From assembly GCA_903813345.2 (NCBI GenBank), contig CAIIXF020000002.1:21464455-21528454 (forward strand): 64,000 nucleotides of DNA, written 5' to 3'. Of the stretch, positions 1 to 64,000 are shown piece by piece. How positions within the stretch are numbered: the first letter of the stretch is position 1; the number at the start of each line of letters is the position of its first letter. Position numbers and translations under genes: made by a program. A model generated the notes under the pieces. The model ran no database searches. It worked only from the letters and a program-made list of their open reading frames with translations, and was not told the origin of the DNA. This DNA is from Owenia fusiformis (taxonomy: Eukaryota > Annelida > Polychaeta > Sabellida > Oweniidae).

Positions 1-858
1 TGATAACTTTACCGCTTCGTACAGCTCTTCTCAATTGCTTCAAACATCAACAGCAAGCCAAGTACAACATGAATATCACACCCATCGAATGGTATACTCG
101 AAATAAGTAACACACATCCCTTATTCCCATTATTGGGGAAATCGTCAGACGGCTTATCATTCCCGCCCGCCATTTTTCCTACTCCAGAGCGCTTCTTTGT
201 TTAGTTTCAGTAATGAAACGCTACGCCATGCGTGTAAGAGCGTTTTGGTCGGACACCGTGTAATGGTATTAATATTACCCGTGTGTGGTCATTGAACGTT
301 GAAAGTCATGTTAAAATAAATTCTAGATAATAGTAATTTATTTTTCGTGCAAGTTGGATCTTTGACAGGCCCAATGGTTCCCGTTTCGCAGCATGATATC
401 GCATAGTCTCTTCCTTAGTAATCGCATTCTCGCAGAATACGATATTTTCATTTATGTATTACATTTTGTAGACTAAAGCGTACACGAGGGATTTCAGAAA
501 ATCAAATAAATGTAACAAACAGAATTGATAATTCATAGAATGTTCTTTTTTCTATCTAAATGCATCAGTTTGATGCAGTTCAGACTGATGTTGAATGAAA
601 GAAAAATAATGTGTATAATAAGGATGAAATTGAATATTGCCGCTTTGTTCATAAAGAAAATCGTTTTTTCTTTAGAATATTGACTCACACAGGACTTGCA
701 TTTTTTGTATATCTAAATTATTATCATATTTTCGAATTTTACGTGCCATAGCCGATTACCAAATCACATTAGCAGATGATGATAATAAAATCATAAAAGA
801 GATTTGTGTATGGACAAATTATGATTTATAAGTCCACAATATCCCAAGACAGTCTTTG
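1..858. other. intergenic, no gene seen
   Basis: AT-rich sequence without a convincing exon in any frame. I see no long open frame, no tRNA and no clear tandem repeat. It may be intron or flank of a gene lying to the left. Confidence 0.5.
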
Positions 859-1491
859 TACAGGGTGACCCAAAAATGGAGCACTCCAAAATGAAATAAG
901 TTCGTAAATGCATATGTAATCAGCTATATTTTTCATGTACAGAAACTACAATCCACTTTTGAATGAAAAGAAAATGTTTTTTTGTGTCGACCAAATAAAA
1001 GGGGTTACACATTGTTTGTTTAAATTAAATCTGTCACATTATTTTGACTTCTTGTGAAAGGTGCATTCTGTGAATACAAAGGCTGAGATCATTAATGAGG
1101 AAATGTCGTAACAACCTTTAAGCCCATCGCGATAGCCGCGCCCCCTTTGTCTTTTTCCTTCCAAAGTGAAAAACGGCAGATAAGAGGGGCTCTGGCATAC
1201 CAGAATGCTTTAAGCCATATTTAGGTGTGACTGCACCTTCTGAGTGATATCTTGAAACTGCGTTCGATGCTATCACAAGATATGGTTTTGTCTCAATGTT
1301 GATTTTACGAAAAACTGGACACATTCTAAGATCATCCATGATATCACAAATAATCAATTTTGTGTGACAAACTTAATATCACATTATCACCCATAGGTCC
1401 TTGTTTATGCACATAAACAATTAGGTTGATAGGATATATATTTCAGAAATTATTACAATTTTTGAGGGTTCTGTTTTTTGGTCACCCTGTA
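859..1491. mobile_element. 633-bp MITE with ACAGGGTGACC termini
   Basis: The left end reads TACAGGGTGACCCAAAAA and the right end TTTTTTGGTCACCCTGTA, so the termini are inverted and each abuts a TA, as expected for a TA-targeting Tc1/mariner-type element. The interior has no transposase frame; the 79-residue open frame on the minus strand inside it looks incidental. Further members of this terminal family lie at 22046, 23062, 27668/31133, 34281 and 34555. Seen: inverted ends and TA. Inferred: superfamily. Confidence 0.75.
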
Positions 1492-4400
1492 TGTAAAGAG
1501 TAAAGCAGCCATTAATTTTTAATAGTTTACAAACACGTGTTTGGCAATCATTTATTCCTCCTTTGCATTGATTGTTATGAACACTTTTTGATTTGATAAA
1601 TCAGGGATTCCCACAATCGTTGAATAATAAAGAGGAACTCCGGTTAATCAGAATGATGGGGTGTTTTTGATATTTATATTGTCTGCGTCTGCACATTTAT
1701 TTATACAAAAGTCGGGAAGCTTTGACATAAGGTGACTTTGACACCGGAAAACTTTGACTTGGTTTACCTTATCAGATGCATCTAAGTCAGAATTGAGCTT
1801 TCAATTTGTTTACATAATGATTTGTTTGGATGTACTCTCTTTATTGCGTTCCTCTCGATCTGTCACAATTAAATATGGTATTGTCAGAACAAACAAAGAG
1901 AAACACATATGTTCACCGGAACCTCAGCAAATTTGTATGACCCAATTTTGAGGCTTATGAAGACACGAGAGTAGACAATTTTACTAAATCCACAAATGTC
2001 ACAAAATACGCATCTTAAGACAAATGACAAAATTAAGATAAGCGTTTTTACGATTGATGAGCTTACTTTACAGTCTGATAAACGCTTATCCTACCATTCT
2101 TTACATCCTGAAACACCTGTTTCTGATGCAAAAACAAACTTAATCTACACTCCCATCCATATGTTCGCCAACCGGAAGTTCCTCATTACGTCATCAAGTC
2201 ACTCATCAAAGCCTGTTTATGTTTCTGGCGAAAAGATATATAAAAAAAATGAAAATAAAAAATTAAATAAAAAAAAGAAAAATTATGAAATTTGACTGCC
2301 GTAACGGATCTATCGTAATTAAGAAATAAAATTAAGATTCAAACATTAAAGGCCCCTAGCCAGGGGGGGGGGGCAAATTATCAAGTTCACAATCATGCAG
2401 TTTGCCACCTTTCAGAGCACTTTTCAAGAGATCTTGGTGGCATTTTTGGACCAAAGTTGCCAAACTTATAGAGGGGAGTGTACGTATCTTTAGAATAGTA
2501 CTAAAGATTCCAAAGGCTTAGATTACCAACATTGTAGATAATTATTAGCATTGTGTGGATACCTGTCATATTTTCTCAAAGGAATTACTTTCCTTTGTAT
2601 TTTAAAGTCGATTATATTTTCGCTCGTTTTATCTAAATGGAAATCTTTACACACATTGATATAGTTTAATAGAGTTGAAAGTGTTTTTCTTCACGGGTCA
2701 CGCCTGGGAGCATTTATCAATTAATGAGGAAAATCTGTATGAATTTAGATTAGCCTTAGTCTGGCAGAAAATGGACACACTATTGTGTTTTATTGATTAT
2801 TGTATGAATAAAAGTAATTACGGATAATGATGTTACATTCGAGAGGGTTATTAATTAGTTTTCAAAACTATTGTATATTTTGTATAAACTTCAGTAAACA
2901 TACTTCACATGTTTAAATTTGCCTTAGCAGTTCACAAAATGGCATTTTTTGATTAATGTATCATTAATAATACAATGAAATAATTGAATAAATGATTGAA
3001 TTCATTAGCATAGTTCTTATAAAACTAGTAAACATAAAATATTTCCAAAAATTACACAATTTCAAAATTACTTTCAAAATTAGTACATACATTCATAAAA
3101 TCATTATAATTACTTATCATACAGGTACGTTTCAGGAAATGAAATTTTCCTATACCATTCTTTTCACGTTTCTAGTGGCAACAATTGCAAAGCATAACTA
3201 ACAAACAACATACACGATATCAATTGTATCTTGATACCAATAGAAAGTGTAATCAAGAAGGCATCTACAAGCGTTGAAACAAGATATCATTGACCAGCGT
3301 CATAATATTAGAAAAAAGTATCTATTATTGGTTGAAAGTTTTGATCAATCTGCGAGTGTTTGGTAAGATATGTTCTGATCGGATCTTGTGTGCGGCTCCA
3401 AAAACCGAATTCGAGATTTACCAAAAGTACATCAAAACTCCAGTCTTTCGATAGAGTCGATTCATCAATCCCTAGTGAATTAAGATGATTATCAATACAT
3501 TTGTGTCAAACTGTTTAATGATAGTGCCAATATCATGTCAAATACGAGAGACATAAGTCAAATAAAATGTCCGTCACTGTTATTTAATTTCAAAGCATAT
3601 AGCATCTCTTTTCGACTATCGGACTATATCAATTCTAGTGAAACATTAAAGGGATAGGATTAAAAGGTATAGAAACTAGAATCTTGAAGGCAATCTTTCA
3701 AAAAAAATGTTGCCAATATTTCTCTTATATTTTTCAGATTTTTTGAACTTTTTAGAAAAATGCACGACATGAAATGATAAAACAAAAAATATTGTAAATA
3801 GTGACAATTTCTCGAAACTTTCTACCAGGTCATCTCTATCCTTTCTAATCTCTTTTTATGAAGAGCGACGATAGATGTTTTAAATGGATAGGACTATGCT
3901 GGTTAAACACTCATGTTCCACATTGGCTAATAACAGGAAAGTATCCTTTAATGGTGAGATACAGGTATTTAATGAAGCATATCCATTAGTTTAATCGATC
4001 TTTAGGGTATTGACGTCTATGTTTTAGTTAAAGATGCCTTTAAGTTAAGTTGATCTTTTAGACTATCCGCAAGTAAATCATGCCCTCTTCGGAGAGTCTA
4101 TAATTTGTATCTCCTTTGGTTAAATGATACCATTAGCGCATAAAACTCTCTCTTTCTAGAAGCGAAAGTTAGACTGTAGACTGTAAAACGGGTAAATCTT
4201 TTAAAATTGTAAAAATTGTAAATCTTGTAATTTTAGGGACTATTCACTTGATTTCAGATATCAGTGTCAGTCTCTGAAAAAGAGAATATTTTAAAGGCCC
4301 CATGTGAAGTTTAAACCACTTTGGTTTATATTGCAGTCCGATGTGATCAGAATGTGATATGTGAATTTTTTAAAGATTTTGCAGTCCTCAAATGTCAAGT

Positions 4401-4957
4401 AATGGTAGATGTGATATTATGATATTCTGGATGGGCTAGCAGGGTCGTGCCTGGTACCAGCATTCTGATACACAATCTTATTCATTGGGTAATTTCAGGC
4501 AATTCTAAAAGCATAAGGCTTTGAAAATCCTTTCATCTGTTTTCAATCCAAACAGAACATCGCTGAAATGTTTGGGACATCAATATGAATGGCAGCTTTC
4601 ATTTACAGATAGGATGAGGATGTGCCATTTGATAACAATTTGTCAATTAATTTCTACAATATAGTTGTTTTGCAACTAAATATAATGAAACAAACAGCAA
4701 ATATTTTCCCCAAATGTTCATTTAAATCATACTAAGCATTTTCAATATTTTCCACCATTTTGACTAATATCTTAAACATTGCAAGTATACATTTTTACAT
4801 GATTTTCAAGATATACACGTTTTACAAGTTTCACAAGATTTACATGATTTACAGTCTACCAAGTTAGACACGGACGGGTCATTAATTAAATGAGAAAAAG
4901 AATAGATGAAAGTAGCTAATGTTTTTGTATTTCAGTAATAGCTGTTAGAAATGTGTC
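1492..4957. other. intergenic, no gene seen
   Basis: A long AT-rich stretch without a supported exon. Open frames at 1754-1951, 1996-2295 and 2992-3201 are short, low-complexity (Lys/Asn/Ile-rich) and have no splice or family support. A G-run near 2361 resembles the poly-G edge of the element family described at 5055. Confidence 0.5.
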
Positions 4958-5309
4958 TATCAAATTATTTTTTTAAGGAACAAAACCCAAAATAGTGACT
5001 GTGATAATTCCAAAATGAGTAGTTTGACATTGTCAAGACATAGTGGGTCATAGTTCTGAGACATGCCCGTAGCCAGCTTTTTGTAAGGGGGGCTCGACCC
5101 CCCCCCTCAATACCCCCCCAAAAAAAAAATTTCCCATTCAAAACCAAGCCCATTTGTATTGTAAAAGTCGAGCCCCCCCCTTACAAAAAGCTGGCTACGG
5201 GCATGTCTCAGAACTATGACCCACTATGTCTTGACAATGTCAAACTACTCATTTTGGAATTATCACAGTCACTATTTTGGGTTTTGTTCCTTAAAAAAAT
5301 AATTTGATA
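4958..5309. repeat. 352-bp near-perfect palindrome
   Basis: The sequence starting TATCAAATTATTTTTTTAAG at 4958 returns as its reverse complement ending AATAATTTGATA at 5309. The arms run through matching ATAGTGACTGTGATAATTCC and CCGTAGCCAGCTTTTTG blocks with almost no mismatch by eye. The centre (about 5097-5166) carries C-runs and an A-run. The arms contain both the transposon end (GTAGCCAGC, then G-run) and about 95 bp of apparently unique flank, so the palindrome looks like an inverted duplication of an element edge plus its flank rather than a simple MITE. Confidence 0.9.
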
Positions 5310-5310
5310 G

Positions 5311-6535
5311 TCAGAAAAAAATATCCGCGCTTGCGCGGAAAAACTTTTTAGGGGCCTTAAACGAAAATTTGGGTCAAAATTTTGAAAATGTATGGCACGT
5401 TTTTTGAAAATTTGGCCTAACATAGAAAAAATTAGGCCCAAAAAGGTCAAGTAATGCCCAAAAAGGCCCACTAAAGAGGCACTACAATATTTTTGGGACA
5501 ACATTTAGCCGCGTGGAAAACCTTTTAGGGCCCTAGAACCAAAATTTTGAAAATTTATGGCCCGTGTTTTGAAAATTTGGCCTAAAATTGAAAAAAGGCC
5601 AAAAAAGGTCAAGCAAAAAGGTCAAGTAAAGGCCAACTAAAGAGGCCCTACAATATTTTTGCCCCAACATTTTTTCCAGGCCCATCCTAGGGCCGTGCGT
5701 AAAATTCTTAGAGTCTTAAAACCAAAATTTGGGTAAAAATTATGAAAATTTATGGCCCATTTTTGAAAATTGGCCTTAAATTGAAAAAAATAATGCCCAA
5801 AGAGGTCAATTAATGCCCAAAGAGGCCTATTAAAGAGGCCCTACAATATTTTTGGGCCAACATTTTTTCTAGGCCCATCTTATGGCTGCGCGGAAAACCT
5901 TTTAGGGCCTTTTAACCAAAATTTGGGCCTAAATTTTGAAGATTTATGGCACGTTTTTTGAAAATTTAGTCTGCAATTGAAAAAAATAAGGCCCAAAAAG
6001 GTCAAGTAAAAAGGTCAAGGAAAGGCCAACTAAAGAGGCCCTACCATATTTTTGGCCCAACATTTTTTTCTGGGCCCATCTTAGGGCCGTGCTTAAAGTT
6101 TTTTAGCGCCCTAAAACCAAAATTCGGGCTAAAATTTTGAAAATTTATAGCCCGTTTTTTGAAAATTTGGCCTGAAATTAAAAAAGATAAGGCCCAAAAA
6201 GGTCAAGTAATGCCCAAAAAGGCCCACTAAAGAGGCCCTACAATATCTTTGGGCCAACATTTTTTCCGGGCCCATCCTAGTGGGGGGGGGGGGCATGCCA
6301 GAATGCTATGTTTAACAAAACACTGGGCCAAATTTTGAAAAATAATGCCCAAATTCGAAAAACAATGCACAGTAATGTCAGTTTTTTAATCTTAAATTGC
6401 CCAGTGAATGTGGGGAAGAGCAAGTTTTTCTTCAAGGAAGCAAAAAGGTAGGTCCACATTTTTTTAGGAGATATCAGGGGGGGGGGGCTCGGACGAGCCC
6501 CTAGAGCCCCCCCCCCCCCCCTGGCTACAGGCCTG
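5311..6535. mobile_element. element with ~195-bp internal tandem units and G/C-run edges
   Basis: About five imperfect units share blocks such as CTAAAGAGGCCCTACAATAT (near 5473, 5638, 5834, 6034, 6228), AAAAAGGTCAAGTAATGCCC and AAAATTTATGGCCCGTTTT. The right edge (6475-6535) is G-runs, C-runs and CCTGGCTACAGGCCTGTGAG. This complements the CATGCCCGTAGCCAGC edge at about 5065, so the whole 5055-6535 may be one element ending in (C)AGGCCYGTAGCCAG-type inverted repeats, which is hAT-like by inference. Related poly-G pieces occur at 7605, 30098 and 62748. Open frames in it are incidental. Confidence 0.7.
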
Positions 6536-7604
6536 TGAGATATTGGGGTTTGTTTTCATTGGCTGTGCTATTAGCTGTTCCATTTTCTTACCGTGTGTTC
6601 ACTTTGTCAAATTCTATAATTTTGTCTTGTCCCTTTTATTTTTTATTTACTGCTTTACTCTGTCTTATCACTCCTTTAAGGATTTATATATTTATCATTA
6701 TATCAAAGTTTATGATTTTGTATGTTCAGTATTTCAGTTTATGCTAGAACTTGTAAAATTGCTTATTTTTATAAATGCACTCCACAGTTTTCTCGACTCT
6801 TGCTTGGTGGAGGATAATGGCAACTCTTTGACAGCTTACATGTATACTTTCTAAACATAGAACGATCCCACTGCAAAAAGAATCAAAGTTATTACACTGA
6901 TAAATGCGCTATGCAGATGCATGCAATACCGTCGGGTGTTGACTTTTCTTTATTTAGTACTTATTAACGAGACACGATAAGCATTCTTATATCTCTACAT
7001 TCTACGTCAAATTGGTGTGATGTTATGCAAGTTTCTACGACACAAACGTCATCCATTATGTCCGTACGTATTTTAACAAGTTGTTGGTGGAATCCCACGA
7101 GGGTTTCATTGACGCTACTATAACAGGGGGCGGAAACGCATGAAGTAGGCTATTTTTGTGACGTGACACAAAAATGCCACCCACCAACATAAAATGTTGC
7201 AAAACTTTTTTGCTTGCATCATGATAACTGGATTCCATAACTCCACAAAAAATTTCAAATAACTAGCTCAACTAAGATTCACCGTTTTGAGCGTTACATC
7301 ATCTATTCAACACAAAAATGCCCATCTGAAAATTCTTCTGGAGTTGCTCCATGGAGCTTAGTTTTAATGTACTAAAGAACAATTAAGATATCATCCAGAA
7401 AAATGATGAATGCAATATTATGTGGGTGGCATTTTTTGTGTCACCTTGTAACAATTGAATGTTTCCCTGGTGTACCGGTAACACTATGACTGTATCGTGA
7501 GATGAGGAAGGACTTTACAGACGATAAAATACAAAACTACACATCTACCTACATGTATGTTTTGAATAAAATGGCGGTTTTCGTTGATTATTTCCGCTTG
7601 TTCT
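6536..7604. other. intergenic, no gene seen
   Basis: Two overlapping hydrophobic open frames (6535-6747 and 6543-6854) cover the same T-rich stretch and lack splice or family support. The sequence ATGCCACCCACCAACATAAAATG near 7173 is partly mirrored by ATTATGTGGGTGGCATTTTTTGTG near 7417-7440, so a ~270-bp inverted-repeat element may sit at about 7160-7446. I see no gene. Confidence 0.4.
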
Positions 7605-7850
7605 CAGGGGCGGATCCAGGAACCAACAAGGGGGGGGGGCAAATTTACGGTCAGAGAAAAAAACTTCCGCTTGCGCGCAAAAAAAATTTGGGCCCCTAAA
7701 ACCGAAAAATTTTGAGGCCCATTTTCTTTGGCCTGAAATTAAAAATAAGGCCTTAGAAGGCCCTGTAATGAACAAAAAGCCCACTTTTTGGGGCCTTAAG
7801 GCATTTTTTGGCCCAAAATTATTTTTGGTACTCTATAAGAATACTCTACG
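7605..7850. mobile_element. fragment of the poly-G / AAGGCCC repeat family
   Basis: Begins GGGGCGGATCCAGGAACCAA followed by a G-run, then CAGAGAAAAAAACTTCCGCTTGCGCGC and several GGCCC/AAAATTT blocks like those in 5311-6290. A second edge of the same kind (GGCGAATCCAGAAGTTAACAA plus a G-run) is at 30090. The open frames on both strands here arise from this repeat. Confidence 0.65.
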
Positions 7851-8169
7851 CGTTTCCCCACCCTGAATAAGCACGATTTCTTTTTCCATGCATGTCGTTC
7901 AGAGACAAAATGTTGAATTGACCAAAACACAAACCCACAAATAAATTGACGACTTCCGTCAATGCAATAATCAAATGCCCGGTTTGATTAACCTGATAAC
8001 ATTTTGGAATTCTATATCTTGTCATAATCTAGATTGTCGACCAATTCCTGAGAAAAATGATACGTCGGTTGAGGAACTCAGATTATGTAATTGATACGGT
8101 AAAATCAAAGGCTTATCCTGGGAAAAATTCTGTATCATAAACATATGTCGTTAAATCTCCATTCTAGAG

Positions 8170-8385
8170 AGCAAAACTATTGTTTCTGAAAGAGCATAAC
8201 CGTTGCGTTGAAAGAAGAAAACTATTGTGTATGAAAGAAAAAACTATTGTATATGAAAGATGAAAACTATTGTATATGAAAGAAGAAAACTATTGTGTAT
8301 GAAATAAAAAACTATTGTAAATGAAAGATGAAAACTATTGTATATGAAAGAAGAAAACTATTGTGTATGAAAGAACAAAAGGTTT
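8170..8385. repeat. ~26-bp minisatellite (AAAACTATTGTRTATGAAAGA)
   Basis: Seven to eight imperfect copies of AAAACTATTGTGTATGAAAG with A-rich linkers, starting from the diverged CAAAACTATTGTTTCTGAAAG. It is purine-rich on the plus strand. No coding potential. Confidence 0.9.
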
Positions 8386-8717
8386 TGAGCGCACAACAGT
8401 TCAACGAAATATTTTGTCTTGCCATGGCACGACAAGAACATTGACAAGATAAATAGACAATCTGTTAACATATGCAAATCTAAATAAATCGTCGTTATTG
8501 GGTCACATACACACAAAGCTTTAATCATTGAAACGTGTTCCCATCCCGGAAATAACTTAGCATAGATCCTAGTTAGGACAGATACTCAACATCTATCAAG
8601 CATCTAAAGAATAACAAACGTTTTGTAAATAAAATTGCTGAAGATTGAATGGGTAACAATCAATATGTCAAAATTATACCGTGGAATATGAACTTATTTG
8701 TTTGTATGGGGTATATA

Positions 8718-9023
8718 TTTGCAAAGTAGACAATCTTGCTCAGGGATTTTGGGATTTATTTGGGATTTGATCTTAAATGGACTGCTCTTTTTATTGATAT
8801 AAAAGTCTATGGATTGATGTGCTTTTAGGAATGCTTCCTCTTTGTAATTTGTTTAATGTTGACCTTTTTGTGCAAAGTAGACGATCTTGTCCAGGGATTT
8901 TGGGATTTATTTGGAATTTGATATTTTGTTGACTGCTTTTCTTATTGATAAATAATCTATAAATTGGTCTGCTTTTTGGCAATTTTGTGATTCTTTGTAA
9001 TTTGTCGAATGTTGACCTTTGTG
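8718..9023. repeat. ~155-bp tandem duplication
   Basis: Two consecutive diverged copies of a block running from GCAAAGTAGACAATCTTG and CAGGGATTTTGGGATTTATT to TTTGTAATTTGTTTAATGTTGACC. The second copy begins at about 8873. The 86-residue minus-strand open frame across both halves is internally repetitive for this reason. Confidence 0.85.
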
Positions 9024-12000
9024 GTTTCTGATTATTTTCTTTCTCATTCATTCTATCATTATCACCATGGTCACGAGGTTTGTTTATACAACAATCTAAG
9101 GATGAACAAAAAACACACGTACACAGTAGAATATAAATTGCTTGGATATGTTACTTCTTCAACGATCATACTGGCGGGTATCAGAATATCTGTGAGTAAA
9201 TTAACCTAAATTAGCAATATTTTTCCCTCTATCATCCTTTATTAGAAGAGTAAATCCTAAATGCATATAATTGTGCGTGGCATTTGTCATGTAATGCAGT
9301 CATAAATTGCTTTTATTGAACAAATTCTACCTTACGGATGATAAGTAGTTATATTATGGTAACTGACTGACGAAGTGTGAAGAATGGCATTCCGTCAAGG
9401 TGGACGCTGCTCATAGATTGAAAAGACTAGGGTTCCCTTACTATGACGTCATTATAACCATGGTACAGCAATTGATATAGGAAAATTAATTTTATGCCAT
9501 AGACAGAACAGACCAGGTAACTAATGGGTTACTAAGATATATAAAATAGTAAAGATCTTATCATACTTGTAAAAGTTAGAAGAAGATATATTTAAAACGC
9601 GGATAGATTAGTGGTGAGATTTTGCTGAAGCAATAATAAGCTTCCATCGAAAAATCCACTGTTTCTCCATCCTCTGTAAGAGAACTAGATACTGTGGGAC
9701 ATTGACCTTGGAAACAGTTTCTTAAATCAAAAAATAAACTGACCAATCAAAAGGTAGAACTCAGAGTGTTATAATATAGAGGGTATCAATTCAATAAAAA
9801 AAACACCGGAAGTGTTTTATATGGGCAATAGTACAGTTTCCAAATAGCTTTTGAAATCTCACTAAATCTCGTTTTTCGTGAAATTTTAAGAGATTTGCAT
9901 ATTAGACCTCTAATGACTTACTTTGCCTCCTTTTAAATGGTATTTGAATTCAGTCAACCGTTTTCTACAAGAATAACTTTGATTTATACAGTTATGTTAT
10001 TTAAATTATTTTCCATGATTTTTTATTAAAAGACTTGGGCCAAATCTCCACTGATGGAATGTTTAAGTTCTCTAAAAACCTTGGTTAATTAGTTTAACAA
10101 CCCAAATTTTGATGATAAATCACAATAAGTATATGTTAAAAGGGTAATCACATGGTATATCAATCACGTTTAAAACAGATTCAACCAAAACTTTTTGACA
10201 AAATCATGAAATAAAGTCATTTTTTTAAGATCTTATATGAAAGTCAATAGAAGTTTGGCCCAAGAATTGTTTTTAATAAAAGATATCAGCACTGGATTTC
10301 ATTCATTTTCAGCTATTTAGAAACTATCTTATTGAACTAGCAAGGCAATAATTTATTTATCCAATTCAAACTGATTACTTGGAAAAGGAACTTGCTGGAC
10401 TGCACATTTTTATCTGATAAATCACAACGGTTGGCTGTGACAGAAATGTTTTCTGACTTGCCTTGGAAAATAAAAATATTTTATGCTGAATGATATTCTT
10501 TGGTTTCATTTGAATTTGCGATTTCAATTCACATACAGTATTTGTATAGCAACTTGTTTATTGCTAGAGAGAACACCTTCACCATATAATTCTAATCTGA
10601 CATGCATGACAACATGTGTTTGAGGTGTTTCTTTGCTTTCCGGATCGTGCTTACTGTACTGCATATCTTTATCAACTAGTCTTGCTTTAAGCCCCTATCC
10701 CTTTATACCTCCACTAGGTGTGAAGCCCGATGTGAAGTGGAATGAAGCTAATTGGGGAGGTCCAGAGACTGGATACATGACTAATCTTAAGAGGAGGGAA
10801 AACCCCATGATTCAATTGATGACATACGATTTGCTCCTTCGCGCACCTCCTTTTGTCGAAAACTTACCCTCCATCTTGGTTTTCAAAGTTTTCAAATTGA
10901 CCTAGTTTTAAACCAATCAACGATCGACTCGCTAAACCAATCAGCAACGATGTCATCTCAATACAGATTTACATTATAAGCGTATGCCATCTTTGAACCC
11001 TGGGGTTTCTCCCCCTCTTACTAATCTTAATAGTGCCGATTGTATTCTCGAATGCCGTGATCGTAGACAAATGAAAAATTACACCCAGTAATAGAACCTA
11101 AGAAGATGATGTAATAACGTTTAGAGATGAAAAATGGCAGTTAAATGCGATGAAAGAGCTTCAATCAGTTTACTATCTTTATACCGTATGCACGAATGTG
11201 CTCCATCATGAACGCAGCCGGCAATTACGGTACCCATCAGGGTTCTCTAGGTGATCAGTGTGACCTAGAGTGGACCATAAAATAGCAGTTAGCTTTAAAG
11301 CAGTATCTATATTGGTGGTACCATCTTCTTTTCTAAGGAGTAGCAGCTTTGGTTTATTCACTGATGAAATCATTTTTTCTTTTCTAAAGTTGAACGAAAC
11401 AGAGCTCCCATGGGTTTGGGTTACGCATACCTCTTTCAAATCTTGACTTGTTAGTTGACCACAAAGTTTAATGATTATGACCAGGTAGTGCAAACATGAA
11501 TTTTTGATTGAAAAAATAAAATGAAAATCTCGCAAGCGTTAGACAATGATGGAGTGCTATGGTGTGATAAATGTTATAATTGGCGACCGCCATTTTGTTT
11601 TACCAGTGCCCCTCTTTCCCGGGCCCTCTTACCTAACGCTGTATTCCAATGAAGAGAAGTCGCGGTGGATCCCACAATGGGTGACCTTGACTCCCATTTG
11701 GAAACGAATAAACCAACAAATAAAAATACCACCATAAAGATAGCTAGGAAAGTGCTGATGATCGTACAAGATATTTATAATTAAAGGAAGGGTCATAAAC
11801 TTTCATTTTCATTGTGACTCAAATTATTATTTTCATTTGTACCAAACTAAAACAAACTTATTACGTAGATTACTTCCACACGATAATAAAAATCACTTTA
11901 CACTTCCTGGGTATTATACTTTCCATTCTTAAGTTTAGTTTAATTTCCTTCAGGGCTTCGTTTCTCAGGTTTAGTTAATTCACCGTGATAAATCAATGCA

Positions 12001-13913
12001 ATTTTGTAATGAGACCGCTCAGATTTTTTAAATTAGATTCCTGTCACTTAATCTAGGGACGATTGATCGGATTTACTATTGGAATCACCCCCTCAGTTCA
12101 ATTTAACTTTGTGAATTATTTCAGTATACTATTTGAGGTTTCCCAGACAGTTGAGCATATAAGCCCGAGATCCAGGAATACATATTATCAGATCTTATAC
12201 AAAGCTATTATCACTGCGTTTGAGTGGAATAGAAAATGTCGTATGTTTAATAAGGACATGTCAAATATAAATGACTGAAGATGAATCAAAATGTCAATGA
12301 TAATTACGAGAGTACTATCCTAATATTAATAACCTGATAACCGCGTGTGTGGCAACAGAAAATAGAGGAAAAAACAAGTCAGTGGTACCCGCAGTGGAAC
12401 AAGACCTTAAAGCAGCTTTGTACATTCTTCTGTTCCTTAGATACACAATTAAGTTAATTATAAAGTAAATCAGAATAATCCATAATTTGCACTATCTTTG
12501 TAACAGATATTCTTCTTTGTAATTATTGCAGCTTGAGAGAATTTGTTGCTCACATAGTTAACGAATTCAATATGAACTTTTTTTATGTTATGATATTTTT
12601 AGAAAAGAGATCGATATTCAAAATGCTAATTTAGTTTGGGTATTTTAGAGACAAAGTCCTTTTAAAGTAAGATCCTTGGAAAACAATAGCCTGAAAAACT
12701 AGGGCATAACAAAACTAGCTGGCTTTCTTAACCTATTGCAGAACCAACTCCTTTATAATCCAGACCCTTTACAGAGTCCATGCAAAGTGCATTAACCAAC
12801 GGAAGAAGGGGATGTTTTTATTCGATCAAGATCCCTAATCCTTGACATTTTCAAAACAGAAGTATGCAAGTTGTGGTTTGGTTGAAAATAGGTTAGATTC
12901 TTTTAGAACCAAAACACAGTATGTTCAAAAAGAAAACACCAAATTACATCTTATTTAGTCAACCACACTCTAAGTATAACTGACATAACATTTACCTTTC
13001 AAAAACCACACAACCCTCAAAAATCATTGTTGCCTAAAACATCTCTGTGATCTTTAAGAAAATGCATTCTTTTTTTAGCATGAAACAGGAGTATGAATGC
13101 TAAAATAACTGCATTGTCGACATTATGTCTATTTTCTATAATATTCATAGCTTATCCATCTCTTTCCATTCTACTTTTCATTTCAAAACGCGAGCAAAAT
13201 ATCATTTTCCACGTGGGAAAGTCAATTACCAGACGATTGGGTGATGTTTAAACAGACGTGGAAAAAGATAAAATGCACATACCTAAAATACGAAGTGGCG
13301 GTTTGACATATTAGTTACATAGTTAGTTTCCCATCATTCTGGAGTAAATGTCATCATTTATCTTCCGATCTTTACAACCATAGCTCTTATGATGTAAGAA
13401 CTGACATAATATTATTCTAGTGCAGAAAAACTTCAAATCTTAAGTACCCATGCATAAAGGATTTCATGTTTTAATTTCTAGTAATTTTGTAAATCACCCC
13501 ATTACCCAATTATCATGAGAATTTAAATTCCTTTACATTTGGTGCAAACGAGAAAATCATCATTGGATGCTTCTCATTGATGACCATAAATATACATCAA
13601 TGAATAGTAATTTGGCACCATGGGCTTTTTGGGTGGAATTTAAAGTTCACATAATGACTATTATTTTTTAAAATGCATTTTTCACAAGGTTTAGCGTGTA
13701 GGATCGGCAACAGCGATCATTTTGTACTGTGGAGTTGACATCCAGCTCCCTAAGCGAGATTTGTGAAAAATATGCTTTTTCAACCCCTTGAGGTTTTTAT
13801 CACTGTTAAAGAAATGTGTTTATGTAATTTTAATAAATAAAAATCTTAGCGTCAAAGGCCCTGCGCTTACCATAGTCCTGTATCTACATTTGAATGACAT
13901 TATTGTGCTCCAG
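9024..13913. other. non-coding; probably intron or upstream flank of the CCK-receptor gene
   Basis: The receptor below lacks its N-terminus, TM1 and TM2. Those exons should lie upstream on the plus strand, but I could not find a convincing TM1-TM2 exon here (no recognisable N-x3-V / LAxxD pattern between splice sites), so they may precede the window. Open frames at 10633, 11206, 11546 and 12063 have no family resemblance. Confidence 0.4.
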
Positions 13914-15416
13914 GTATTACATATGGGGTGAGCAGTTTCACTCTGGTGTCTATGTCTATGGAGCGCTACTTCGCCATTGTCCAACCATTGAGGTCGAGAG
14001 GTTGGCAGACGACCTCCCACGCAAGAAAGGTCTGTCTTATTGTATGGGTCCTCGCCGCCATTATTATGATCCCGATCCCGATACATATGAGACACGGCGC
14101 TTTGACGAACGGTGGATATAAGTGTCAGGAGGATTGGCCCCAAGATTTACTCTACCTAAAGAAGGCTTATACTGTGTTCCTGGATATCGTTCTTTTACTA
14201 GTGCCGTTGATAATCATGGTGTTTGCATATAGTTTAATCAGTCGCAGGTTGTGGATGGGAATAAAGTTCGAGGCCAAGACATCCTCAGGTAGGAATTAAT
14301 ATGAACTGAAAAGTTATGAAATTCTAAAATGAATGATCAAGATAGAGTGATGAAATTTGATTGATGAGTCGGCTAAAAAGAATGTCTATAAATTTTTTAA
14401 TCACCCCTCGTATATGTTGGTATTTGTAGTCAGCAAAGCAAAACTTCCTCCATCTTTTTTTCAGTCGACGTACTTGTATATCTTATTTAGCATGAATAGC
14501 CAATACTCGATGCACAATTTTATTCTGTTCCAACCATTTCTGCCACGTTTTTATGTTATGTTAGATTTTATACTTTAATATTAAAGATTAATTAATTTTA
14601 ATTTGATATTAAGAACAATATTTCAAAACGGCAATAAGTCTATTTCCACGACGTAATGGAGCAAAAGCGAAATTTCATTGCCCAGGATTTGATTGTTGCT
14701 CGTTCCGAATACCAAAATACCAAAAGCAGCAATTTGATCTATCGAAGCAGCAGAATTCTTCTTGGGCGCTATTTGACCTACTTTCTGGATACACAAAAAA
14801 TAGATTCAACATATATTTCATTCATGTTTAAATGCTAATTTCAGAGCTACGTAAACTAAACGGCAAACGTGAGCAGGAGCTAAGAGACTCATCTGAAGCT
14901 CTCGTTTCACAGAGTAGTAGTCCCCTCTCGAAATATAGTAGTAAAGATGGGGATCAGTCAAATGGTAGTAAACTCCAAAATGGGTGCAGTTCGTCCAAGA
15001 AAAATGTCAGTAATAAAGACAGTAACAGGACAAGTAGCAATGCAATTCGACAAACGAACTATGAAAGGAGTTTAGCCTCGAAGAAGAGGGTTATCAAAAT
15101 GTTATGTATTGTTGTATTAGAATACTTTTTATTCCTCACACCATCACACGTGGTGAATGCTTGGATCATGTTTGACTATCATGGCGCGAGAGCAGTTCTC
15201 AGTCCAGGAGTTGTGGCGTTACTCAATTTACTTTCCTACTGCACCTCGTTCTGCAACCCAATCACGTACTGTTTCATGCACAAGAGGTTCAGACAAGGGT
15301 TTCTGGATGCATTCCGTTGCCTTGGAAACAAGAATTCCTCGAGGTCAAGGTCAACTCTTCACTCCGGGTACAACTCTTCAACACGCACTCAAACAACGTC
15401 ACTTGTTAGGCATTAG
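13914..15416 (+). CDS. CCKR: cholecystokinin/gastrin-type GPCR, 3' two exons
   Basis: Exon A is 13914-14288 (acceptor CTCCAG, donor CAG/GTAGGA) and exon B 14845-15416 (acceptor TTTCAG, stop TAG). The phase-1 junction rebuilds a GAG codon. Together they encode about 310 residues: the end of TM3 with ERY in place of DRY, ICL2 with SRGWQTTSHA, TM4, a Cys in ECL2 (YKCQED), TM5 ending YSLISRRLW, then GIKFEA, a Ser/Asn-rich ICL3, TM6 and TM7 with NPITY, and a Ser/Thr-rich tail with Cys after FR for possible palmitoylation. The ICL2 and GIKFEA blocks are the hallmarks of CCK/gastrin (sulfakinin) receptors; the exon boundary after TM5 also fits. Expected role: Gq-coupled plasma-membrane receptor for a CCK-like peptide. 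The usual CWxP of TM6 reads FLTP. N-terminus, TM1 and TM2 are missing from the window. Confidence 0.87.
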
Positions 15417-17768
15417 CTTGAAAATGTTATCAATTTATTATCTTATATTATTTCCTTGGGAAGAACAACTCCAAGAAATGCTCCACCATTAAAACAAGGG
15501 CACGTTAATGTTTGAAATCAAATAAGATACATTTACGAGGTCGATCAATAAGTTATGAGAAAAATGTGCTCAAATGAACTTATGGATCGGCGTAATACAT
15601 TCCCTTTATTTTAAACATAATTCTCCCGTGGTGACCATCCTACTGAATATGTCAATGTCAAAGTATATACCACCATCATGTATGGTACTCTACTAATCTA
15701 ACTCTAATTTTGCTGTTTATTTTAAGGATCTTTGGGTGTGGGCAGTTCTTGGAATTGCTCTTAGATGATATAATATGCCTAATTGCTAATTCACATACCT
15801 TGATTGTGACAGTATCCACGGCAAAGTAGTGGTGTATTAGAAATGTAGATACATATATGGTATATTCAAATACATGTATATCCATAAATGATATAGTTAT
15901 TATATAAATTAAATGAATATGGCTTTTGTAGCATGCTGGGTAAAAATGTAGTTAAAGAGAGGCATGGGATATGGAACACATTGTGTTGAATGCGCAAAGC
16001 TAAAACTGAATTAATCAGACCATCTGATAATATTATTAATGTTGTTTGCACATGTATACTGTATATATAATGGATAGATGTCGCTTCTAGAACGCTTGTA
16101 GTTAGCTGCTGTACAAATAGCTACTATTAATGGAATATATGCATGAGTAATAAATGTGAATATCATATTTAAATGTTCTTTTTGTTTCGTTTAATCAGTA
16201 CCAGGTTTAAACTTAGATGGAACAAAACAGAACAGTAAATTCAAAACCAAGCGGAATACATACAGAGTGTAGTTGTCATCTAGTCTATGTACATCAAAAT
16301 GGTTCTAGGCATTGCACGTTTGATAATTTTTGCTCTCTAACAGAAAATTTCGTAAGTTTAAGAATTCCTCACTCAATTGTTCTCTTACTTTAATATTGTA
16401 TCCATGGTAACAACAATTGATTTAGGAATTTGAAACTTTATGAAGTTTCTGTTAGGATTCCCGATTACAAGTCTTTTTGTAAATCCATCTAACTCATTAT
16501 ATGATAGCTTTACTTCAATAGATGTCACTGAAAGGTGGTGGAAGTTCGGCATATTATCTCATCTTGTAATATTTTGTTAACGCTTCCAAAACAATGCTTC
16601 AACAATACACCGGTTGTTTGCTGCCCTCCCTATATACATTGTGACGTCACAGACGGCGTTGTTGTATCACATTAGTTAAGGCGGTCGGCACTCCTACATG
16701 TCCTAACAGAGGGTGTAGTGGAAAGGTAGATATCAATGGTCTGCATACATTGTAATCACTTAGAGCACTTAGACACTAGCCAATATTCAGTCTACCTTAT
16801 AATGGTATAATTCAATAAACATGACTATTATATTCAAACAATAGTATAATATCCTATTGAAAATTTAAATATATTATATAAAACCGTATTAATTGATTAG
16901 ACTTCATGACGTTAAATGTGTTATGAAATCACAACTTTTAAAATATACCTTTTCGTTCAGATTGAACAGTATTCATGATACTTTTTTTTAATTTCAGGTT
17001 CACACATACAAGGGTGGACGCTGGTACAGTTGTTTGAGTCAAATGTTTGCGTCAAATGAAGTTCAGGGTATTCGTCGACTGGATATGGATATACTTCCCG
17101 AGTGACACCAGACGTTTATTGAAAATAAGGCATAACAATAAACATGATTGCTAATACATTAAAATCGAGTTTTATTAACATAGATATGACAAAAAATATT
17201 TGAAATATCGAAAAAATGGATTTCAACTCTGCTGCCCGCTATGGTTACGCAAAGCTAAAAATGTGTAGCCAAATTAGGAAATATGACACTTATAGACGAT
17301 AATTGAGTAACTAACTTGTGTAGAATTAGAGCCATTGTGTAATTTTATGTATGTTAATAAAAGTGTGTCAACTATTTTTGAATGACCCTTGTATGTCCTG
17401 ATTATCTTTCATAAACGTGGCCCTTATTTTGTCCTAACGAGACCTCACTTGAAAAAAACTTTTATTGCTTTGATTTTATTGCTTATTGTAGTTCTGGTCA
17501 TATTTCTAGTTTCTAAAAGCACTAATAATATAGTAAATAATCAATACCAAAATTCGTTGAAATGTTGGATCTAAAACACACACGTACCTCTCTTGAAGGT
17601 CAGAAAATACTCAAACTCCAAGAAATCAATGAATGAAATAGTCCCAAGATAAGAAAGAACTCTTATTTGATAAAAGTGGTTAAGTTGAACGGACTTTTTA
17701 CTAAATATGTTCAGGTGATTGCTTAATATATATATGTTATTTATTACCCTCATACCAACTGATTGATG
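15417..17768. other. 3' UTR and intergenic spacer
   Basis: Immediately downstream of the receptor stop. A candidate polyadenylation signal AATAAA lies at 16149-16154. Otherwise AT-rich with no supported gene; open frames at 15676-16051 (minus), 17389 (plus) and 17571 (minus) are short and unsupported. Confidence 0.5.
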
Positions 17769-17792
17769 TGGGTTCGATTCCCGGTAATGGAA
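17769..17792 (+). pseudogene. truncated tRNA-Glu, 3' part only
   Basis: Contains the T-arm and acceptor 3' half (GGTTCGATTCCCGGTAATGG) followed by the same spacer (ACGTTCACTTTTGTTTAGAT) as the full copies, but the 5' half is missing. Marks the left end of the array. Confidence 0.85.
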
Positions 17793-17903
17793 CGTTCACT
17801 TTTGTTTAGATTTCGGACAAATCAAGTGGGTGGGATTAACAGGCTATTTCTATTTTAGGTTATTGTTAACATTATGATCGACTTCTACATACCTGCCAAC
17901 TGA

Positions 17904-17975
17904 TCCATTATGGTCTAGTGGTTAGGATTCCTGGCTTTCACCCAGGCGGCCCGGGTTCGATTCCCGGTAATGGAA
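17904..17975 (+). tRNA. tRNA-Glu (UUC), copy 1
   Basis: 72-nt cloverleaf: acceptor TCCATTA pairs with TAATGGA, D arm GGTCTAGTGGTTAGGATT, anticodon stem CCTGG/CCAGG with loop CTTTCAC (anticodon TTC), T arm CCGGG/CCCGG with loop TTCGATT. Matches the canonical eukaryotic tRNA-Glu. No intron, no encoded CCA. Appears fully functional. Confidence 0.96.
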
Positions 17976-18091
17976 CGTTCGTTTTTGTTAAAATTTCGGA
18001 CAAATCAAATGGTTAAGATGAACAGGCTTTTTCTATTTTAGGTTATTGTCGATTGGTTATAATTAACGACCTATACATACCTGCTAACTGA

Positions 18092-18163
18092 TCCATTATG
18101 GTCTAGTGGTTAGGATTCTTGGCTTTCACCCAGGCGGCCCGGGTTCGATTCCCGGTAATGGAA
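18092..18163 (+). tRNA. tRNA-Glu (UUC), copy 2
   Basis: As copy 1 except a C-to-T change in the anticodon stem (ATTCTTGGC), which gives a G-U wobble and should still fold. Anticodon TTC intact. Confidence 0.93.
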
Positions 18164-18279
18164 CGTTCATTTTTGTTTAAATTTCGGTCAAATCAAATGG
18201 GTGAGATGAACAGGCTATTTCTATTTTAAGTTATTGTCGATTGGTTATCACTAACGACTTATGCATACCTGCCAACTGA

Positions 18280-18352
18280 TCCATTATGGTATAGTGGTTA
18301 GGATTCCTGGCTTTCACCAAGGCGGCCCCGGGTTCGATTTTCGGTAATGGAA
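18280..18352 (+). pseudogene. degenerate tRNA-Glu, copy 3
   Basis: 73 nt. Differences from the consensus: GGTATAGTGG in the D arm (box A), CACCAAGG disrupting an anticodon-stem pair (G-A), one extra C before the T stem, and ATTTTCGG, which turns two T-stem pairs into G-U. Probably a decaying copy. Confidence 0.75.
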
Positions 18353-18468
18353 CGTTCATTTTTGTTTAAATTTCGGACAAATCAAATGGGTGAGATGAAC
18401 AGGCTTTTTCTATTTTAGGTTATTGTCAATTGGTTATGATTAACGACTTATACCTACCTGCCAACTGA

Positions 18469-18540
18469 TCCATTATGGTCTAGTGGTTAGGATTCTTGGC
18501 TTTCACCCAGGCGGCCCGGGTTCGATTCCCGGTAATGGAA
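18469..18540 (+). tRNA. tRNA-Glu (UUC), copy 4
   Basis: Identical in sequence to copy 2, including the wobble in the anticodon stem; the flanking spacers match too, showing recent duplication of the copy 2-3 pair. Confidence 0.93.
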
Positions 18541-18656
18541 CGTTCATTTTTGTTTAAATTTCGGTCAAATCAAATGGGTGAGATGAACAGGCTATTTCTA
18601 TTTTAAGTTATTGTCGATTGGTTATCACTAACGACTTATGCATACCTGCCAACTGA

Positions 18657-18728
18657 TCCATTATGGTATAGTGGTTAGGATTCCTGGCTTTCACCAAGGC
18701 GGCCCGGGTTCGATTTTCGGTAATGGAA
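18657..18728 (+). pseudogene. degenerate tRNA-Glu, copy 5
   Basis: Shares with copy 3 the D-arm change (GGTATAG), the CACCAAGG anticodon-stem mismatch and the ATTTTCGG T-stem weakening, but lacks the inserted C. Probably poorly functional. Confidence 0.7.
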
Positions 18729-18844
18729 CGTTCATTTTTGTTTAAATTTCGGACAAATCAAATGGGTGAGATGAACAGGCTTTTTCTATTTTAGGTTATT
18801 GTCAATTGGTTATGATTAACGACTTATACCTACCTGCCAACTGA

Positions 18845-18916
18845 TCCATTATGGTCTAGTGGTTAGGATTCCTGGCGTTCACCCAGGCGGCCCGGGTTCG
18901 ATTCCCGGTAATGGAA
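18845..18916 (+). tRNA. tRNA-Glu (UUC) with U33-to-G change, copy 6
   Basis: Stems are all intact, but the anticodon loop reads CGTTCAC in place of CTTTCAC: anticodon TTC is kept while the nearly invariant U33 becomes G. This base forms the U-turn, so decoding is expected to be impaired if it is transcribed. Confidence 0.8.
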
Positions 18917-19031
18917 CGTTAATTTTGTTTAAATTTCGGACAAATCAAATGGGTGAAATGAACAGCCTTTTTCTATTTTAGGTTATTGTCGATTGGTTAT
19001 GAATATCGACTTATTCACACCTGCCAACTGA

Positions 19032-19103
19032 TCCATTATGGTCTAGTGGTTAGGATTCCTGGCTTTCACCCAGGCGGCCCGGGTTCGATTCCCGGTAATG
19101 GAA
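19032..19103 (+). tRNA. tRNA-Glu (UUC), copy 7
   Basis: Identical to copy 1 over all 72 nt; followed by CTTTCATTTTTG, with the terminator T-run. Confidence 0.95.
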
Positions 19104-19219
19104 CTTTCATTTTTGTTTAAATTTCGGATAAATCAAATGGGTGAGATGAACAGGCTATTTCTATTTTAGGTTATTGTCGATTGATTATCGCTATCGACTT
19201 ATACCTACCTGCCAACTGA

Positions 19220-19291
19220 TCCATTATGGTCTAGTGATTAGGATTCCTGGCTTTCACCCAGGCGGCCCGGGTTCGATTACCGGTAATGGAA
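19220..19291 (+). tRNA. tRNA-Glu (UUC), copy 8, with D-loop and T-stem changes
   Basis: Reads CTAGTGATTAGG (G to A in the D loop, within box A) and ATTACCGG (one T-stem mismatch). Anticodon arm intact. Function uncertain. Confidence 0.8.
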
Positions 19292-19407
19292 CGTGCATTT
19301 TTGTTTAAATTTCGGACAAATCAAATGGGTGAGATGAACAGGCTTTTTCTATTTTAGGTTATTGTCGATTGGGTATGACTAACGACTTATGCCTACCTGC
19401 CAACTGA

Positions 19408-19479
19408 TCCATTATGGTCTAGTGGTTAGGATTCCTGGCTTTCACCCAGGCGGCCCGGGTTCGATTCCCGGTAATGGAA
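19408..19479 (+). tRNA. tRNA-Glu (UUC), copy 9
   Basis: Identical to copies 1 and 7; canonical tRNA-Glu with Pol III T-run just downstream. Confidence 0.95.
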
Positions 19480-19595
19480 CGTTCATTTTTGTTTAAATTT
19501 CGGACAAATCAAATGGGTGAGATGAACAGGCTTTTTCTATTTTAGGTTATTGTCGATTGGTTATGACTAACGACTTATACATACATGCCAACTGA

Positions 19596-19639
19596 TCCAT
19601 TATGGTCTAGTGGTTAGGATTCCTGGCTTTCACCCAGGC
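19596..19639 (+). pseudogene. truncated tRNA-Glu, 5' part only
   Basis: Perfect tRNA sequence from the acceptor to the anticodon stem (TTTCACCCAGGC) and then an abrupt switch to unrelated TTTCCCGTTAAC. Marks the right end of the array. Confidence 0.9.
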
Positions 19640-21678
19640 TTTCCCGTTAACAAAAGAGGTTGGGATCCTAATGCTTTTTTTATTCTTCCATCGTCAGAGA
19701 TGTGTTTAGTGTCTATAAAAAGTAGAATCATCGCCGTGCGAACTTGCTGTGAGCATAATCTCAATTTCCGTAGGACAAGGTAACTATTTTTCATAAAATG
19801 ATATGTTTTATACTGTATTAATGTAAACAAAACGACCAATACGGAACGATATAAACGACATCGTGTACATATCTTTTATTGACTCTACATGTTGGTTAAA
19901 CGAGTACGCATAAATATAGATGTCACCATGAGCTTATGAAATATACGATCGACTACAGATCCTGGGTTGACTAGATAATAATAATTGACTTTGATGTTGA
20001 ATATAATGATGAACTGCAATTTTTCTAGTGACCTGCTTTTATAGTTATCTACCTGTATGAGGATGATCGATTAATAGTCCCTGGAATGCATACTGGTATA
20101 TGCATCTGCATCAACGATATGCGGTAATTTATATTTATCTGTAATCGCCGCGATCGTCTGTGCAATATTTTCCTACATTCGCTATTGAAATCTGTGGATA
20201 GCCTGGGATGGTGTAAAACACTTTTCTTCATCTCAGGACAAGGAGGATAGGCAGCCATTATTCAAACTCATTGTTCCACACCGGGCAACGGAGTATCGAG
20301 CTTGAATAACTAGTCTTGCTTAAAAGACCCTCATAGACTATTGAATAACGGGTTCCAATCCTCCTTGATGTCAGGATGACTGAATGGGATCATGGGACTA
20401 CTTTCGGACATTTTTGCGCGTAAGATCGGCGCTTACAAGCTTACGTGTGAAATGATCGTATGGTTTGTAACTTCACTCAACAATCCTATGCAAGGCCCGT
20501 AATATCAGTTAATGTTTGTTAAGCAATGCCTTTCTTTCTGATCATCGAAAAAATCTCCATGGTCATACCACTTTCTTGCCTTTTCTAGGATTTAAGCTTC
20601 TTTATTTTTACGTAATTTGCCATTTTAGAACGAAACAAAAATGAGATGTGGGCAACTTTTGCAGATAATGCTGCAGCCGAACAGACGATTAACCCTTAGT
20701 AGCCTTAATACCCGCCTTTCTTCAATGGATTCAAGTGGACTAAGGGCCCGACTAAGGGCTATGCTTTTCCCAGTATCTGTAATAATATTTTCTCCATCAC
20801 TACCCTTGCTTTTTCGATAATTTCATTCCCGATTTCGATTATTTTAAAGTGAGTTTCAACAATTGTTAGCAGCCTTTGAAATTAGGGTATAACACCACCA
20901 AATACTTTTGTGATCTATATAAACTACACGGATTTTTGACATTTCATTAATAGGAAGAACATCCAGGATTACACCAATCAATAAGCATATTCAACCGATG
21001 TTGATGTAGTATACAATATATAACAGTAATAATTCACATTACAAAAATCAATCTACTCTCCAACACAGATTGTATGTTATTCAAGCATAAAATTTCTGCA
21101 ATTGCGAGAATATTTGAAGTGTTTCGTTGTAAATCTGGATGATGCGTCTAATTATGGGATCATGGCATAGAGTTTAGAGCGTGTTACACTTACTGTACAC
21201 GTCTTCTCCATCATTTTCCCCCTGTTCCTTTCAATGGTAAATTTGAAAAAATGACCTCGGCGTAGGTTATCTATGGGGTTTATCATGTAATGATTGCACT
21301 TGGAGAATTAAATCAATCTCGTTAAGTAGACTACAAACATTGAGAAGTGAAGACATACAACATCCCATTATCTCAAAAGGCATGCAATGCAATCTATTTT
21401 ATTTCGTTTGGAGAAAGGTATTTACAATATTCGAGAGTGTATAGGATTGCATTGGATCAAACGGACTGATTCACTGGATTAATCAGTGCAAAACACTGTA
21501 TGAGTATTTTAGAAACTTGGATTAAGATATTTTGATCGATCAAGTCCTTGGATCGATCAACCATCTCTCTTATGAAAGTGAGATAGTGCTACAGTGTTTG
21601 ATACATTTAAAATAACACTGTGTGCATCAAGGGATACTGTTGAGTTGAGTGGACACTCATTCAGGGTACGCGATCAGG
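19640..21678. other. intergenic, no gene seen
   Basis: AT-rich spacer between the tRNA array and the ankyrin gene. CTAGTCTTGCTTAAAAGACC near 20310 resembles the terminal motif of a short element at 41068. The last part should hold the promoter and 5' UTR of the ankyrin gene; no clear core motif found. Confidence 0.45.
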
Positions 21679-24600
21679 ATGTTCAAGCGACCAGACATTC
21701 ATGAAGCATGTAAGTACATTGATAAATTCCGAATGCAGCTATGGCATTTTCATGCTAAACTGATAAAGAAATATTGCTCTTGGACATCCGCAAATGGAAG
21801 AGTACGTAATTCTTTAACTCGAACATTTTACATATTTTTCAGCATTTTTCGGGGACCTCCGGGAATTACAAATGGCGTTAGACGATGGCCAGGTAGGCAA
21901 AACGCTTGAAACTTACTCGTTCGGAAAAATGATCTGAAATACAAAGTACATAATAGAGACTAGCATAGGGAATACAAAATGATATGTGGATAACTTGATG
22001 TGATTCTATATTAGACGTTTATGTTATATTATCTTATGTATGTTGTAGGTGGTCCAAAAATGGAACACTCATATTTCGAAAATAGATATTGATTTTCTTG
22101 ATGATAGCATGTCATGATTTACACCAGTGGATAGGGAATTTACTCATCTTTAATTTGGTATATCATGAGTTCAAATTTGTTATAATGTCTGTCAACCAGC
22201 GAGTCCATAATATAAATGACGTCATTTTCCTTTAAACATTAGACACTCTTGTGATATCTATTGCTTGGAGCCCCATCTTGTTGGAAAGTACCACCCTGTA
22301 CTTATTTATATTTTGTATTTTTATTCATTCAGTCACCCACCGTCGCTAACTATACCGGTCGCACGGCACTACACACTGCTGCAGCGAACGGGAGACTAGA
22401 CGTGTTACAAGTATGTTGAATACACACTCCCATTCAAATTTTGACAGCCCTGATGACATTCTACTGTCAAAGTGTATTCCTTCGGTCGTTTTAAATACCT
22501 TGATTGATTTAAGTGGATCTTCTATTTGATAGTCTGTCAAAGCCCTGTTTATGTAACGAGTGTGCTGATTTTCCAAATCGTGGTGTAATAGTTTTCAAAG
22601 AGGTAGGAAGTGTTACATGTAAAAAAGAGTTGCCAAAATGCTCAAAATGCCAATAATCTAACAATCTAAGAATGACACTGACTATTAGTATTGCAATAAT
22701 TAGTACATGTATAGTTCAACAATCAATATTTATTAATATTCGTGATATAAAGTATGATGATATAATTGCCATCAGTTTTATAAGGGATTATGATAGATGC
22801 ACACGACATTGACTGTTTCAGGTATTTAAGGAAAGAGGATGCCCCTTGGATAACAAAGACAAAAGTGGATGTACACCTCTACACCTTGCTTCACGTCTAG
22901 GTCATCTTGGTAAATGGAGTTTTTACAATCGCTACAATTACTTAAAGATGTACATTGGGAAGCGTTGTACTTGTATATGTCTTTATATCTATGTATATTT
23001 CAACTTGTTTTAGTAGAAATATTAAATGATGTATTTGTGTTCTTATTCATAAAAATATTCTTACAGGGTGAACCAAAAAGGCAACCCAAATAAATGTTAA
23101 TAACTCAGTCATTCATGATCATTGATCAGTATGTGTTTAAACGTGTTTGCACGATTCAACCTTGTTCAATGTTATTTCATTCTTCCAAGTTTTATTGGTC
23201 TGCTCTAATTGGTCACGATTTGTGGCCATTTTACAGAACATGGTCAAAAATGCTGGTTTCGTCTCTGGAGGCAAACTTGAACGTATCGGGTGAGGTTTTC
23301 CTTCTAATCTCTTGTTTCAACTTTCTGATGCTTCTAAAGTTGTTTAAATATACATGTTTGAAATAGCCCATAAGATGAAATTCTTGGGGTTCATATTGTG
23401 CGATTTTGGCATGTATCGGCATTTGGTGCAGGTTTTGTAAAATGGCCATAAAATCGGGAACATTGGGATCAAACAAATGAAACTAAGGATAATAAAAGAA
23501 CATTAAACAAGGTTCAATAGCGCAAAATATGACCTTCAACCCATCCTTGATGACTGTGTAATTACCATTTTTGGGTTACCATTTTTGGCTCACCCTGTAT
23601 CATAAATATTCGTATACTAGGCCTAATGGTGATATGATAAATTAGAATTAATTAAATAATAGATGACATGCATTGGGTTGTTTCTAGACATCAAGATTTA
23701 TTGATAAATGTAAAGTATAATGCATTATTTGTTTTCTCATGATTTAAAGATGTCGCTGTTGTAGATACAGTCAAGTGGTTGATTGATTGCGGTGCTGACG
23801 TCAAAGCCAGAACGCCAAAGGGGAGAACAGCGTTGTCGATTGCACAGGCTAATCACAGTCAATCAAATGCAACGCTTATTGTATACCTTCAGAATTGCAG
23901 TAAGTTATGAATGTTTGATATTTAAATTGGAATGGTGAATCGAAACCAATTACAAAAATGTTACACATAATATTGGTGAATTTAACAAAAGTTGAGAAAG
24001 CTGTTTAGGTATTAGAGTCCATTTCACTGCTTCATTTCGTCAGTAGAACGGCAAAAATAAGAAATTGGGAGACCATTGTGCAATAATATATGGAAAAGTA
24101 TATTCATAATGTACATGAATGACATTTGTATATTTCAGATTTTTTAGTTTTTTGTGCAATAAGCCTGTGCCGTCTTGTAATTTGAAGAATTTCAGCCATG
24201 TTAATCGTATTGAAAATAACATGGCAGAGAAACATCCAAATATAAGAGGCCACACACTTTATAAGCCAAACTAGAAGCAATCCAAGATATACAAATGTCA
24301 TTCATGTACATTATGAATATACTTTTCCATATATTATTGCACAATGGTCTCCCAATTTCTTATTTTTGCCGTTCTACTGACGAAATGAACCAGTGAAATG
24401 GACTCTACAAGTCCTACTATTACATGCATGTTACATTATGGCTACGAGCAGATGGACAGAGACAACGACGAAATTATAATCCAATGATCTATTTCTATTA
24501 GCTAAATTAATGTCATCTGACGTTTAAGGTCTAACTCTTACCTTTCACCATGCCACTCGACGGAAAACTCATCACGGTGATATTTCAGTTGAAGTGCTAT

Positions 24601-25501
24601 TAAGACAATATCGATCGATTTATTTGCAGATCGACAAAAGATGTCATGGGAATTGTGACTTCAAATGCTGTTTTCATTGACGATACTATAGATGGCAGGT
24701 CGGCATGTCCCATCTTGGATATTTCTCATTTCATTATTCACATTGCAATAAGCTCGGAAGAAGAAAAGAATCAAACTGAAACTAGATTCTAATTAATGGA
24801 AGTGCCAAGACAATTGCATTCTGTGATATGCATTACGTTACATAACCTATGTTACATAGCATGAAGAACCTTTAATTTGAAACCAGGTGTGGCTTGTGGT
24901 CGCTACATTCATAAAAGTTAACTTCCAAAACGGGTCCTTTTAAACATTATTATGCTTCTGTTATTGAAAAATGGTGAGACCCCAGAGCCAGACATGGACT
25001 CACCCGGGGGATGCTCACAATTTGCCCCTCCTAACATAAACTGGGAAATATAGGTTGCAAACTGACATACTGGGCATTGTAGGCCTAATTCTTTAGAAAA
25101 TTTCAAATGTTTTCAAAAATAATTTTTCAATTAAATGTTTGCCCTTCGGTTCTCTTACCTTCCTGGACAGCCTCTGAAAATGCTATTGAAAGATTATTAC
25201 CGAATGATTATTAGTACCTTCTAATTTAAAGAGCAATTTCGTATTTTGATAGTCATTTTGATAGTTTCCGATTATATAAATAATTTATCGAACTGTTTTT
25301 TGCTAAACATGGATTGACCATGGACTTGTTTCAGGTCCAATGTCCGACATGTGCATGCTTGTGTACACGAAGCCGGGGCCTGACGCTTGGTGTAAATATA
25401 CTATACTAGTAAACGTAGGTCAAAGTCTTACCGAAGTAACCAGGTCAGAAGACGATACTCAAGTGATCGTTTTTTATTGTACAAATAGTGACTTCCATTG
25501 A
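21679..25501 (+). CDS. ankyrin-repeat protein, five supported exons plus a candidate last exon
   Basis: Exons: 21679-21709 (first ATG after an in-frame stop at 21646), 21843-21892, 22333-22410, 22822-22909, 23765-23899, and a possible terminal exon 25335-25501 ending TGA. All supported junctions keep frame and use GT-AG. The protein starts MFKRPDIHEASFFGDLREL and then shows ankyrin repeats: GRTALHTAAANGRLDVLQVF, then GCTPLHLASRLGHLDTVKWL, then KGRTALSIAQANHSQSN. About 126 residues before the candidate last exon. Likely a small intracellular ankyrin protein acting as a binding module; the partner is unknown. The last exon is uncertain because its stop lies inside a palindromic element (25481-25653). 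Introns 3 and 4 each carry an ACAGGGTG-type MITE remnant or copy. Confidence 0.8.
22046..22300. mobile_element. MITE of the ACAGGGTG family, in ankyrin intron 2
   Basis: Left end TAGGTGGTCCAAAAATGGAAC (a few bases lost) and right end GTACCACCCTGTA are inverted. About 255 bp, ending 32 bp before exon 3, so it supplies sequence near the branch-point zone. Confidence 0.65.
23062..23599. mobile_element. 538-bp MITE of the ACAGGGTG family, in ankyrin intron 4
   Basis: TACAGGGTGAACCAAAAAGG at the left and ATTTTTGGCTCACCCTGTA at the right, each at a TA. The inner parts are also inverted (CATTTTACAGAACATGGTC vs CATGTATCGG... less clear). The two overlapping open frames on opposite strands at 23094-23476 lie within it and are not genes. 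Confidence 0.75.
24013..24407. mobile_element. 395-bp foldback MITE with ~120-bp arms
   Basis: Left arm from TAGAGTCCATTTCACTG to CATGAATGACATTTGTATAT; right arm is its reverse complement ending CAGTGAAATGGACTCTA. I count one mismatch between the arms, so the element is young. Loop of about 150 bp. The minus-strand open frames here are shadows of it. Confidence 0.9.
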
Positions 25502-25653
25502 GGGAAATAGTGCAAAATATTTTCCTCAAGGGAATATCCTGTCCACTGACATGTTCCCGAGGCTGCAGGCCGAGGGAACAAGTCAGTGGACAGGATATTC
25601 CCGAGAGGAAAATTTTTACACTATTTCCCGAAAATGTGGCAGTCACTATTTGT
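25481..25653. mobile_element. 173-bp palindromic element overlapping the candidate last ankyrin exon
   Basis: ACAAATAGTGACT at the left returns as AGTCACTATTTGT at the right, and GAATATCCTGTCCACTGACA as its reverse complement; the centre is CCGAGGCTGCAGGCCGAGG. The candidate terminal exon's TGA (25499-25501) falls in the left arm. Confidence 0.88.
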
Positions 25654-27667
25654 TTTATTATACACCTGATAAGTACTCTGTAAACAAAAACAAAATGAGA
25701 AGTCTTTTCATTTCAATATCAAATGTTCACAGGTTCTTATTGGCATTTAAAGGCATTTTACCCTTCAACTCCTATAATCTCAGATTTGGGGGAAGATAAA
25801 ATGTACTATTGACTGCTCACTTGACTTAACTGGTGATTAGTACAATTCATCTTCCCTGAAAGCAGGGATTTAGGACTTTCCAGGGAATTAGTTCATCTAT
25901 TCCATGTCATGTGACCATGAATAAGCCAATGAGCATCTAGAATACATTTGAGGTATATAATAATATAGATAAGTGGCGTTTTAATTATAAAGATCAGTTA
26001 CTGGATTTATGCCCTGGATTCAGTGCAATGCAGAATGACCCATTCCTTTGGGGTATTGCTTTCCAAAATTTGCACGAGATGCGGAACATCGAGTGTTAAG
26101 TTTAGGAAACATCGCCTGAAAGGAAAATGCATTGAGTCTTGGGTTTAAATTATTTTTCCACATTGCAAAATATTTTCTACAAAATCAGTCTAAAAATACG
26201 AAATCACGAATCACTAAAATCACTAAATGTGTATATTTTCAATGAAACTTTTTGCAAGAGTCAAGCGGACAAAGTATCAATTTCAATATGTAGAGTCTAG
26301 TCATCACCATGACAACAGCTCAACTAGTGACTTTGAATTCGTTATTGGTTATACAACGGAATGCAGTTACGTGAAATAGCGTGCTACGATTGGCTGGAAT
26401 TGGACACACGTTGTCTAATTATGTGTGAAATCTAATTCATGCCTTTATGTTAAAGTGTATGTAGAACTATTACTATTTTGAAAAAGGGAGGTTGAGATAT
26501 ATGTTTTAACTTGTACATAAATATGTAGAGTTATCCTCTGTGGATAAGATCTCCCATTTACACTGTCTACTTGGTCGATTGAGTTTAAAAATATAACGGA
26601 AAACAATTGTAATTAGGTACAGGTTTTCTTAAAGACGTGTAACTTAACCTCCCTAATCAATTTGATGCTTCGAAAAACCATGGATTAAAACCCCGCCTTT
26701 ACACATTTTCACAGTATCTGACTTATTTTCTCAAAATGATCTGATTTTTCTCATTATTGCATTTAAGGTTAAACAAGTTCTATATAATCTAATTGAAAGC
26801 CCATGGTTGTATATATCAGGTTTTTCAGCTGAAAACAATGGGACCGGGTGAGTTTTCCATAGGGAAAAACATGGGATGCGTCGTTCTCATTTTTATCGTA
26901 TTTTAATGCCATTCTCCCGTTCAGAAGCTACTGACAGTGCAGAAAAACATTTTCATCAATCAACCAGAACGCTCATTCACGAACGTTATTTAGAATTAAA
27001 GTTTGCAATTATTGTTTTTGTTTTGAAACAGCATTGGATTATTACTTTCCAACTCTTTCCCTTTCTCAGTATTGTTTAGATTTCTGATTGGCTGGTGGAT
27101 TGGATTGGATCAATTGGGTTTGATAATTCCTCCTAAAGTATTCAGGGCTTTTGCATTTTCTAATCAGTGCAATTTGTTTCAAATGTACTAGTAGCACTAT
27201 GAAGAGCTGATCAACTTTTCGTGAATTTTGGTGGCTATATCTTCTTGGGCATAATATTTGTATATTTTTCATAAAAAATCATTAGCCCAGGAGAGACTGT
27301 TCTCCAAACCTAGACTTGTGTAAAATGTTTGAATGACAATAATGTTTTTTTTGTAAAGTGTATCTTAAGAAATTGCCTTCGTCTTTTGGCAAAACGTCAA
27401 ATCCAGCGCCTCTGAACAACGTGTACTAGTTTTGGACATGGTCATTAAAGATAAAAAGTATATGAATGTATATAACATACATAATATGATGAATTGCCTC
27501 GCAGAGATAAAGAACTAATATAAAGATAAGGCATGATTTTATGTTTTTCTGCTATATTTGGCTTGATTGAAAATTTAAGATCTGTTTGATTTTATTCACT
27601 GAGAAATTGTATCGGGGTCTGCAACGCCAAAACTAAAATCCACAATGCCGTGAAACAAGAGAATATA
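25654..27667. other. intergenic, no gene seen
   Basis: AT-rich DNA. The 67-residue frame at 26876 and the 68-residue minus frame at 27066 show no domain or splice support. Confidence 0.45.
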
Positions 27668-27784
27668 TACAGGGTGGTAAAAAAAATGGAAACCCTGCAT
27701 TTTCCTAATATCTTTATCATTTTAAGCAATTACTCCCTGATATTTCACACATTTGTACATCATTCAATTTCACCCTACCAAATT

Positions 27785-28113
27785 TCATGACCATCAGACT
27801 GATAGTCATAATTTTACAGCACTTTGAATAACATGCTTCAATTTTGGCCATCATCGCGCTGTAGGCAAACCTGCACAGTTGTCAATGGGCCGAATGCATT
27901 CCTCAGCAGGTATGGCCTGAATGATACGGATGATCTCACTTTTAGGTTTGTGATTGTCCTGAGGTCTTCTCATACACTTTTTCCTTGCCATAACCCTACA
28001 GGTAGGGACATTTTGGACAGGGAGTGCAGATGGCCCGACATCACAATAGTGGCCACTAGGGCTGTTCTGTAAAGTGCTGTAACATTGTAAATATCAATCC
28101 GATGGTCATGAAA
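27785..28113. repeat. nested inverted repeat in the left arm of the 27668 element
   Basis: CATGACCATCAGACTGATA with TTTACAGCACTTTG at the left pairs with AAGTGCTGTAACATTG and ATCCGATGGTCATG at the right. It interrupts the long arm, as if a second element or an inverted duplication inserted there. Confidence 0.65.
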
Positions 28114-28779
28114 TCACAGGTAGGGATCAAATTCGCCCCTTCCCGTTCATACCGCCGTTTTCCGTAGAGGTTACCGCGCCTTCGAGTAGAAATACCGCCC
28201 CTTCGAGTAGAAATCACGGACAGGTAGGTCATAGAACTGCATCTAAATCGTAATTCACAATAATTATCCGATCTGTTTACGGTCTAATAAGTTGAATCAC
28301 ATATTTATCTACCATTTTCACCCATGTCCCACGCCAGCTTACCTCAAGTTTCTTCATAAACGGGCGCACAGTAGGGAATTATCATTCGAAAATCTCTCGT
28401 GGCCAGTTGTTTTGGTAAAACTCGTGTTTGTATTAGTTCCCCCAGCTACCACATATAATTGGAATTGTGCCATGAATGTTAAAGATAATATCCTTTTGTT
28501 CGTTCATATAATATTCCATCCCATTTGACGATCAACACAATTTGACACGAAGCTCCACTGTTTCTTTGTAACAGTTCCACACCTTATTAGTAGGTGTACT
28601 GTACGTACATTGAATATTGATTCCAGTTCATCTGCTGGCATATGTTAAACGAAGTGTGCAAACTGCAATCAGGCTCCGAGTTATGTGCTGAATATTCACA
28701 AAGGTAAATCTCCTACCATTCACATCTACACCATTCTAGGGGAAAACCTAAAGTCGGTAACACACATCCCATACCTACA

Positions 28780-29038
28780 TATATGTATTGACATCACAAA
28801 TAATTTACGCTTGACTACACATATTCAAACTATCCAAAGCCAATAAAGTGCTTTGGTTCCTCAGACGCAACCTCCATCAATGGCCTTAAAAGTGAAGGCT
28901 CAGGCATATAAGACACTAGTCCTGCAGAATATACCAGTTCTGCATGGGATCCATACCGGCAAAAATATTGATATGTTGGAACAGGAGCAGAGAAGAGCAG
29001 CCAGGTTTGTAAATAACTGTTTTTTCAATGGTGTGGAA
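28780..29038 (+). pseudogene. LINE (non-LTR retrotransposon) reverse-transcriptase C-terminal relic
   Basis: Translation gives IDITNNLRLTTHIQTIQS, then after a frame change VLWFLRRNLHQWP, a stop, and after another change KVKAQAYKTLVLQ and NIDMLEQEQRRAARFV. This order (TNNLxWxxHI, FLRRNL, AYKxLVxP, IxxLExxQRRAARFV) is typical of the C-terminal region of LINE reverse transcriptases of the jockey/CR1-like group. At least two frameshifts and one stop: a dead fragment. Confidence 0.85.
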
Positions 29039-29166
29039 TAGCACTATATTGGGAAGGAATTCTCTATTTTGTACACATACGATGTTAGTTTCTCGCGAAT
29101 AGGCCCATGGGCGTTTATTTGAAAGTGGGGTGTATGAAAAGGTTTTTCCCTCTTTAAAAAGGTAAC

Positions 29167-29279
29167 TGGTCAACTCAACCCCAAGTCAACTCAACCCAAG
29201 TCAAGTCAACCCTTAGTCAACTCGACCCCAAGTCATCTCAACCCTTGGTCAACTCAACCCTTAGTCAACTCGACCCCAC
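29167..29279. repeat. minisatellite of AGTCAACTCAACCC units
   Basis: Seven or so imperfect 14-18-bp units (GTCAACTCAACCCTTAGTCA, ACTCGACCCCAAGTCATCTC). Reverse-complement form of the much larger array at 54429-55366. Confidence 0.9.
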
Positions 29280-30089
29280 CATATTTAAATATCTATAAAA
29301 ACAATTAGATGTACCTTTCATTATGATATTGATGAATTTTGAAAGAATTAGGGATAAATTAGAAACTAGATATAAATCGGAAATGTTAAGTAATTTTCTG
29401 AATTTATTGATTGTAAAAAAGTTAGGTGAATTAATTCTAAAAGATTAAATTATATTGGTTTTATCTAGAGAAGTTTATGCTAAACACTTTTAATTTAACA
29501 ATTTATAATTTTTATGAATATGACGTTTATTTACCAAAATAATACGTGATTAATATGAGTATAGTTTTAACAGAATTAGCCTAGCCTATCTTAATAGGGC
29601 TATTCACGATGCTATTCATATATTTCACACCTTCAAGGTAAATTGGCTGGCTATTGGATTAACTATCCAATCTAAATTTGTTTATTAAAAATTATTTCAA
29701 ATAAATGCCCAGTTGGCAAAACATTCAAGAAAAGGGATGAAATTGCGAATAGTACATATGTAAGGTAATACGTGATTAATGTCGTTCAAGTACAAATGAT
29801 TAATAAAAATGAGGTCACATATTGGTCAACGTTTTTGCCCACGTTCGTGATCATACTAGTGCGTGAGTATGAAGGCCATGTGTCAACTATACAATCGATA
29901 ATATCCCCCTAGCTATTCCTCTAAATAAACGCCCATCCTCCTTGGAAAATTGTTTTCTCCCTCTTAATATAGGCCCATGGGCGTTTATTAAAAATTCTTT
30001 CAAATAAACGCCCTGTGCAAAATAAACGCCCGTAGGCCTATTCGCGAGAGAGAGTAAAGAATAACTTGTAGATTTGTGATCATAACCAC

Positions 30090-30245
30090 TGGCGAATCCA
30101 GAAGTTAACAAGGGGGGGGGGGGGTGTGTACATTTCAAATCCAAAAACTTTGAATGCCCATTTTTGATAATTTGACCTAAAAAGGCCCACTGCAAAAATT
30201 TTGGGCACACAATTGTTTGTGGGCCCCGGTAATTTGGCTCATTAA
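30090..30245. mobile_element. poly-G / GGCCCA repeat fragment
   Basis: Starts CACTGGCGAATCCAGAAGTT, then a G-run, then AATGCCCATTTTTGATAATTTGACC and AAAAAGGCCCACTG, the same blocks as in 5311-6290 and 7605-7850. The 130-residue minus frame at 29887-30279 comes from it. Confidence 0.6.
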
Positions 30246-31133
30246 CATAAATGTGACGACGTTTTTGCACTTTAACCAACCAGGACAGCAGAGGTTTTGA
30301 TTTTCGTGGCCTCTTTGTTTAAATGTTTACGACATAAAGGTGAGAAGTTTTGCTGTATTTTATTGCAATTCTTTAAAAATTGATGGGCTGCGATTTGAGA
30401 AATTCTAATCTATTTACATAGACTATGATTTGTATCGTTTGTATCGTTTTTGAAAGAACTCTAAAAACGACACAAATCACGTGTAAATAGTTCTCTGTGA
30501 TCTGAACTTTGCCAATTTAACATTAATCTGAATAAAAGGAGAGTTCTACCTAACTGAAACCAAAATACGATTAAGGTGCGTAATCCAAAAACGAAAACGG
30601 CGGAATTTGACAGAAACTGTAAAGTCGAAACAATGCTGGTATAACAGGTATATTCTTATACATTTAGCCATTTAAACAGTAAAATCAATCAAATTTTACG
30701 TTGGACGAGGTGTGAAGGAACAAAAATGACCCCAAATCCAAGAAAAACGTACTTAACTGAAATGGTGGATGTCAGGGGGTAATTTGTGTGCTGTCCTACG
30801 AGCAACCTAGACATATGTAAGTACCCTTAAAAACGTAGATGATATGAAACACATTCCTCTAACTGAATATACTATGAAGAAAGGGCTAGGTTGACTGAAT
30901 TAAAAGATAGAGCCTTTGTATTCGTAAATTCTGTCGATTATCTACTCGAAGGAGCGGCAACCTGTACGGAAAACAGCGGTATGGACGCGAAGGTGCGATC
31001 TGATCCCTACCTGTGGAAATGAAGTAGGCTGGTAGGAAATTGAATGATGTACAAATGTACAAAAGTTATTTCTTAAAATGACAAATATATGAGGAAAATG
31101 GTGTAAGGGTTTCCATTTTTTGACCACCCTGTA

Positions 31134-31988
31134 TTTAGAAGTTAAATATCACCCTTGGACGTACATTCCATGACAGTGGTGCTATTCCTATTTGAGGTTT
31201 CGGATTCATTGCTGATAAGTAATTTTGTAGGTTGTCGTTTTTTGAAACTTTTTTGTGTATCGCTTTTCAACCATGTCATTTGTGTTCACAGATTGACCGG
31301 TATTTAGATTCGTATACATTTCTTACATTTGGACATCGTTCATTGCGTTGTTTGTTGCTATGGCGTTTCCCATCGTAATTACTGTTGAACTTCTGACAAT
31401 AAATGCAAGAGGGCAATTGCAGATGTAATCTTTGCCTTATGCAAAATAGGTCTTCTCATGCAAGCTTCAATGCTATCATACAACAATTGGAGACAACGGT
31501 TTCAAAGAATTGGACTAAGACAAATGCTCATTCAAAACTTACTACCCCGGTAACTAAGGGAGTGTATTACAAGAATATGTAGTCACGTTACATATGGTTT
31601 ATCTAACTCAAGGGTGGTAATATGGACATTTAGAGCACATGTAGAGGGCAATTTTAGTTTGAATAGAGGCGGATGTCCAAAGATTACCCCAGGTGCTATC
31701 TCTTGTTTGTCGGTCTTAAGTACTTTCGTTTTGATTTGGGATGGTCGGCTGTCCAAATAGTCGACTCTTCAAATAAGCATCATGGTGAAATCCAGGGATG
31801 AATTTAAAATTTGACCACCCTGATTGGTTAGTTGTTCCATATGACTGATGCTGATTGGCCAGACACTTGAGAAAAACGCTCCTCGTTTTAATAGAATATT
31901 GTCTCATATCATAGCGCGCACTTGCAGCTGGTTTGAGGAATCGAATTCATTTTCAATAAAAAAAATTAAAGGACTTTTTTCAAACAAG
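31134..31988. other. intergenic; presumed promoter and 5' UTR of the next gene
   Basis: No gene. The open frame of the following gene reaches back to 31848, but the first 47 codons (including a Lys/Ile-rich stretch) do not look like the mature protein and precede a clear signal-peptide Met. Confidence 0.5.
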
Positions 31989-32699
31989 ATGCGTGGATCG
32001 TCTGCGTGTGTTATCTTTTTGTTATTCTTGTGCATCGGGAAAAGTATTCAGAAACTGAATTTCGTTTATGAAAATGATAAATACATTATCAGAGCCAAAG
32101 CTGGGGCTGACATCGGAGTTCGACTTTTGAAGTTCCATACTGGCGCAAAACCCGAGTTAGACAGGAACGCTGGATATTACGGGTTCACACGTTACGAAAA
32201 AGGACAGGATTTTGGGACAGTTTATATAGTGAAAGATGTGGTTATCAATGCGACTACCCCATGCCCTTGCAGAAACACGGCACATGCACGGGCATTTCGT
32301 TCTGTTACTGAGAATAAATGCCCGAGCGAATTTAACGGACAGGAGAATATCATTGCGTCAGGATTCTGTTATCGCTGGGCGCCTTTCGAAGACGGCAAAT
32401 GGGGGTTCGATTCTGTGACATTTAACTCAGTTAGGTCGATATTCTCCGAAAACTCGTACCTGAATAGACTCTATCATGATGATGACGAGAAAACAATTAT
32501 GCACCCCGATGAACAAGCTATTCTACGTTACTGCATGAAAGAATGGCTGGTCAAAGATTATAATGATTGTTTTGCGTCGAACGCCCGCCATGCCCCTCGG
32601 CCTAGAATTTCGCTGACTTGCGATGGATGCAAACCTGCCTTGCACGTTACTCTGATGCTTCTAACGGGACTGCTAGCTTATTGTTCAAATAAAATTTAG
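31989..32699 (+). CDS. unrecognised secreted or GPI-anchored Cys-rich protein, single exon
   Basis: 236 residues from the ATG at 31989 (context ACAAGATGC). I chose this Met because it begins a clean signal peptide: RGSS then ACVIFLLFLCIGKSIQ. The mature part is hydrophilic with eight or nine cysteines (CPCR, ENKC, SGFC, RYC, DC, LTCDGC), one N-glycosylation site (NAT, about residue 89), and an acidic HDDDE patch. The C-terminus is CDGCKP followed by a hydrophobic run (ALHVTLMLLTGLLAY) and a short tail, which fits a GPI-attachment signal or a single TM. I do not recognise the family. AATAAA (32688-32693) overlaps the last codons; another follows near 33013. No intron visible, so a retrocopy origin is possible. 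Confidence 0.75.
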   Translation: MRGSSACVIFLLFLCIGKSIQKLNFVYENDKYIIRAKAGADIGVRLLKFHTGAKPELDRNAGYYGFTRYEKGQDFGTVYIVKDVVINATTPCPCRNTAHARAFRSVTENKCPSEFNGQENIIASGFCYRWAPFEDGKWGFDSVTFNSVRSIFSENSYLNRLYHDDDEKTIMHPDEQAILRYCMKEWLVKDYNDCFASNARHAPRPRISLTCDGCKPALHVTLMLLTGLLAYCSNKI

Positions 32700-33078
32700 G
32701 AAAAAGATGTGCTCATGATATTTAAAATGCCCCTCAAGCACTTAATAATGACTCTTAATTAGTCAAAAACACATTTCGTTCCATCTTCCAGGATGGAAAT
32801 ATTTCCCGCTCTTTATAGTTGGGGGTCAAATAATAACCAAGTATATTATGTATCAATGATTTAAGATACTCTGATTTCACAGACTTTATATTTTCCTTTA
32901 TATGACTAATTGTATGATGTCCAATGATTACATGTTAAAATAGTATTTAATCCGTGTAATTCAAATTTACTGTAAAAATGGCTTTATACACGCACTCGCA
33001 AAATTACTCCTGAATAAATGGAAAAAATAGAACTATATATACGATTATTTGTGTTCAGTGTAAGAAATCGTGCACAAA
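32700..33078. other. 3' flank, no gene seen
   Basis: AT-rich; AATAAA near 33013 could serve the upstream gene. Nothing else noted. Confidence 0.5.
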
Positions 33079-33570
33079 TTAATTACACCCCAGTCACATT
33101 TGTCGTACGGAGGCGGTGCGTCGACCGCAGATCAATTGTATTACTGCAGCGAGCGTAGGAAAACTACGCTCGCCTTGCGGCCTCCGTACGGCGTATCCAG
33201 TTTTTTACAGGCCGCAGGGTCGCCGTAGAAATTATAACTCGGAGTTATAATATTTGTTCATTTCTGTGGTCCCCGTAGAAACCAACTGGCTCAACAAGAT
33301 TAAATCATTATTTGTCAATGTTTCACGATCAATTTTCATTTGATATTACATCCTAGCACTATGAATAACATTTATAAATTGTCCCGATGTAAATACAATG
33401 AAAAAAGTATTATTTATCAACAGAAATTTAAAATTTACCGTTCGGCTGCCGTGGGAAATGTGACTGCAAAGTATGAGAGCGCAGAAATTCCACGGCGAGC
33501 GTAGAAATGTTACTGGCCGCAGAAATGATAGACCGCAAGGTCACCGTAGGAAATGTGACTGGGGTGTTAA
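33079..33570. mobile_element. ~490-bp foldback element with ACACCCCAGTCACATTT ends
   Basis: ACACCCCAGTCACATTTG at 33085 mirrors AAATGTGACTGGGGTGT ending 33567, and TTAA occurs at both outer edges (33079-33082 and 33567-33570). Inside are GC-rich stems such as CTACGCTCGCCTTGCGG and CGGCGAGCGTAG, plus ATTATAACTCGGAGTTATAAT. No coding. TTAA flanks would suit a piggyBac-type MITE, but that is an inference. Confidence 0.75.
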
Positions 33571-33606
33571 GGTTGACAGTTATTTATACAAAGTAATAAC
33601 ATTTTT

Positions 33607-33707
33607 ACAGTCGCCATCTTGTTGCACAGTCGCCATCTTGTTGTACAGTCGCCATCTTGTTGCACAGTCGCCATCTTGTTTACAGTCGCCATCTTGTTGT
33701 ACAGTCA
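33607..33707. repeat. 19-bp minisatellite, CGCCATCTTGTTG
   Basis: Five copies of ACAGTCGCCATCTTGTTG spaced 18-19 bp. Each contains CGCCATCTTG, the reverse complement of the YY1 core AAGATGGCG. Confidence 0.95.
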
Positions 33708-33837
33708 TGCTGACTCATGCAGTCTTGGCAAACAGTTAAAGCATGGTGGCAGCTACAGAATCGAACGGTCTACTCTCTAAGGTTTTTTTAAAAAAAAGTC
33801 ACTAGTGTGTAACAAGGATAGACAAGGCATTAAAAGC

Positions 33838-33950
33838 AAAATTCCCAACATCTGCCATTTGTTTCAGACACCAAACAACAACCGCCGAACACCATCTACA
33901 AAAAGGTTGGAGACTATAACAATATGTGACACCAATTGTGACCTTGACAC
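33838..33950. repeat. dispersed ~130-bp repeat, copy 1
   Basis: Shares CTGCCATTTGTTTCAGACACC, CCGAACACCATCTACAAAAAGG and TTGGAGACTATAACAATATG with copies near 51497, 52786 and 53938. No tRNA-like box A/B seen, so SINE status is unproven. Confidence 0.75.
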
Positions 33951-34280
33951 AATAAAACGAAGTTCAATCAAGTTGTAAATCGAGGAGTCCCTTGCATAGG
34001 TGCAACGTGAATGTGGAAACGTTGTTCTGTCCAATTTATTCCGAGCACAAGAGAAGCCTTTTTCAATTCATGCATACAGTTTCAAGATTGATAAATAGCT
34101 CTTGTTACAATCAAAATAGATGTCAGAATTGATATCGGTTAAGAGGACTCGTAATTATCAAGGCAAGAACCCAAAAATTGTATCATTAAAAATGTACTTT
34201 AAGATTTATTGGTGCATTATTTATTGTCGAATATGTACCCTCGTACAACGAGTGTACCCAAATGTAATCGGTCATCTAAC

Positions 34281-34438
34281 TACAGGGTGGTCCAAATAAT
34301 GGAACATTACTTAAATGTATGCTGAAAATTTATTTCTCCACTTAATGTTTTTATTTGTGGTAAATACACCAAAAATGTAACTGAGCAGCCATAATCAACA
34401 TGTTTTCAAAGGCTTCCCAAAAATTGAGCCACCCTGTA
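34281..34438. mobile_element. 158-bp MITE of the ACAGGGTG family
   Basis: TACAGGGTGGTCCAAATAATGG at the left and AAAAATTGAGCCACCCTGTA at the right, at TA sites. A solo right end (TTTTTGGACCGCCCTGTA) follows at 34555, and the flank ATGGTCATTGC...CAGTGCCAAGTCTCTCACG is duplicated at 34447 and 34566, so the locus has been tandemly duplicated by about 115 bp. Confidence 0.8.
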
Positions 34439-34915
34439 TATACGACTAATGGTCATTGCTTTAAACAGTGCCAAGTCTCTCACGTGTGGATGAATTTGCG
34501 CAATATTTCAGACTGAAATTGATTAATACTGTTCCACTTTTTGGACCGCCCTGTATTACGACCAGTGGTCATTGCTATACACAGTGTCAAGTCTCTCACG
34601 CGGGGATAAAGCGCAATACTTCAGAAAATGGAGCAATAAAATAAAATATAAAATAAATATAAAAATGTAAATATAATGTGACAATGCATTTGGACATTAG
34701 TTTTGCTTTGCACTGGCACTCAAGTCGATCGATGGACATGGCTTGACTGATATATATAGCGTGCGTTTCAGTCATGGCATTTTCAAGATCAAGACTTCAA
34801 AATATTGAAAAATATCAACGTTATTAGTTATACGTTGTCATGACACTGTCCAGCAGTATCGAATAAATAATGTCATGCCATCTATTGGTGTTTATTCCAG
34901 TTTTGGCTACATGAC

Positions 34916-35109
34916 CTAGTTTTTTTTCTTCAGATAAATATTCTGATCGGGCTCCCCTTGTTGTGTCAGCCTTAGCTTATTTCGTCGCTCCTTCTCAGCG
35001 AACACAATCACAACGATCCAAACGATGATAGAGAGGTAAAATGTCCCAACGTAGCCGAATAATACATAGTTAACCGACGAATACTGAACTTCGCCCCATT
35101 CTTCAACAT
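34916..35109 (-). CDS. alternative last exon E of the CUB gene (63 residues)
   Basis: Acceptor TTTCCAG, then VEEWGEVQYSSVNYVLFG, a TM segment ending IVWIVVIVF, a basic stop-transfer (EKERR) and a short tail ending in KKKN, which fits the KKXX ER-retrieval pattern. Stop TAG at 34918-34916; AATAAA on the minus strand at 34896-34891. It has the same entry phase as exon D and the same juxtamembrane pattern (EE..xx[IV]QY...NY..FG), so the two are duplicates. Confidence 0.85.
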
Positions 35110-38100
35110 CTGGAAATATTAATTCATATAAAGCATGTTAATTGAAGAATAATGGTTTAAATATGGTAAAGGGTAAGACTGTACTTTCGTTTTGGTACAA
35201 TTCGGCCATTGTAATATTCTTCGCAAACTAAAAAATCAAACTGGAAAAGCATGTTGGAATTGGTATGTCAACTTGTTTTATTAGCCAATGTTAGCATGCA
35301 GAGAGATTAGTTTTTAAACGATAGTTAGTAATGTCAAAACGCAGAATTGCATAACAGAAGACCAAACTTGTTATTTGTAACAGCATAATGGACCTATATC
35401 CGATCAGGTGACATCGTTGGGTGTCAAGGATGATTCTCAAGCATTGTAATTCAGCTACAATTGGTTCAAAGTCGTACATTGTATTTCGTATTCTCGTATC
35501 CTTTAAGATTGACGTAAGACGCCCCTTTCAACCGATCATTCCCACGTTTAAGCCCATGGGGGATAGATAGAAAACTCTATTACCTATATTGAGTTAGGAT
35601 GCATGTTGGTTTTATGACTATTAATATTAGCAGTCAGTGGATGAAGTCAGCAACGCAGTGGACGTCTTATGGATTGCAATTCTTGAAGTCCTCCTTGATA
35701 TTGACTCCAGTCGTTCTAAAATATCTAATTCTGACTTTTGCCTTTGGAGCATGAGTCTTTGTCGTTTTCTAACCGTTCTACCGTTGTCTATACAGACAAA
35801 TGTTATTGTTATAATGAGAGAAATCAGGAGCAGTACACATATACCAAAACATATGTAGTTGGCAAGTCCATATTGAATGTCTTTGAATTCTTCGAACACT
35901 GAAAAGTAAATGGTTAGGATTAGAACATCTAATAAAGTATCATGTAGAAATCAAGTGGGTGGTGTTACGAAATTAAACGAGCTAGGGTGAGTACAAGATA
36001 AGCACTTTTAGCAAACAAAAATAAAAAGACGGCAAGAATGTATTCCAGTAGACGTCTCCATGGTTTTAAGTCAAATGTGAGCACTGGTACTTTTTGGTGT
36101 ACATGTATGGTTAGAAGAAACAGTAAGGTTAATATTAAAATAAACATACATTTCCCAACCTTCAAATTGGAAGTAATTAATATTATTCGTTGGGAGATCG
36201 TGTAAAGGGAAATGCTGTGCAATGATTATTTATGTTAATATGTTAGTAGGTTAATTTAAATATTTGTGAGTTCCAACTCCCAACTAAGTTAATTAACTAG
36301 TTAGTCATTGATTTGCATTCACTCTCTTGTTAAACTCGTACATACGAGAATCAGCCACCGGAAGACAGGCCATCTTGTTACAAAGACACAGTGTCTTTGT
36401 ATCACGATACCTTCCAGTGTCATTGCTGGAAATGTTTACTCACTTTTTGGCATCGTCCAATACTCTAATTCAAAGCCATTGTCTTCAAATTGATTATCAG
36501 CTCGAAATACAACTAAAGCTTCGTTTGAGGAAGAGCTAACGGTGTAAGTTGGGGTATCAAGACCGCATAATTTACGTAGAGTCCTAGAATACAGGCCATC
36601 TCCTGAAAATGAAATAAGGATTTTTATGTTAATGTGTTCATGTGGTTTGAAATGAGATCACCCAGTGGTATGCGTTTAGTACGTGTGTTATTTCCAACTA
36701 TTTTGATTTATCGTACAATGGAACCTTGTCATTGGAACCCATTCAGAACCTCAATTTGTTGTTCCTCTTCGCAATACAATCAGCTTTACTGTACAATCAT
36801 CTTAAATGTACAATCAGCTTTACAGTACAATCATCTTAACTAAAAAAATCAGCTTTACAGTACAATCATCATAACTGTACCATCAGCTTTACAGTATAAT
36901 CAACTTTACTGTACAATAATCTTAACTATACAATCAGCTTTACAGTACAATCATCATAACTGTACAATCAGCTTTACAGTACAATCGTCATAACTGTACA
37001 ATTAGCTTTACAGTACAATTATCTTAACTGTACAATCAGCTTTACAGTACAATCATCATAACTGTACAATCAGCTTTATAGTACAATCATCATAACTGTA
37101 CAATTAGCTTTACAGTACAATTATCTTAACTGTACAATCAGCTTTACAGTACAATCATCATAACTGTACAATCAGCTTTATAGTACAATCATCATAATTG
37201 TACAATCAGCTTCACAGAACAATCATCATAACTGTATAATCAGCTTTACAGTTCGATCACCATAACTGTACAATCAGCTTTACAGTACAATCTTGCCACA
37301 GTCTCTGCTTCCCCTCCCTACCTTTGTTCCACCTTTTGAAGGTGGGGTGTTTGTTGGGGAGACTAGACATTTTGATTTGAGCGAAGTGAACTTGACTTTC
37401 ATACAATCCAGTACTCTAAGTAGTCATTGACCTTGACCTACATACAATCCACTATCTCTAAGTATTCATTGACCTTGACCTGCATACAATCCAGTATCTT
37501 TAAGTAGTCATTGACCTTGACCTATATACAATCAGTATCTCTAAGTATGCATTGACCTTGACCTACATACCATCTAGTATCTCTAAGAAGTCATTGACCT
37601 TGACCTACATACCATCTAGTATCTCTAAGTAGTCATACACACAACTCCCGCTGTCTTGTAGCTTTAAATCTTTAAACCTAAACTGGATCATTTCGTAACT
37701 TTTGTCCGACTTAATTAGCCATTTGCATAGTTGAGCTCTGCAAGTAAAAACATCAATTTAGATAACACACATAAACCATTTTAATCCATAGTTAGCACGA
37801 TATTCATAGGATAACATGTCAAAATAAAAACAGTATTTTTGTAATCAGTGGTAAAATATGATATTTTTGACAAATTTTCACTTAACCATAGCATACGGCT
37901 TTTAAGCCATGACATACGGCGCCGTATGCTATGAATTGTGGATTTTTGCTACTTCAGACTCAAAACGAGGATAAGTGTCAACATCGCCGGTGTAAAAGGG
38001 TAGGGGGTCCAATAAGGGCCTTTAAGAAAGGGGACCATAATCCCCAGGGGACCATAATTTCTTTTACACCGGATCGTTTGGAAAATTCGAATTAAATAAT

Positions 38101-41100
38101 TTCCAACCATCCCAAATCAGAATCCAAAGTGAAAAGAAAGTGTCTGATATCCCCTTTCCCCACCATTCAAGTACCAATACCATAATCAGTGATCGTAACA
38201 CCAAGGGACATTCCATTCAAACTGAAGTCATTGCAATATACGTTAAAGAAAAATTAAAATTGATAGCCAATACTAATAACATTAACAAAAATAGCTATAG
38301 ATACAAGTATTCATACAAGATAGGCTAGATAGAGCACTCAGTTTTAACTGACACGGGAGAAATGGAGTGTTGCATTAGTGTCACTCTGTTCCTTTAGTAG
38401 CTATAATTGCTCTAAAAAGATGGTTACATAAATACATCGATTTTAGCTATAGTACAATTCAAGTGGGATGGTATAGAGTATCTATAGATCCGTAACCCAA
38501 GTATGAGGATATATACCCCTGTATTTAGAAATACATTTAGAAACTAGAAAAACAGCAACTCCACGGAGTAGCAAATCCCACCAAACAAAACATATTTAGA
38601 TTATTAGTGGCCATCTTGAAAATTCCTTCTTGAGCAGAGCTTGTTTGTCCCTAAGCATCAACATATAAAATGTAAACCATATCCATAAATTAAAATTTGA
38701 GTTATCAAAGATTACATTCTTTTTTACTAAAAATGGCGGCCATTTGAAATTCTGCAGTCATTTTGAAAATCTTTCTCGAACAGAGCTATAGTGTCCCTAG
38801 GTATCAGCATATAAAATTTGAATTAAGAAAAATGGCAACCATTTTGAAATTCAGCTGCCATTTTGAAAATTCTTCCTCGAACAGAGCTACTGTGTCCCTA
38901 GGCATTATCCGTTCGCTGGTATTAGAGTATTTGAGTTATCAAAGATTATGTTTTTTTAACGAAAATTGCCGTCATTTTGAAATAAAGCGGCCATCTTGAA
39001 AATTCTTTGTCGAACATAGCAACTGTGTCCATAGGCATCATCATATAAAATTTGAACCAAATTCGTTCAATGGTATATGAGTTATCAAAGATTACGTTTT
39101 TTACGAAAATTGGCCGCCATCTTGAAATTCAGCCTCCATCTTGAAAAAAATTTGTCGAACATAGCTACTGTGTTCCTAAGCATTATCATATAAAATTTGA
39201 ACCAAATCCGTTCACATTTGAGTTATCAAAGATTACATATTTTTACGAAAAATGGCCGCCATTTTTAAATTAAGCGGCCATCTTGAAAATCTCTTTTTGA
39301 GCAAAACTCCTTTGTCCCTAGGGTTCGGCATATAAAATTTGAACCAAATCCGTCAACTTGTATAAGAGTTATCAACGATTACATTTTTTACGAAAAATGG
39401 GGGCCATTTTGAATTGAGCGGCCATATTGAAAATTCCTTCTCGAGCAGAGGTCCTACACTCATAAGGCTATAAAATTTGAACCAAATCCGTCAACCGGTA
39501 TTAGACACACGGACGGACGGACAAACGGACGGACGGACGGCTTCTCCATATCCCCCTCGAACTTCGTTCGGTGGGATAATAAAAGGTACTATTCGAAACA
39601 GTCTCTTAATCGCTCTCGTAAAATTGCCGTATTTATATTTCACTCTACTGTCATTAATCGAGATATAAATGGTATTGTTTGTAAAATTGATTCCCGTGTG
39701 GAGCAATTTTAGAATGTTATTGATCTCGTTTTTCAGTAAAAATGTTATAAAGTTCGCACACACTCGGTACGAAACTTACGGAAATGAATTGGAAGTAACT
39801 GGGTATAGTTGTATTGTTCTGAAATGCAGTCCTAACGTTTAGCATGGGTATCCAATCAAACTTGACCAATAAAATGTTTATCGATTCTAGACTATTCTTC
39901 TCGGGTGAAAATATTATGCTTTTCTTTATAAGACGCAATACAAGATTTGCGTTCGGTGTTTTAATACATTTTTATGTCCGAGAATCGCATGCCATAAAAT
40001 CGCATTTGCTGAAATCACCGATCCCTGGAATCCCTCATCACCCAGGCTTCCAATTCCTGACATTTCGAGAATGCATTTCCACAAATCGAAATTGTTCCAT
40101 ACTGTATTACACATCAGACGGTGTGATACTGCATGCATTTTTTGTATTTTTACAACAATTTTTGATTGTCATCATTGATATACCGTTTTGTATATTGGAT
40201 TAAATCTTTAATAGACTTAGAATCCACCTGTCATTTCAAAATACTAGTAGGAATGAAATATAATGTCATCGTGACATTAATAGCTCTTTGATGCTGTTTC
40301 CATATCGATTCGTATCTCCATTTTCTCGGAGCTATCCTTGCATTCATTAGAACCACCATCCGGGGATTAATTAAGCATGAAAACCCCTCAACCTGAACAA
40401 GACTATATTTCAATCAACATTCTATAGCTAAAACTTCACATCCGTTCTCATAGTAAATAGTAAGTAGTAAAAGTAAGGGCTAATTACCATCGTTGTTTTT
40501 GCTTTTATGGACGGTGGCAGATTGACAATGGGGATATTGTCCAGGGAGGTTAGGCTATCTTACAAAAACTGGCGACGTTTAATGTTACATTTTTACATTT
40601 TGTGAATTCGTGTAAGTTTCGAGATTCCCAAATATAACGTTTAAGGTTGTAGTCTATGGATGAAAATCCAAAAATCTGCCTTTTGAAATGGATTCAATTT
40701 AGGATAAAATCTAGGACCGTATGAATAGATTTATTAACATAATGCAGATACCCAGATTAATCACGCAATGCATTGTTGATAGAGAAAATATCTGCATAAC
40801 GTTTTGGATCGTTTGAGCCCAGATATTTCTCAACATATCACAGTTAGGTTTAAGCCCGAATACCTAACAGGCCTTTCTATAACCATTTGTTTTGTACGGC
40901 GTGGAGTATTTTATCATGCATCATATTGTAATACTCACGCTTCATAATTGGAAGGATAATTTGGGGATGAGATCGTTTGTACTTCTGACGTTCCTTGTAG
41001 GGTCACCTTATCTGACGGACATTTGATCCCTAAAAACATACAATACATCTGTAAGTATAGAGTTTCGGAGTAGTCTTGCTTAAACGACTCTGTACCCCCC

Positions 41101-42209
41101 CCCTTATCCTTCTCTCTGTATATTGCCTGGTAAAGAGAGTGAAGGTGAAGGGGGGGGGGGGGGGGGTGGATACAGTCTTTGAGCAAGACTAGTTTCGGAG
41201 ATGCTAAAACGACAACTTTTGAATCCTGTAACAACTGTATATTCGTTATCAAGTTGTTTTTAATCTATAATGGCAAGTTATATATATTATATCATACAAA
41301 ATAGAGACATTTATGTCAAACCCAACCCACTTTGGATTTATCAACCACTTATAATGTTTAATTGATTACAAAATATAAATATTAAGAAATTCCTTCTTCA
41401 TAAATCAAATATCGTCTCCTTATGATTTTTATTTAAAAGGTTTATAAAAAATTTTAGTTCTATTAAGTCATCAGCAAATGACCAAGATCTTTCTTCAGGT
41501 TAAAAGCCAAAAGTTTGAATTTGATTTTTCTTCAATCACATCACATTTGTTCGGAAATGGTAAATTATGGTTTTAATCGCTGAGCACGCTTTATTTTAAC
41601 AAGTTTATTCGATATGTTTCTAAACTTTTTAAGGGGAGTTTATTTATTACGAAAACTCCGGAAGGTTGGACCGATCTTAACCTTGAGCTTTGAGTTCCTC
41701 CATTGGAACACTTGTTAGAGATAAGTCAGGTAATTTTGCAAAATGATAAAATATATAAGTATGACCGTGTTTGATGAACTTCTTAACAAATGATATGTGA
41801 TATGTCATTTTGAAGTGACAACACCTGAAAATTTGACATTCACCCTGGCCGGGACTTTCACCTTTGATACATTTCCCACACCTATACAATCATTTACTAT
41901 CTGAGGCCCAGGAATACGTTATAAATTGTTCAAAAGTGGTATAGGACAATGTCAGTCTAAGCTTCTTGCTTCACTTATATGCAGGAGGAAAATATCCATG
42001 ATTCAAGTGAATCTACAAAATATTATAAAAACGCAGATTTACCCAGGGGGCGATTCTAGGCCCTCTACTGTTTGTGAATTACATTCCCGACCTGGCGACA
42101 ATTTGAATGTATACAATTTGAAATGACACTAAGTGTACTTACCTGTACAAAGATACACAAGCTCGCCTAGAATTGTGGCAAGAAGTGTGAGGTGATTGCC
42201 TAGGTTCAT
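34916..42209 (-). CDS. single-pass CUB-domain membrane protein with alternative last exons
   Basis: Coding exons on the minus strand: 42209-42143 (signal peptide MNLGNHLTLLATILGEL), 41029-40939, 37737-37613 and 36602-36444 (one CUB domain in three pieces), then either 35898-35627 or 35109-34916. All junctions are GT-AG and phase-consistent (1, 2, 1, 1). The CUB hallmarks are CPSDKVTLQG, ISSPNYPSNYEA, LCKWLI, DYLEILDG, LCG and FEDNGFELEYW, with four Cys for two disulfides. The Y/D/D positions associated with calcium in CUB domains are partly present (DYLEI; DNGFE). Isoforms are 237 and 211 residues. A type I surface protein is expected; ligand unknown. Introns are packed with minisatellites and transposons. 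Confidence 0.88.
35627..35898 (-). CDS. alternative last exon D of the CUB gene (89 residues)
   Basis: Acceptor ACTTTTCAG, then FEEFKDIQYGLANYICFG, TM segment through LIITITFVCI, and a 55-residue basic, Ser/Thr-rich tail (NGRTVRKRQR; LDILERLESISRRTSR). Stop TAA at 35629-35627. A minus-strand AATAAA at 35282-35277 lies between D and E and could end the D isoform. Upstream of E in transcription order, so isoform choice would be exon skipping against early polyadenylation. Confidence 0.87.
36775..37292. repeat. ~34-bp minisatellite in the CUB gene
   Basis: About 15 copies of AACTGTACAATCAGCTTTAC / AGTACAATCATCAT in the intron between CUB exons 36602 and 37613. Copies alternate in a ~100-bp higher-order pattern marked by the ATTAGC and ATTATCTT variants. 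Confidence 0.93.
37389..37630. repeat. 42-bp tandem repeat copying the end of CUB exon 3 and its splice donor
   Basis: Five to six units of CATTGACCTTGACCTACATAC / ATCYAGTATCTCTAAGTAGT (plus-strand view). The unit nearest 37613 is the real exon end: on the minus strand ACTTAGAGATACTAGATG is coding and GTATGTAGG is the donor. The next unit (donor at 37570-37569) repeats TTAGAGATACTAGATG/GTATGTAG intact. Confidence 0.9.
37889..38075. repeat. two small palindromes
   Basis: ATAGCATACGG / CCGTATGCTAT at 37889-37932, and a MITE-like pair CCGGTGTAAAAG / CTTTTACACCGG spanning about 37985-38071 with an inner GGGGACCATAAT direct repeat. Both in a CUB intron. Confidence 0.75.
38544..39580. mobile_element. 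1.0-kb element of YY1-motif units, copy 1 (CUB intron)
   Basis: Begins CTAGAAAAACAGCAACTCC, then AGTAGCAAATCCCACC; ends CTCGAACTTCGTTCGGTGGG ATAAT after a GGAC microsatellite. In between are ~7 diverged ~146-bp units with GCGGCCATCTTGAAAAT, ACTGTGTCCCTAGGCAT, ATATAAAATTTGAACCAAAT and GAGTTATCAAAGATTACAT. Same organisation as 48478-50212. Confidence 0.88.
41068..41200. mobile_element. 133-bp inverted-repeat element near CUB exon 2
   Basis: TAGTCTTGCTTAAACGACTCTG at the left mirrors CAGTCTTTGAGCAAGACTA at the right; the inside has a C-run and a long G-run. It ends 39 bp upstream (in transcription) of exon 41029-40939. Confidence 0.8.
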
Positions 42210-42226
42210 GTTGCACTCTCTGGCAT
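42206..42226 (-). promoter_or_regulatory. 7-codon uORF overlapping the CUB start codon
   Basis: In the 5' UTR part of the first coding exon (which starts at 42229 after a CAG acceptor), ATG at 42226-42224 opens a 6-residue frame whose TGA (42208-42206) overlaps the main ATG (42209-42207) as ATGA. This arrangement can favour or limit reinitiation at the main start. Confidence 0.65.
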
Positions 42227-42231
42227 ACTCT

Positions 42232-44280
42232 GAAAATAATAAATCATAAAATCATAATTTTCTCATATAAAGAGTGACGTCACAAAAATGTAAATATGTA
42301 CGCACAAAAGCCAAAGGGAAATAACAAAAAATTACAGAACCCAGCAAGAAAAAGAAAAGATCTAAGTTTACACCAATCATAAGGAAAACAAATCCCAACT
42401 ATCCCAAAGCATAATCCAACTAAAAAGAAACAATGTCCCCATCCCCACATTCAAATTACATTATCACAATCTATGGCCATAAGAAAAAGAAATATAACGG
42501 TCGTTGATGCCATTAAATACAAAATCGTTTTGCCCATCGAAGTGTTTATCAATACAAAAATATCATGAAGATTCCACTATAACTGAGGACTTTATTCCAA
42601 AGTTACAGGGTTTTTGCAATTCCGTTTTCAATAGAGTCAAGTTCACTATGGAAATATGTGATGAATTATTTAAAGGAAATCATTTTTTAGGTTAAACATT
42701 CACCGTCATGGAATATTTTTTCTGAATGGATCTATGTCTATTTTAGATTATTCTAGTTAATACAATCAGCCATTTGGATGATTTCAACCCAATGTGTCAA
42801 CACAAACTGATTTTTACTGCCGACCATGTGTCATGAAATCAACGACCTTTAACATAAGAATCGGAATCTGGCAATTGGCAATTGGTACATAAAGAATAAT
42901 TTTGAATTGCACCCCATGTTAACATATAAAATAGTAATCCATCCCAGCTAACCGACACACGACAACAAATCAAACTGACGTAATTATCAATACCAATAAT
43001 GGCACATAATCCGATGATTGCGATACTTGAAAAATAACCAACATTGATGTTGTTATGTTCTACAAATGAGTGCGTTCTGCGCTCTGTCCGATCGAAACCA
43101 AAAGCTGTTAAAACTAAGTATATATTGTTGCGCTAAATGACATACAAATACCCACCAGCGTTGAAGTATATGAGATTTCTATGTTTTCGGATATGAAGTA
43201 CGTTCTCACAATTGTAATTATACCAGGAATATTTTTCATAAAACTCAATCGATGAACATTATTGCAAGTTTGCCTGGACGATCTCTTTGAACGGATATCA
43301 ATTTCGCATTTACTTTCCTCTGTTGTTTTAAAATCAGAGAAAGTCAATAACGTGGTGCTATTACTGATCGTATTCAGTTGAATATGATGTATGACGTTTG
43401 ATTAGTTTTTGATAAGGTGTAACTAAGTTTATCATCCTTGTAAGGAGTACGTTTGATGAAACATGATCATTCATGACCAAATTTTGGATTAATTATGGAT
43501 AAACTATGAGTATCGGGTTTTATGATAAATAATAGTCGAGGGCCGTTGGGCCCGAGGCTGTTATTTATCCTTAAACCCAAATGGTCCACGATCCAATATA
43601 GAAAAGTGAATATAGAAAATTGAACGTTTGAAATAACACGAAAAGATCACATAGTCTAACAACGTTCTATCGACAACTTAATTTGTAGTAAAATGATATC
43701 TGCGCTTGCCAAGACATACACAGGATGTAATTTCTATAACGAATATGACAAATTATCCGTTATCAAATAATCGTTTTAAGGATTTTAGTATTACTTCAGT
43801 CAATAACGTGAATGCACTCTCAGATTCACATATACGTATAATTCCATATAATTAAAGAAAATTGCGGACTTGGTTTAGTCCTATTTAAGTCCTCTTTCCC
43901 CTATCTCTGTTGTGTATCTTTGAAACTAACAATTTATTCACAGGATAAGTATAATCTACAAAAACATCGATATATCATCATCTTACGCTTACAAACTCAA
44001 AGTAAACCTGGGGTATTTTTTAGTATGAGAGTTTGCGCTGGCGTATTCTCGGGCGTATTCTTTTCATGGATATGGATACCATGTTTTGAAGAATACCCTT
44101 TTGACAAAAACAGGAAAAGAATACAAAAGAATCATTTATTGCCTTCTCAATATAGTGTTTTCTAGTTAAGCTTAGTAAAGTTCATTATTCTATTCATAAT
44201 TTCATACATACAATCAATTTTAATGGTGGTGATTTTCTTAATTTCGGAATCAATCATTACATACATTCTGCGATATGTAA
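42232..44280. other. probable 5' intron of the CUB gene; no coding seen
   Basis: The CUB first coding exon has its own 3' splice site at 42230, so a 5' UTR exon must lie upstream at higher coordinates. I cannot place it. Open frames at 42504, 43114 and 43920 are unsupported. ATGAGTATCGGGTTT...AAACCC around 43505-43575 forms an imperfect hairpin. Confidence 0.45.
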
Positions 44281-45180
44281 CCTGTCACTACTTAAAAATA
44301 TGTCACTCAACAATTGTGTAACCATTCACTACCAAGTAATATGTGACTCAACAAATTGGTCACCACTTACTACATAGAAATGTGCCATTCAACAATGGTA
44401 AAGCCATTCACTACCTAGAAATATGTCACTCAAAAATTGTGTCACCACTCACTAAGTTTAAATGTGTCACTCAACAATTGTGGCACCCTCACTACGTTAA
44501 AATGTGTCACTCAACGATTGTTTAAAGCCCACTACGTATAAATATGTCACTCAACAATTGTGTCACAACTCAATACGTTGAAATGTGTCACCCAACGATT
44601 GTATAACCCCACTACGTATAAATATGTCACTCAACAATTGTGTCACTACTCAATACGTTGAAATATGTCACTCAACAATTGTGTCACTACTCAATACGTT
44701 GAAATATGTCACTCAACGATTGTATAAAACCCACTACGTATAAATATGTCACTCAACAATTGTGTAAAACTCACTACGTTTAAATATGTCACTCAACAAT
44801 TGCGTCACCACTCACTTCGTTTGGTTATGTCACTCAACAATTGTGCCACTCCTCAATATGTTGAAATATGTCACTCAACGATTGTATAAAACTCACTAAG
44901 TATAAATATGTCGCTCGACAATTGTGTCACCACTCACCACGTACAAGTATAAATATGTCACTCAACAATTGTGCCACTACTCAATATGTTGAAATATGTC
45001 ACTCAACGATTGTATAAAACTCACTACATGTAAGTATAAATATGTCACTCAACAATTGTGTCATAACTCACCACGTACAAGTATAAATATGTCACTCAAC
45101 AATTGCGTCACGACTCAATACATTGAAATATGTCACTCGACAATTGTGTCATAACTCACTACGTATAAATATCAAATGTG
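44281..45180. repeat. ~45-bp minisatellite, ATGTCACTCAACAATTGTGT
   Basis: About 19 units of AAATATGTCACTCAACAATTGTG plus TCACTACTCAATACGTTG or TAAAACTCACTACGTATA, with CAATTGT/CGATTGT variants alternating in a higher-order pattern. Continues as a diverged GGTGACATGTCACTTGAAATT set to about 45370. No coding. Confidence 0.93.
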
Positions 45181-45375
45181 TCGTTATACAAATGTGTCAC
45201 AATATTTTCCATGGAGCAAATAAACAAATGCGTCACTAGAAATATATGCTTCTTAGCAAAAACGTACATGTACGCGTTACAAGAATGATCCGATACTCAT
45301 TTTTGTCACTTAAAATTGGTGACATGTCACTTGAAATTGGTGACATGTCACTTGAAATTGGCGACATATGTAATC

Positions 45376-47000
45376 CATATCCTATTGGATAAACCCTGTA
45401 TCCAAAATCTCCCAGTACGTAACATTTATGTATCTTCCCGTTAGGATGAAGAAATACAATCTGCTATTTATAACGTTGTCATATATTTTATTACTGATAA
45501 AAAAACGTTGTCACAAGAAATATCTTCCATTTAATATAAAATGTCTCACTGGAAAACTGTCCCATTAATTAAATATTACTATGGATACATATGCAATTGA
45601 CCTACTGGTAACCTAGTCTTGACAAAAATAGTCGTGAACCTTGGTGCCCTGGCCTTGGTGACTTAATTAATGTAAAAAATGTAGCTTCTTACCTGTCTGA
45701 TTTCGATTACATAACTTAGATTTCAAGGGAGAGTACTATTTTGGTCTCAAATTATCCAGTATATTTACATCTTTGTGTGCGGTAAGTTGTTAAAATCCTA
45801 GACAGAACTGAGTTTCAGTTTGTTTCCTACATTTCTCCTCACTGTTAATAACAAAGTATTGTTGAAGAAATCCTAAACAGTTTAATAACAGCAATCTGGC
45901 AATCCACTGAGTTCAATCCAATTTAGTATTCCAATTGGACTTTTCATCTAAGGCTTACCCCCCATTGTGGCTTTGGTAAATAATTGCGTATTTTTCTCAT
46001 CGCTGAAAAACATGTCGTTAGCCCGAACCCCATTAAGTTACCAGAACGACTTAACCGCTTGCTTCTGTACTTCTAAATCCATGCAGTCTTATCCATTCAT
46101 AGTCTTTTCTGTGGAAAACGCATCATAGATATAATAGAAACACACAAAATCGTTAACATTCGCAAGGTTGAACAACAAAGCCCGATTTTTGACCAAGTAA
46201 TATAGTATATAATATATATTATTAATGTTTAAGAGTATTTGATCCATGATGAATAACTCACATTTTATCAAATAAATTGGCCAATAAACGGCCAATAATA
46301 CAAGTCTTTTCAACGGAGATTATAGATTTTACGATTAACAATGGGTTAACGTCGGATAATTCACTTATCGGACATATAATATTTCACAATTGCAAGTCTG
46401 GAATCGAGTGGAATCACTTCTGTCAACTTGTGACAAAACATTACACCTTGTATAAAAACAAAAACTACGACCTCTTGAACATGAAGCCTATTGTCTGCAA
46501 GAATTCAATAATAGGAGTAGGAATAACTTATAGTGAAAGGACCCTGGACGCAAAATGAAGCGTTCCATGTTTTATATGTCTCTGATTCACATTTGCTTCT
46601 TTTTCTTCATTTTGAGCTACAATACGTTTTCTTGATCTCTCTAAACTGTACATGTATGTTTACCCTTTGCATTCGTTTGACTTAACTCCTTAAAAGAGAG
46701 CTAGACTCTACACGCAGGGTAATGTATGTTTCTGTATGGTGTAACATTGTCCAGTTTATCAAATTCTAGGGGTTTAAATTATAGATAAAATGATTGTATG
46801 TCCTTCTGCACGATCATTAACTGACGTACGTAACTTATTTGATAGTATGTTATTTACTGAAATATAACAACTGAAGTTTTATTGACATAAGGGGCTGGAG
46901 CTATAATAAATTACGATTACGATATAATTATAATATACATTTTTGTTCAATCCTCAAGCAAGCAAGAATTAAAGAAGCAAAAATCATATCATTACCCAGT
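45376..47000. other. intergenic, no gene supported
   Basis: One frame is open from 46253 to 46558 (about 101 codons) but begins without ATG and resembles nothing I know. The rest is AT-rich. Confidence 0.4.
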
Positions 47001-47010
47001 CGAAATGTTG

Positions 47011-47020
47011 AGGCATGCGC
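47011..47020. promoter_or_regulatory. NRF1-type site upstream of a candidate first exon
   Basis: AGGCATGCGC followed by AG matches the NRF1 core GCATGCGC, 34 bp before the ATG at 47054. NRF1 plus a YY1-like ATGGCGGC at the start codon is a common housekeeping-promoter layout. Confidence 0.55.
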
Positions 47021-47053
47021 AGACCTCTATTTAGTGATATTTTCATTTCAAAT

Positions 47054-47119
47054 ATGGCGGCCAATCCGATGTCTGACGACCCTTACAAAGAATCTAGGCA
47101 GTTTGCATTTTTACCTCCT
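47054..47119 (+). CDS. candidate first coding exon of an unidentified gene
   Basis: ATG at 47054 in the context AAATATGGCGGCC opens 22 codons (MAANPMSDDPYKESRQFAFL...) before a possible, weak donor CCT/GTGAAA. If not spliced, the frame stops two codons later. I could not find following exons on the plus strand before VAMP7, so this rests on the promoter-like surroundings and the start context only. Confidence 0.35.
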
Positions 47120-47500
47120 GTGAAATAACAAGTGGAATTTAGTAGTTGTTTTGTGTTTTATTATCATTCTGCAATCTGCATCGTAATTCTATGTGATGTG
47201 GTGTTGAAATGTCAGCAGAAATGCATATCCATACGATAATCGAGTGAATCAGATAACAGATTTTTCGAAAACCCGTCTCGTGCTAAGCGTGTAAAAACTT
47301 GTATTAACATGCTCAAAAGTGCCAATGTGCACATCAATGTCAAGCTAAATCAATGTTGTGTCTAAAACAGGTACCCGATCTACTCAAAACAGCTTGTCAT
47401 TCACGTATACACGCTTAGCAAACACGGCGAAATGACCTGAATCTTGGAATTTCGTTCAAGAGCTAGTAATGTTTGCTCCGGTCTTCGTCATAATTGTTCA

Positions 47501-47600
47501 ACAGACGTCACGCATGCGCAGGAGAAAAACCATCAACCAATAAGGTTTATAAATCAATTTTGCGCATGCGCCTTACAACGGTAAAGAAATTGGTATTTAT
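47501..47600. promoter_or_regulatory. promoter-like cluster: two NRF1 palindromes, CCAAT, TATA-like
   Basis: CGCATGCGCA at 47511-47520 and TGCGCATGCGC at 47561-47571 flank CCAAT (47537-47541) and TTTATAAAT (47547-47555); GACGTCA precedes at about 47504. NRF1 motifs are palindromic, so direction is unclear: it could drive the 5' UTR exon of the minus-strand CUB gene or an unknown plus-strand gene. Confidence 0.55.
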
Positions 47601-48477
47601 AAACGAACCAGTTTGAGATAACCCGATATCAGTCGGAGAAATCTGACGATCTACGAAACTCACTTCAAAAAATCAAATGCGGACTGACGGCGTATTCTAC
47701 TATGTTTGGATCTAAGATTTTCAGTATAGATAAAGTCTTTTATGATCTTTCGAATGAGGTAAGTCTCTAGTTCGAAAGACAATCGTATCAACTTGAACAA
47801 AAGTTGAAATTTGACGAAAAATTTTAACATGCGCAGAAGTCCCATTTTCGTTGTACCATATTGACTGTACCAATTTGGCAAGCGTACAATGACCCACTCT
47901 CATGATAGGTTTACAGTTCATGAAGAATATGTAAATATTGTAATCCATTCACAATGCAAAACCCAATCATCCTAATACAATTAGAGAACAATTAAATATA
48001 TCAGGTAGTGGATGATTTTACATTGTTTAAGTATAATATGATGTAATAATGTGTTAATATACCAATCTAATTAACTCTTTATTCATTATATATGTACATA
48101 TTGTCCCAGCAAGTGGCTGTTAATTATTTATTCCCTGAAGTTTTAGAGTTGAGTGTATGTATGAAGTTTAGATCGTAATTTCATTATTCTGCTCCAAGCT
48201 CCATGATATTTCCCAATTTTCCCAATTTGTTTTTCTATTTTTTTTTAGAAATAATACATATATACTTACATGTACACATGTCATGTTGCGGCTTTGCAAT
48301 TAAGCATCATAAGCCAAAATTACATATTTTCCCAAACCTAAAATGGTTGCAATATATTTTTCAATTAGTCATGCATCTAACCACTAGATAAGAGATGGTA
48401 GGTTCTGCCCAGAATTCAAATTTGAATATATCTTCTGTGAAGTTCCTCTTTGAATTCTGGGGGTTTCTCTCTGACAA
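47601..48477. other. downstream of promoter-like cluster; no gene seen
   Basis: Overlapping minus-strand frames at 47660-47948 lack domains. AT-rich. Confidence 0.4.
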
Positions 48478-50212
48478 CTAGAAAAACAGCAACTCCACGG
48501 AGTAGCAAATCCCACCGAACAAAACATATCATGCTTATTATAGCTAGTGTAAATGTTGAAATGTTTGTGCACTTTGAGATAGAAGCATGAAATTTGGCAC
48601 AAAGTTAGTTTATACCATTGTGAACTAGGCATCATCATATAAAATTTGAACCAAATCCGTTAACTGGTATATGAGTTATCAAAGATTACGTTTTTTACGA
48701 ATATGGGCCGCCATCTTGAAATTCAGCCGCCATCTTGAAAATTATTTCTTGAACAGAGCTACTGTGTCCCTAGGCATAATCATATAAAATTTCAATCAAA
48801 TCTGTTCACTGGTATTTGAGTTATCAAAGATTACGTTTTTTACGAAAAATTGCCGCCATTTTGAAATTAAGCGGCCATCTTGAAAATCTCTTTTTGTGCG
48901 AACATAGCTACTGTGTCCCTAATAATCATCATATAAAATTTGAACCAAATCCGTTCACTGGTATTTTAGTTATCAAAGATTACATATTTTTACGAAAAAT
49001 GGCCGCTATTTTGAAATTAAGCGGCCATCTTGAAAATCTCTTTTTGTGCGAAACTCCTTTGTCCCGACGCATCAGCATATAAAATTTGAACCAAATTCGT
49101 TCACTGGTATATGAGTTATCAAAGATTACGTTTTTTACGAATATGGGCCGCCATCTTGAAATCCAGCCGCCATCTTGAAAATCATTTCTTGAACAGAGCT
49201 ACTGTGTCCCTAGGCATAATCATATAAAATTTCAATAAAATCTGTTCACTGGTATTTGAGTTATCAAAGATTACGTTTTTTTACAAAAAATTGCCGCCAT
49301 TTTGAAATTAAGCGGCCATCTTGAAAATGTTTTGTCGAACATAGCTACTGTGTCCCTAATAATCATCATATAAAATTTGAACCAAATCCGTTCACTTGTA
49401 TTTGAGTTATCAAAGATTACATATTTTTACGAAAAATGGCCGCCACTTTGAAATTAAGCAGCCATCTTGAAAATCTCTTTTTGTGCGAAACTCCTATGTC
49501 CCTAGGCATCAGCATATAAAATTTGAACCAAATCCGTTCACTGGTATATGAGTTATCAAAGATTACGTCTTTTAAGGAATTTGGGCAGCCATCTTGAAAT
49601 TCAGCCGCCATCTTGAAAATTATTTCTTGAACAGAGCTACTGTGTCCCTAGGCATAATCATATAAAATTTCAACCAAATCTGTTCACTGGTATTTGAGTT
49701 ATCAAAGATTACGTTTTTTACGAAAAATTACCACCATTTTGAAATTAAGCGGCCATCTTGAAAATGTTTTGTCGCACATACCTACTGTGTCCCTAAGCAT
49801 CATCATATAAAATTTGAACCAAATCCGTTCACTGGTATTTGAGTTATCAAAGATTACATATTTTTACGAAAAATGGCCGCCATTTTGAAATTAAGCGGCC
49901 ATCTTGAAAATCTCTTTTTGTGCGAATTTCCTTTGTCCCTAGGCATCAGCATATAAAATTTGAACCAAATCCGCAAACTAGTATTTGAGTTATTAAAGAT
50001 TACATTTTTACGAAAAATGGCGGCCATTTTGAATTCAGTGGCCATATTGAAAATTCCTTCTCGAGCAGAGGTCCTACACCCATAAGGCATAAGCCTATAA
50101 AATTTGAATCAAATCCGTGAAACGGTATTTGAGTTATCGCCCGGACAAACAGACGGACGGACGGACGGACGGCTTTCCTATATCCCTCTCGAACTTCGTT
50201 CGGTGGGATAAT
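48478..50212. mobile_element. 1.7-kb element of ~146-bp YY1-motif units, copy 2
   Basis: Same ends as 38544-39580: CTAGAAAAACAGCAACTCC and AGTAGCAAATCCCACCGAAC at the left; GGAC microsatellite, then CTCGAACTTCGTTCGGTGGG at the right (ATCCCACCGAAC and GTTCGGTGGGAT are inverted subterminal repeats). The inside is about 11 units; the anchor ATAAAATTT recurs near 48639, 48785, 48934, 49080, 49228, 49372, 49519, 49664, 49808, 49950 and 50098. Units alternate between two subtypes. Each has GCCGCCATCTTGAAA or GCGGCCATCTTGAAA. The plus and minus open frames here are repeat shadows. Confidence 0.92.
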
Positions 50213-51216
50213 GAATGTTCAATCACAGGGTCGATTAATAGGACACAATAATGCATTACTATTTACATATTTAATGTTTATTTACACTTCTTCATTTATA
50301 ACAAGTAAGATCAATATCAGATATGAGGACGCCACTTATAGACAGATACATTTTCAAGTAGTTCGCATTTGCCCTTGCAAGTTAAATGCACTTTCAGCGA
50401 AAACATTATATGTCATTTTTCCTAAAAAAGGAAAATGCTTGACAATTTGACAAGCAGGGGTTAGATATAACCATATACTCACAGATTTTTCATATTACCG
50501 TATAAGCACATGTGGGGGTTGGTATGGCCATTTAAGTACAAACGGTTTTGAAATTACCATATAAGGATCATAAACACATTTAATTTGCATGGGCACAATA
50601 CAGATCATTGCTTTAATATTTAATCAATACTCTTATTTGCATTCATATTCTTAACATCTTCCTCTATAAAGTTTGAATATCAAGAAAATGATCACTTGTG
50701 AGTTTCATTGAATTTAAATTTTGTACATGCAAGTGTGTTAATATTTTTCATGCAAACCCTTCTCTTTTTCTATTCTATTTTGCATGGAAATACCACTACG
50801 GTCGGAAAATTTTTATTTTTAAATAATCAAGTTATTCATTTGATGTTCTCTCTTTTGCAGGTGGAACACTATTCCGAGGTCCCAAGAGTGTTTTGTTTCT
50901 ACATTATGTTTTACTGTAGTTTGTTGTACGATATATTTATTCTGAAAAACTTAATTCTGAAGCATGACAAACGATGTCTTCTTCTAACTTTTCAGTTTTC
51001 AGAGTTTTATAAAATATTGCATTCACATTTATGTTGTGTTTGACATTACAATTTTTCTCATTTTACAATTTTATAGATTCTTTAATTATTATCTAATAAC
51101 AATCACTGCAGAGAATTATTTCAATGTTTACATAGATAAATATTGTTGTTTTAAAAATACAATGCTGAATATACCATATTTGTATAATTTACATTGATAC
51201 AGAGATAAGCTCAATA
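50213..51216. other. intergenic, no gene supported
   Basis: A 111-residue frame at 50708-51043 is hydrophobic and T-rich; one acceptor-like TTTTGCAG (50856-50863) precedes VEHYSEVPRVFCFYIMFY, but no donor or second exon supports it. Confidence 0.4.
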
Positions 51217-51363
51217 TTATGCCTGGGTCACATTTGCTCCGATCCATCCGCCGGCGCCTGGCCGATTGAGTGTGTTGTTCAGTATTGTATTCAATTTTGA
51301 ACAAGATACTCAATCGTCCGGGCGCCGTAGTGAAAATCGGAACAAATGTGACCAAGGCATTAG
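51217..51363. mobile_element. 147-bp foldback MITE
   Basis: TATGCCTGGGTCACATTTG at the left mirrors CAAATGTGACCAAGGCATTA at the right; arms extend through CCGGCGCCTGG / CCGGGCGCC and GATTGAGTGT / ACTCAATC. Confidence 0.85.
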
Positions 51364-51364
51364 A

Positions 51365-51678
51365 AACAGTAAAACTCTAAAAGTGGAGCACCTTTGTAAG
51401 ATGAACACTTTTCAAAGTCTCACCCATGACATAATGTTTATTGGATCTCCATAAGTGTGACATCTCTTTAGTGGAATACATTTTAACACAAGGCATTAAC
51501 ATGCAAAATATCACCACCTGCCATTTGTTACAGACAATGAACGCTATTACAGACACCAATCACCGACTGCTTAACACTGGCCACAAAAAAAGTTGGAGAC
51601 TGTTACAATATGTCACATATGTCACTATGGCGGTCACATAAAAATCAAAGGTGTTCCACTTTCACAGGTTTTACTGTT
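51365..51678. mobile_element. pogo-like short element with AACAGTAAAAC ends
   Basis: AACAGTAAAACTCTAAAAGTGG at the left and CCACTTTCACAGGTTTTACTGTT at the right are inverted. Two relatives: 51796-51976 and 53325-53479 (ACAGTAGAACCTG / CAGGTTCTACTGTA at TA). CAGTAGAACCT-type ends are seen in pogo/Tigger-type elements; family assignment is inferred. Contains a copy of the dispersed 130-bp repeat at about 51497-51630. Confidence 0.65.
51497..51630. repeat. dispersed ~130-bp repeat, copy 2
   Basis: CATTAACATGCAAAATATCACC, ACCTGCCATTTGTTACAGAC, then AAAAAGTTGGAGACTGTTAC and AATATGTCAC. Also at 33838, 52786 and 53938. Confidence 0.8.
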
Positions 51679-51795
51679 CATGTACATTCATTTCTACTGA
51701 TCATAATTGCAACAACACCTACATGTATCTTATGAAAATAAAACATGAGTTTGTAATAAATCCAATTTGAAACATTGGAGTCAATCAGGTTGCAT

Positions 51796-51976
51796 ACAGA
51801 GTAAATCCTGTCTAGGTGGAACATCTTTGTAACAACTTAAAAGTGTTCCACTTAGGAGGTTTTCCACTTAAAGAGTATCATTTAACTTTTAGTCAGTTGG
51901 ACTTGGTCCTCAAAAGTGTTCCTCTAACAGAGGTGTTCCACTTCTAGAGGTGTTACACTTTACAGGTTTAACTGTA
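51796..51976. mobile_element. pogo-like short element, second copy
   Basis: ACAGAGTAAATCCTGTCTAGG at the left, TTACAGGTTTAACTGT at the right; inside, GTGTTCCACTT is repeated. Confidence 0.6.
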
Positions 51977-52785
51977 CATGTACTCAAATTGCAGTTAACT
52001 CGAAGAACACCATCAACTGATGCCAGGGTTCCAGACGTCATCCACTCACCCGAGGAATAGAGTCAATAATGTCTGGAGCCCTGTTTTCTGAGGAAAAACC
52101 TACTTAGTCTCTTTTCATATATTACTCATGTAAATATTTGCATTTGTTCAACTTGCACTAACCTATTGAGCAGTGACATATACAATAGTGTTTATTTTCC
52201 AAATCCTTTCACATGCATTTTAAAAAACATTCTTCATATTATTGCAACCTTCTCTTGAACATTGTAAATCATTGATTGAATTATATATTTACTATAATAC
52301 TACTCAACCCTACTCAATACTCAGTTTAATCGGACGCTTCCAAATTGGTTATAGCAGGGGGGAAGAAGGAGGTACGGATTCTGTACACCTGCTTAGGAGG
52401 ATGTTGCATATGAGGAAAACTGTGTGATTCAATCACACAAAGTTAAAGTGTGGAAACTTTTTGAGATTTGCAAAATTTCTAGTTTTACAGTATTCCTGTT
52501 TGCACCATTTTATCAAATTTTATTGAACAGCATAACTTAATGGTTTTATTTATAGATGTCACGCTTGTCATAGGCCTTTATGTGCATACAGTGCCATCTT
52601 TTGTTCGAAATATTTACCATGTTCAACCTTTTTTCTTATAATACAATTCAATGAATAGTGCATGTCTCTATACTTTATATTGCTGATTTCAATGGGCAGC
52701 ATTTGGAATCTAAATTGCTATCAATAGCTGATCTATGATGGAACATTAAAATATATACACCTCTGATCAGCTCAATCTATATATC
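51977..52785. other. intergenic, no gene seen
   Basis: AT-rich sequence 3' of VAMP7; nothing supported. Confidence 0.45.
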
Positions 52786-52905
52786 AAGACATCAACATGC
52801 AAAATGTCACCACCTGCCATTTGTTACAGATGTCTGACACCAAATGCTGACCGCCAGATGCTGTGACAAAAAGTTGGAGGTCATAACAATATGTCACCAT
52901 TTTTG
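52786..52905. repeat. dispersed ~130-bp repeat, copy 3
   Basis: CATCAACATGCAAAATGTCACC, ACCTGCCATTTGTTACAGAT, AAAAAGTTGGAGGTCATAAC and AATATGTCACC, followed by a G-run. Confidence 0.8.
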
Positions 52906-53184
52906 GTGGGGGGGGGGGGGGTCATAAAAACTATTGAGTTCCATTTGATTTCCATCTAATCATAAACTTTGAGAACCCCTATCTTTACTAAAGAACAAGT
53001 TTAGCCTGTTCCTTTGACAATAGTTTCATTCTATAAAAATGATCATACACTTCTGGAGGAGACATAATAATAACAATAACAAAATGTTAAAAATGATAAT
53101 AACAGTGCTTCATTATCAGCCCCTTGGCACCGCAGCGTCTAATTTGACATATACATAATGTTAAAATATTGGTTTTTATGGTTC

Positions 53185-56100
53185 CTATGGTTTTACGCAC
53201 TTAGGTTTCCAATTAAGTCCTCCACATGCTGCTGATACAATAAAGTATAATATGACCTGGAAAGAAGAAAAACAATTAAAAAATTATGTAATGCAAATAT
53301 TGTATCAACATCATCAAATGTATATACAGTAGAACCTGCTATTTAAGTGGAACAGTGTTTTTAAAGTCCCATGGCCGATCTACTCCATGTTAATGAACCT
53401 CTGGTAAGTGGAACACCTCCCAAGTGGAACACTTTTTATGTGGTCCCAAGGGTGTTCCACTTACACAGGTTCTACTGTATGTTTATTCTTGAATGTGTGA
53501 AAATAGATTTTTCATGATTTTACATTATCTCACATGTGTGTGAAGAGACGTTGCATACTTTCAAATATGTGTAAAAAGATTCTACGAATTAAAAGTGTGT
53601 TGCGACTTTGCATATTTTCAAATGCGCCTAAATACATGCTCGAAGTGTTCAACATTTAATTTTTAAACAGATGATTGCTTAGTACAGTAGTACTGAATAC
53701 TCACTATGACAACCACAAATATAAGAGTACAACTTTAAAGTTTGGGAATATATTTTTATAGTTTTTTTTTATACTCACCACAACAACAACAAATATAATG
53801 AGCGTAATTTTAAAGTTCTTCCACCACATAGACCTGGCCAAGTTTCTACTGGTTTTCTTGAATGAAACTGCCTAAAATTGAGAGGTATAACACAGATCAG
53901 TATACATTTACTATCATCCAGTCTCTTACAAATAAAACAAGTCATTGGCATGCAAAATGTCACTACCTGCCATTTGTTACAGACAGCGAACACCAGAGAC
54001 CAACTGTGGAACACCGTTACAAAAAGGTTGAAGACCATATAATAACAATATGTCACCACATTGGTAATTATCATTATATATTTCATAAAGAATTGTCTTA
54101 TAGTATATATGTACCATGTCCAAATATGTAATTTATTAAATGAATATACTCTTAAGCATGTAACACTGACCAATCAAAACCAAGCATTAGCACTGAGCTT
54201 AACACAGTACATAAAGTATGAATAGAAAATTTATAGACTTACATTTGAACTTAGATCTTCTGTTTTGTCAACTAATAACTCAAGTTTTTCACCTCTGGTG
54301 GCAAGGTTGTCTGCAATTTAATAAACTCGAGATGATTTCAAAAATCAAATAGTTTGTCATTATATGGTATTCTATTGAATACTAAAAGTCCTTTTACTTA
54401 CAATATTTTCGAAATATTTACAGACAAATGACTGAGATGACTTTGGCTTGAGTTGACTAAATGAATTGAGTTGACCAAGGGTTCAGATGACTTGGGTTAA
54501 GTTGACTATAAGGGTTGAGTTGACCAAGGGCTGACATGACAAGGGTTGAGTTGACTTAGGGCTGAGACGACCAATGGCCGAGTTAACTTGGGGTTGAGTT
54601 GATTATAAGGGTTGAGCTGACTTAGGCTGAGATGACATGGGCTGAGTTGACTTAGGGTTAAGACGACCAATGGCTGAGTTTAATTGGAATTGAGTTGAAT
54701 ATAAGGGCTGAGTTGACCAATGGTTGAGTTAACTTGGGGTTGAGTTGACTATAAGGGTTAAGTTGACTTAGGCTGAGATGACATGGGCTGGGTTTACTTA
54801 GGGTTAAAACGACCAATGGCTGAGATTGGAATTGAGTTGAATATAAGGGTTGAGTTGACCAAGGGTTGAGATGACTTTGGTTGAGTTGACCAAGGGCTGG
54901 GTTTACTTAGGGTTAAAACGACCAATGGCTGAGATTGGAATTGAGTTGAATATAAGGGCTGAGTTGACCAATGGTTGAGTTAACTTGGGGTTGAGTTGAC
55001 TATAAGGGTTAAGTTGACTTAGGCTGAGATGACATGGGCTGGGTTTACTTAGGGTTAAAACGACCAATGGCTGAGATTGGAATTGAGTTGAATATAAGGG
55101 TTGAGTTGACCAAGGGTTGAGATGACTTTGGTTGAGTTGACCAAGGGCTGGGTTTACTTAGGGTTAAAACGACCAATGGCTGAGATTGGAATTGAGTTGA
55201 ATATAAGGGTTGAGTTGACCAAGGGTTGAGATGACTTTGGTTGAGTTGACCAAGGGCTGAGATGTCATGGGTTGAGTTTACTTAGGATTATGATGACAAA
55301 TGGTTGAGTTAACTTGGGGTTGAATTGACTATTAGGGTAGAGATGACCAAGGACTGAGATGGCTTGTGTTTTTTTGTTTTTTTTAATTTATTTACTCAAT
55401 CTATTTGTATCAATATAATATATTACAAAAATGCTTGTTATTGAATTGACTCATGGTTGAGACACCCTTGAAAACTATATTTGAAACATCCTTACCTATA
55501 TTTCTCACCATAATTCCTTTCAATTCTTCTACCTCTCCAGACACTTTGGCAACTTTGTCCACATCTTTGGACTCAGAATAGTGGCGCTGAAACCAATACA
55601 ATTAAATCAATTTGGGTTATTATATACAATTGCAAATTGGAATGCAAACTGACATGGTAAGACAAAACTTCTCATGTAGCAAAAGGAAGGCTCTTTCGAG
55701 AAACATTGTTCTTGAAATAAGGTTAAAGATAAGATGTATGAAGGTATTTGGTAATGTAAACCTAATAATTACACCTTAGGATTTTTCCCCACATACAAGT
55801 ATCCAAGAATATAAAACCTCGCCATTAAATTGAAAATTTACTGAAATAAAATATGACACCCCCAATAAATCAGGTAACTTGGATAGAGCCCCCCAAACCC
55901 TTGAATATTTGCAAAAAGTCTATACAGTAGCTAATTCATTGCAGTATCCTTTATCTCTATGCATTATATTGTGCTGTGAAATTAGGAACAGATGCACAAT
56001 AAATGAGGAAATTGGAGGATAATTTTGGTCTAATAAAAGATCTGATATGTCCAAGTAGCCTATTCTAAACTTACCATCTGTGAGGCTAATACCCTAGAGA

Positions 56101-57742
56101 AGTCACTGTCCATTGAGAACGGGAGGGCTGTTTGTGCTCTTGCACCATACTGCATTGAAAACCTACAATTACAAACATAATACTACACAAGGGGTACTGT
56201 ATATTTATCAGTTATCCAAACATGTATATTACAGGCAGAGAATGTAAACATTGCTTAAAACTTTTTTACATCTGAACAGATTCTTAGTGACCAGTCAATG
56301 TCTTCAGTCAGAATTTTTTACTTCATCTGGGCATCCACTGATTACTAATACCACTAAGGAATGTTAACAGACATATTTTACTATTAAATTGCGCTTTGTG
56401 ATGCATGCAGCCTTTAAAAGGACAACTATTAATTAATCTCTTTCTAATTTATAGAGAATAATGTGTAGACTGTCCTACATGTAAAGCATTCATGAACTTA
56501 CTTTCTTTTAATGTCATTCAGGTAAAGGAATGCTCTAGATCTTTCAAAATCCTGAAAAATAGAAATTAACCTTTAAACCATATTAAAAAAACTGTCCTCA
56601 TAAAAGTTTTCATGCTTCAAAATCATGGTTCTATCCAAGATGAAAAAGTGCATATTAAGGATAAGATTAAACAAGAATAAAATATGGACATTTCCAAATT
56701 GAATCTTTAAAAAGCTCACTGTAATGAGAATAAAATTGATTATGAGCCAAAATTTATCTGATTCTCAATTCACTCATCAGGTGAAGATGCTAAACTCATA
56801 TTTTCAAAGCAGTTAAAGCAGTATGGTTTATATATACATGTTATTCTTTACTGCAATTATCATAAAGATGCTTCATCAAGGTAATATGATAATACTCACA
56901 TCATCTGAGATGCAGAGATAAATAATCCTGTCTTCTGTAATATAGTGGAACAAATAGCTGAAAAAAACATTGAAAATGTAGTTCACTTGGTGACATTAAT
57001 AGACTAGATGCGAGTAGAAATAATCCTGATTTACATCATTAAACATTCAAAATTCAGTCAAAGTGATGTCATATTTGAAATCTACATGTAAAAGTTAATT
57101 GAAAATTGTTAATCAACTTTGAAAATTTAATTCTTTTTGAAAATGTGACTTCTAGTTCGGTTTGATTCCCCATAGACCCCATATTACAAAATCACAAAAA
57201 GTGAAATATCTTTTCTTGTATTGGACAGATAAAATTTTCTTTTACAGGACATATTTTAATGTGCATAACTATTCGTTATATAAGGGTTATATAAAAATTG
57301 AAACCAAAACAGAAGTAATTCAAGTTAAAGGGAACTTTTTACTATACCCGCCATGCTTTCTGACCTGAACGAGCCACCTGGTGGTGAAACTGGTAACTAC
57401 CTACTCGCACTTGCATTATTACTGTACAGTATTGTCTAATGATTACTTACTAAGTATATCCACATTGCACAGAAAAATACAGGTATATACCCATTAAAAG
57501 TGAAACCATTTTAGACAGATGGACTGACAATCAGGTGATAACAATAGCAAATCCATGTGAGCTATGTAATAACTAAGAAATTATAAAAACAAGTACCTTC
57601 CATGGGAATACGTCAACTTGGCATTTTCTGGTGATATTTTTGAGAGAATTTGATCAGTGACCTCCGTGAAGTTTCCCGCACAATTTGCATGTTTCACAAG
57701 GACTGTGCTGCCTCGCGCTACCACAGAAAATAACAAAGGCAT
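53185..57742 (-). CDS. VAMP7: VAMP7, longin-domain R-SNARE (complete)
   Basis: Eight coding exons on the minus strand: 57742-57597, 56957-56900, 56551-56502, 56162-56075, 55586-55496, 54310-54243, 53871-53779, 53256-53185; 666 bases, 221 residues, against about 220 in vertebrates. All junctions are GT-AG and in phase. Residues 1-~110 form the longin domain (MPLLFSVVARGSTVLVKHAN; LTYSHGSYLFHYI; DFERSRAFLYLNDIKRKFS; YGARAQTALPFSMDSDFSRV). Then the SNARE motif (KVSGEVEELKGIMVRNI, the zero-layer Arg in MVRNI, GEKLELLVDKTEDLSSN), a linker (TSRNLARSMWWKNFK) and a C-terminal TM anchor with the CGG..W..C.K tail. Acts in late endosome/lysosome and secretory vesicle fusion. The 5' UTR is split (acceptor at 57762), so the promoter lies further right. 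Confidence 0.98.
53325..53479. mobile_element. 155-bp pogo-like MITE in the last VAMP7 intron flank / intron 7
   Basis: TACAGTAGAACCTGCTATTT at the left and CACAGGTTCTACTGTA at the right, with TA at each end; inside AAGTGGAACA and GTGTTCCACTT are also inverted. Lies between coding exons 53256 and 53779. Confidence 0.8.
53938..54060. repeat. dispersed ~130-bp repeat, copy 4 (VAMP7 intron)
   Basis: GGCATGCAAAATGTCACTACC, TGCCATTTGTTACAGACAGC, AACACCAGAGACC, ACAAAAAGGTTGAAGACC and CAATATGTCACC, matching the copies at 33838, 51497 and 52786. Confidence 0.8.
54429..55366. repeat. ~940-bp minisatellite of GAGTTGACCAAGGG units in VAMP7 intron 5
   Basis: Dozens of 14-20-bp units (GGTTGAGTTGACCAAGGG, CTGAGATGACATGGG, GTTGAGTTGACTATAAG), arranged in longer blocks; one block with GGGTTTACTTAGGGTTAAAA and GAGATTGGAATTGAGTTG recurs four times. 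It is the reverse complement of the short array at 29167-29279. Confidence 0.95.
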
Positions 57743-57761
57743 GATGCCTTGTTTAGCAAAT

Positions 57762-58544
57762 CTGAAAAAGAATTACATTATGTAAAACATGTACATACAG
57801 ACATAGTACATATAATTCACTGGTAGACATTTTTGTGGCAATCATGCAATAGACAGGACATACTGTACAACATGTATATATGACAAAAATTTTAATTGTG
57901 CTACAGAGCCAAAAATGTGCCCAAGATTAAGAGGAAAATGTGCTAAATTCTGGTCTTTATTTTGGTCTATATCTGCATGGAAAAATTGTTAAGAAACAAG
58001 CCGCTCATCTGAAAGGTTTCTTTGTGCTTTTAAGAAAAACAAAAAATCAAAACATTGAAAAAATCTGTGATAAGACCCCTTTTCCTGTGGCCTGGCTCAT
58101 TGTACATATGATTCATTGACAAGCTTTTTTAATTCTGCCCGAGGTTATTCCTTGTATATTAATATTATTATAACAATAGGACCTGGATGTCCCATGGAAC
58201 TGAAATGATACAGATGATCTATTGAGTTAAAAAGATGTTCAACAATATATCCACATAGATAGGGAAAGTGCATGGTTCAATCATCTCACAAAGCAGGAAG
58301 AAGGAAATATTCTAAGAGCAGAATGGTAAAACTCCTGACAATTGTGGTTTGTCTAATGAACGAGGCTACGCTGCGTGCAGAGTCCAGTTATAAAGTACCC
58401 TCTGCCTAGTATAGACTATATTTTAGTTTAGCAGCCCCGCCCTAAAGATTGGTGCCTGTGACAGTCTGGGGAATAACTCATTTTAAATCTACCACATTGA
58501 CCCTTTCCCACCCAATCAGCGAAGTGGAAGGAACGTGTGCTAAA
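57762..58544. other. VAMP7 5' intron; no coding seen
   Basis: Upstream of the first coding exon's splice acceptor. No open frame of interest. The 5' UTR exon of VAMP7 should lie further right. Confidence 0.5.
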
Positions 58545-59708
58545 CAGAGGCGTAGCGTGGGTATTTTGTGAGAGTACGCTACGAGTGAGCGAAGCGAACG
58601 AGTTCGAGGGGGGTTTGAGGGGGCTTATTAATGGGGGGGGGGTTGGGTGGGTTCTCCCCCAAGAAAATTTTAAAATGAGATTGCATTTGAAGCGTCCTGG
58701 GTCGGTTTGAAATACGAAATTCCGACTTAATCTTGACCAATTAAATGTAAATTATTAGTCATTTTTATCCAATATTTTATGATTACATGAACCCGTTTTA
58801 AAATAATGGCAAGACGAAATAGGTGCTTCTTGGAAATAAAACTCGTTGGCATTTTATTGTTTATAACTGTATACTTATTGTTTATAAGTATAAACTACGT
58901 TATAAGTAACTGTGAAACTGTCATATTAAACACGTATCACGTTCATTATAATATAAGGTTCACACGCCTGTTTTTGGAGTTGGCGAATTTTCAATGACTA
59001 ATTCTTATCTTTCTCTTAGCCACAGATTAATATAAACAACATTATTATTGGAGACAAGGAACAAGTATCTCGTTTATAAACAAACTTGCTTTTCTTTATG
59101 ATATGAACAATTATGCCAGAATGCGACGTTTGTATGCCAATTGAGACACATATATGCCAAATCATAATTGAGCGTATTCCAAACTCCAAAACCTGCAAAC
59201 TATAAAAAGAAATGTTCCAATGAATTAATTAGAATTAACATTTAGATTTTGACAAAGAGCACGCTACCAAGAAAGATATTAAGACATGGAATATAAAAAC
59301 TATTGTAAAAAGTAAAAAATAGAATAAAATATGAATCAATAAGCAAATAGAGAATTTATGTTAACTTTATATCTGATAGATATAAAAAGACTAACAATAT
59401 GCCGCCATGATGATCTACACAAAAAGTACGAACATCCCAAACTCGCACGCTAAGGAACGTAAAGAAGCTCGCAGCCGTACAAAAATATATGTATTTCAGA
59501 GAGAAAATTTAGATTATTACAACACAATTAAAAAACAAACAACACAGGATTAGAATAAATCATTCATTTTGTTTTTCATATGTGATTGTTACTGTTACTA
59601 TTATCTTACTATTTAAGATCTATCCGGGGCAATTCATTATAAAAAATCATTTTTCTCTCAAATTTGAGAGTACGCAATGGCGTTTTTTGCGTATATGACG
59701 CTACGCCA
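58545..59708. mobile_element. 1.16-kb hAT-like element without transposase
   Basis: Left end CAGAGGCGTAGCGTGGGTAT, right end ACGCTACGCCAT; inner GAGAGTACGCTACG also mirrors near the right end (GAGAGTACGC). Flanks GTGCTAAA (58537-58544) and TTGCTAAA (59709-59716) fit an 8-bp target duplication with one change. CAGRGGCGTAGC ends plus 8-bp duplications fit hAT. The inside is AT-rich with a G-run and no transposase frame. Confidence 0.6.
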
Positions 59709-59716
59709 TTGCTAAA

Positions 59717-60310
59717 TATGTGTTCATTAAATATGCAGTGATGTCATAGGAAATAACCATATAGAAAGTCGTCAGTATTTCGACGACGAACTCTGTACTG
59801 AACCACTTTCCCAAGTCAACACTGTCCGCCCACATCCTCCTTCACCAAGACTGAAGGTGTTGAACAGATACATGACAATTTTGTTACAGGAAATGAAAAT
59901 ACTACCCCCCCCCCGTACTTATTGTGGTCTCTGTATACCAAGGAGGAACCATTATCTGTTCTGGTTCCTGTGACCTACATAGACATTGATTCTCTCATAG
60001 ATACATTCCTCTTGATATAAAAGTAAACCACTGCACTGTTAGCTTAGTGTAGATCAAACTGTACATGTAAATAGAAAGAACAAGTCAAAATAAATATTGA
60101 AAAAAATGGAACAACTCAAGTGATGTGTTCATTGGAAAATAAAAATGATAGATCTGATAAAAATGATTTTCCTCTTATTTGTCTCTGTTTTAAATAATAT
60201 TCTGCATAAGCCAACGGGAGGAAAATCTATCAGAGGTCAGTGAAAATGGTACAAACCTGATAAAAACAAACTTTTTTCTTAGTCTAGTTCTTGTCCTGAG
60301 TTCTTGTTTT
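59717..60310. other. spacer between VAMP7 and POLR1D
   Basis: Likely holds the VAMP7 5' UTR exon and part of a shared promoter region. A C-run near 59903. No coding frame. Confidence 0.4.
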
Positions 60311-60315
60311 TAAAA

Positions 60316-60355
60316 TGACGTCATTGTCATGTGAGGAAGCTGAATACGCATGCGT
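60316..60355 (+). promoter_or_regulatory. POLR1D promoter: CRE palindrome and NRF1 palindrome
   Basis: TGACGTCA at 60316-60323 (full CREB/ATF site) and ACGCATGCGT at 60346-60355 (NRF1 core), with GTCATGTGAG between them (E-box-like). The ATG follows 8 bp after the NRF1 site, so the 5' UTR must be very short or the site lies in transcribed sequence. Both motifs are palindromic, and could also serve the divergent VAMP7 gene. Confidence 0.7.
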
Positions 60356-60363
60356 GAAACAAA

Positions 60364-63300
60364 ATGGAAAAAAAATCTGACGAAAATCGGAAGAGAAATC
60401 TTGAAGTTGTAAGTATTCCTTGACTTCATACTTGCTTATTTGCCCTACAAGTCTAAGCTATAACAAATCGCTTTACAATGATATTATTTTTAATCGTCTT
60501 TATAGTTTTGAAATAGCATTATGTCGAGTTAGAAAATTAAGAATTGCTACCGTGGGTGATAATGGTGATGAAGGCATGGATTTAGTGTTTTTAGTTTTCT
60601 TTTCTTCCCGGGTCTTTTACAAGGGCTTCTAAGATTTCATATGAGAGTTCAAGTCTTTTAAGCCCTTGTCTCTTCTCATTAGCAATAGGCATTACAAAAA
60701 GTATAGATGTTGTAATTTATCAGAGACCCTATCTGTTGCAAGACTAAGGCCTGGCATAACCGTCACCATGTTATTCAGTGTTTTTTAAGTAGCGCAAGGA
60801 TCCTGCCATGACCGTGGTAATGTTATCGTGAAAGCCTGGTATAACCGCGACAATGCAGTATTATATTGCAATGCCTGCCATGACCGTGACAATGTAATAT
60901 AGTTCTGCAAGGCTTGGTATGACCGTAACAATGTAATATAGTACTGCAAAGCCTGGCATGACCGTGACAATGTAATATAGTATTGCAAGTTCAGGTATGA
61001 GAGTGGTAATGTAGAAATTTACGATTAGGACTGCTATAGCCGTGACAATGTGTATTGCAAAGCCTGGCATGACCATGCCAATGTAATATAGTATTGCAAG
61101 GCTTAGTATGACCGCCATGGCAATGTGATATAGTATTCCAAGTTCGGGTATGAGAGTGGTGATGTAGAAATTTATGATTGCTATAATTGACCGTGACAAT
61201 GTGCATTTGAAAACCTGGCATGACCATGACAATGTATTATGGGATCGCAAAGCCTGGTATGACCGTGACAATGTAATATAGTATTGCAAGGCCAGGTATG
61301 AGGGTGGTAATGTAGAGATTTAGGCTTAGTTCTACTATGACCGTTATAATGTATTGCAATGACTAGTAAATATGTATGACATTAATGCCAGGAATATCCT
61401 TAACAATTTTAAGTGATCCTCATTACAATTAAACAGTTTAATACTATGATCATGGTGTTTAACTACCTTAATCATGTCAGAATCAAAATTACTACTATAC
61501 ATTAATATTCACATTCGGTTATAAACCACAATAAAGGCTACGGTCGCGCCAGGCTTCCACGATAACACTTCCAGGGTCATGACAGGCCTTGCAATAGAAT
61601 ACAACATTGTCACGGTTATACCAGCCTGTCACGGTTATACCAGGCTTACACGATAACACTACCACGGTCATGGCAGGATCCTTGCGCTACTTAAAAAACA
61701 CTGATTAACATGGTGACGGTTGTGGCAGGCGTAAGTCTTGCAATAGATAGCATGTGATTTATCCCGTTCCCGGACTATAGTCCTGCACTGATCGCATTCA
61801 TTTGCCTGTACGATTACAACTTGGGAGAATTATCTACGCCCTTTACACTTAAGATACCTACCTCAATGCATTATAGAACTCAAGATGTAACTTCTAATAT
61901 ATTGGAACCGCCGATTGTCTGGGTATATCGGCAGAACGGGAACATTTTCTCTTTTTCATCGAGAGAGATTCCATCACTTTTCAAAATGGCGGTTGGATTT
62001 AAAAGGGGAATCCCCCGTTTGGCTGTCCCGGATGTAGCCCGGAAGTACCAATATGGAGGAATTTGACGGTTGAAATAAGTTAAATGTTACACGCAAATAT
62101 TGCGATCAAAAACGAAAATGTCTTCGTTCTGCCGATAAACCCATACAATTGTGGATTCAACTACACGAAAAGAATGCTAAATTACCAAGGAATCTATTGA
62201 AGTAGGTATCTGAAGTGTAAGATCAGTAAAACATTCTCCCATGTTGTAATCGCACAGGCAAAAGATTGACATGTTCACAGGACCATAGTCCGGGAACGGG
62301 ATAAGTTGTAATGACCCTCAATAGGAAGTCGCAGCTGCAGCATAGGTGTATAAGTGTCTGACTCATTACACTAAAGATCTCCAGAAGAGGGTGCCCATCC
62401 CCAGTTTGCCCATGGGTCAATACATTGGTGCCAGAAGTGGGATTGCCCTTGTGTATCAGTCCTTCGGGGGGGGGGGCAGAGTAGTGGTGTAATGACCCTC
62501 AATAGCCTAGTTATCTGGCTCGTTACACTTAGCTCCCTGGACGAGCGTGGCCAATGGTCATTACAATGTAATACATCCTTCTTTGTGATAGTGGAGTTTG
62601 TTGTCGAAATGTGAAGAGCCTACCTGTTCTTATCCTAGGCAATGTCAATGCGGTTAGCATGACAGTTGTCACCAGTGTATCTCAACATAGAGAGAGTTTT
62701 TCTAAATGTTCAGTTTTAAATTATAGTCTATCACTGTTAAAAGTTGTCAACCTCCTGGAATTTTGAAAAGTGAACCCCCTTGGCAAAAGCTGGCTACGAG
62801 CCTGAAACTATATCTGCTTTATATGGGCCTTTTAGCCTTTGCAGATTATTGACGTAGCTGTTATATCTTTTATAGGTTCAAAGCAGTAGTGAGGATGAAA
62901 CATGTCAAACATTTGTTTTACACAATGAAGACCATACACTCGGAAACAGTCTCAGATACATGGTTATGAAAAAGTAAGTATTTTCATCTGATTTTTAAAC
63001 TGTGGCAAAAATATCATATTCTTCAACTCTTAATTTTGAAAGATTAAGAATTGAATAAAGTATGCGTTTATGATACAATTATCTATTACAGTACAGTATC
63101 CATATTTCTGTAACATAATATTCTGTAATAATATTCTGTTACATGTTCAGTGATCTCCCCAGTATTGAAGCAGGTGGGCGCAGGTAGCACCCACCTGAGA
63201 ATTTGAAAATAGGCTTGCACCCATCTGAAAATCCATTTGCACCCACTCGAAAATGAGAAAAATATGAATAATTGGCATATAGGCATATTGACCAATTTTG

Positions 63301-63923
63301 GTCTGAATTTTGAAAATGAGAATTTTGCACCCACCTGAGAAAAAATCCTAGGGAGATCACTGATGTACATAAAAATATTTTTAAAAGTTATTACGTGTAT
63401 GAAAAATTATTTTCAGTCCAGCTATCGAATTTTGTGGATACACTATACCTCATCCCTCAGAAAATAAGATTAACTTTAGGATACAAACTAGAGGTATGTT
63501 ACATTTTGTGCAATAGCTTGAATATTTCTCGACAGATTTATTCCAAATCATAATTATTTATTCTTTGAAATTCTTTTTCTTTGATTAGGCCAAGTCTGTT
63601 TTGTAGCTTTTTTCCAATATAGTCCAAATTGTTCTCAATTTGATACAGTCTCTAAATGGTTCTGCTTTGCATGTGGAATGTTACACATTTTTTTTTAAAC
63701 ATGTTAAAGTGTCATCATATTTTGGTCATTCCTTGATTAATGATTTTTCTTGAACAATGGGAAGCGGGGAGGGCACTTATTAGAGAGTTGCTTCATAAAT
63801 AGTCATAGTCAATGTTATGTGTAGTTCACATGTTTGTTAATAGGTGGCCCAGCTGTTGATGCACTACAGAAAGGATTGACAGATCTCAAAGAAGTTTCAG
63901 GACACATTCTCACAACTTTTGAG
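60364..63923 (+). CDS. POLR1D: POLR1D (RPAC2/AC19), shared Pol I/III subunit, exons 1-4, runs off the window
   Basis: Exons: 60364-60408 ([15 protein letters not shown]), 62876-62973, 63417-63493, 63844-63923 (donor GAG/GTTAGT). Phases 0, 2, 1, 0 at the successive junctions are consistent. Exon 2 carries the family signature [20 protein letters not shown]; then [20 protein letters not shown] with QTR, and [17 protein letters not shown]. This small alpha-like subunit pairs with POLR1C (AC40) in the assembly platform of RNA polymerases I and III in the nucleus. About 100 residues are encoded here; only the last part is beyond the edge. Intron 1 (2.5 kb) holds two foldback elements, intron 2 a 215-bp inverted-repeat element. 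Confidence 0.97.
60729..61750. mobile_element. 1.0-kb foldback element with internal ~45-bp repeats (POLR1D intron 1)
   Basis: Left arm CTATCTGTTGCAAGACTAAG ... GCAAGGATCCTGCCATGACC mirrors the right arm GGTCATGGCAGGATCCTTGC ... AAGTCTTGCAATAGATAG over more than 120 bp with few changes. The centre (about 60830-61380) has ~12 copies of GCAAGGCCTGGTATGACC / GTGACAATGTAATATAGTAT. The overlapping minus-strand frames are repeat artefacts. Confidence 0.92.
61757..62305. mobile_element. 550-bp foldback element with ~200-bp arms (POLR1D intron 1)
   Basis: Starts TTATCCCGTTCCCGGACTAT and ends ATAGTCCGGGAACGGGATAA. Inner blocks mirror too: GATTACAACTTGGGAGAAT / ATTCTCCCATGTTGTAATC, CTTAAGATACCTACCTCAAT / TTGAAGTAGGTATCTGAAG, ATCGGCAGAACG / CGTTCTGCCGAT. 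Abuts the previous foldback directly. No coding. Confidence 0.92.
62307..62573. mobile_element. short element with TGTAATGACC ends
   Basis: TTGTAATGACCCTCAATAGG at 62307 and again at 62489, and GGTCATTACAA at the right. Contains a G-run. Probably a degraded inverted-repeat element. Confidence 0.55.
62748..62808. mobile_element. fragment of the GTAGCCAGC / AGCTGGCTAC element end
   Basis: AAGTGAACCCCCTTGGCAAA then AGCTGGCTACGAGCCTG, the right-edge signature of the 5055-6535 family. Confidence 0.6.
63148..63362. mobile_element. 215-bp element with CAGTGATCTCCC ends (POLR1D intron 2)
   Basis: CAGTGATCTCCCCAG at the left mirrors CTAGGGAGATCACTG at the right; GCACCCACCTGAGAA is repeated inside. 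No perfect target duplication seen. The two overlapping minus-strand frames are artefacts of it. Confidence 0.75.
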
Positions 63924-64000
63924 GTTAGTTAAGTACTCCAATATGCTGTTTTTAGCAGTTCATAGATATGGGGATACCACCTTGCCCCTTAGCTTGGATG

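What the first reader, a model, noticed from the sequence alone, without database searches (positions are those of the whole stretch)
34916..35898. Duplicated alternative terminal exons swap the membrane anchor and cytoplasmic tail of a CUB protein
Exons D (35898-35627) and E (35109-34916) enter in the same phase from exon 36602-36444, both give whole-codon CDS lengths (714 and 636 bases), and share a juxtamembrane pattern (EE-x3-[IV]QY-x3-NY-x2-FG) followed by a TM. Their tails differ completely: D has a long basic Ser/Thr-rich tail, E a short tail ending KKKN, which fits an ER-retrieval signal. A minus-strand AATAAA (35282-35277) lies between them. One ectodomain would thus be delivered with two different cytoplasmic outputs or locations. 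Exon structure and similarity are read directly; regulation and localisation are inferred.
Basis: partly seen in the sequence, partly recalled or inferred. Interest (0 to 1): 0.82.

Follow-up and report, generated by a model that had tools for sequence, protein, structure and literature searches.

The report
CUB gene with duplicated last exons
A small gene carries two related copies of its final exon, so one outer protein part could be fixed in the membrane by either of two anchors with different tails; this looks real but is a known way for genes to make variants.

Summary
A minus-strand gene (coding exons 42209-42143, 41029-40939, 37737-37613, 36602-36444) encodes a probable signal peptide and one CUB domain, followed by two possible last exons, D (35898-35627) and E (35109-34916). 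Both enter in phase 1, give CDS of 714 and 636 bases, and encode stalk, membrane helix and basic tail. D and E are paralogous: E is first of 6264 AG sites outside D in its match to D, and no shuffle reaches the D-E score. Genome searches list no other copy of either. Best reading: an old tandem duplication of the last exon, used as alternative last exons; splicing could not be tested. The ER-retrieval idea is weak: a dilysine end arises by chance in 0.7-5%, and D has an arginine motif of ER-retention type (recalled). New: a third acceptor at 35227, richer in pyrimidines than that of E, opens a short frame resembling D without its helix; a soluble ending or a relic. The kind is known (Neto, Dscam exon 17, human C-terminal exon swaps).

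The parts
42143..42229 (-). First coding exon: ATG at 42209, 67 coding bases, MNLGNHLTLLATILGELVYLCTG (probable signal peptide). The acceptor-like TTTTCAG|AGTATG at 42229 suggests an earlier non-coding exon, not located
   Evidence: signal peptide judged from hydropathy only
40939..41029 (-). Coding exon 2, start of the CUB domain
37613..37737 (-). Coding exon 3, middle of the CUB domain; its 3' end and 5' splice site are the first unit of a 42-base tandem array
36444..36602 (-). Coding exon 4, end of the CUB domain; common donor AAAAA|GTGAGT
35627..35898 (-). Last exon D: stalk, transmembrane helix, basic Ser/Thr-rich tail of about 55 residues, stop
35277..35282 (-). AATAAA between D and E; candidate poly(A) signal for D
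   Evidence: chance level 0.32
35157..35227 (-). Candidate third ending F: acceptor TTTTTTAG|TTTGCGAAGAA, frame ICEEYYNGRIVPKRKYSLTLYHI then TAA; no transmembrane helix
34916..35109 (-). Last exon E: stalk, transmembrane helix, tail of about 27 residues ending KKKN, stop
34891..34896 (-). AATAAA within 20 bases of the E stop; candidate poly(A) signal for E (and F)

Best explanation
This is a gene for a small type I membrane protein with one CUB domain, whose last exon was duplicated in tandem long ago. The common donor at 36444 joins either to D, which ends at a poly(A) site after 35282, or, when D is skipped, to E, which ends just after 34896. The ectodomain is therefore put on one of two related membrane anchors. 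The stalk and the start of the helix are kept alike in both, perhaps because they pack against the CUB domain or a partner; the distal tail is what is exchanged, giving different cytoplasmic contacts or traffic. Shown: gene structure as open spliced frames, phases, CUB domain, D-E homology, codon-level constraint. Inferred: use of both junctions, poly(A) sites, membrane topology, the role of the tails.
For: CUB by Pfam, E 1.2e-24, 87.1 bits against a cut-off of 21.4. Both CDS open and whole. D-E similarity far above chance and first of 6264 AG sites. Over 37 codons in register the differences at positions 1, 2 and 3 are 20, 15 and 28; positions 1+2 against 3 gives Fisher p 0.0048; for the 18 codons of stalk and helix start 6, 6 and 12, p 0.040. 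Six of 11 shared residues use a different codon. So third positions have changed heavily while both frames stay open with a helix (19-residue hydropathy maxima 2.94 for D, 2.36 for E) and positive charges on the inner side. Only 475 of 18232 sampled starts in the window stay open for 63 codons.
Against: No RNA evidence for either junction and no relative to show that the pair is conserved. At genome scale the D query finds itself and one match at E 1.96, the E query only itself, so the homology rests on the local tests. By pyrimidine count the E acceptor is weak: 9 of 17, a value that 1527 of 3011 YAG sites in the window reach, against 13 for D. Codon scoring does not separate E (58 of 523 null stretches score as high) or D (125 of 523) from open non-coding DNA, and for both exons another frame scores as high or higher than the coding one; three other exons of the gene do no better (95-102 of 523) and two likely genes only somewhat better (27 and 34 of 523), so that test lacks power. 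An in-phase acceptor with 54 open codons and no noted homology exists at 35454, so an open frame alone is not rare here.
Confidence: 0.66

Rival explanations
1. E is a dying duplicate: an old copy of the last exon that was used once and is no longer spliced; D is the only working ending.
For: Weak E acceptor by pyrimidine count; a richer acceptor, F, lies 118 bases upstream and would turn E into 3' UTR; codon usage of E is not distinctive.
Against: Third positions heavily changed yet frame, helix, charge pattern and stalk motif are intact; an AATAAA sits within 20 bases of the E stop, which 2.6% of random points would show.
Confidence: 0.2
2. The locus makes three or more endings: D and E membrane-bound, and a soluble form from acceptor F (35227) or from reading on past the donor at 36444 (PKSE then stop). 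This adds to the best explanation rather than excluding it.
For: F begins ICEEYY and goes on NGRIVPKRK, matching the start (FEEF) and the post-helix part (NGRTVRKRQ) of D in one frame; it is first of 3328 AG sites in a two-block score (40; E 31; next 29), and 0 of 3000 shuffles of the 1062 bases of intervening DNA reach it. Acceptor F has 13 of 17 pyrimidines. Over 12 bases on each side of the acceptor, F is the best of 6275 sites against D, 19 of 24. Read-through after the donor gives SE and a stop.
Against: The score was devised after the match was seen; 1 of 25 one-strand shuffles of the whole window reaches it. In the other three DNA windows tried F ranks 2, 18 and 5 against D, and 54 to 185 against E. 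F may be a relic with its helix deleted. The read-through form has no support beyond the open donor.
Confidence: 0.25
3. The D-E likeness is convergence on a stalk motif beside a hydrophobic helix, not duplication.
For: Hydrophobic helices resemble each other by composition; BLAST E-values within the window are only 0.008 and 0.03.
Against: Shuffling within stalk, helix and tail separately gives 0 of 20000; the match is in register from the splice site, same phase, adjacent, same strand.
Confidence: 0.04

Closest known systems
Drosophila Neto-alpha / Neto-beta (PMC4408064, passages seen)
   Same: CUB-domain membrane protein; alternative 3' exons give one ectodomain two different cytoplasmic domains
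   Different: In Neto the first ten exons, membrane part included, are shared and the alternative exons code for the cytoplasmic domains; Neto has two CUB domains and an LDLa domain. Here stalk and helix lie in the swapped exon and the two exons are homologous
Dscam exon 17 in insects (PMC1397879, passages seen)
   Same: Two tandem variants of the exon that corresponds to the transmembrane domain
   Different: Exon 17 is one of 24 and internal, spliced in a mutually exclusive way; here the exons are terminal, each with its own stop, so the distal tail changes too
Human tandem-duplicated exon substitutions at C-termini (PMC9741552, passages seen)
   Same: 77 of 236 human events swap homologous C-terminal regions; [quoted passage not shown]
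   Different: Other genes, with transcript annotation; this one has none here
Drosophila CULD (PMC4732287, passages seen)
   Same: Membrane protein with one CUB domain and one predicted transmembrane part; acts in endocytic traffic
   Different: Has an LDLa domain; no duplicated last exon in the passages seen
Cystinosin-LKG (PMC4858208, start of abstract in search listing)
   Different: Whether its alternative ends are homologous was not looked at

Membership tests
CUB domain (PF00431) | Match over the curated cut-off across the domain | tested here: met
   E 1.2e-24, 87.1 bits against 21.4, profile positions 6-110 of 110; best solved chains are cubilin and neuropilins
Tandem-duplicated C-terminal exon substitution | Adjacent homologous exons on one strand | tested here: met
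Tandem-duplicated C-terminal exon substitution | Same entry phase and open frame to own stop | tested here: met
Tandem-duplicated C-terminal exon substitution | Both exons used, as alternatives, in transcripts | not testable with these tools
   no RNA data held
Mutually exclusive exons in the strict sense | Internal exons | tested here: not met
   D and E both carry in-frame stops and are terminal; [quoted passage not shown]
NETO family | Two CUB domains and an LDLa domain before the membrane helix | tested here: not met
   Pfam scan up to E 1 lists one CUB and no LDLa in either isoform; family features from PMC4408064
Dilysine (KKXX) ER-retrieval cargo | Lys at -3 and at -4 or -5 of a cytosolic C-terminus | tested here: met
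   KKKN end; chance 0.7-5%; motif recalled; cytosolic side inferred
Dilysine (KKXX) ER-retrieval cargo | Retrieval from Golgi to ER in cells | not testable with these tools
   needs an experiment

The most novel reading that the evidence does not exclude
One ancestral last exon has given rise to three endings of the same CUB ectodomain: D (membrane, long regulated tail), E (membrane, short tail, kept inside the cell) and F (soluble, helix deleted but tail-derived sequence kept), chosen by competition between acceptors and poly(A) sites. A secreted form of the same gene could then act as decoy or ligand for its own membrane forms.
Probability: 0.15. Interest if true: 0.55.

Novelty: new member of a known kind. 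Interest (0 to 1): 0.33.

Why it matters
If both endings are used, this is a compact natural case (about 1.7 kb from the common exon to the end of E) of one binding domain being given two membrane anchors by last-exon duplication, with the outer stalk kept and the distal tail freed. If the third ending F is real, the locus would show a step from membrane to soluble form by loss of the helix inside a duplicated exon. The mechanism class itself is well known.

Tried and rejected
Other genome copies: the D search lists itself and one match at E 1.96, the E search only itself (the tool scores only its best candidates). Paralogous CUB genes that might carry the same exon pair: apart from the gene itself, 9 of 10 matches for exon 37737-37613 (best E 0.026) and 6 of 7 for exon 36602-36444 (best E 0.015) are weak; none was followed. 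Codon usage trained on the longest frame in each of 14 GPCR loci (6500 codons): too weak to judge short exons, and the coding frame of D or E is not the best-scoring one (an earlier run, read only 1 of the 14 loci and is not used). Structure prediction of the D isoform from one sequence: mean pLDDT 55, not used, no fold search made. Amphipathic helix in the D tail: 488 of 5000 shuffles reach the moment. DNA likeness between D and E, as a recent duplication would show: the repeat search lists no direct repeat of 14 bases or more joining D with E. The MAFFT alignment matched the overlapping E and F stretches with each other and says nothing on F. Literature searches on CUB genes with alternative ends and on duplicated terminal exons gave, in capped lists, nothing closer than Neto and CULD.

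Full report
The species was not identified; that it is an animal is inferred from intron-bearing CUB and many rhodopsin-type GPCR genes.

Gene. Read from the minus strand, the gene has coding exons 42209-42143 (67 coding bases), 41029-40939, 37737-37613 and 36602-36444, with GT/AG borders, and then D (35898-35627) or E (35109-34916). The two spliced frames are whole: 714 and 636 bases. The product has a probable signal peptide (judged by hydropathy only) and one CUB domain (Pfam E 1.2e-24), with cubilin and neuropilin chains as best solved matches. Pfam finds no other domain over its cut-off in either isoform.

Homology of D and E. The first 19 residues, MFEEFKDIQYGLANYICFG and NVEEWGEVQYSSVNYVLFG, share 8. 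The local score of the whole exons is 66; 0 of 20000 full shuffles and 0 of 20000 segment-wise shuffles reach it. Against all 6264 AG sites outside D on both strands, translated in the phase of D, E is first by local and by in-register score; the best sites not inside E have 45 and 18 against 66 and 50. The repeat search lists no direct repeat of 14 bases or more joining D with E, and 28 of 37 third positions differ, against 35 of 74 first and second (Fisher p 0.0048). The duplication thus looks old, with both copies under protein-level constraint for much of the time since; a recent loss of use of E cannot be excluded. The alignment runs into the membrane-proximal basic part of the tails, so the tails are not wholly unrelated.

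Results against. In the whole genome the D query finds itself and one match at E 1.96, the E query only itself; the similarity is too short to be found at that scale. The E acceptor has 9 pyrimidines of 17, a value that 1527 of 3011 YAG sites in the window reach; D has 13 (111 of 3011). Codon scores do not single out E (58 of 523 null stretches as high) or D (125 of 523); for E another forward frame and a reverse frame score higher than the coding one, for D one forward frame ties and a reverse frame is higher. The other exons of the gene stand at 95-102 of 523, with one synonymous-only score standing out (11 of 523 for exon 37737-37613) and one poor (443 of 523 for exon 36602-36444); two likely genes of the window stand at 34 and 27 of 523. 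The test has little power. A further acceptor at 35454 opens 54 codons in phase.

Third ending. Between D and E, at 35227, TTTTTTAG is followed by an in-phase frame ICEEYYNGRIVPKRKYSLTLYHI and TAA at 35159-35157. Its start matches the start of D (FEEF) and its body the part of D just after the helix (NGRTVRKRQ; one search had listed that piece at E 24). In a two-block score F is first of the 3328 AG sites with at least 10 open codons (40; E 31; next 29); 11 sites match its first block as well and 5 its second, none other both. None of 3000 shuffles of the 1062 intervening bases reaches 40 (maximum 38), but 1 of 25 one-strand whole-window shuffles does. In DNA around the acceptor, against D, F ranks 2, 18, 1 and 5 of 6275 sites in the four windows tried (0/+12, 0/+15, -12/+12, -15/+15); against E it ranks 54 to 185. 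The score was made after the match was seen. F would give a 170-residue precursor without membrane helix (513-base CDS). I hold it as a candidate: relic or soluble ending. A retained intron after 36444 would also end the protein, after SE, and an acceptor inside D at 35787 would skip the helix in phase; neither has further support.

Tails. The D tail of 55 residues has net charge +6 and 13 Ser/Thr; the E tail of 27 has +4 and one (borders chosen by eye). E ends KKKN, the KKXX form (recalled). Shuffles of the E tail give a dilysine end in 5.3%; 8 of 1137 open stretches in the window have one. D contains VRKR, a form also linked to ER retention, RRTS, a protein kinase A form, and ends TDC (meanings recalled). 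So a difference in location is possible but not indicated one way.

Poly(A) signals. AATAAA at 35282 lies within 346 bases of the D stop; 32% of random minus-strand points have one as near. The one at 34896 lies within 20 bases of the E stop; 2.6% do.

Known kind. Drosophila Neto swaps cytoplasmic domains below a shared CUB ectodomain and shared membrane part (PMC4408064, passages). Dscam exon 17 has two variants of the membrane segment (PMC1397879, passages). [quoted passage not shown] The present locus joins these features and belongs to the same class. The capped listings showed no report of this gene; as the species is unknown, a transcript record may exist elsewhere.

Verdict: observation confirmed, alternative last exons by tandem duplication likely, regulation and ER retrieval unproved, a possible third soluble ending added.

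Noticed in passing
37387-37636 (minus strand): The end of exon 37737-37613 and its 5' splice site are the first unit of a 42-base tandem array of 6.0 copies (88% matches). Six GT sites stand at the matching place of the units, the first two with identical preceding 10 bases; reading past the first donor meets a stop at once.
   Followed up: partly
42206-42226 (minus strand): A six-codon upstream ORF (ATG CCA GAG AGT GCA ACA TGA) overlaps the start codon of the CUB gene in the form ATGA.
   Followed up: no
35787 (minus strand): An AG inside exon D would, if used, skip stalk and helix and keep the D tail in phase (NNGRTVRKRQ...), giving another soluble form.
   Followed up: no
35110-35132 and 35611-35633: Inverted pair of 23 bases, 74% complementary, linking the stretch just before the E acceptor with the D stop region; could fold, may be chance.
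   Followed up: no
36775-37292; 38927-39434; 44285-45172; 48625-50138: Large tandem arrays with periods 34, 145, 41 and 146; the 145 and 146 arrays share a unit containing GGCCGCCATTTT.
   Followed up: no
31845-32699 (plus strand): Open frame of 284 codons; from an ATG inside it 236 residues with hydrophobic stretches at both ends and no Pfam match up to E 0.1.
   Followed up: partly
13898-15416 (plus strand): Rhodopsin-type GPCR gene in at least two pieces: PF00001 at E 4.9e-26 for 13898-14299; the second frame, 14832-15416, looks like the rest of it but was not scanned.
   Followed up: partly
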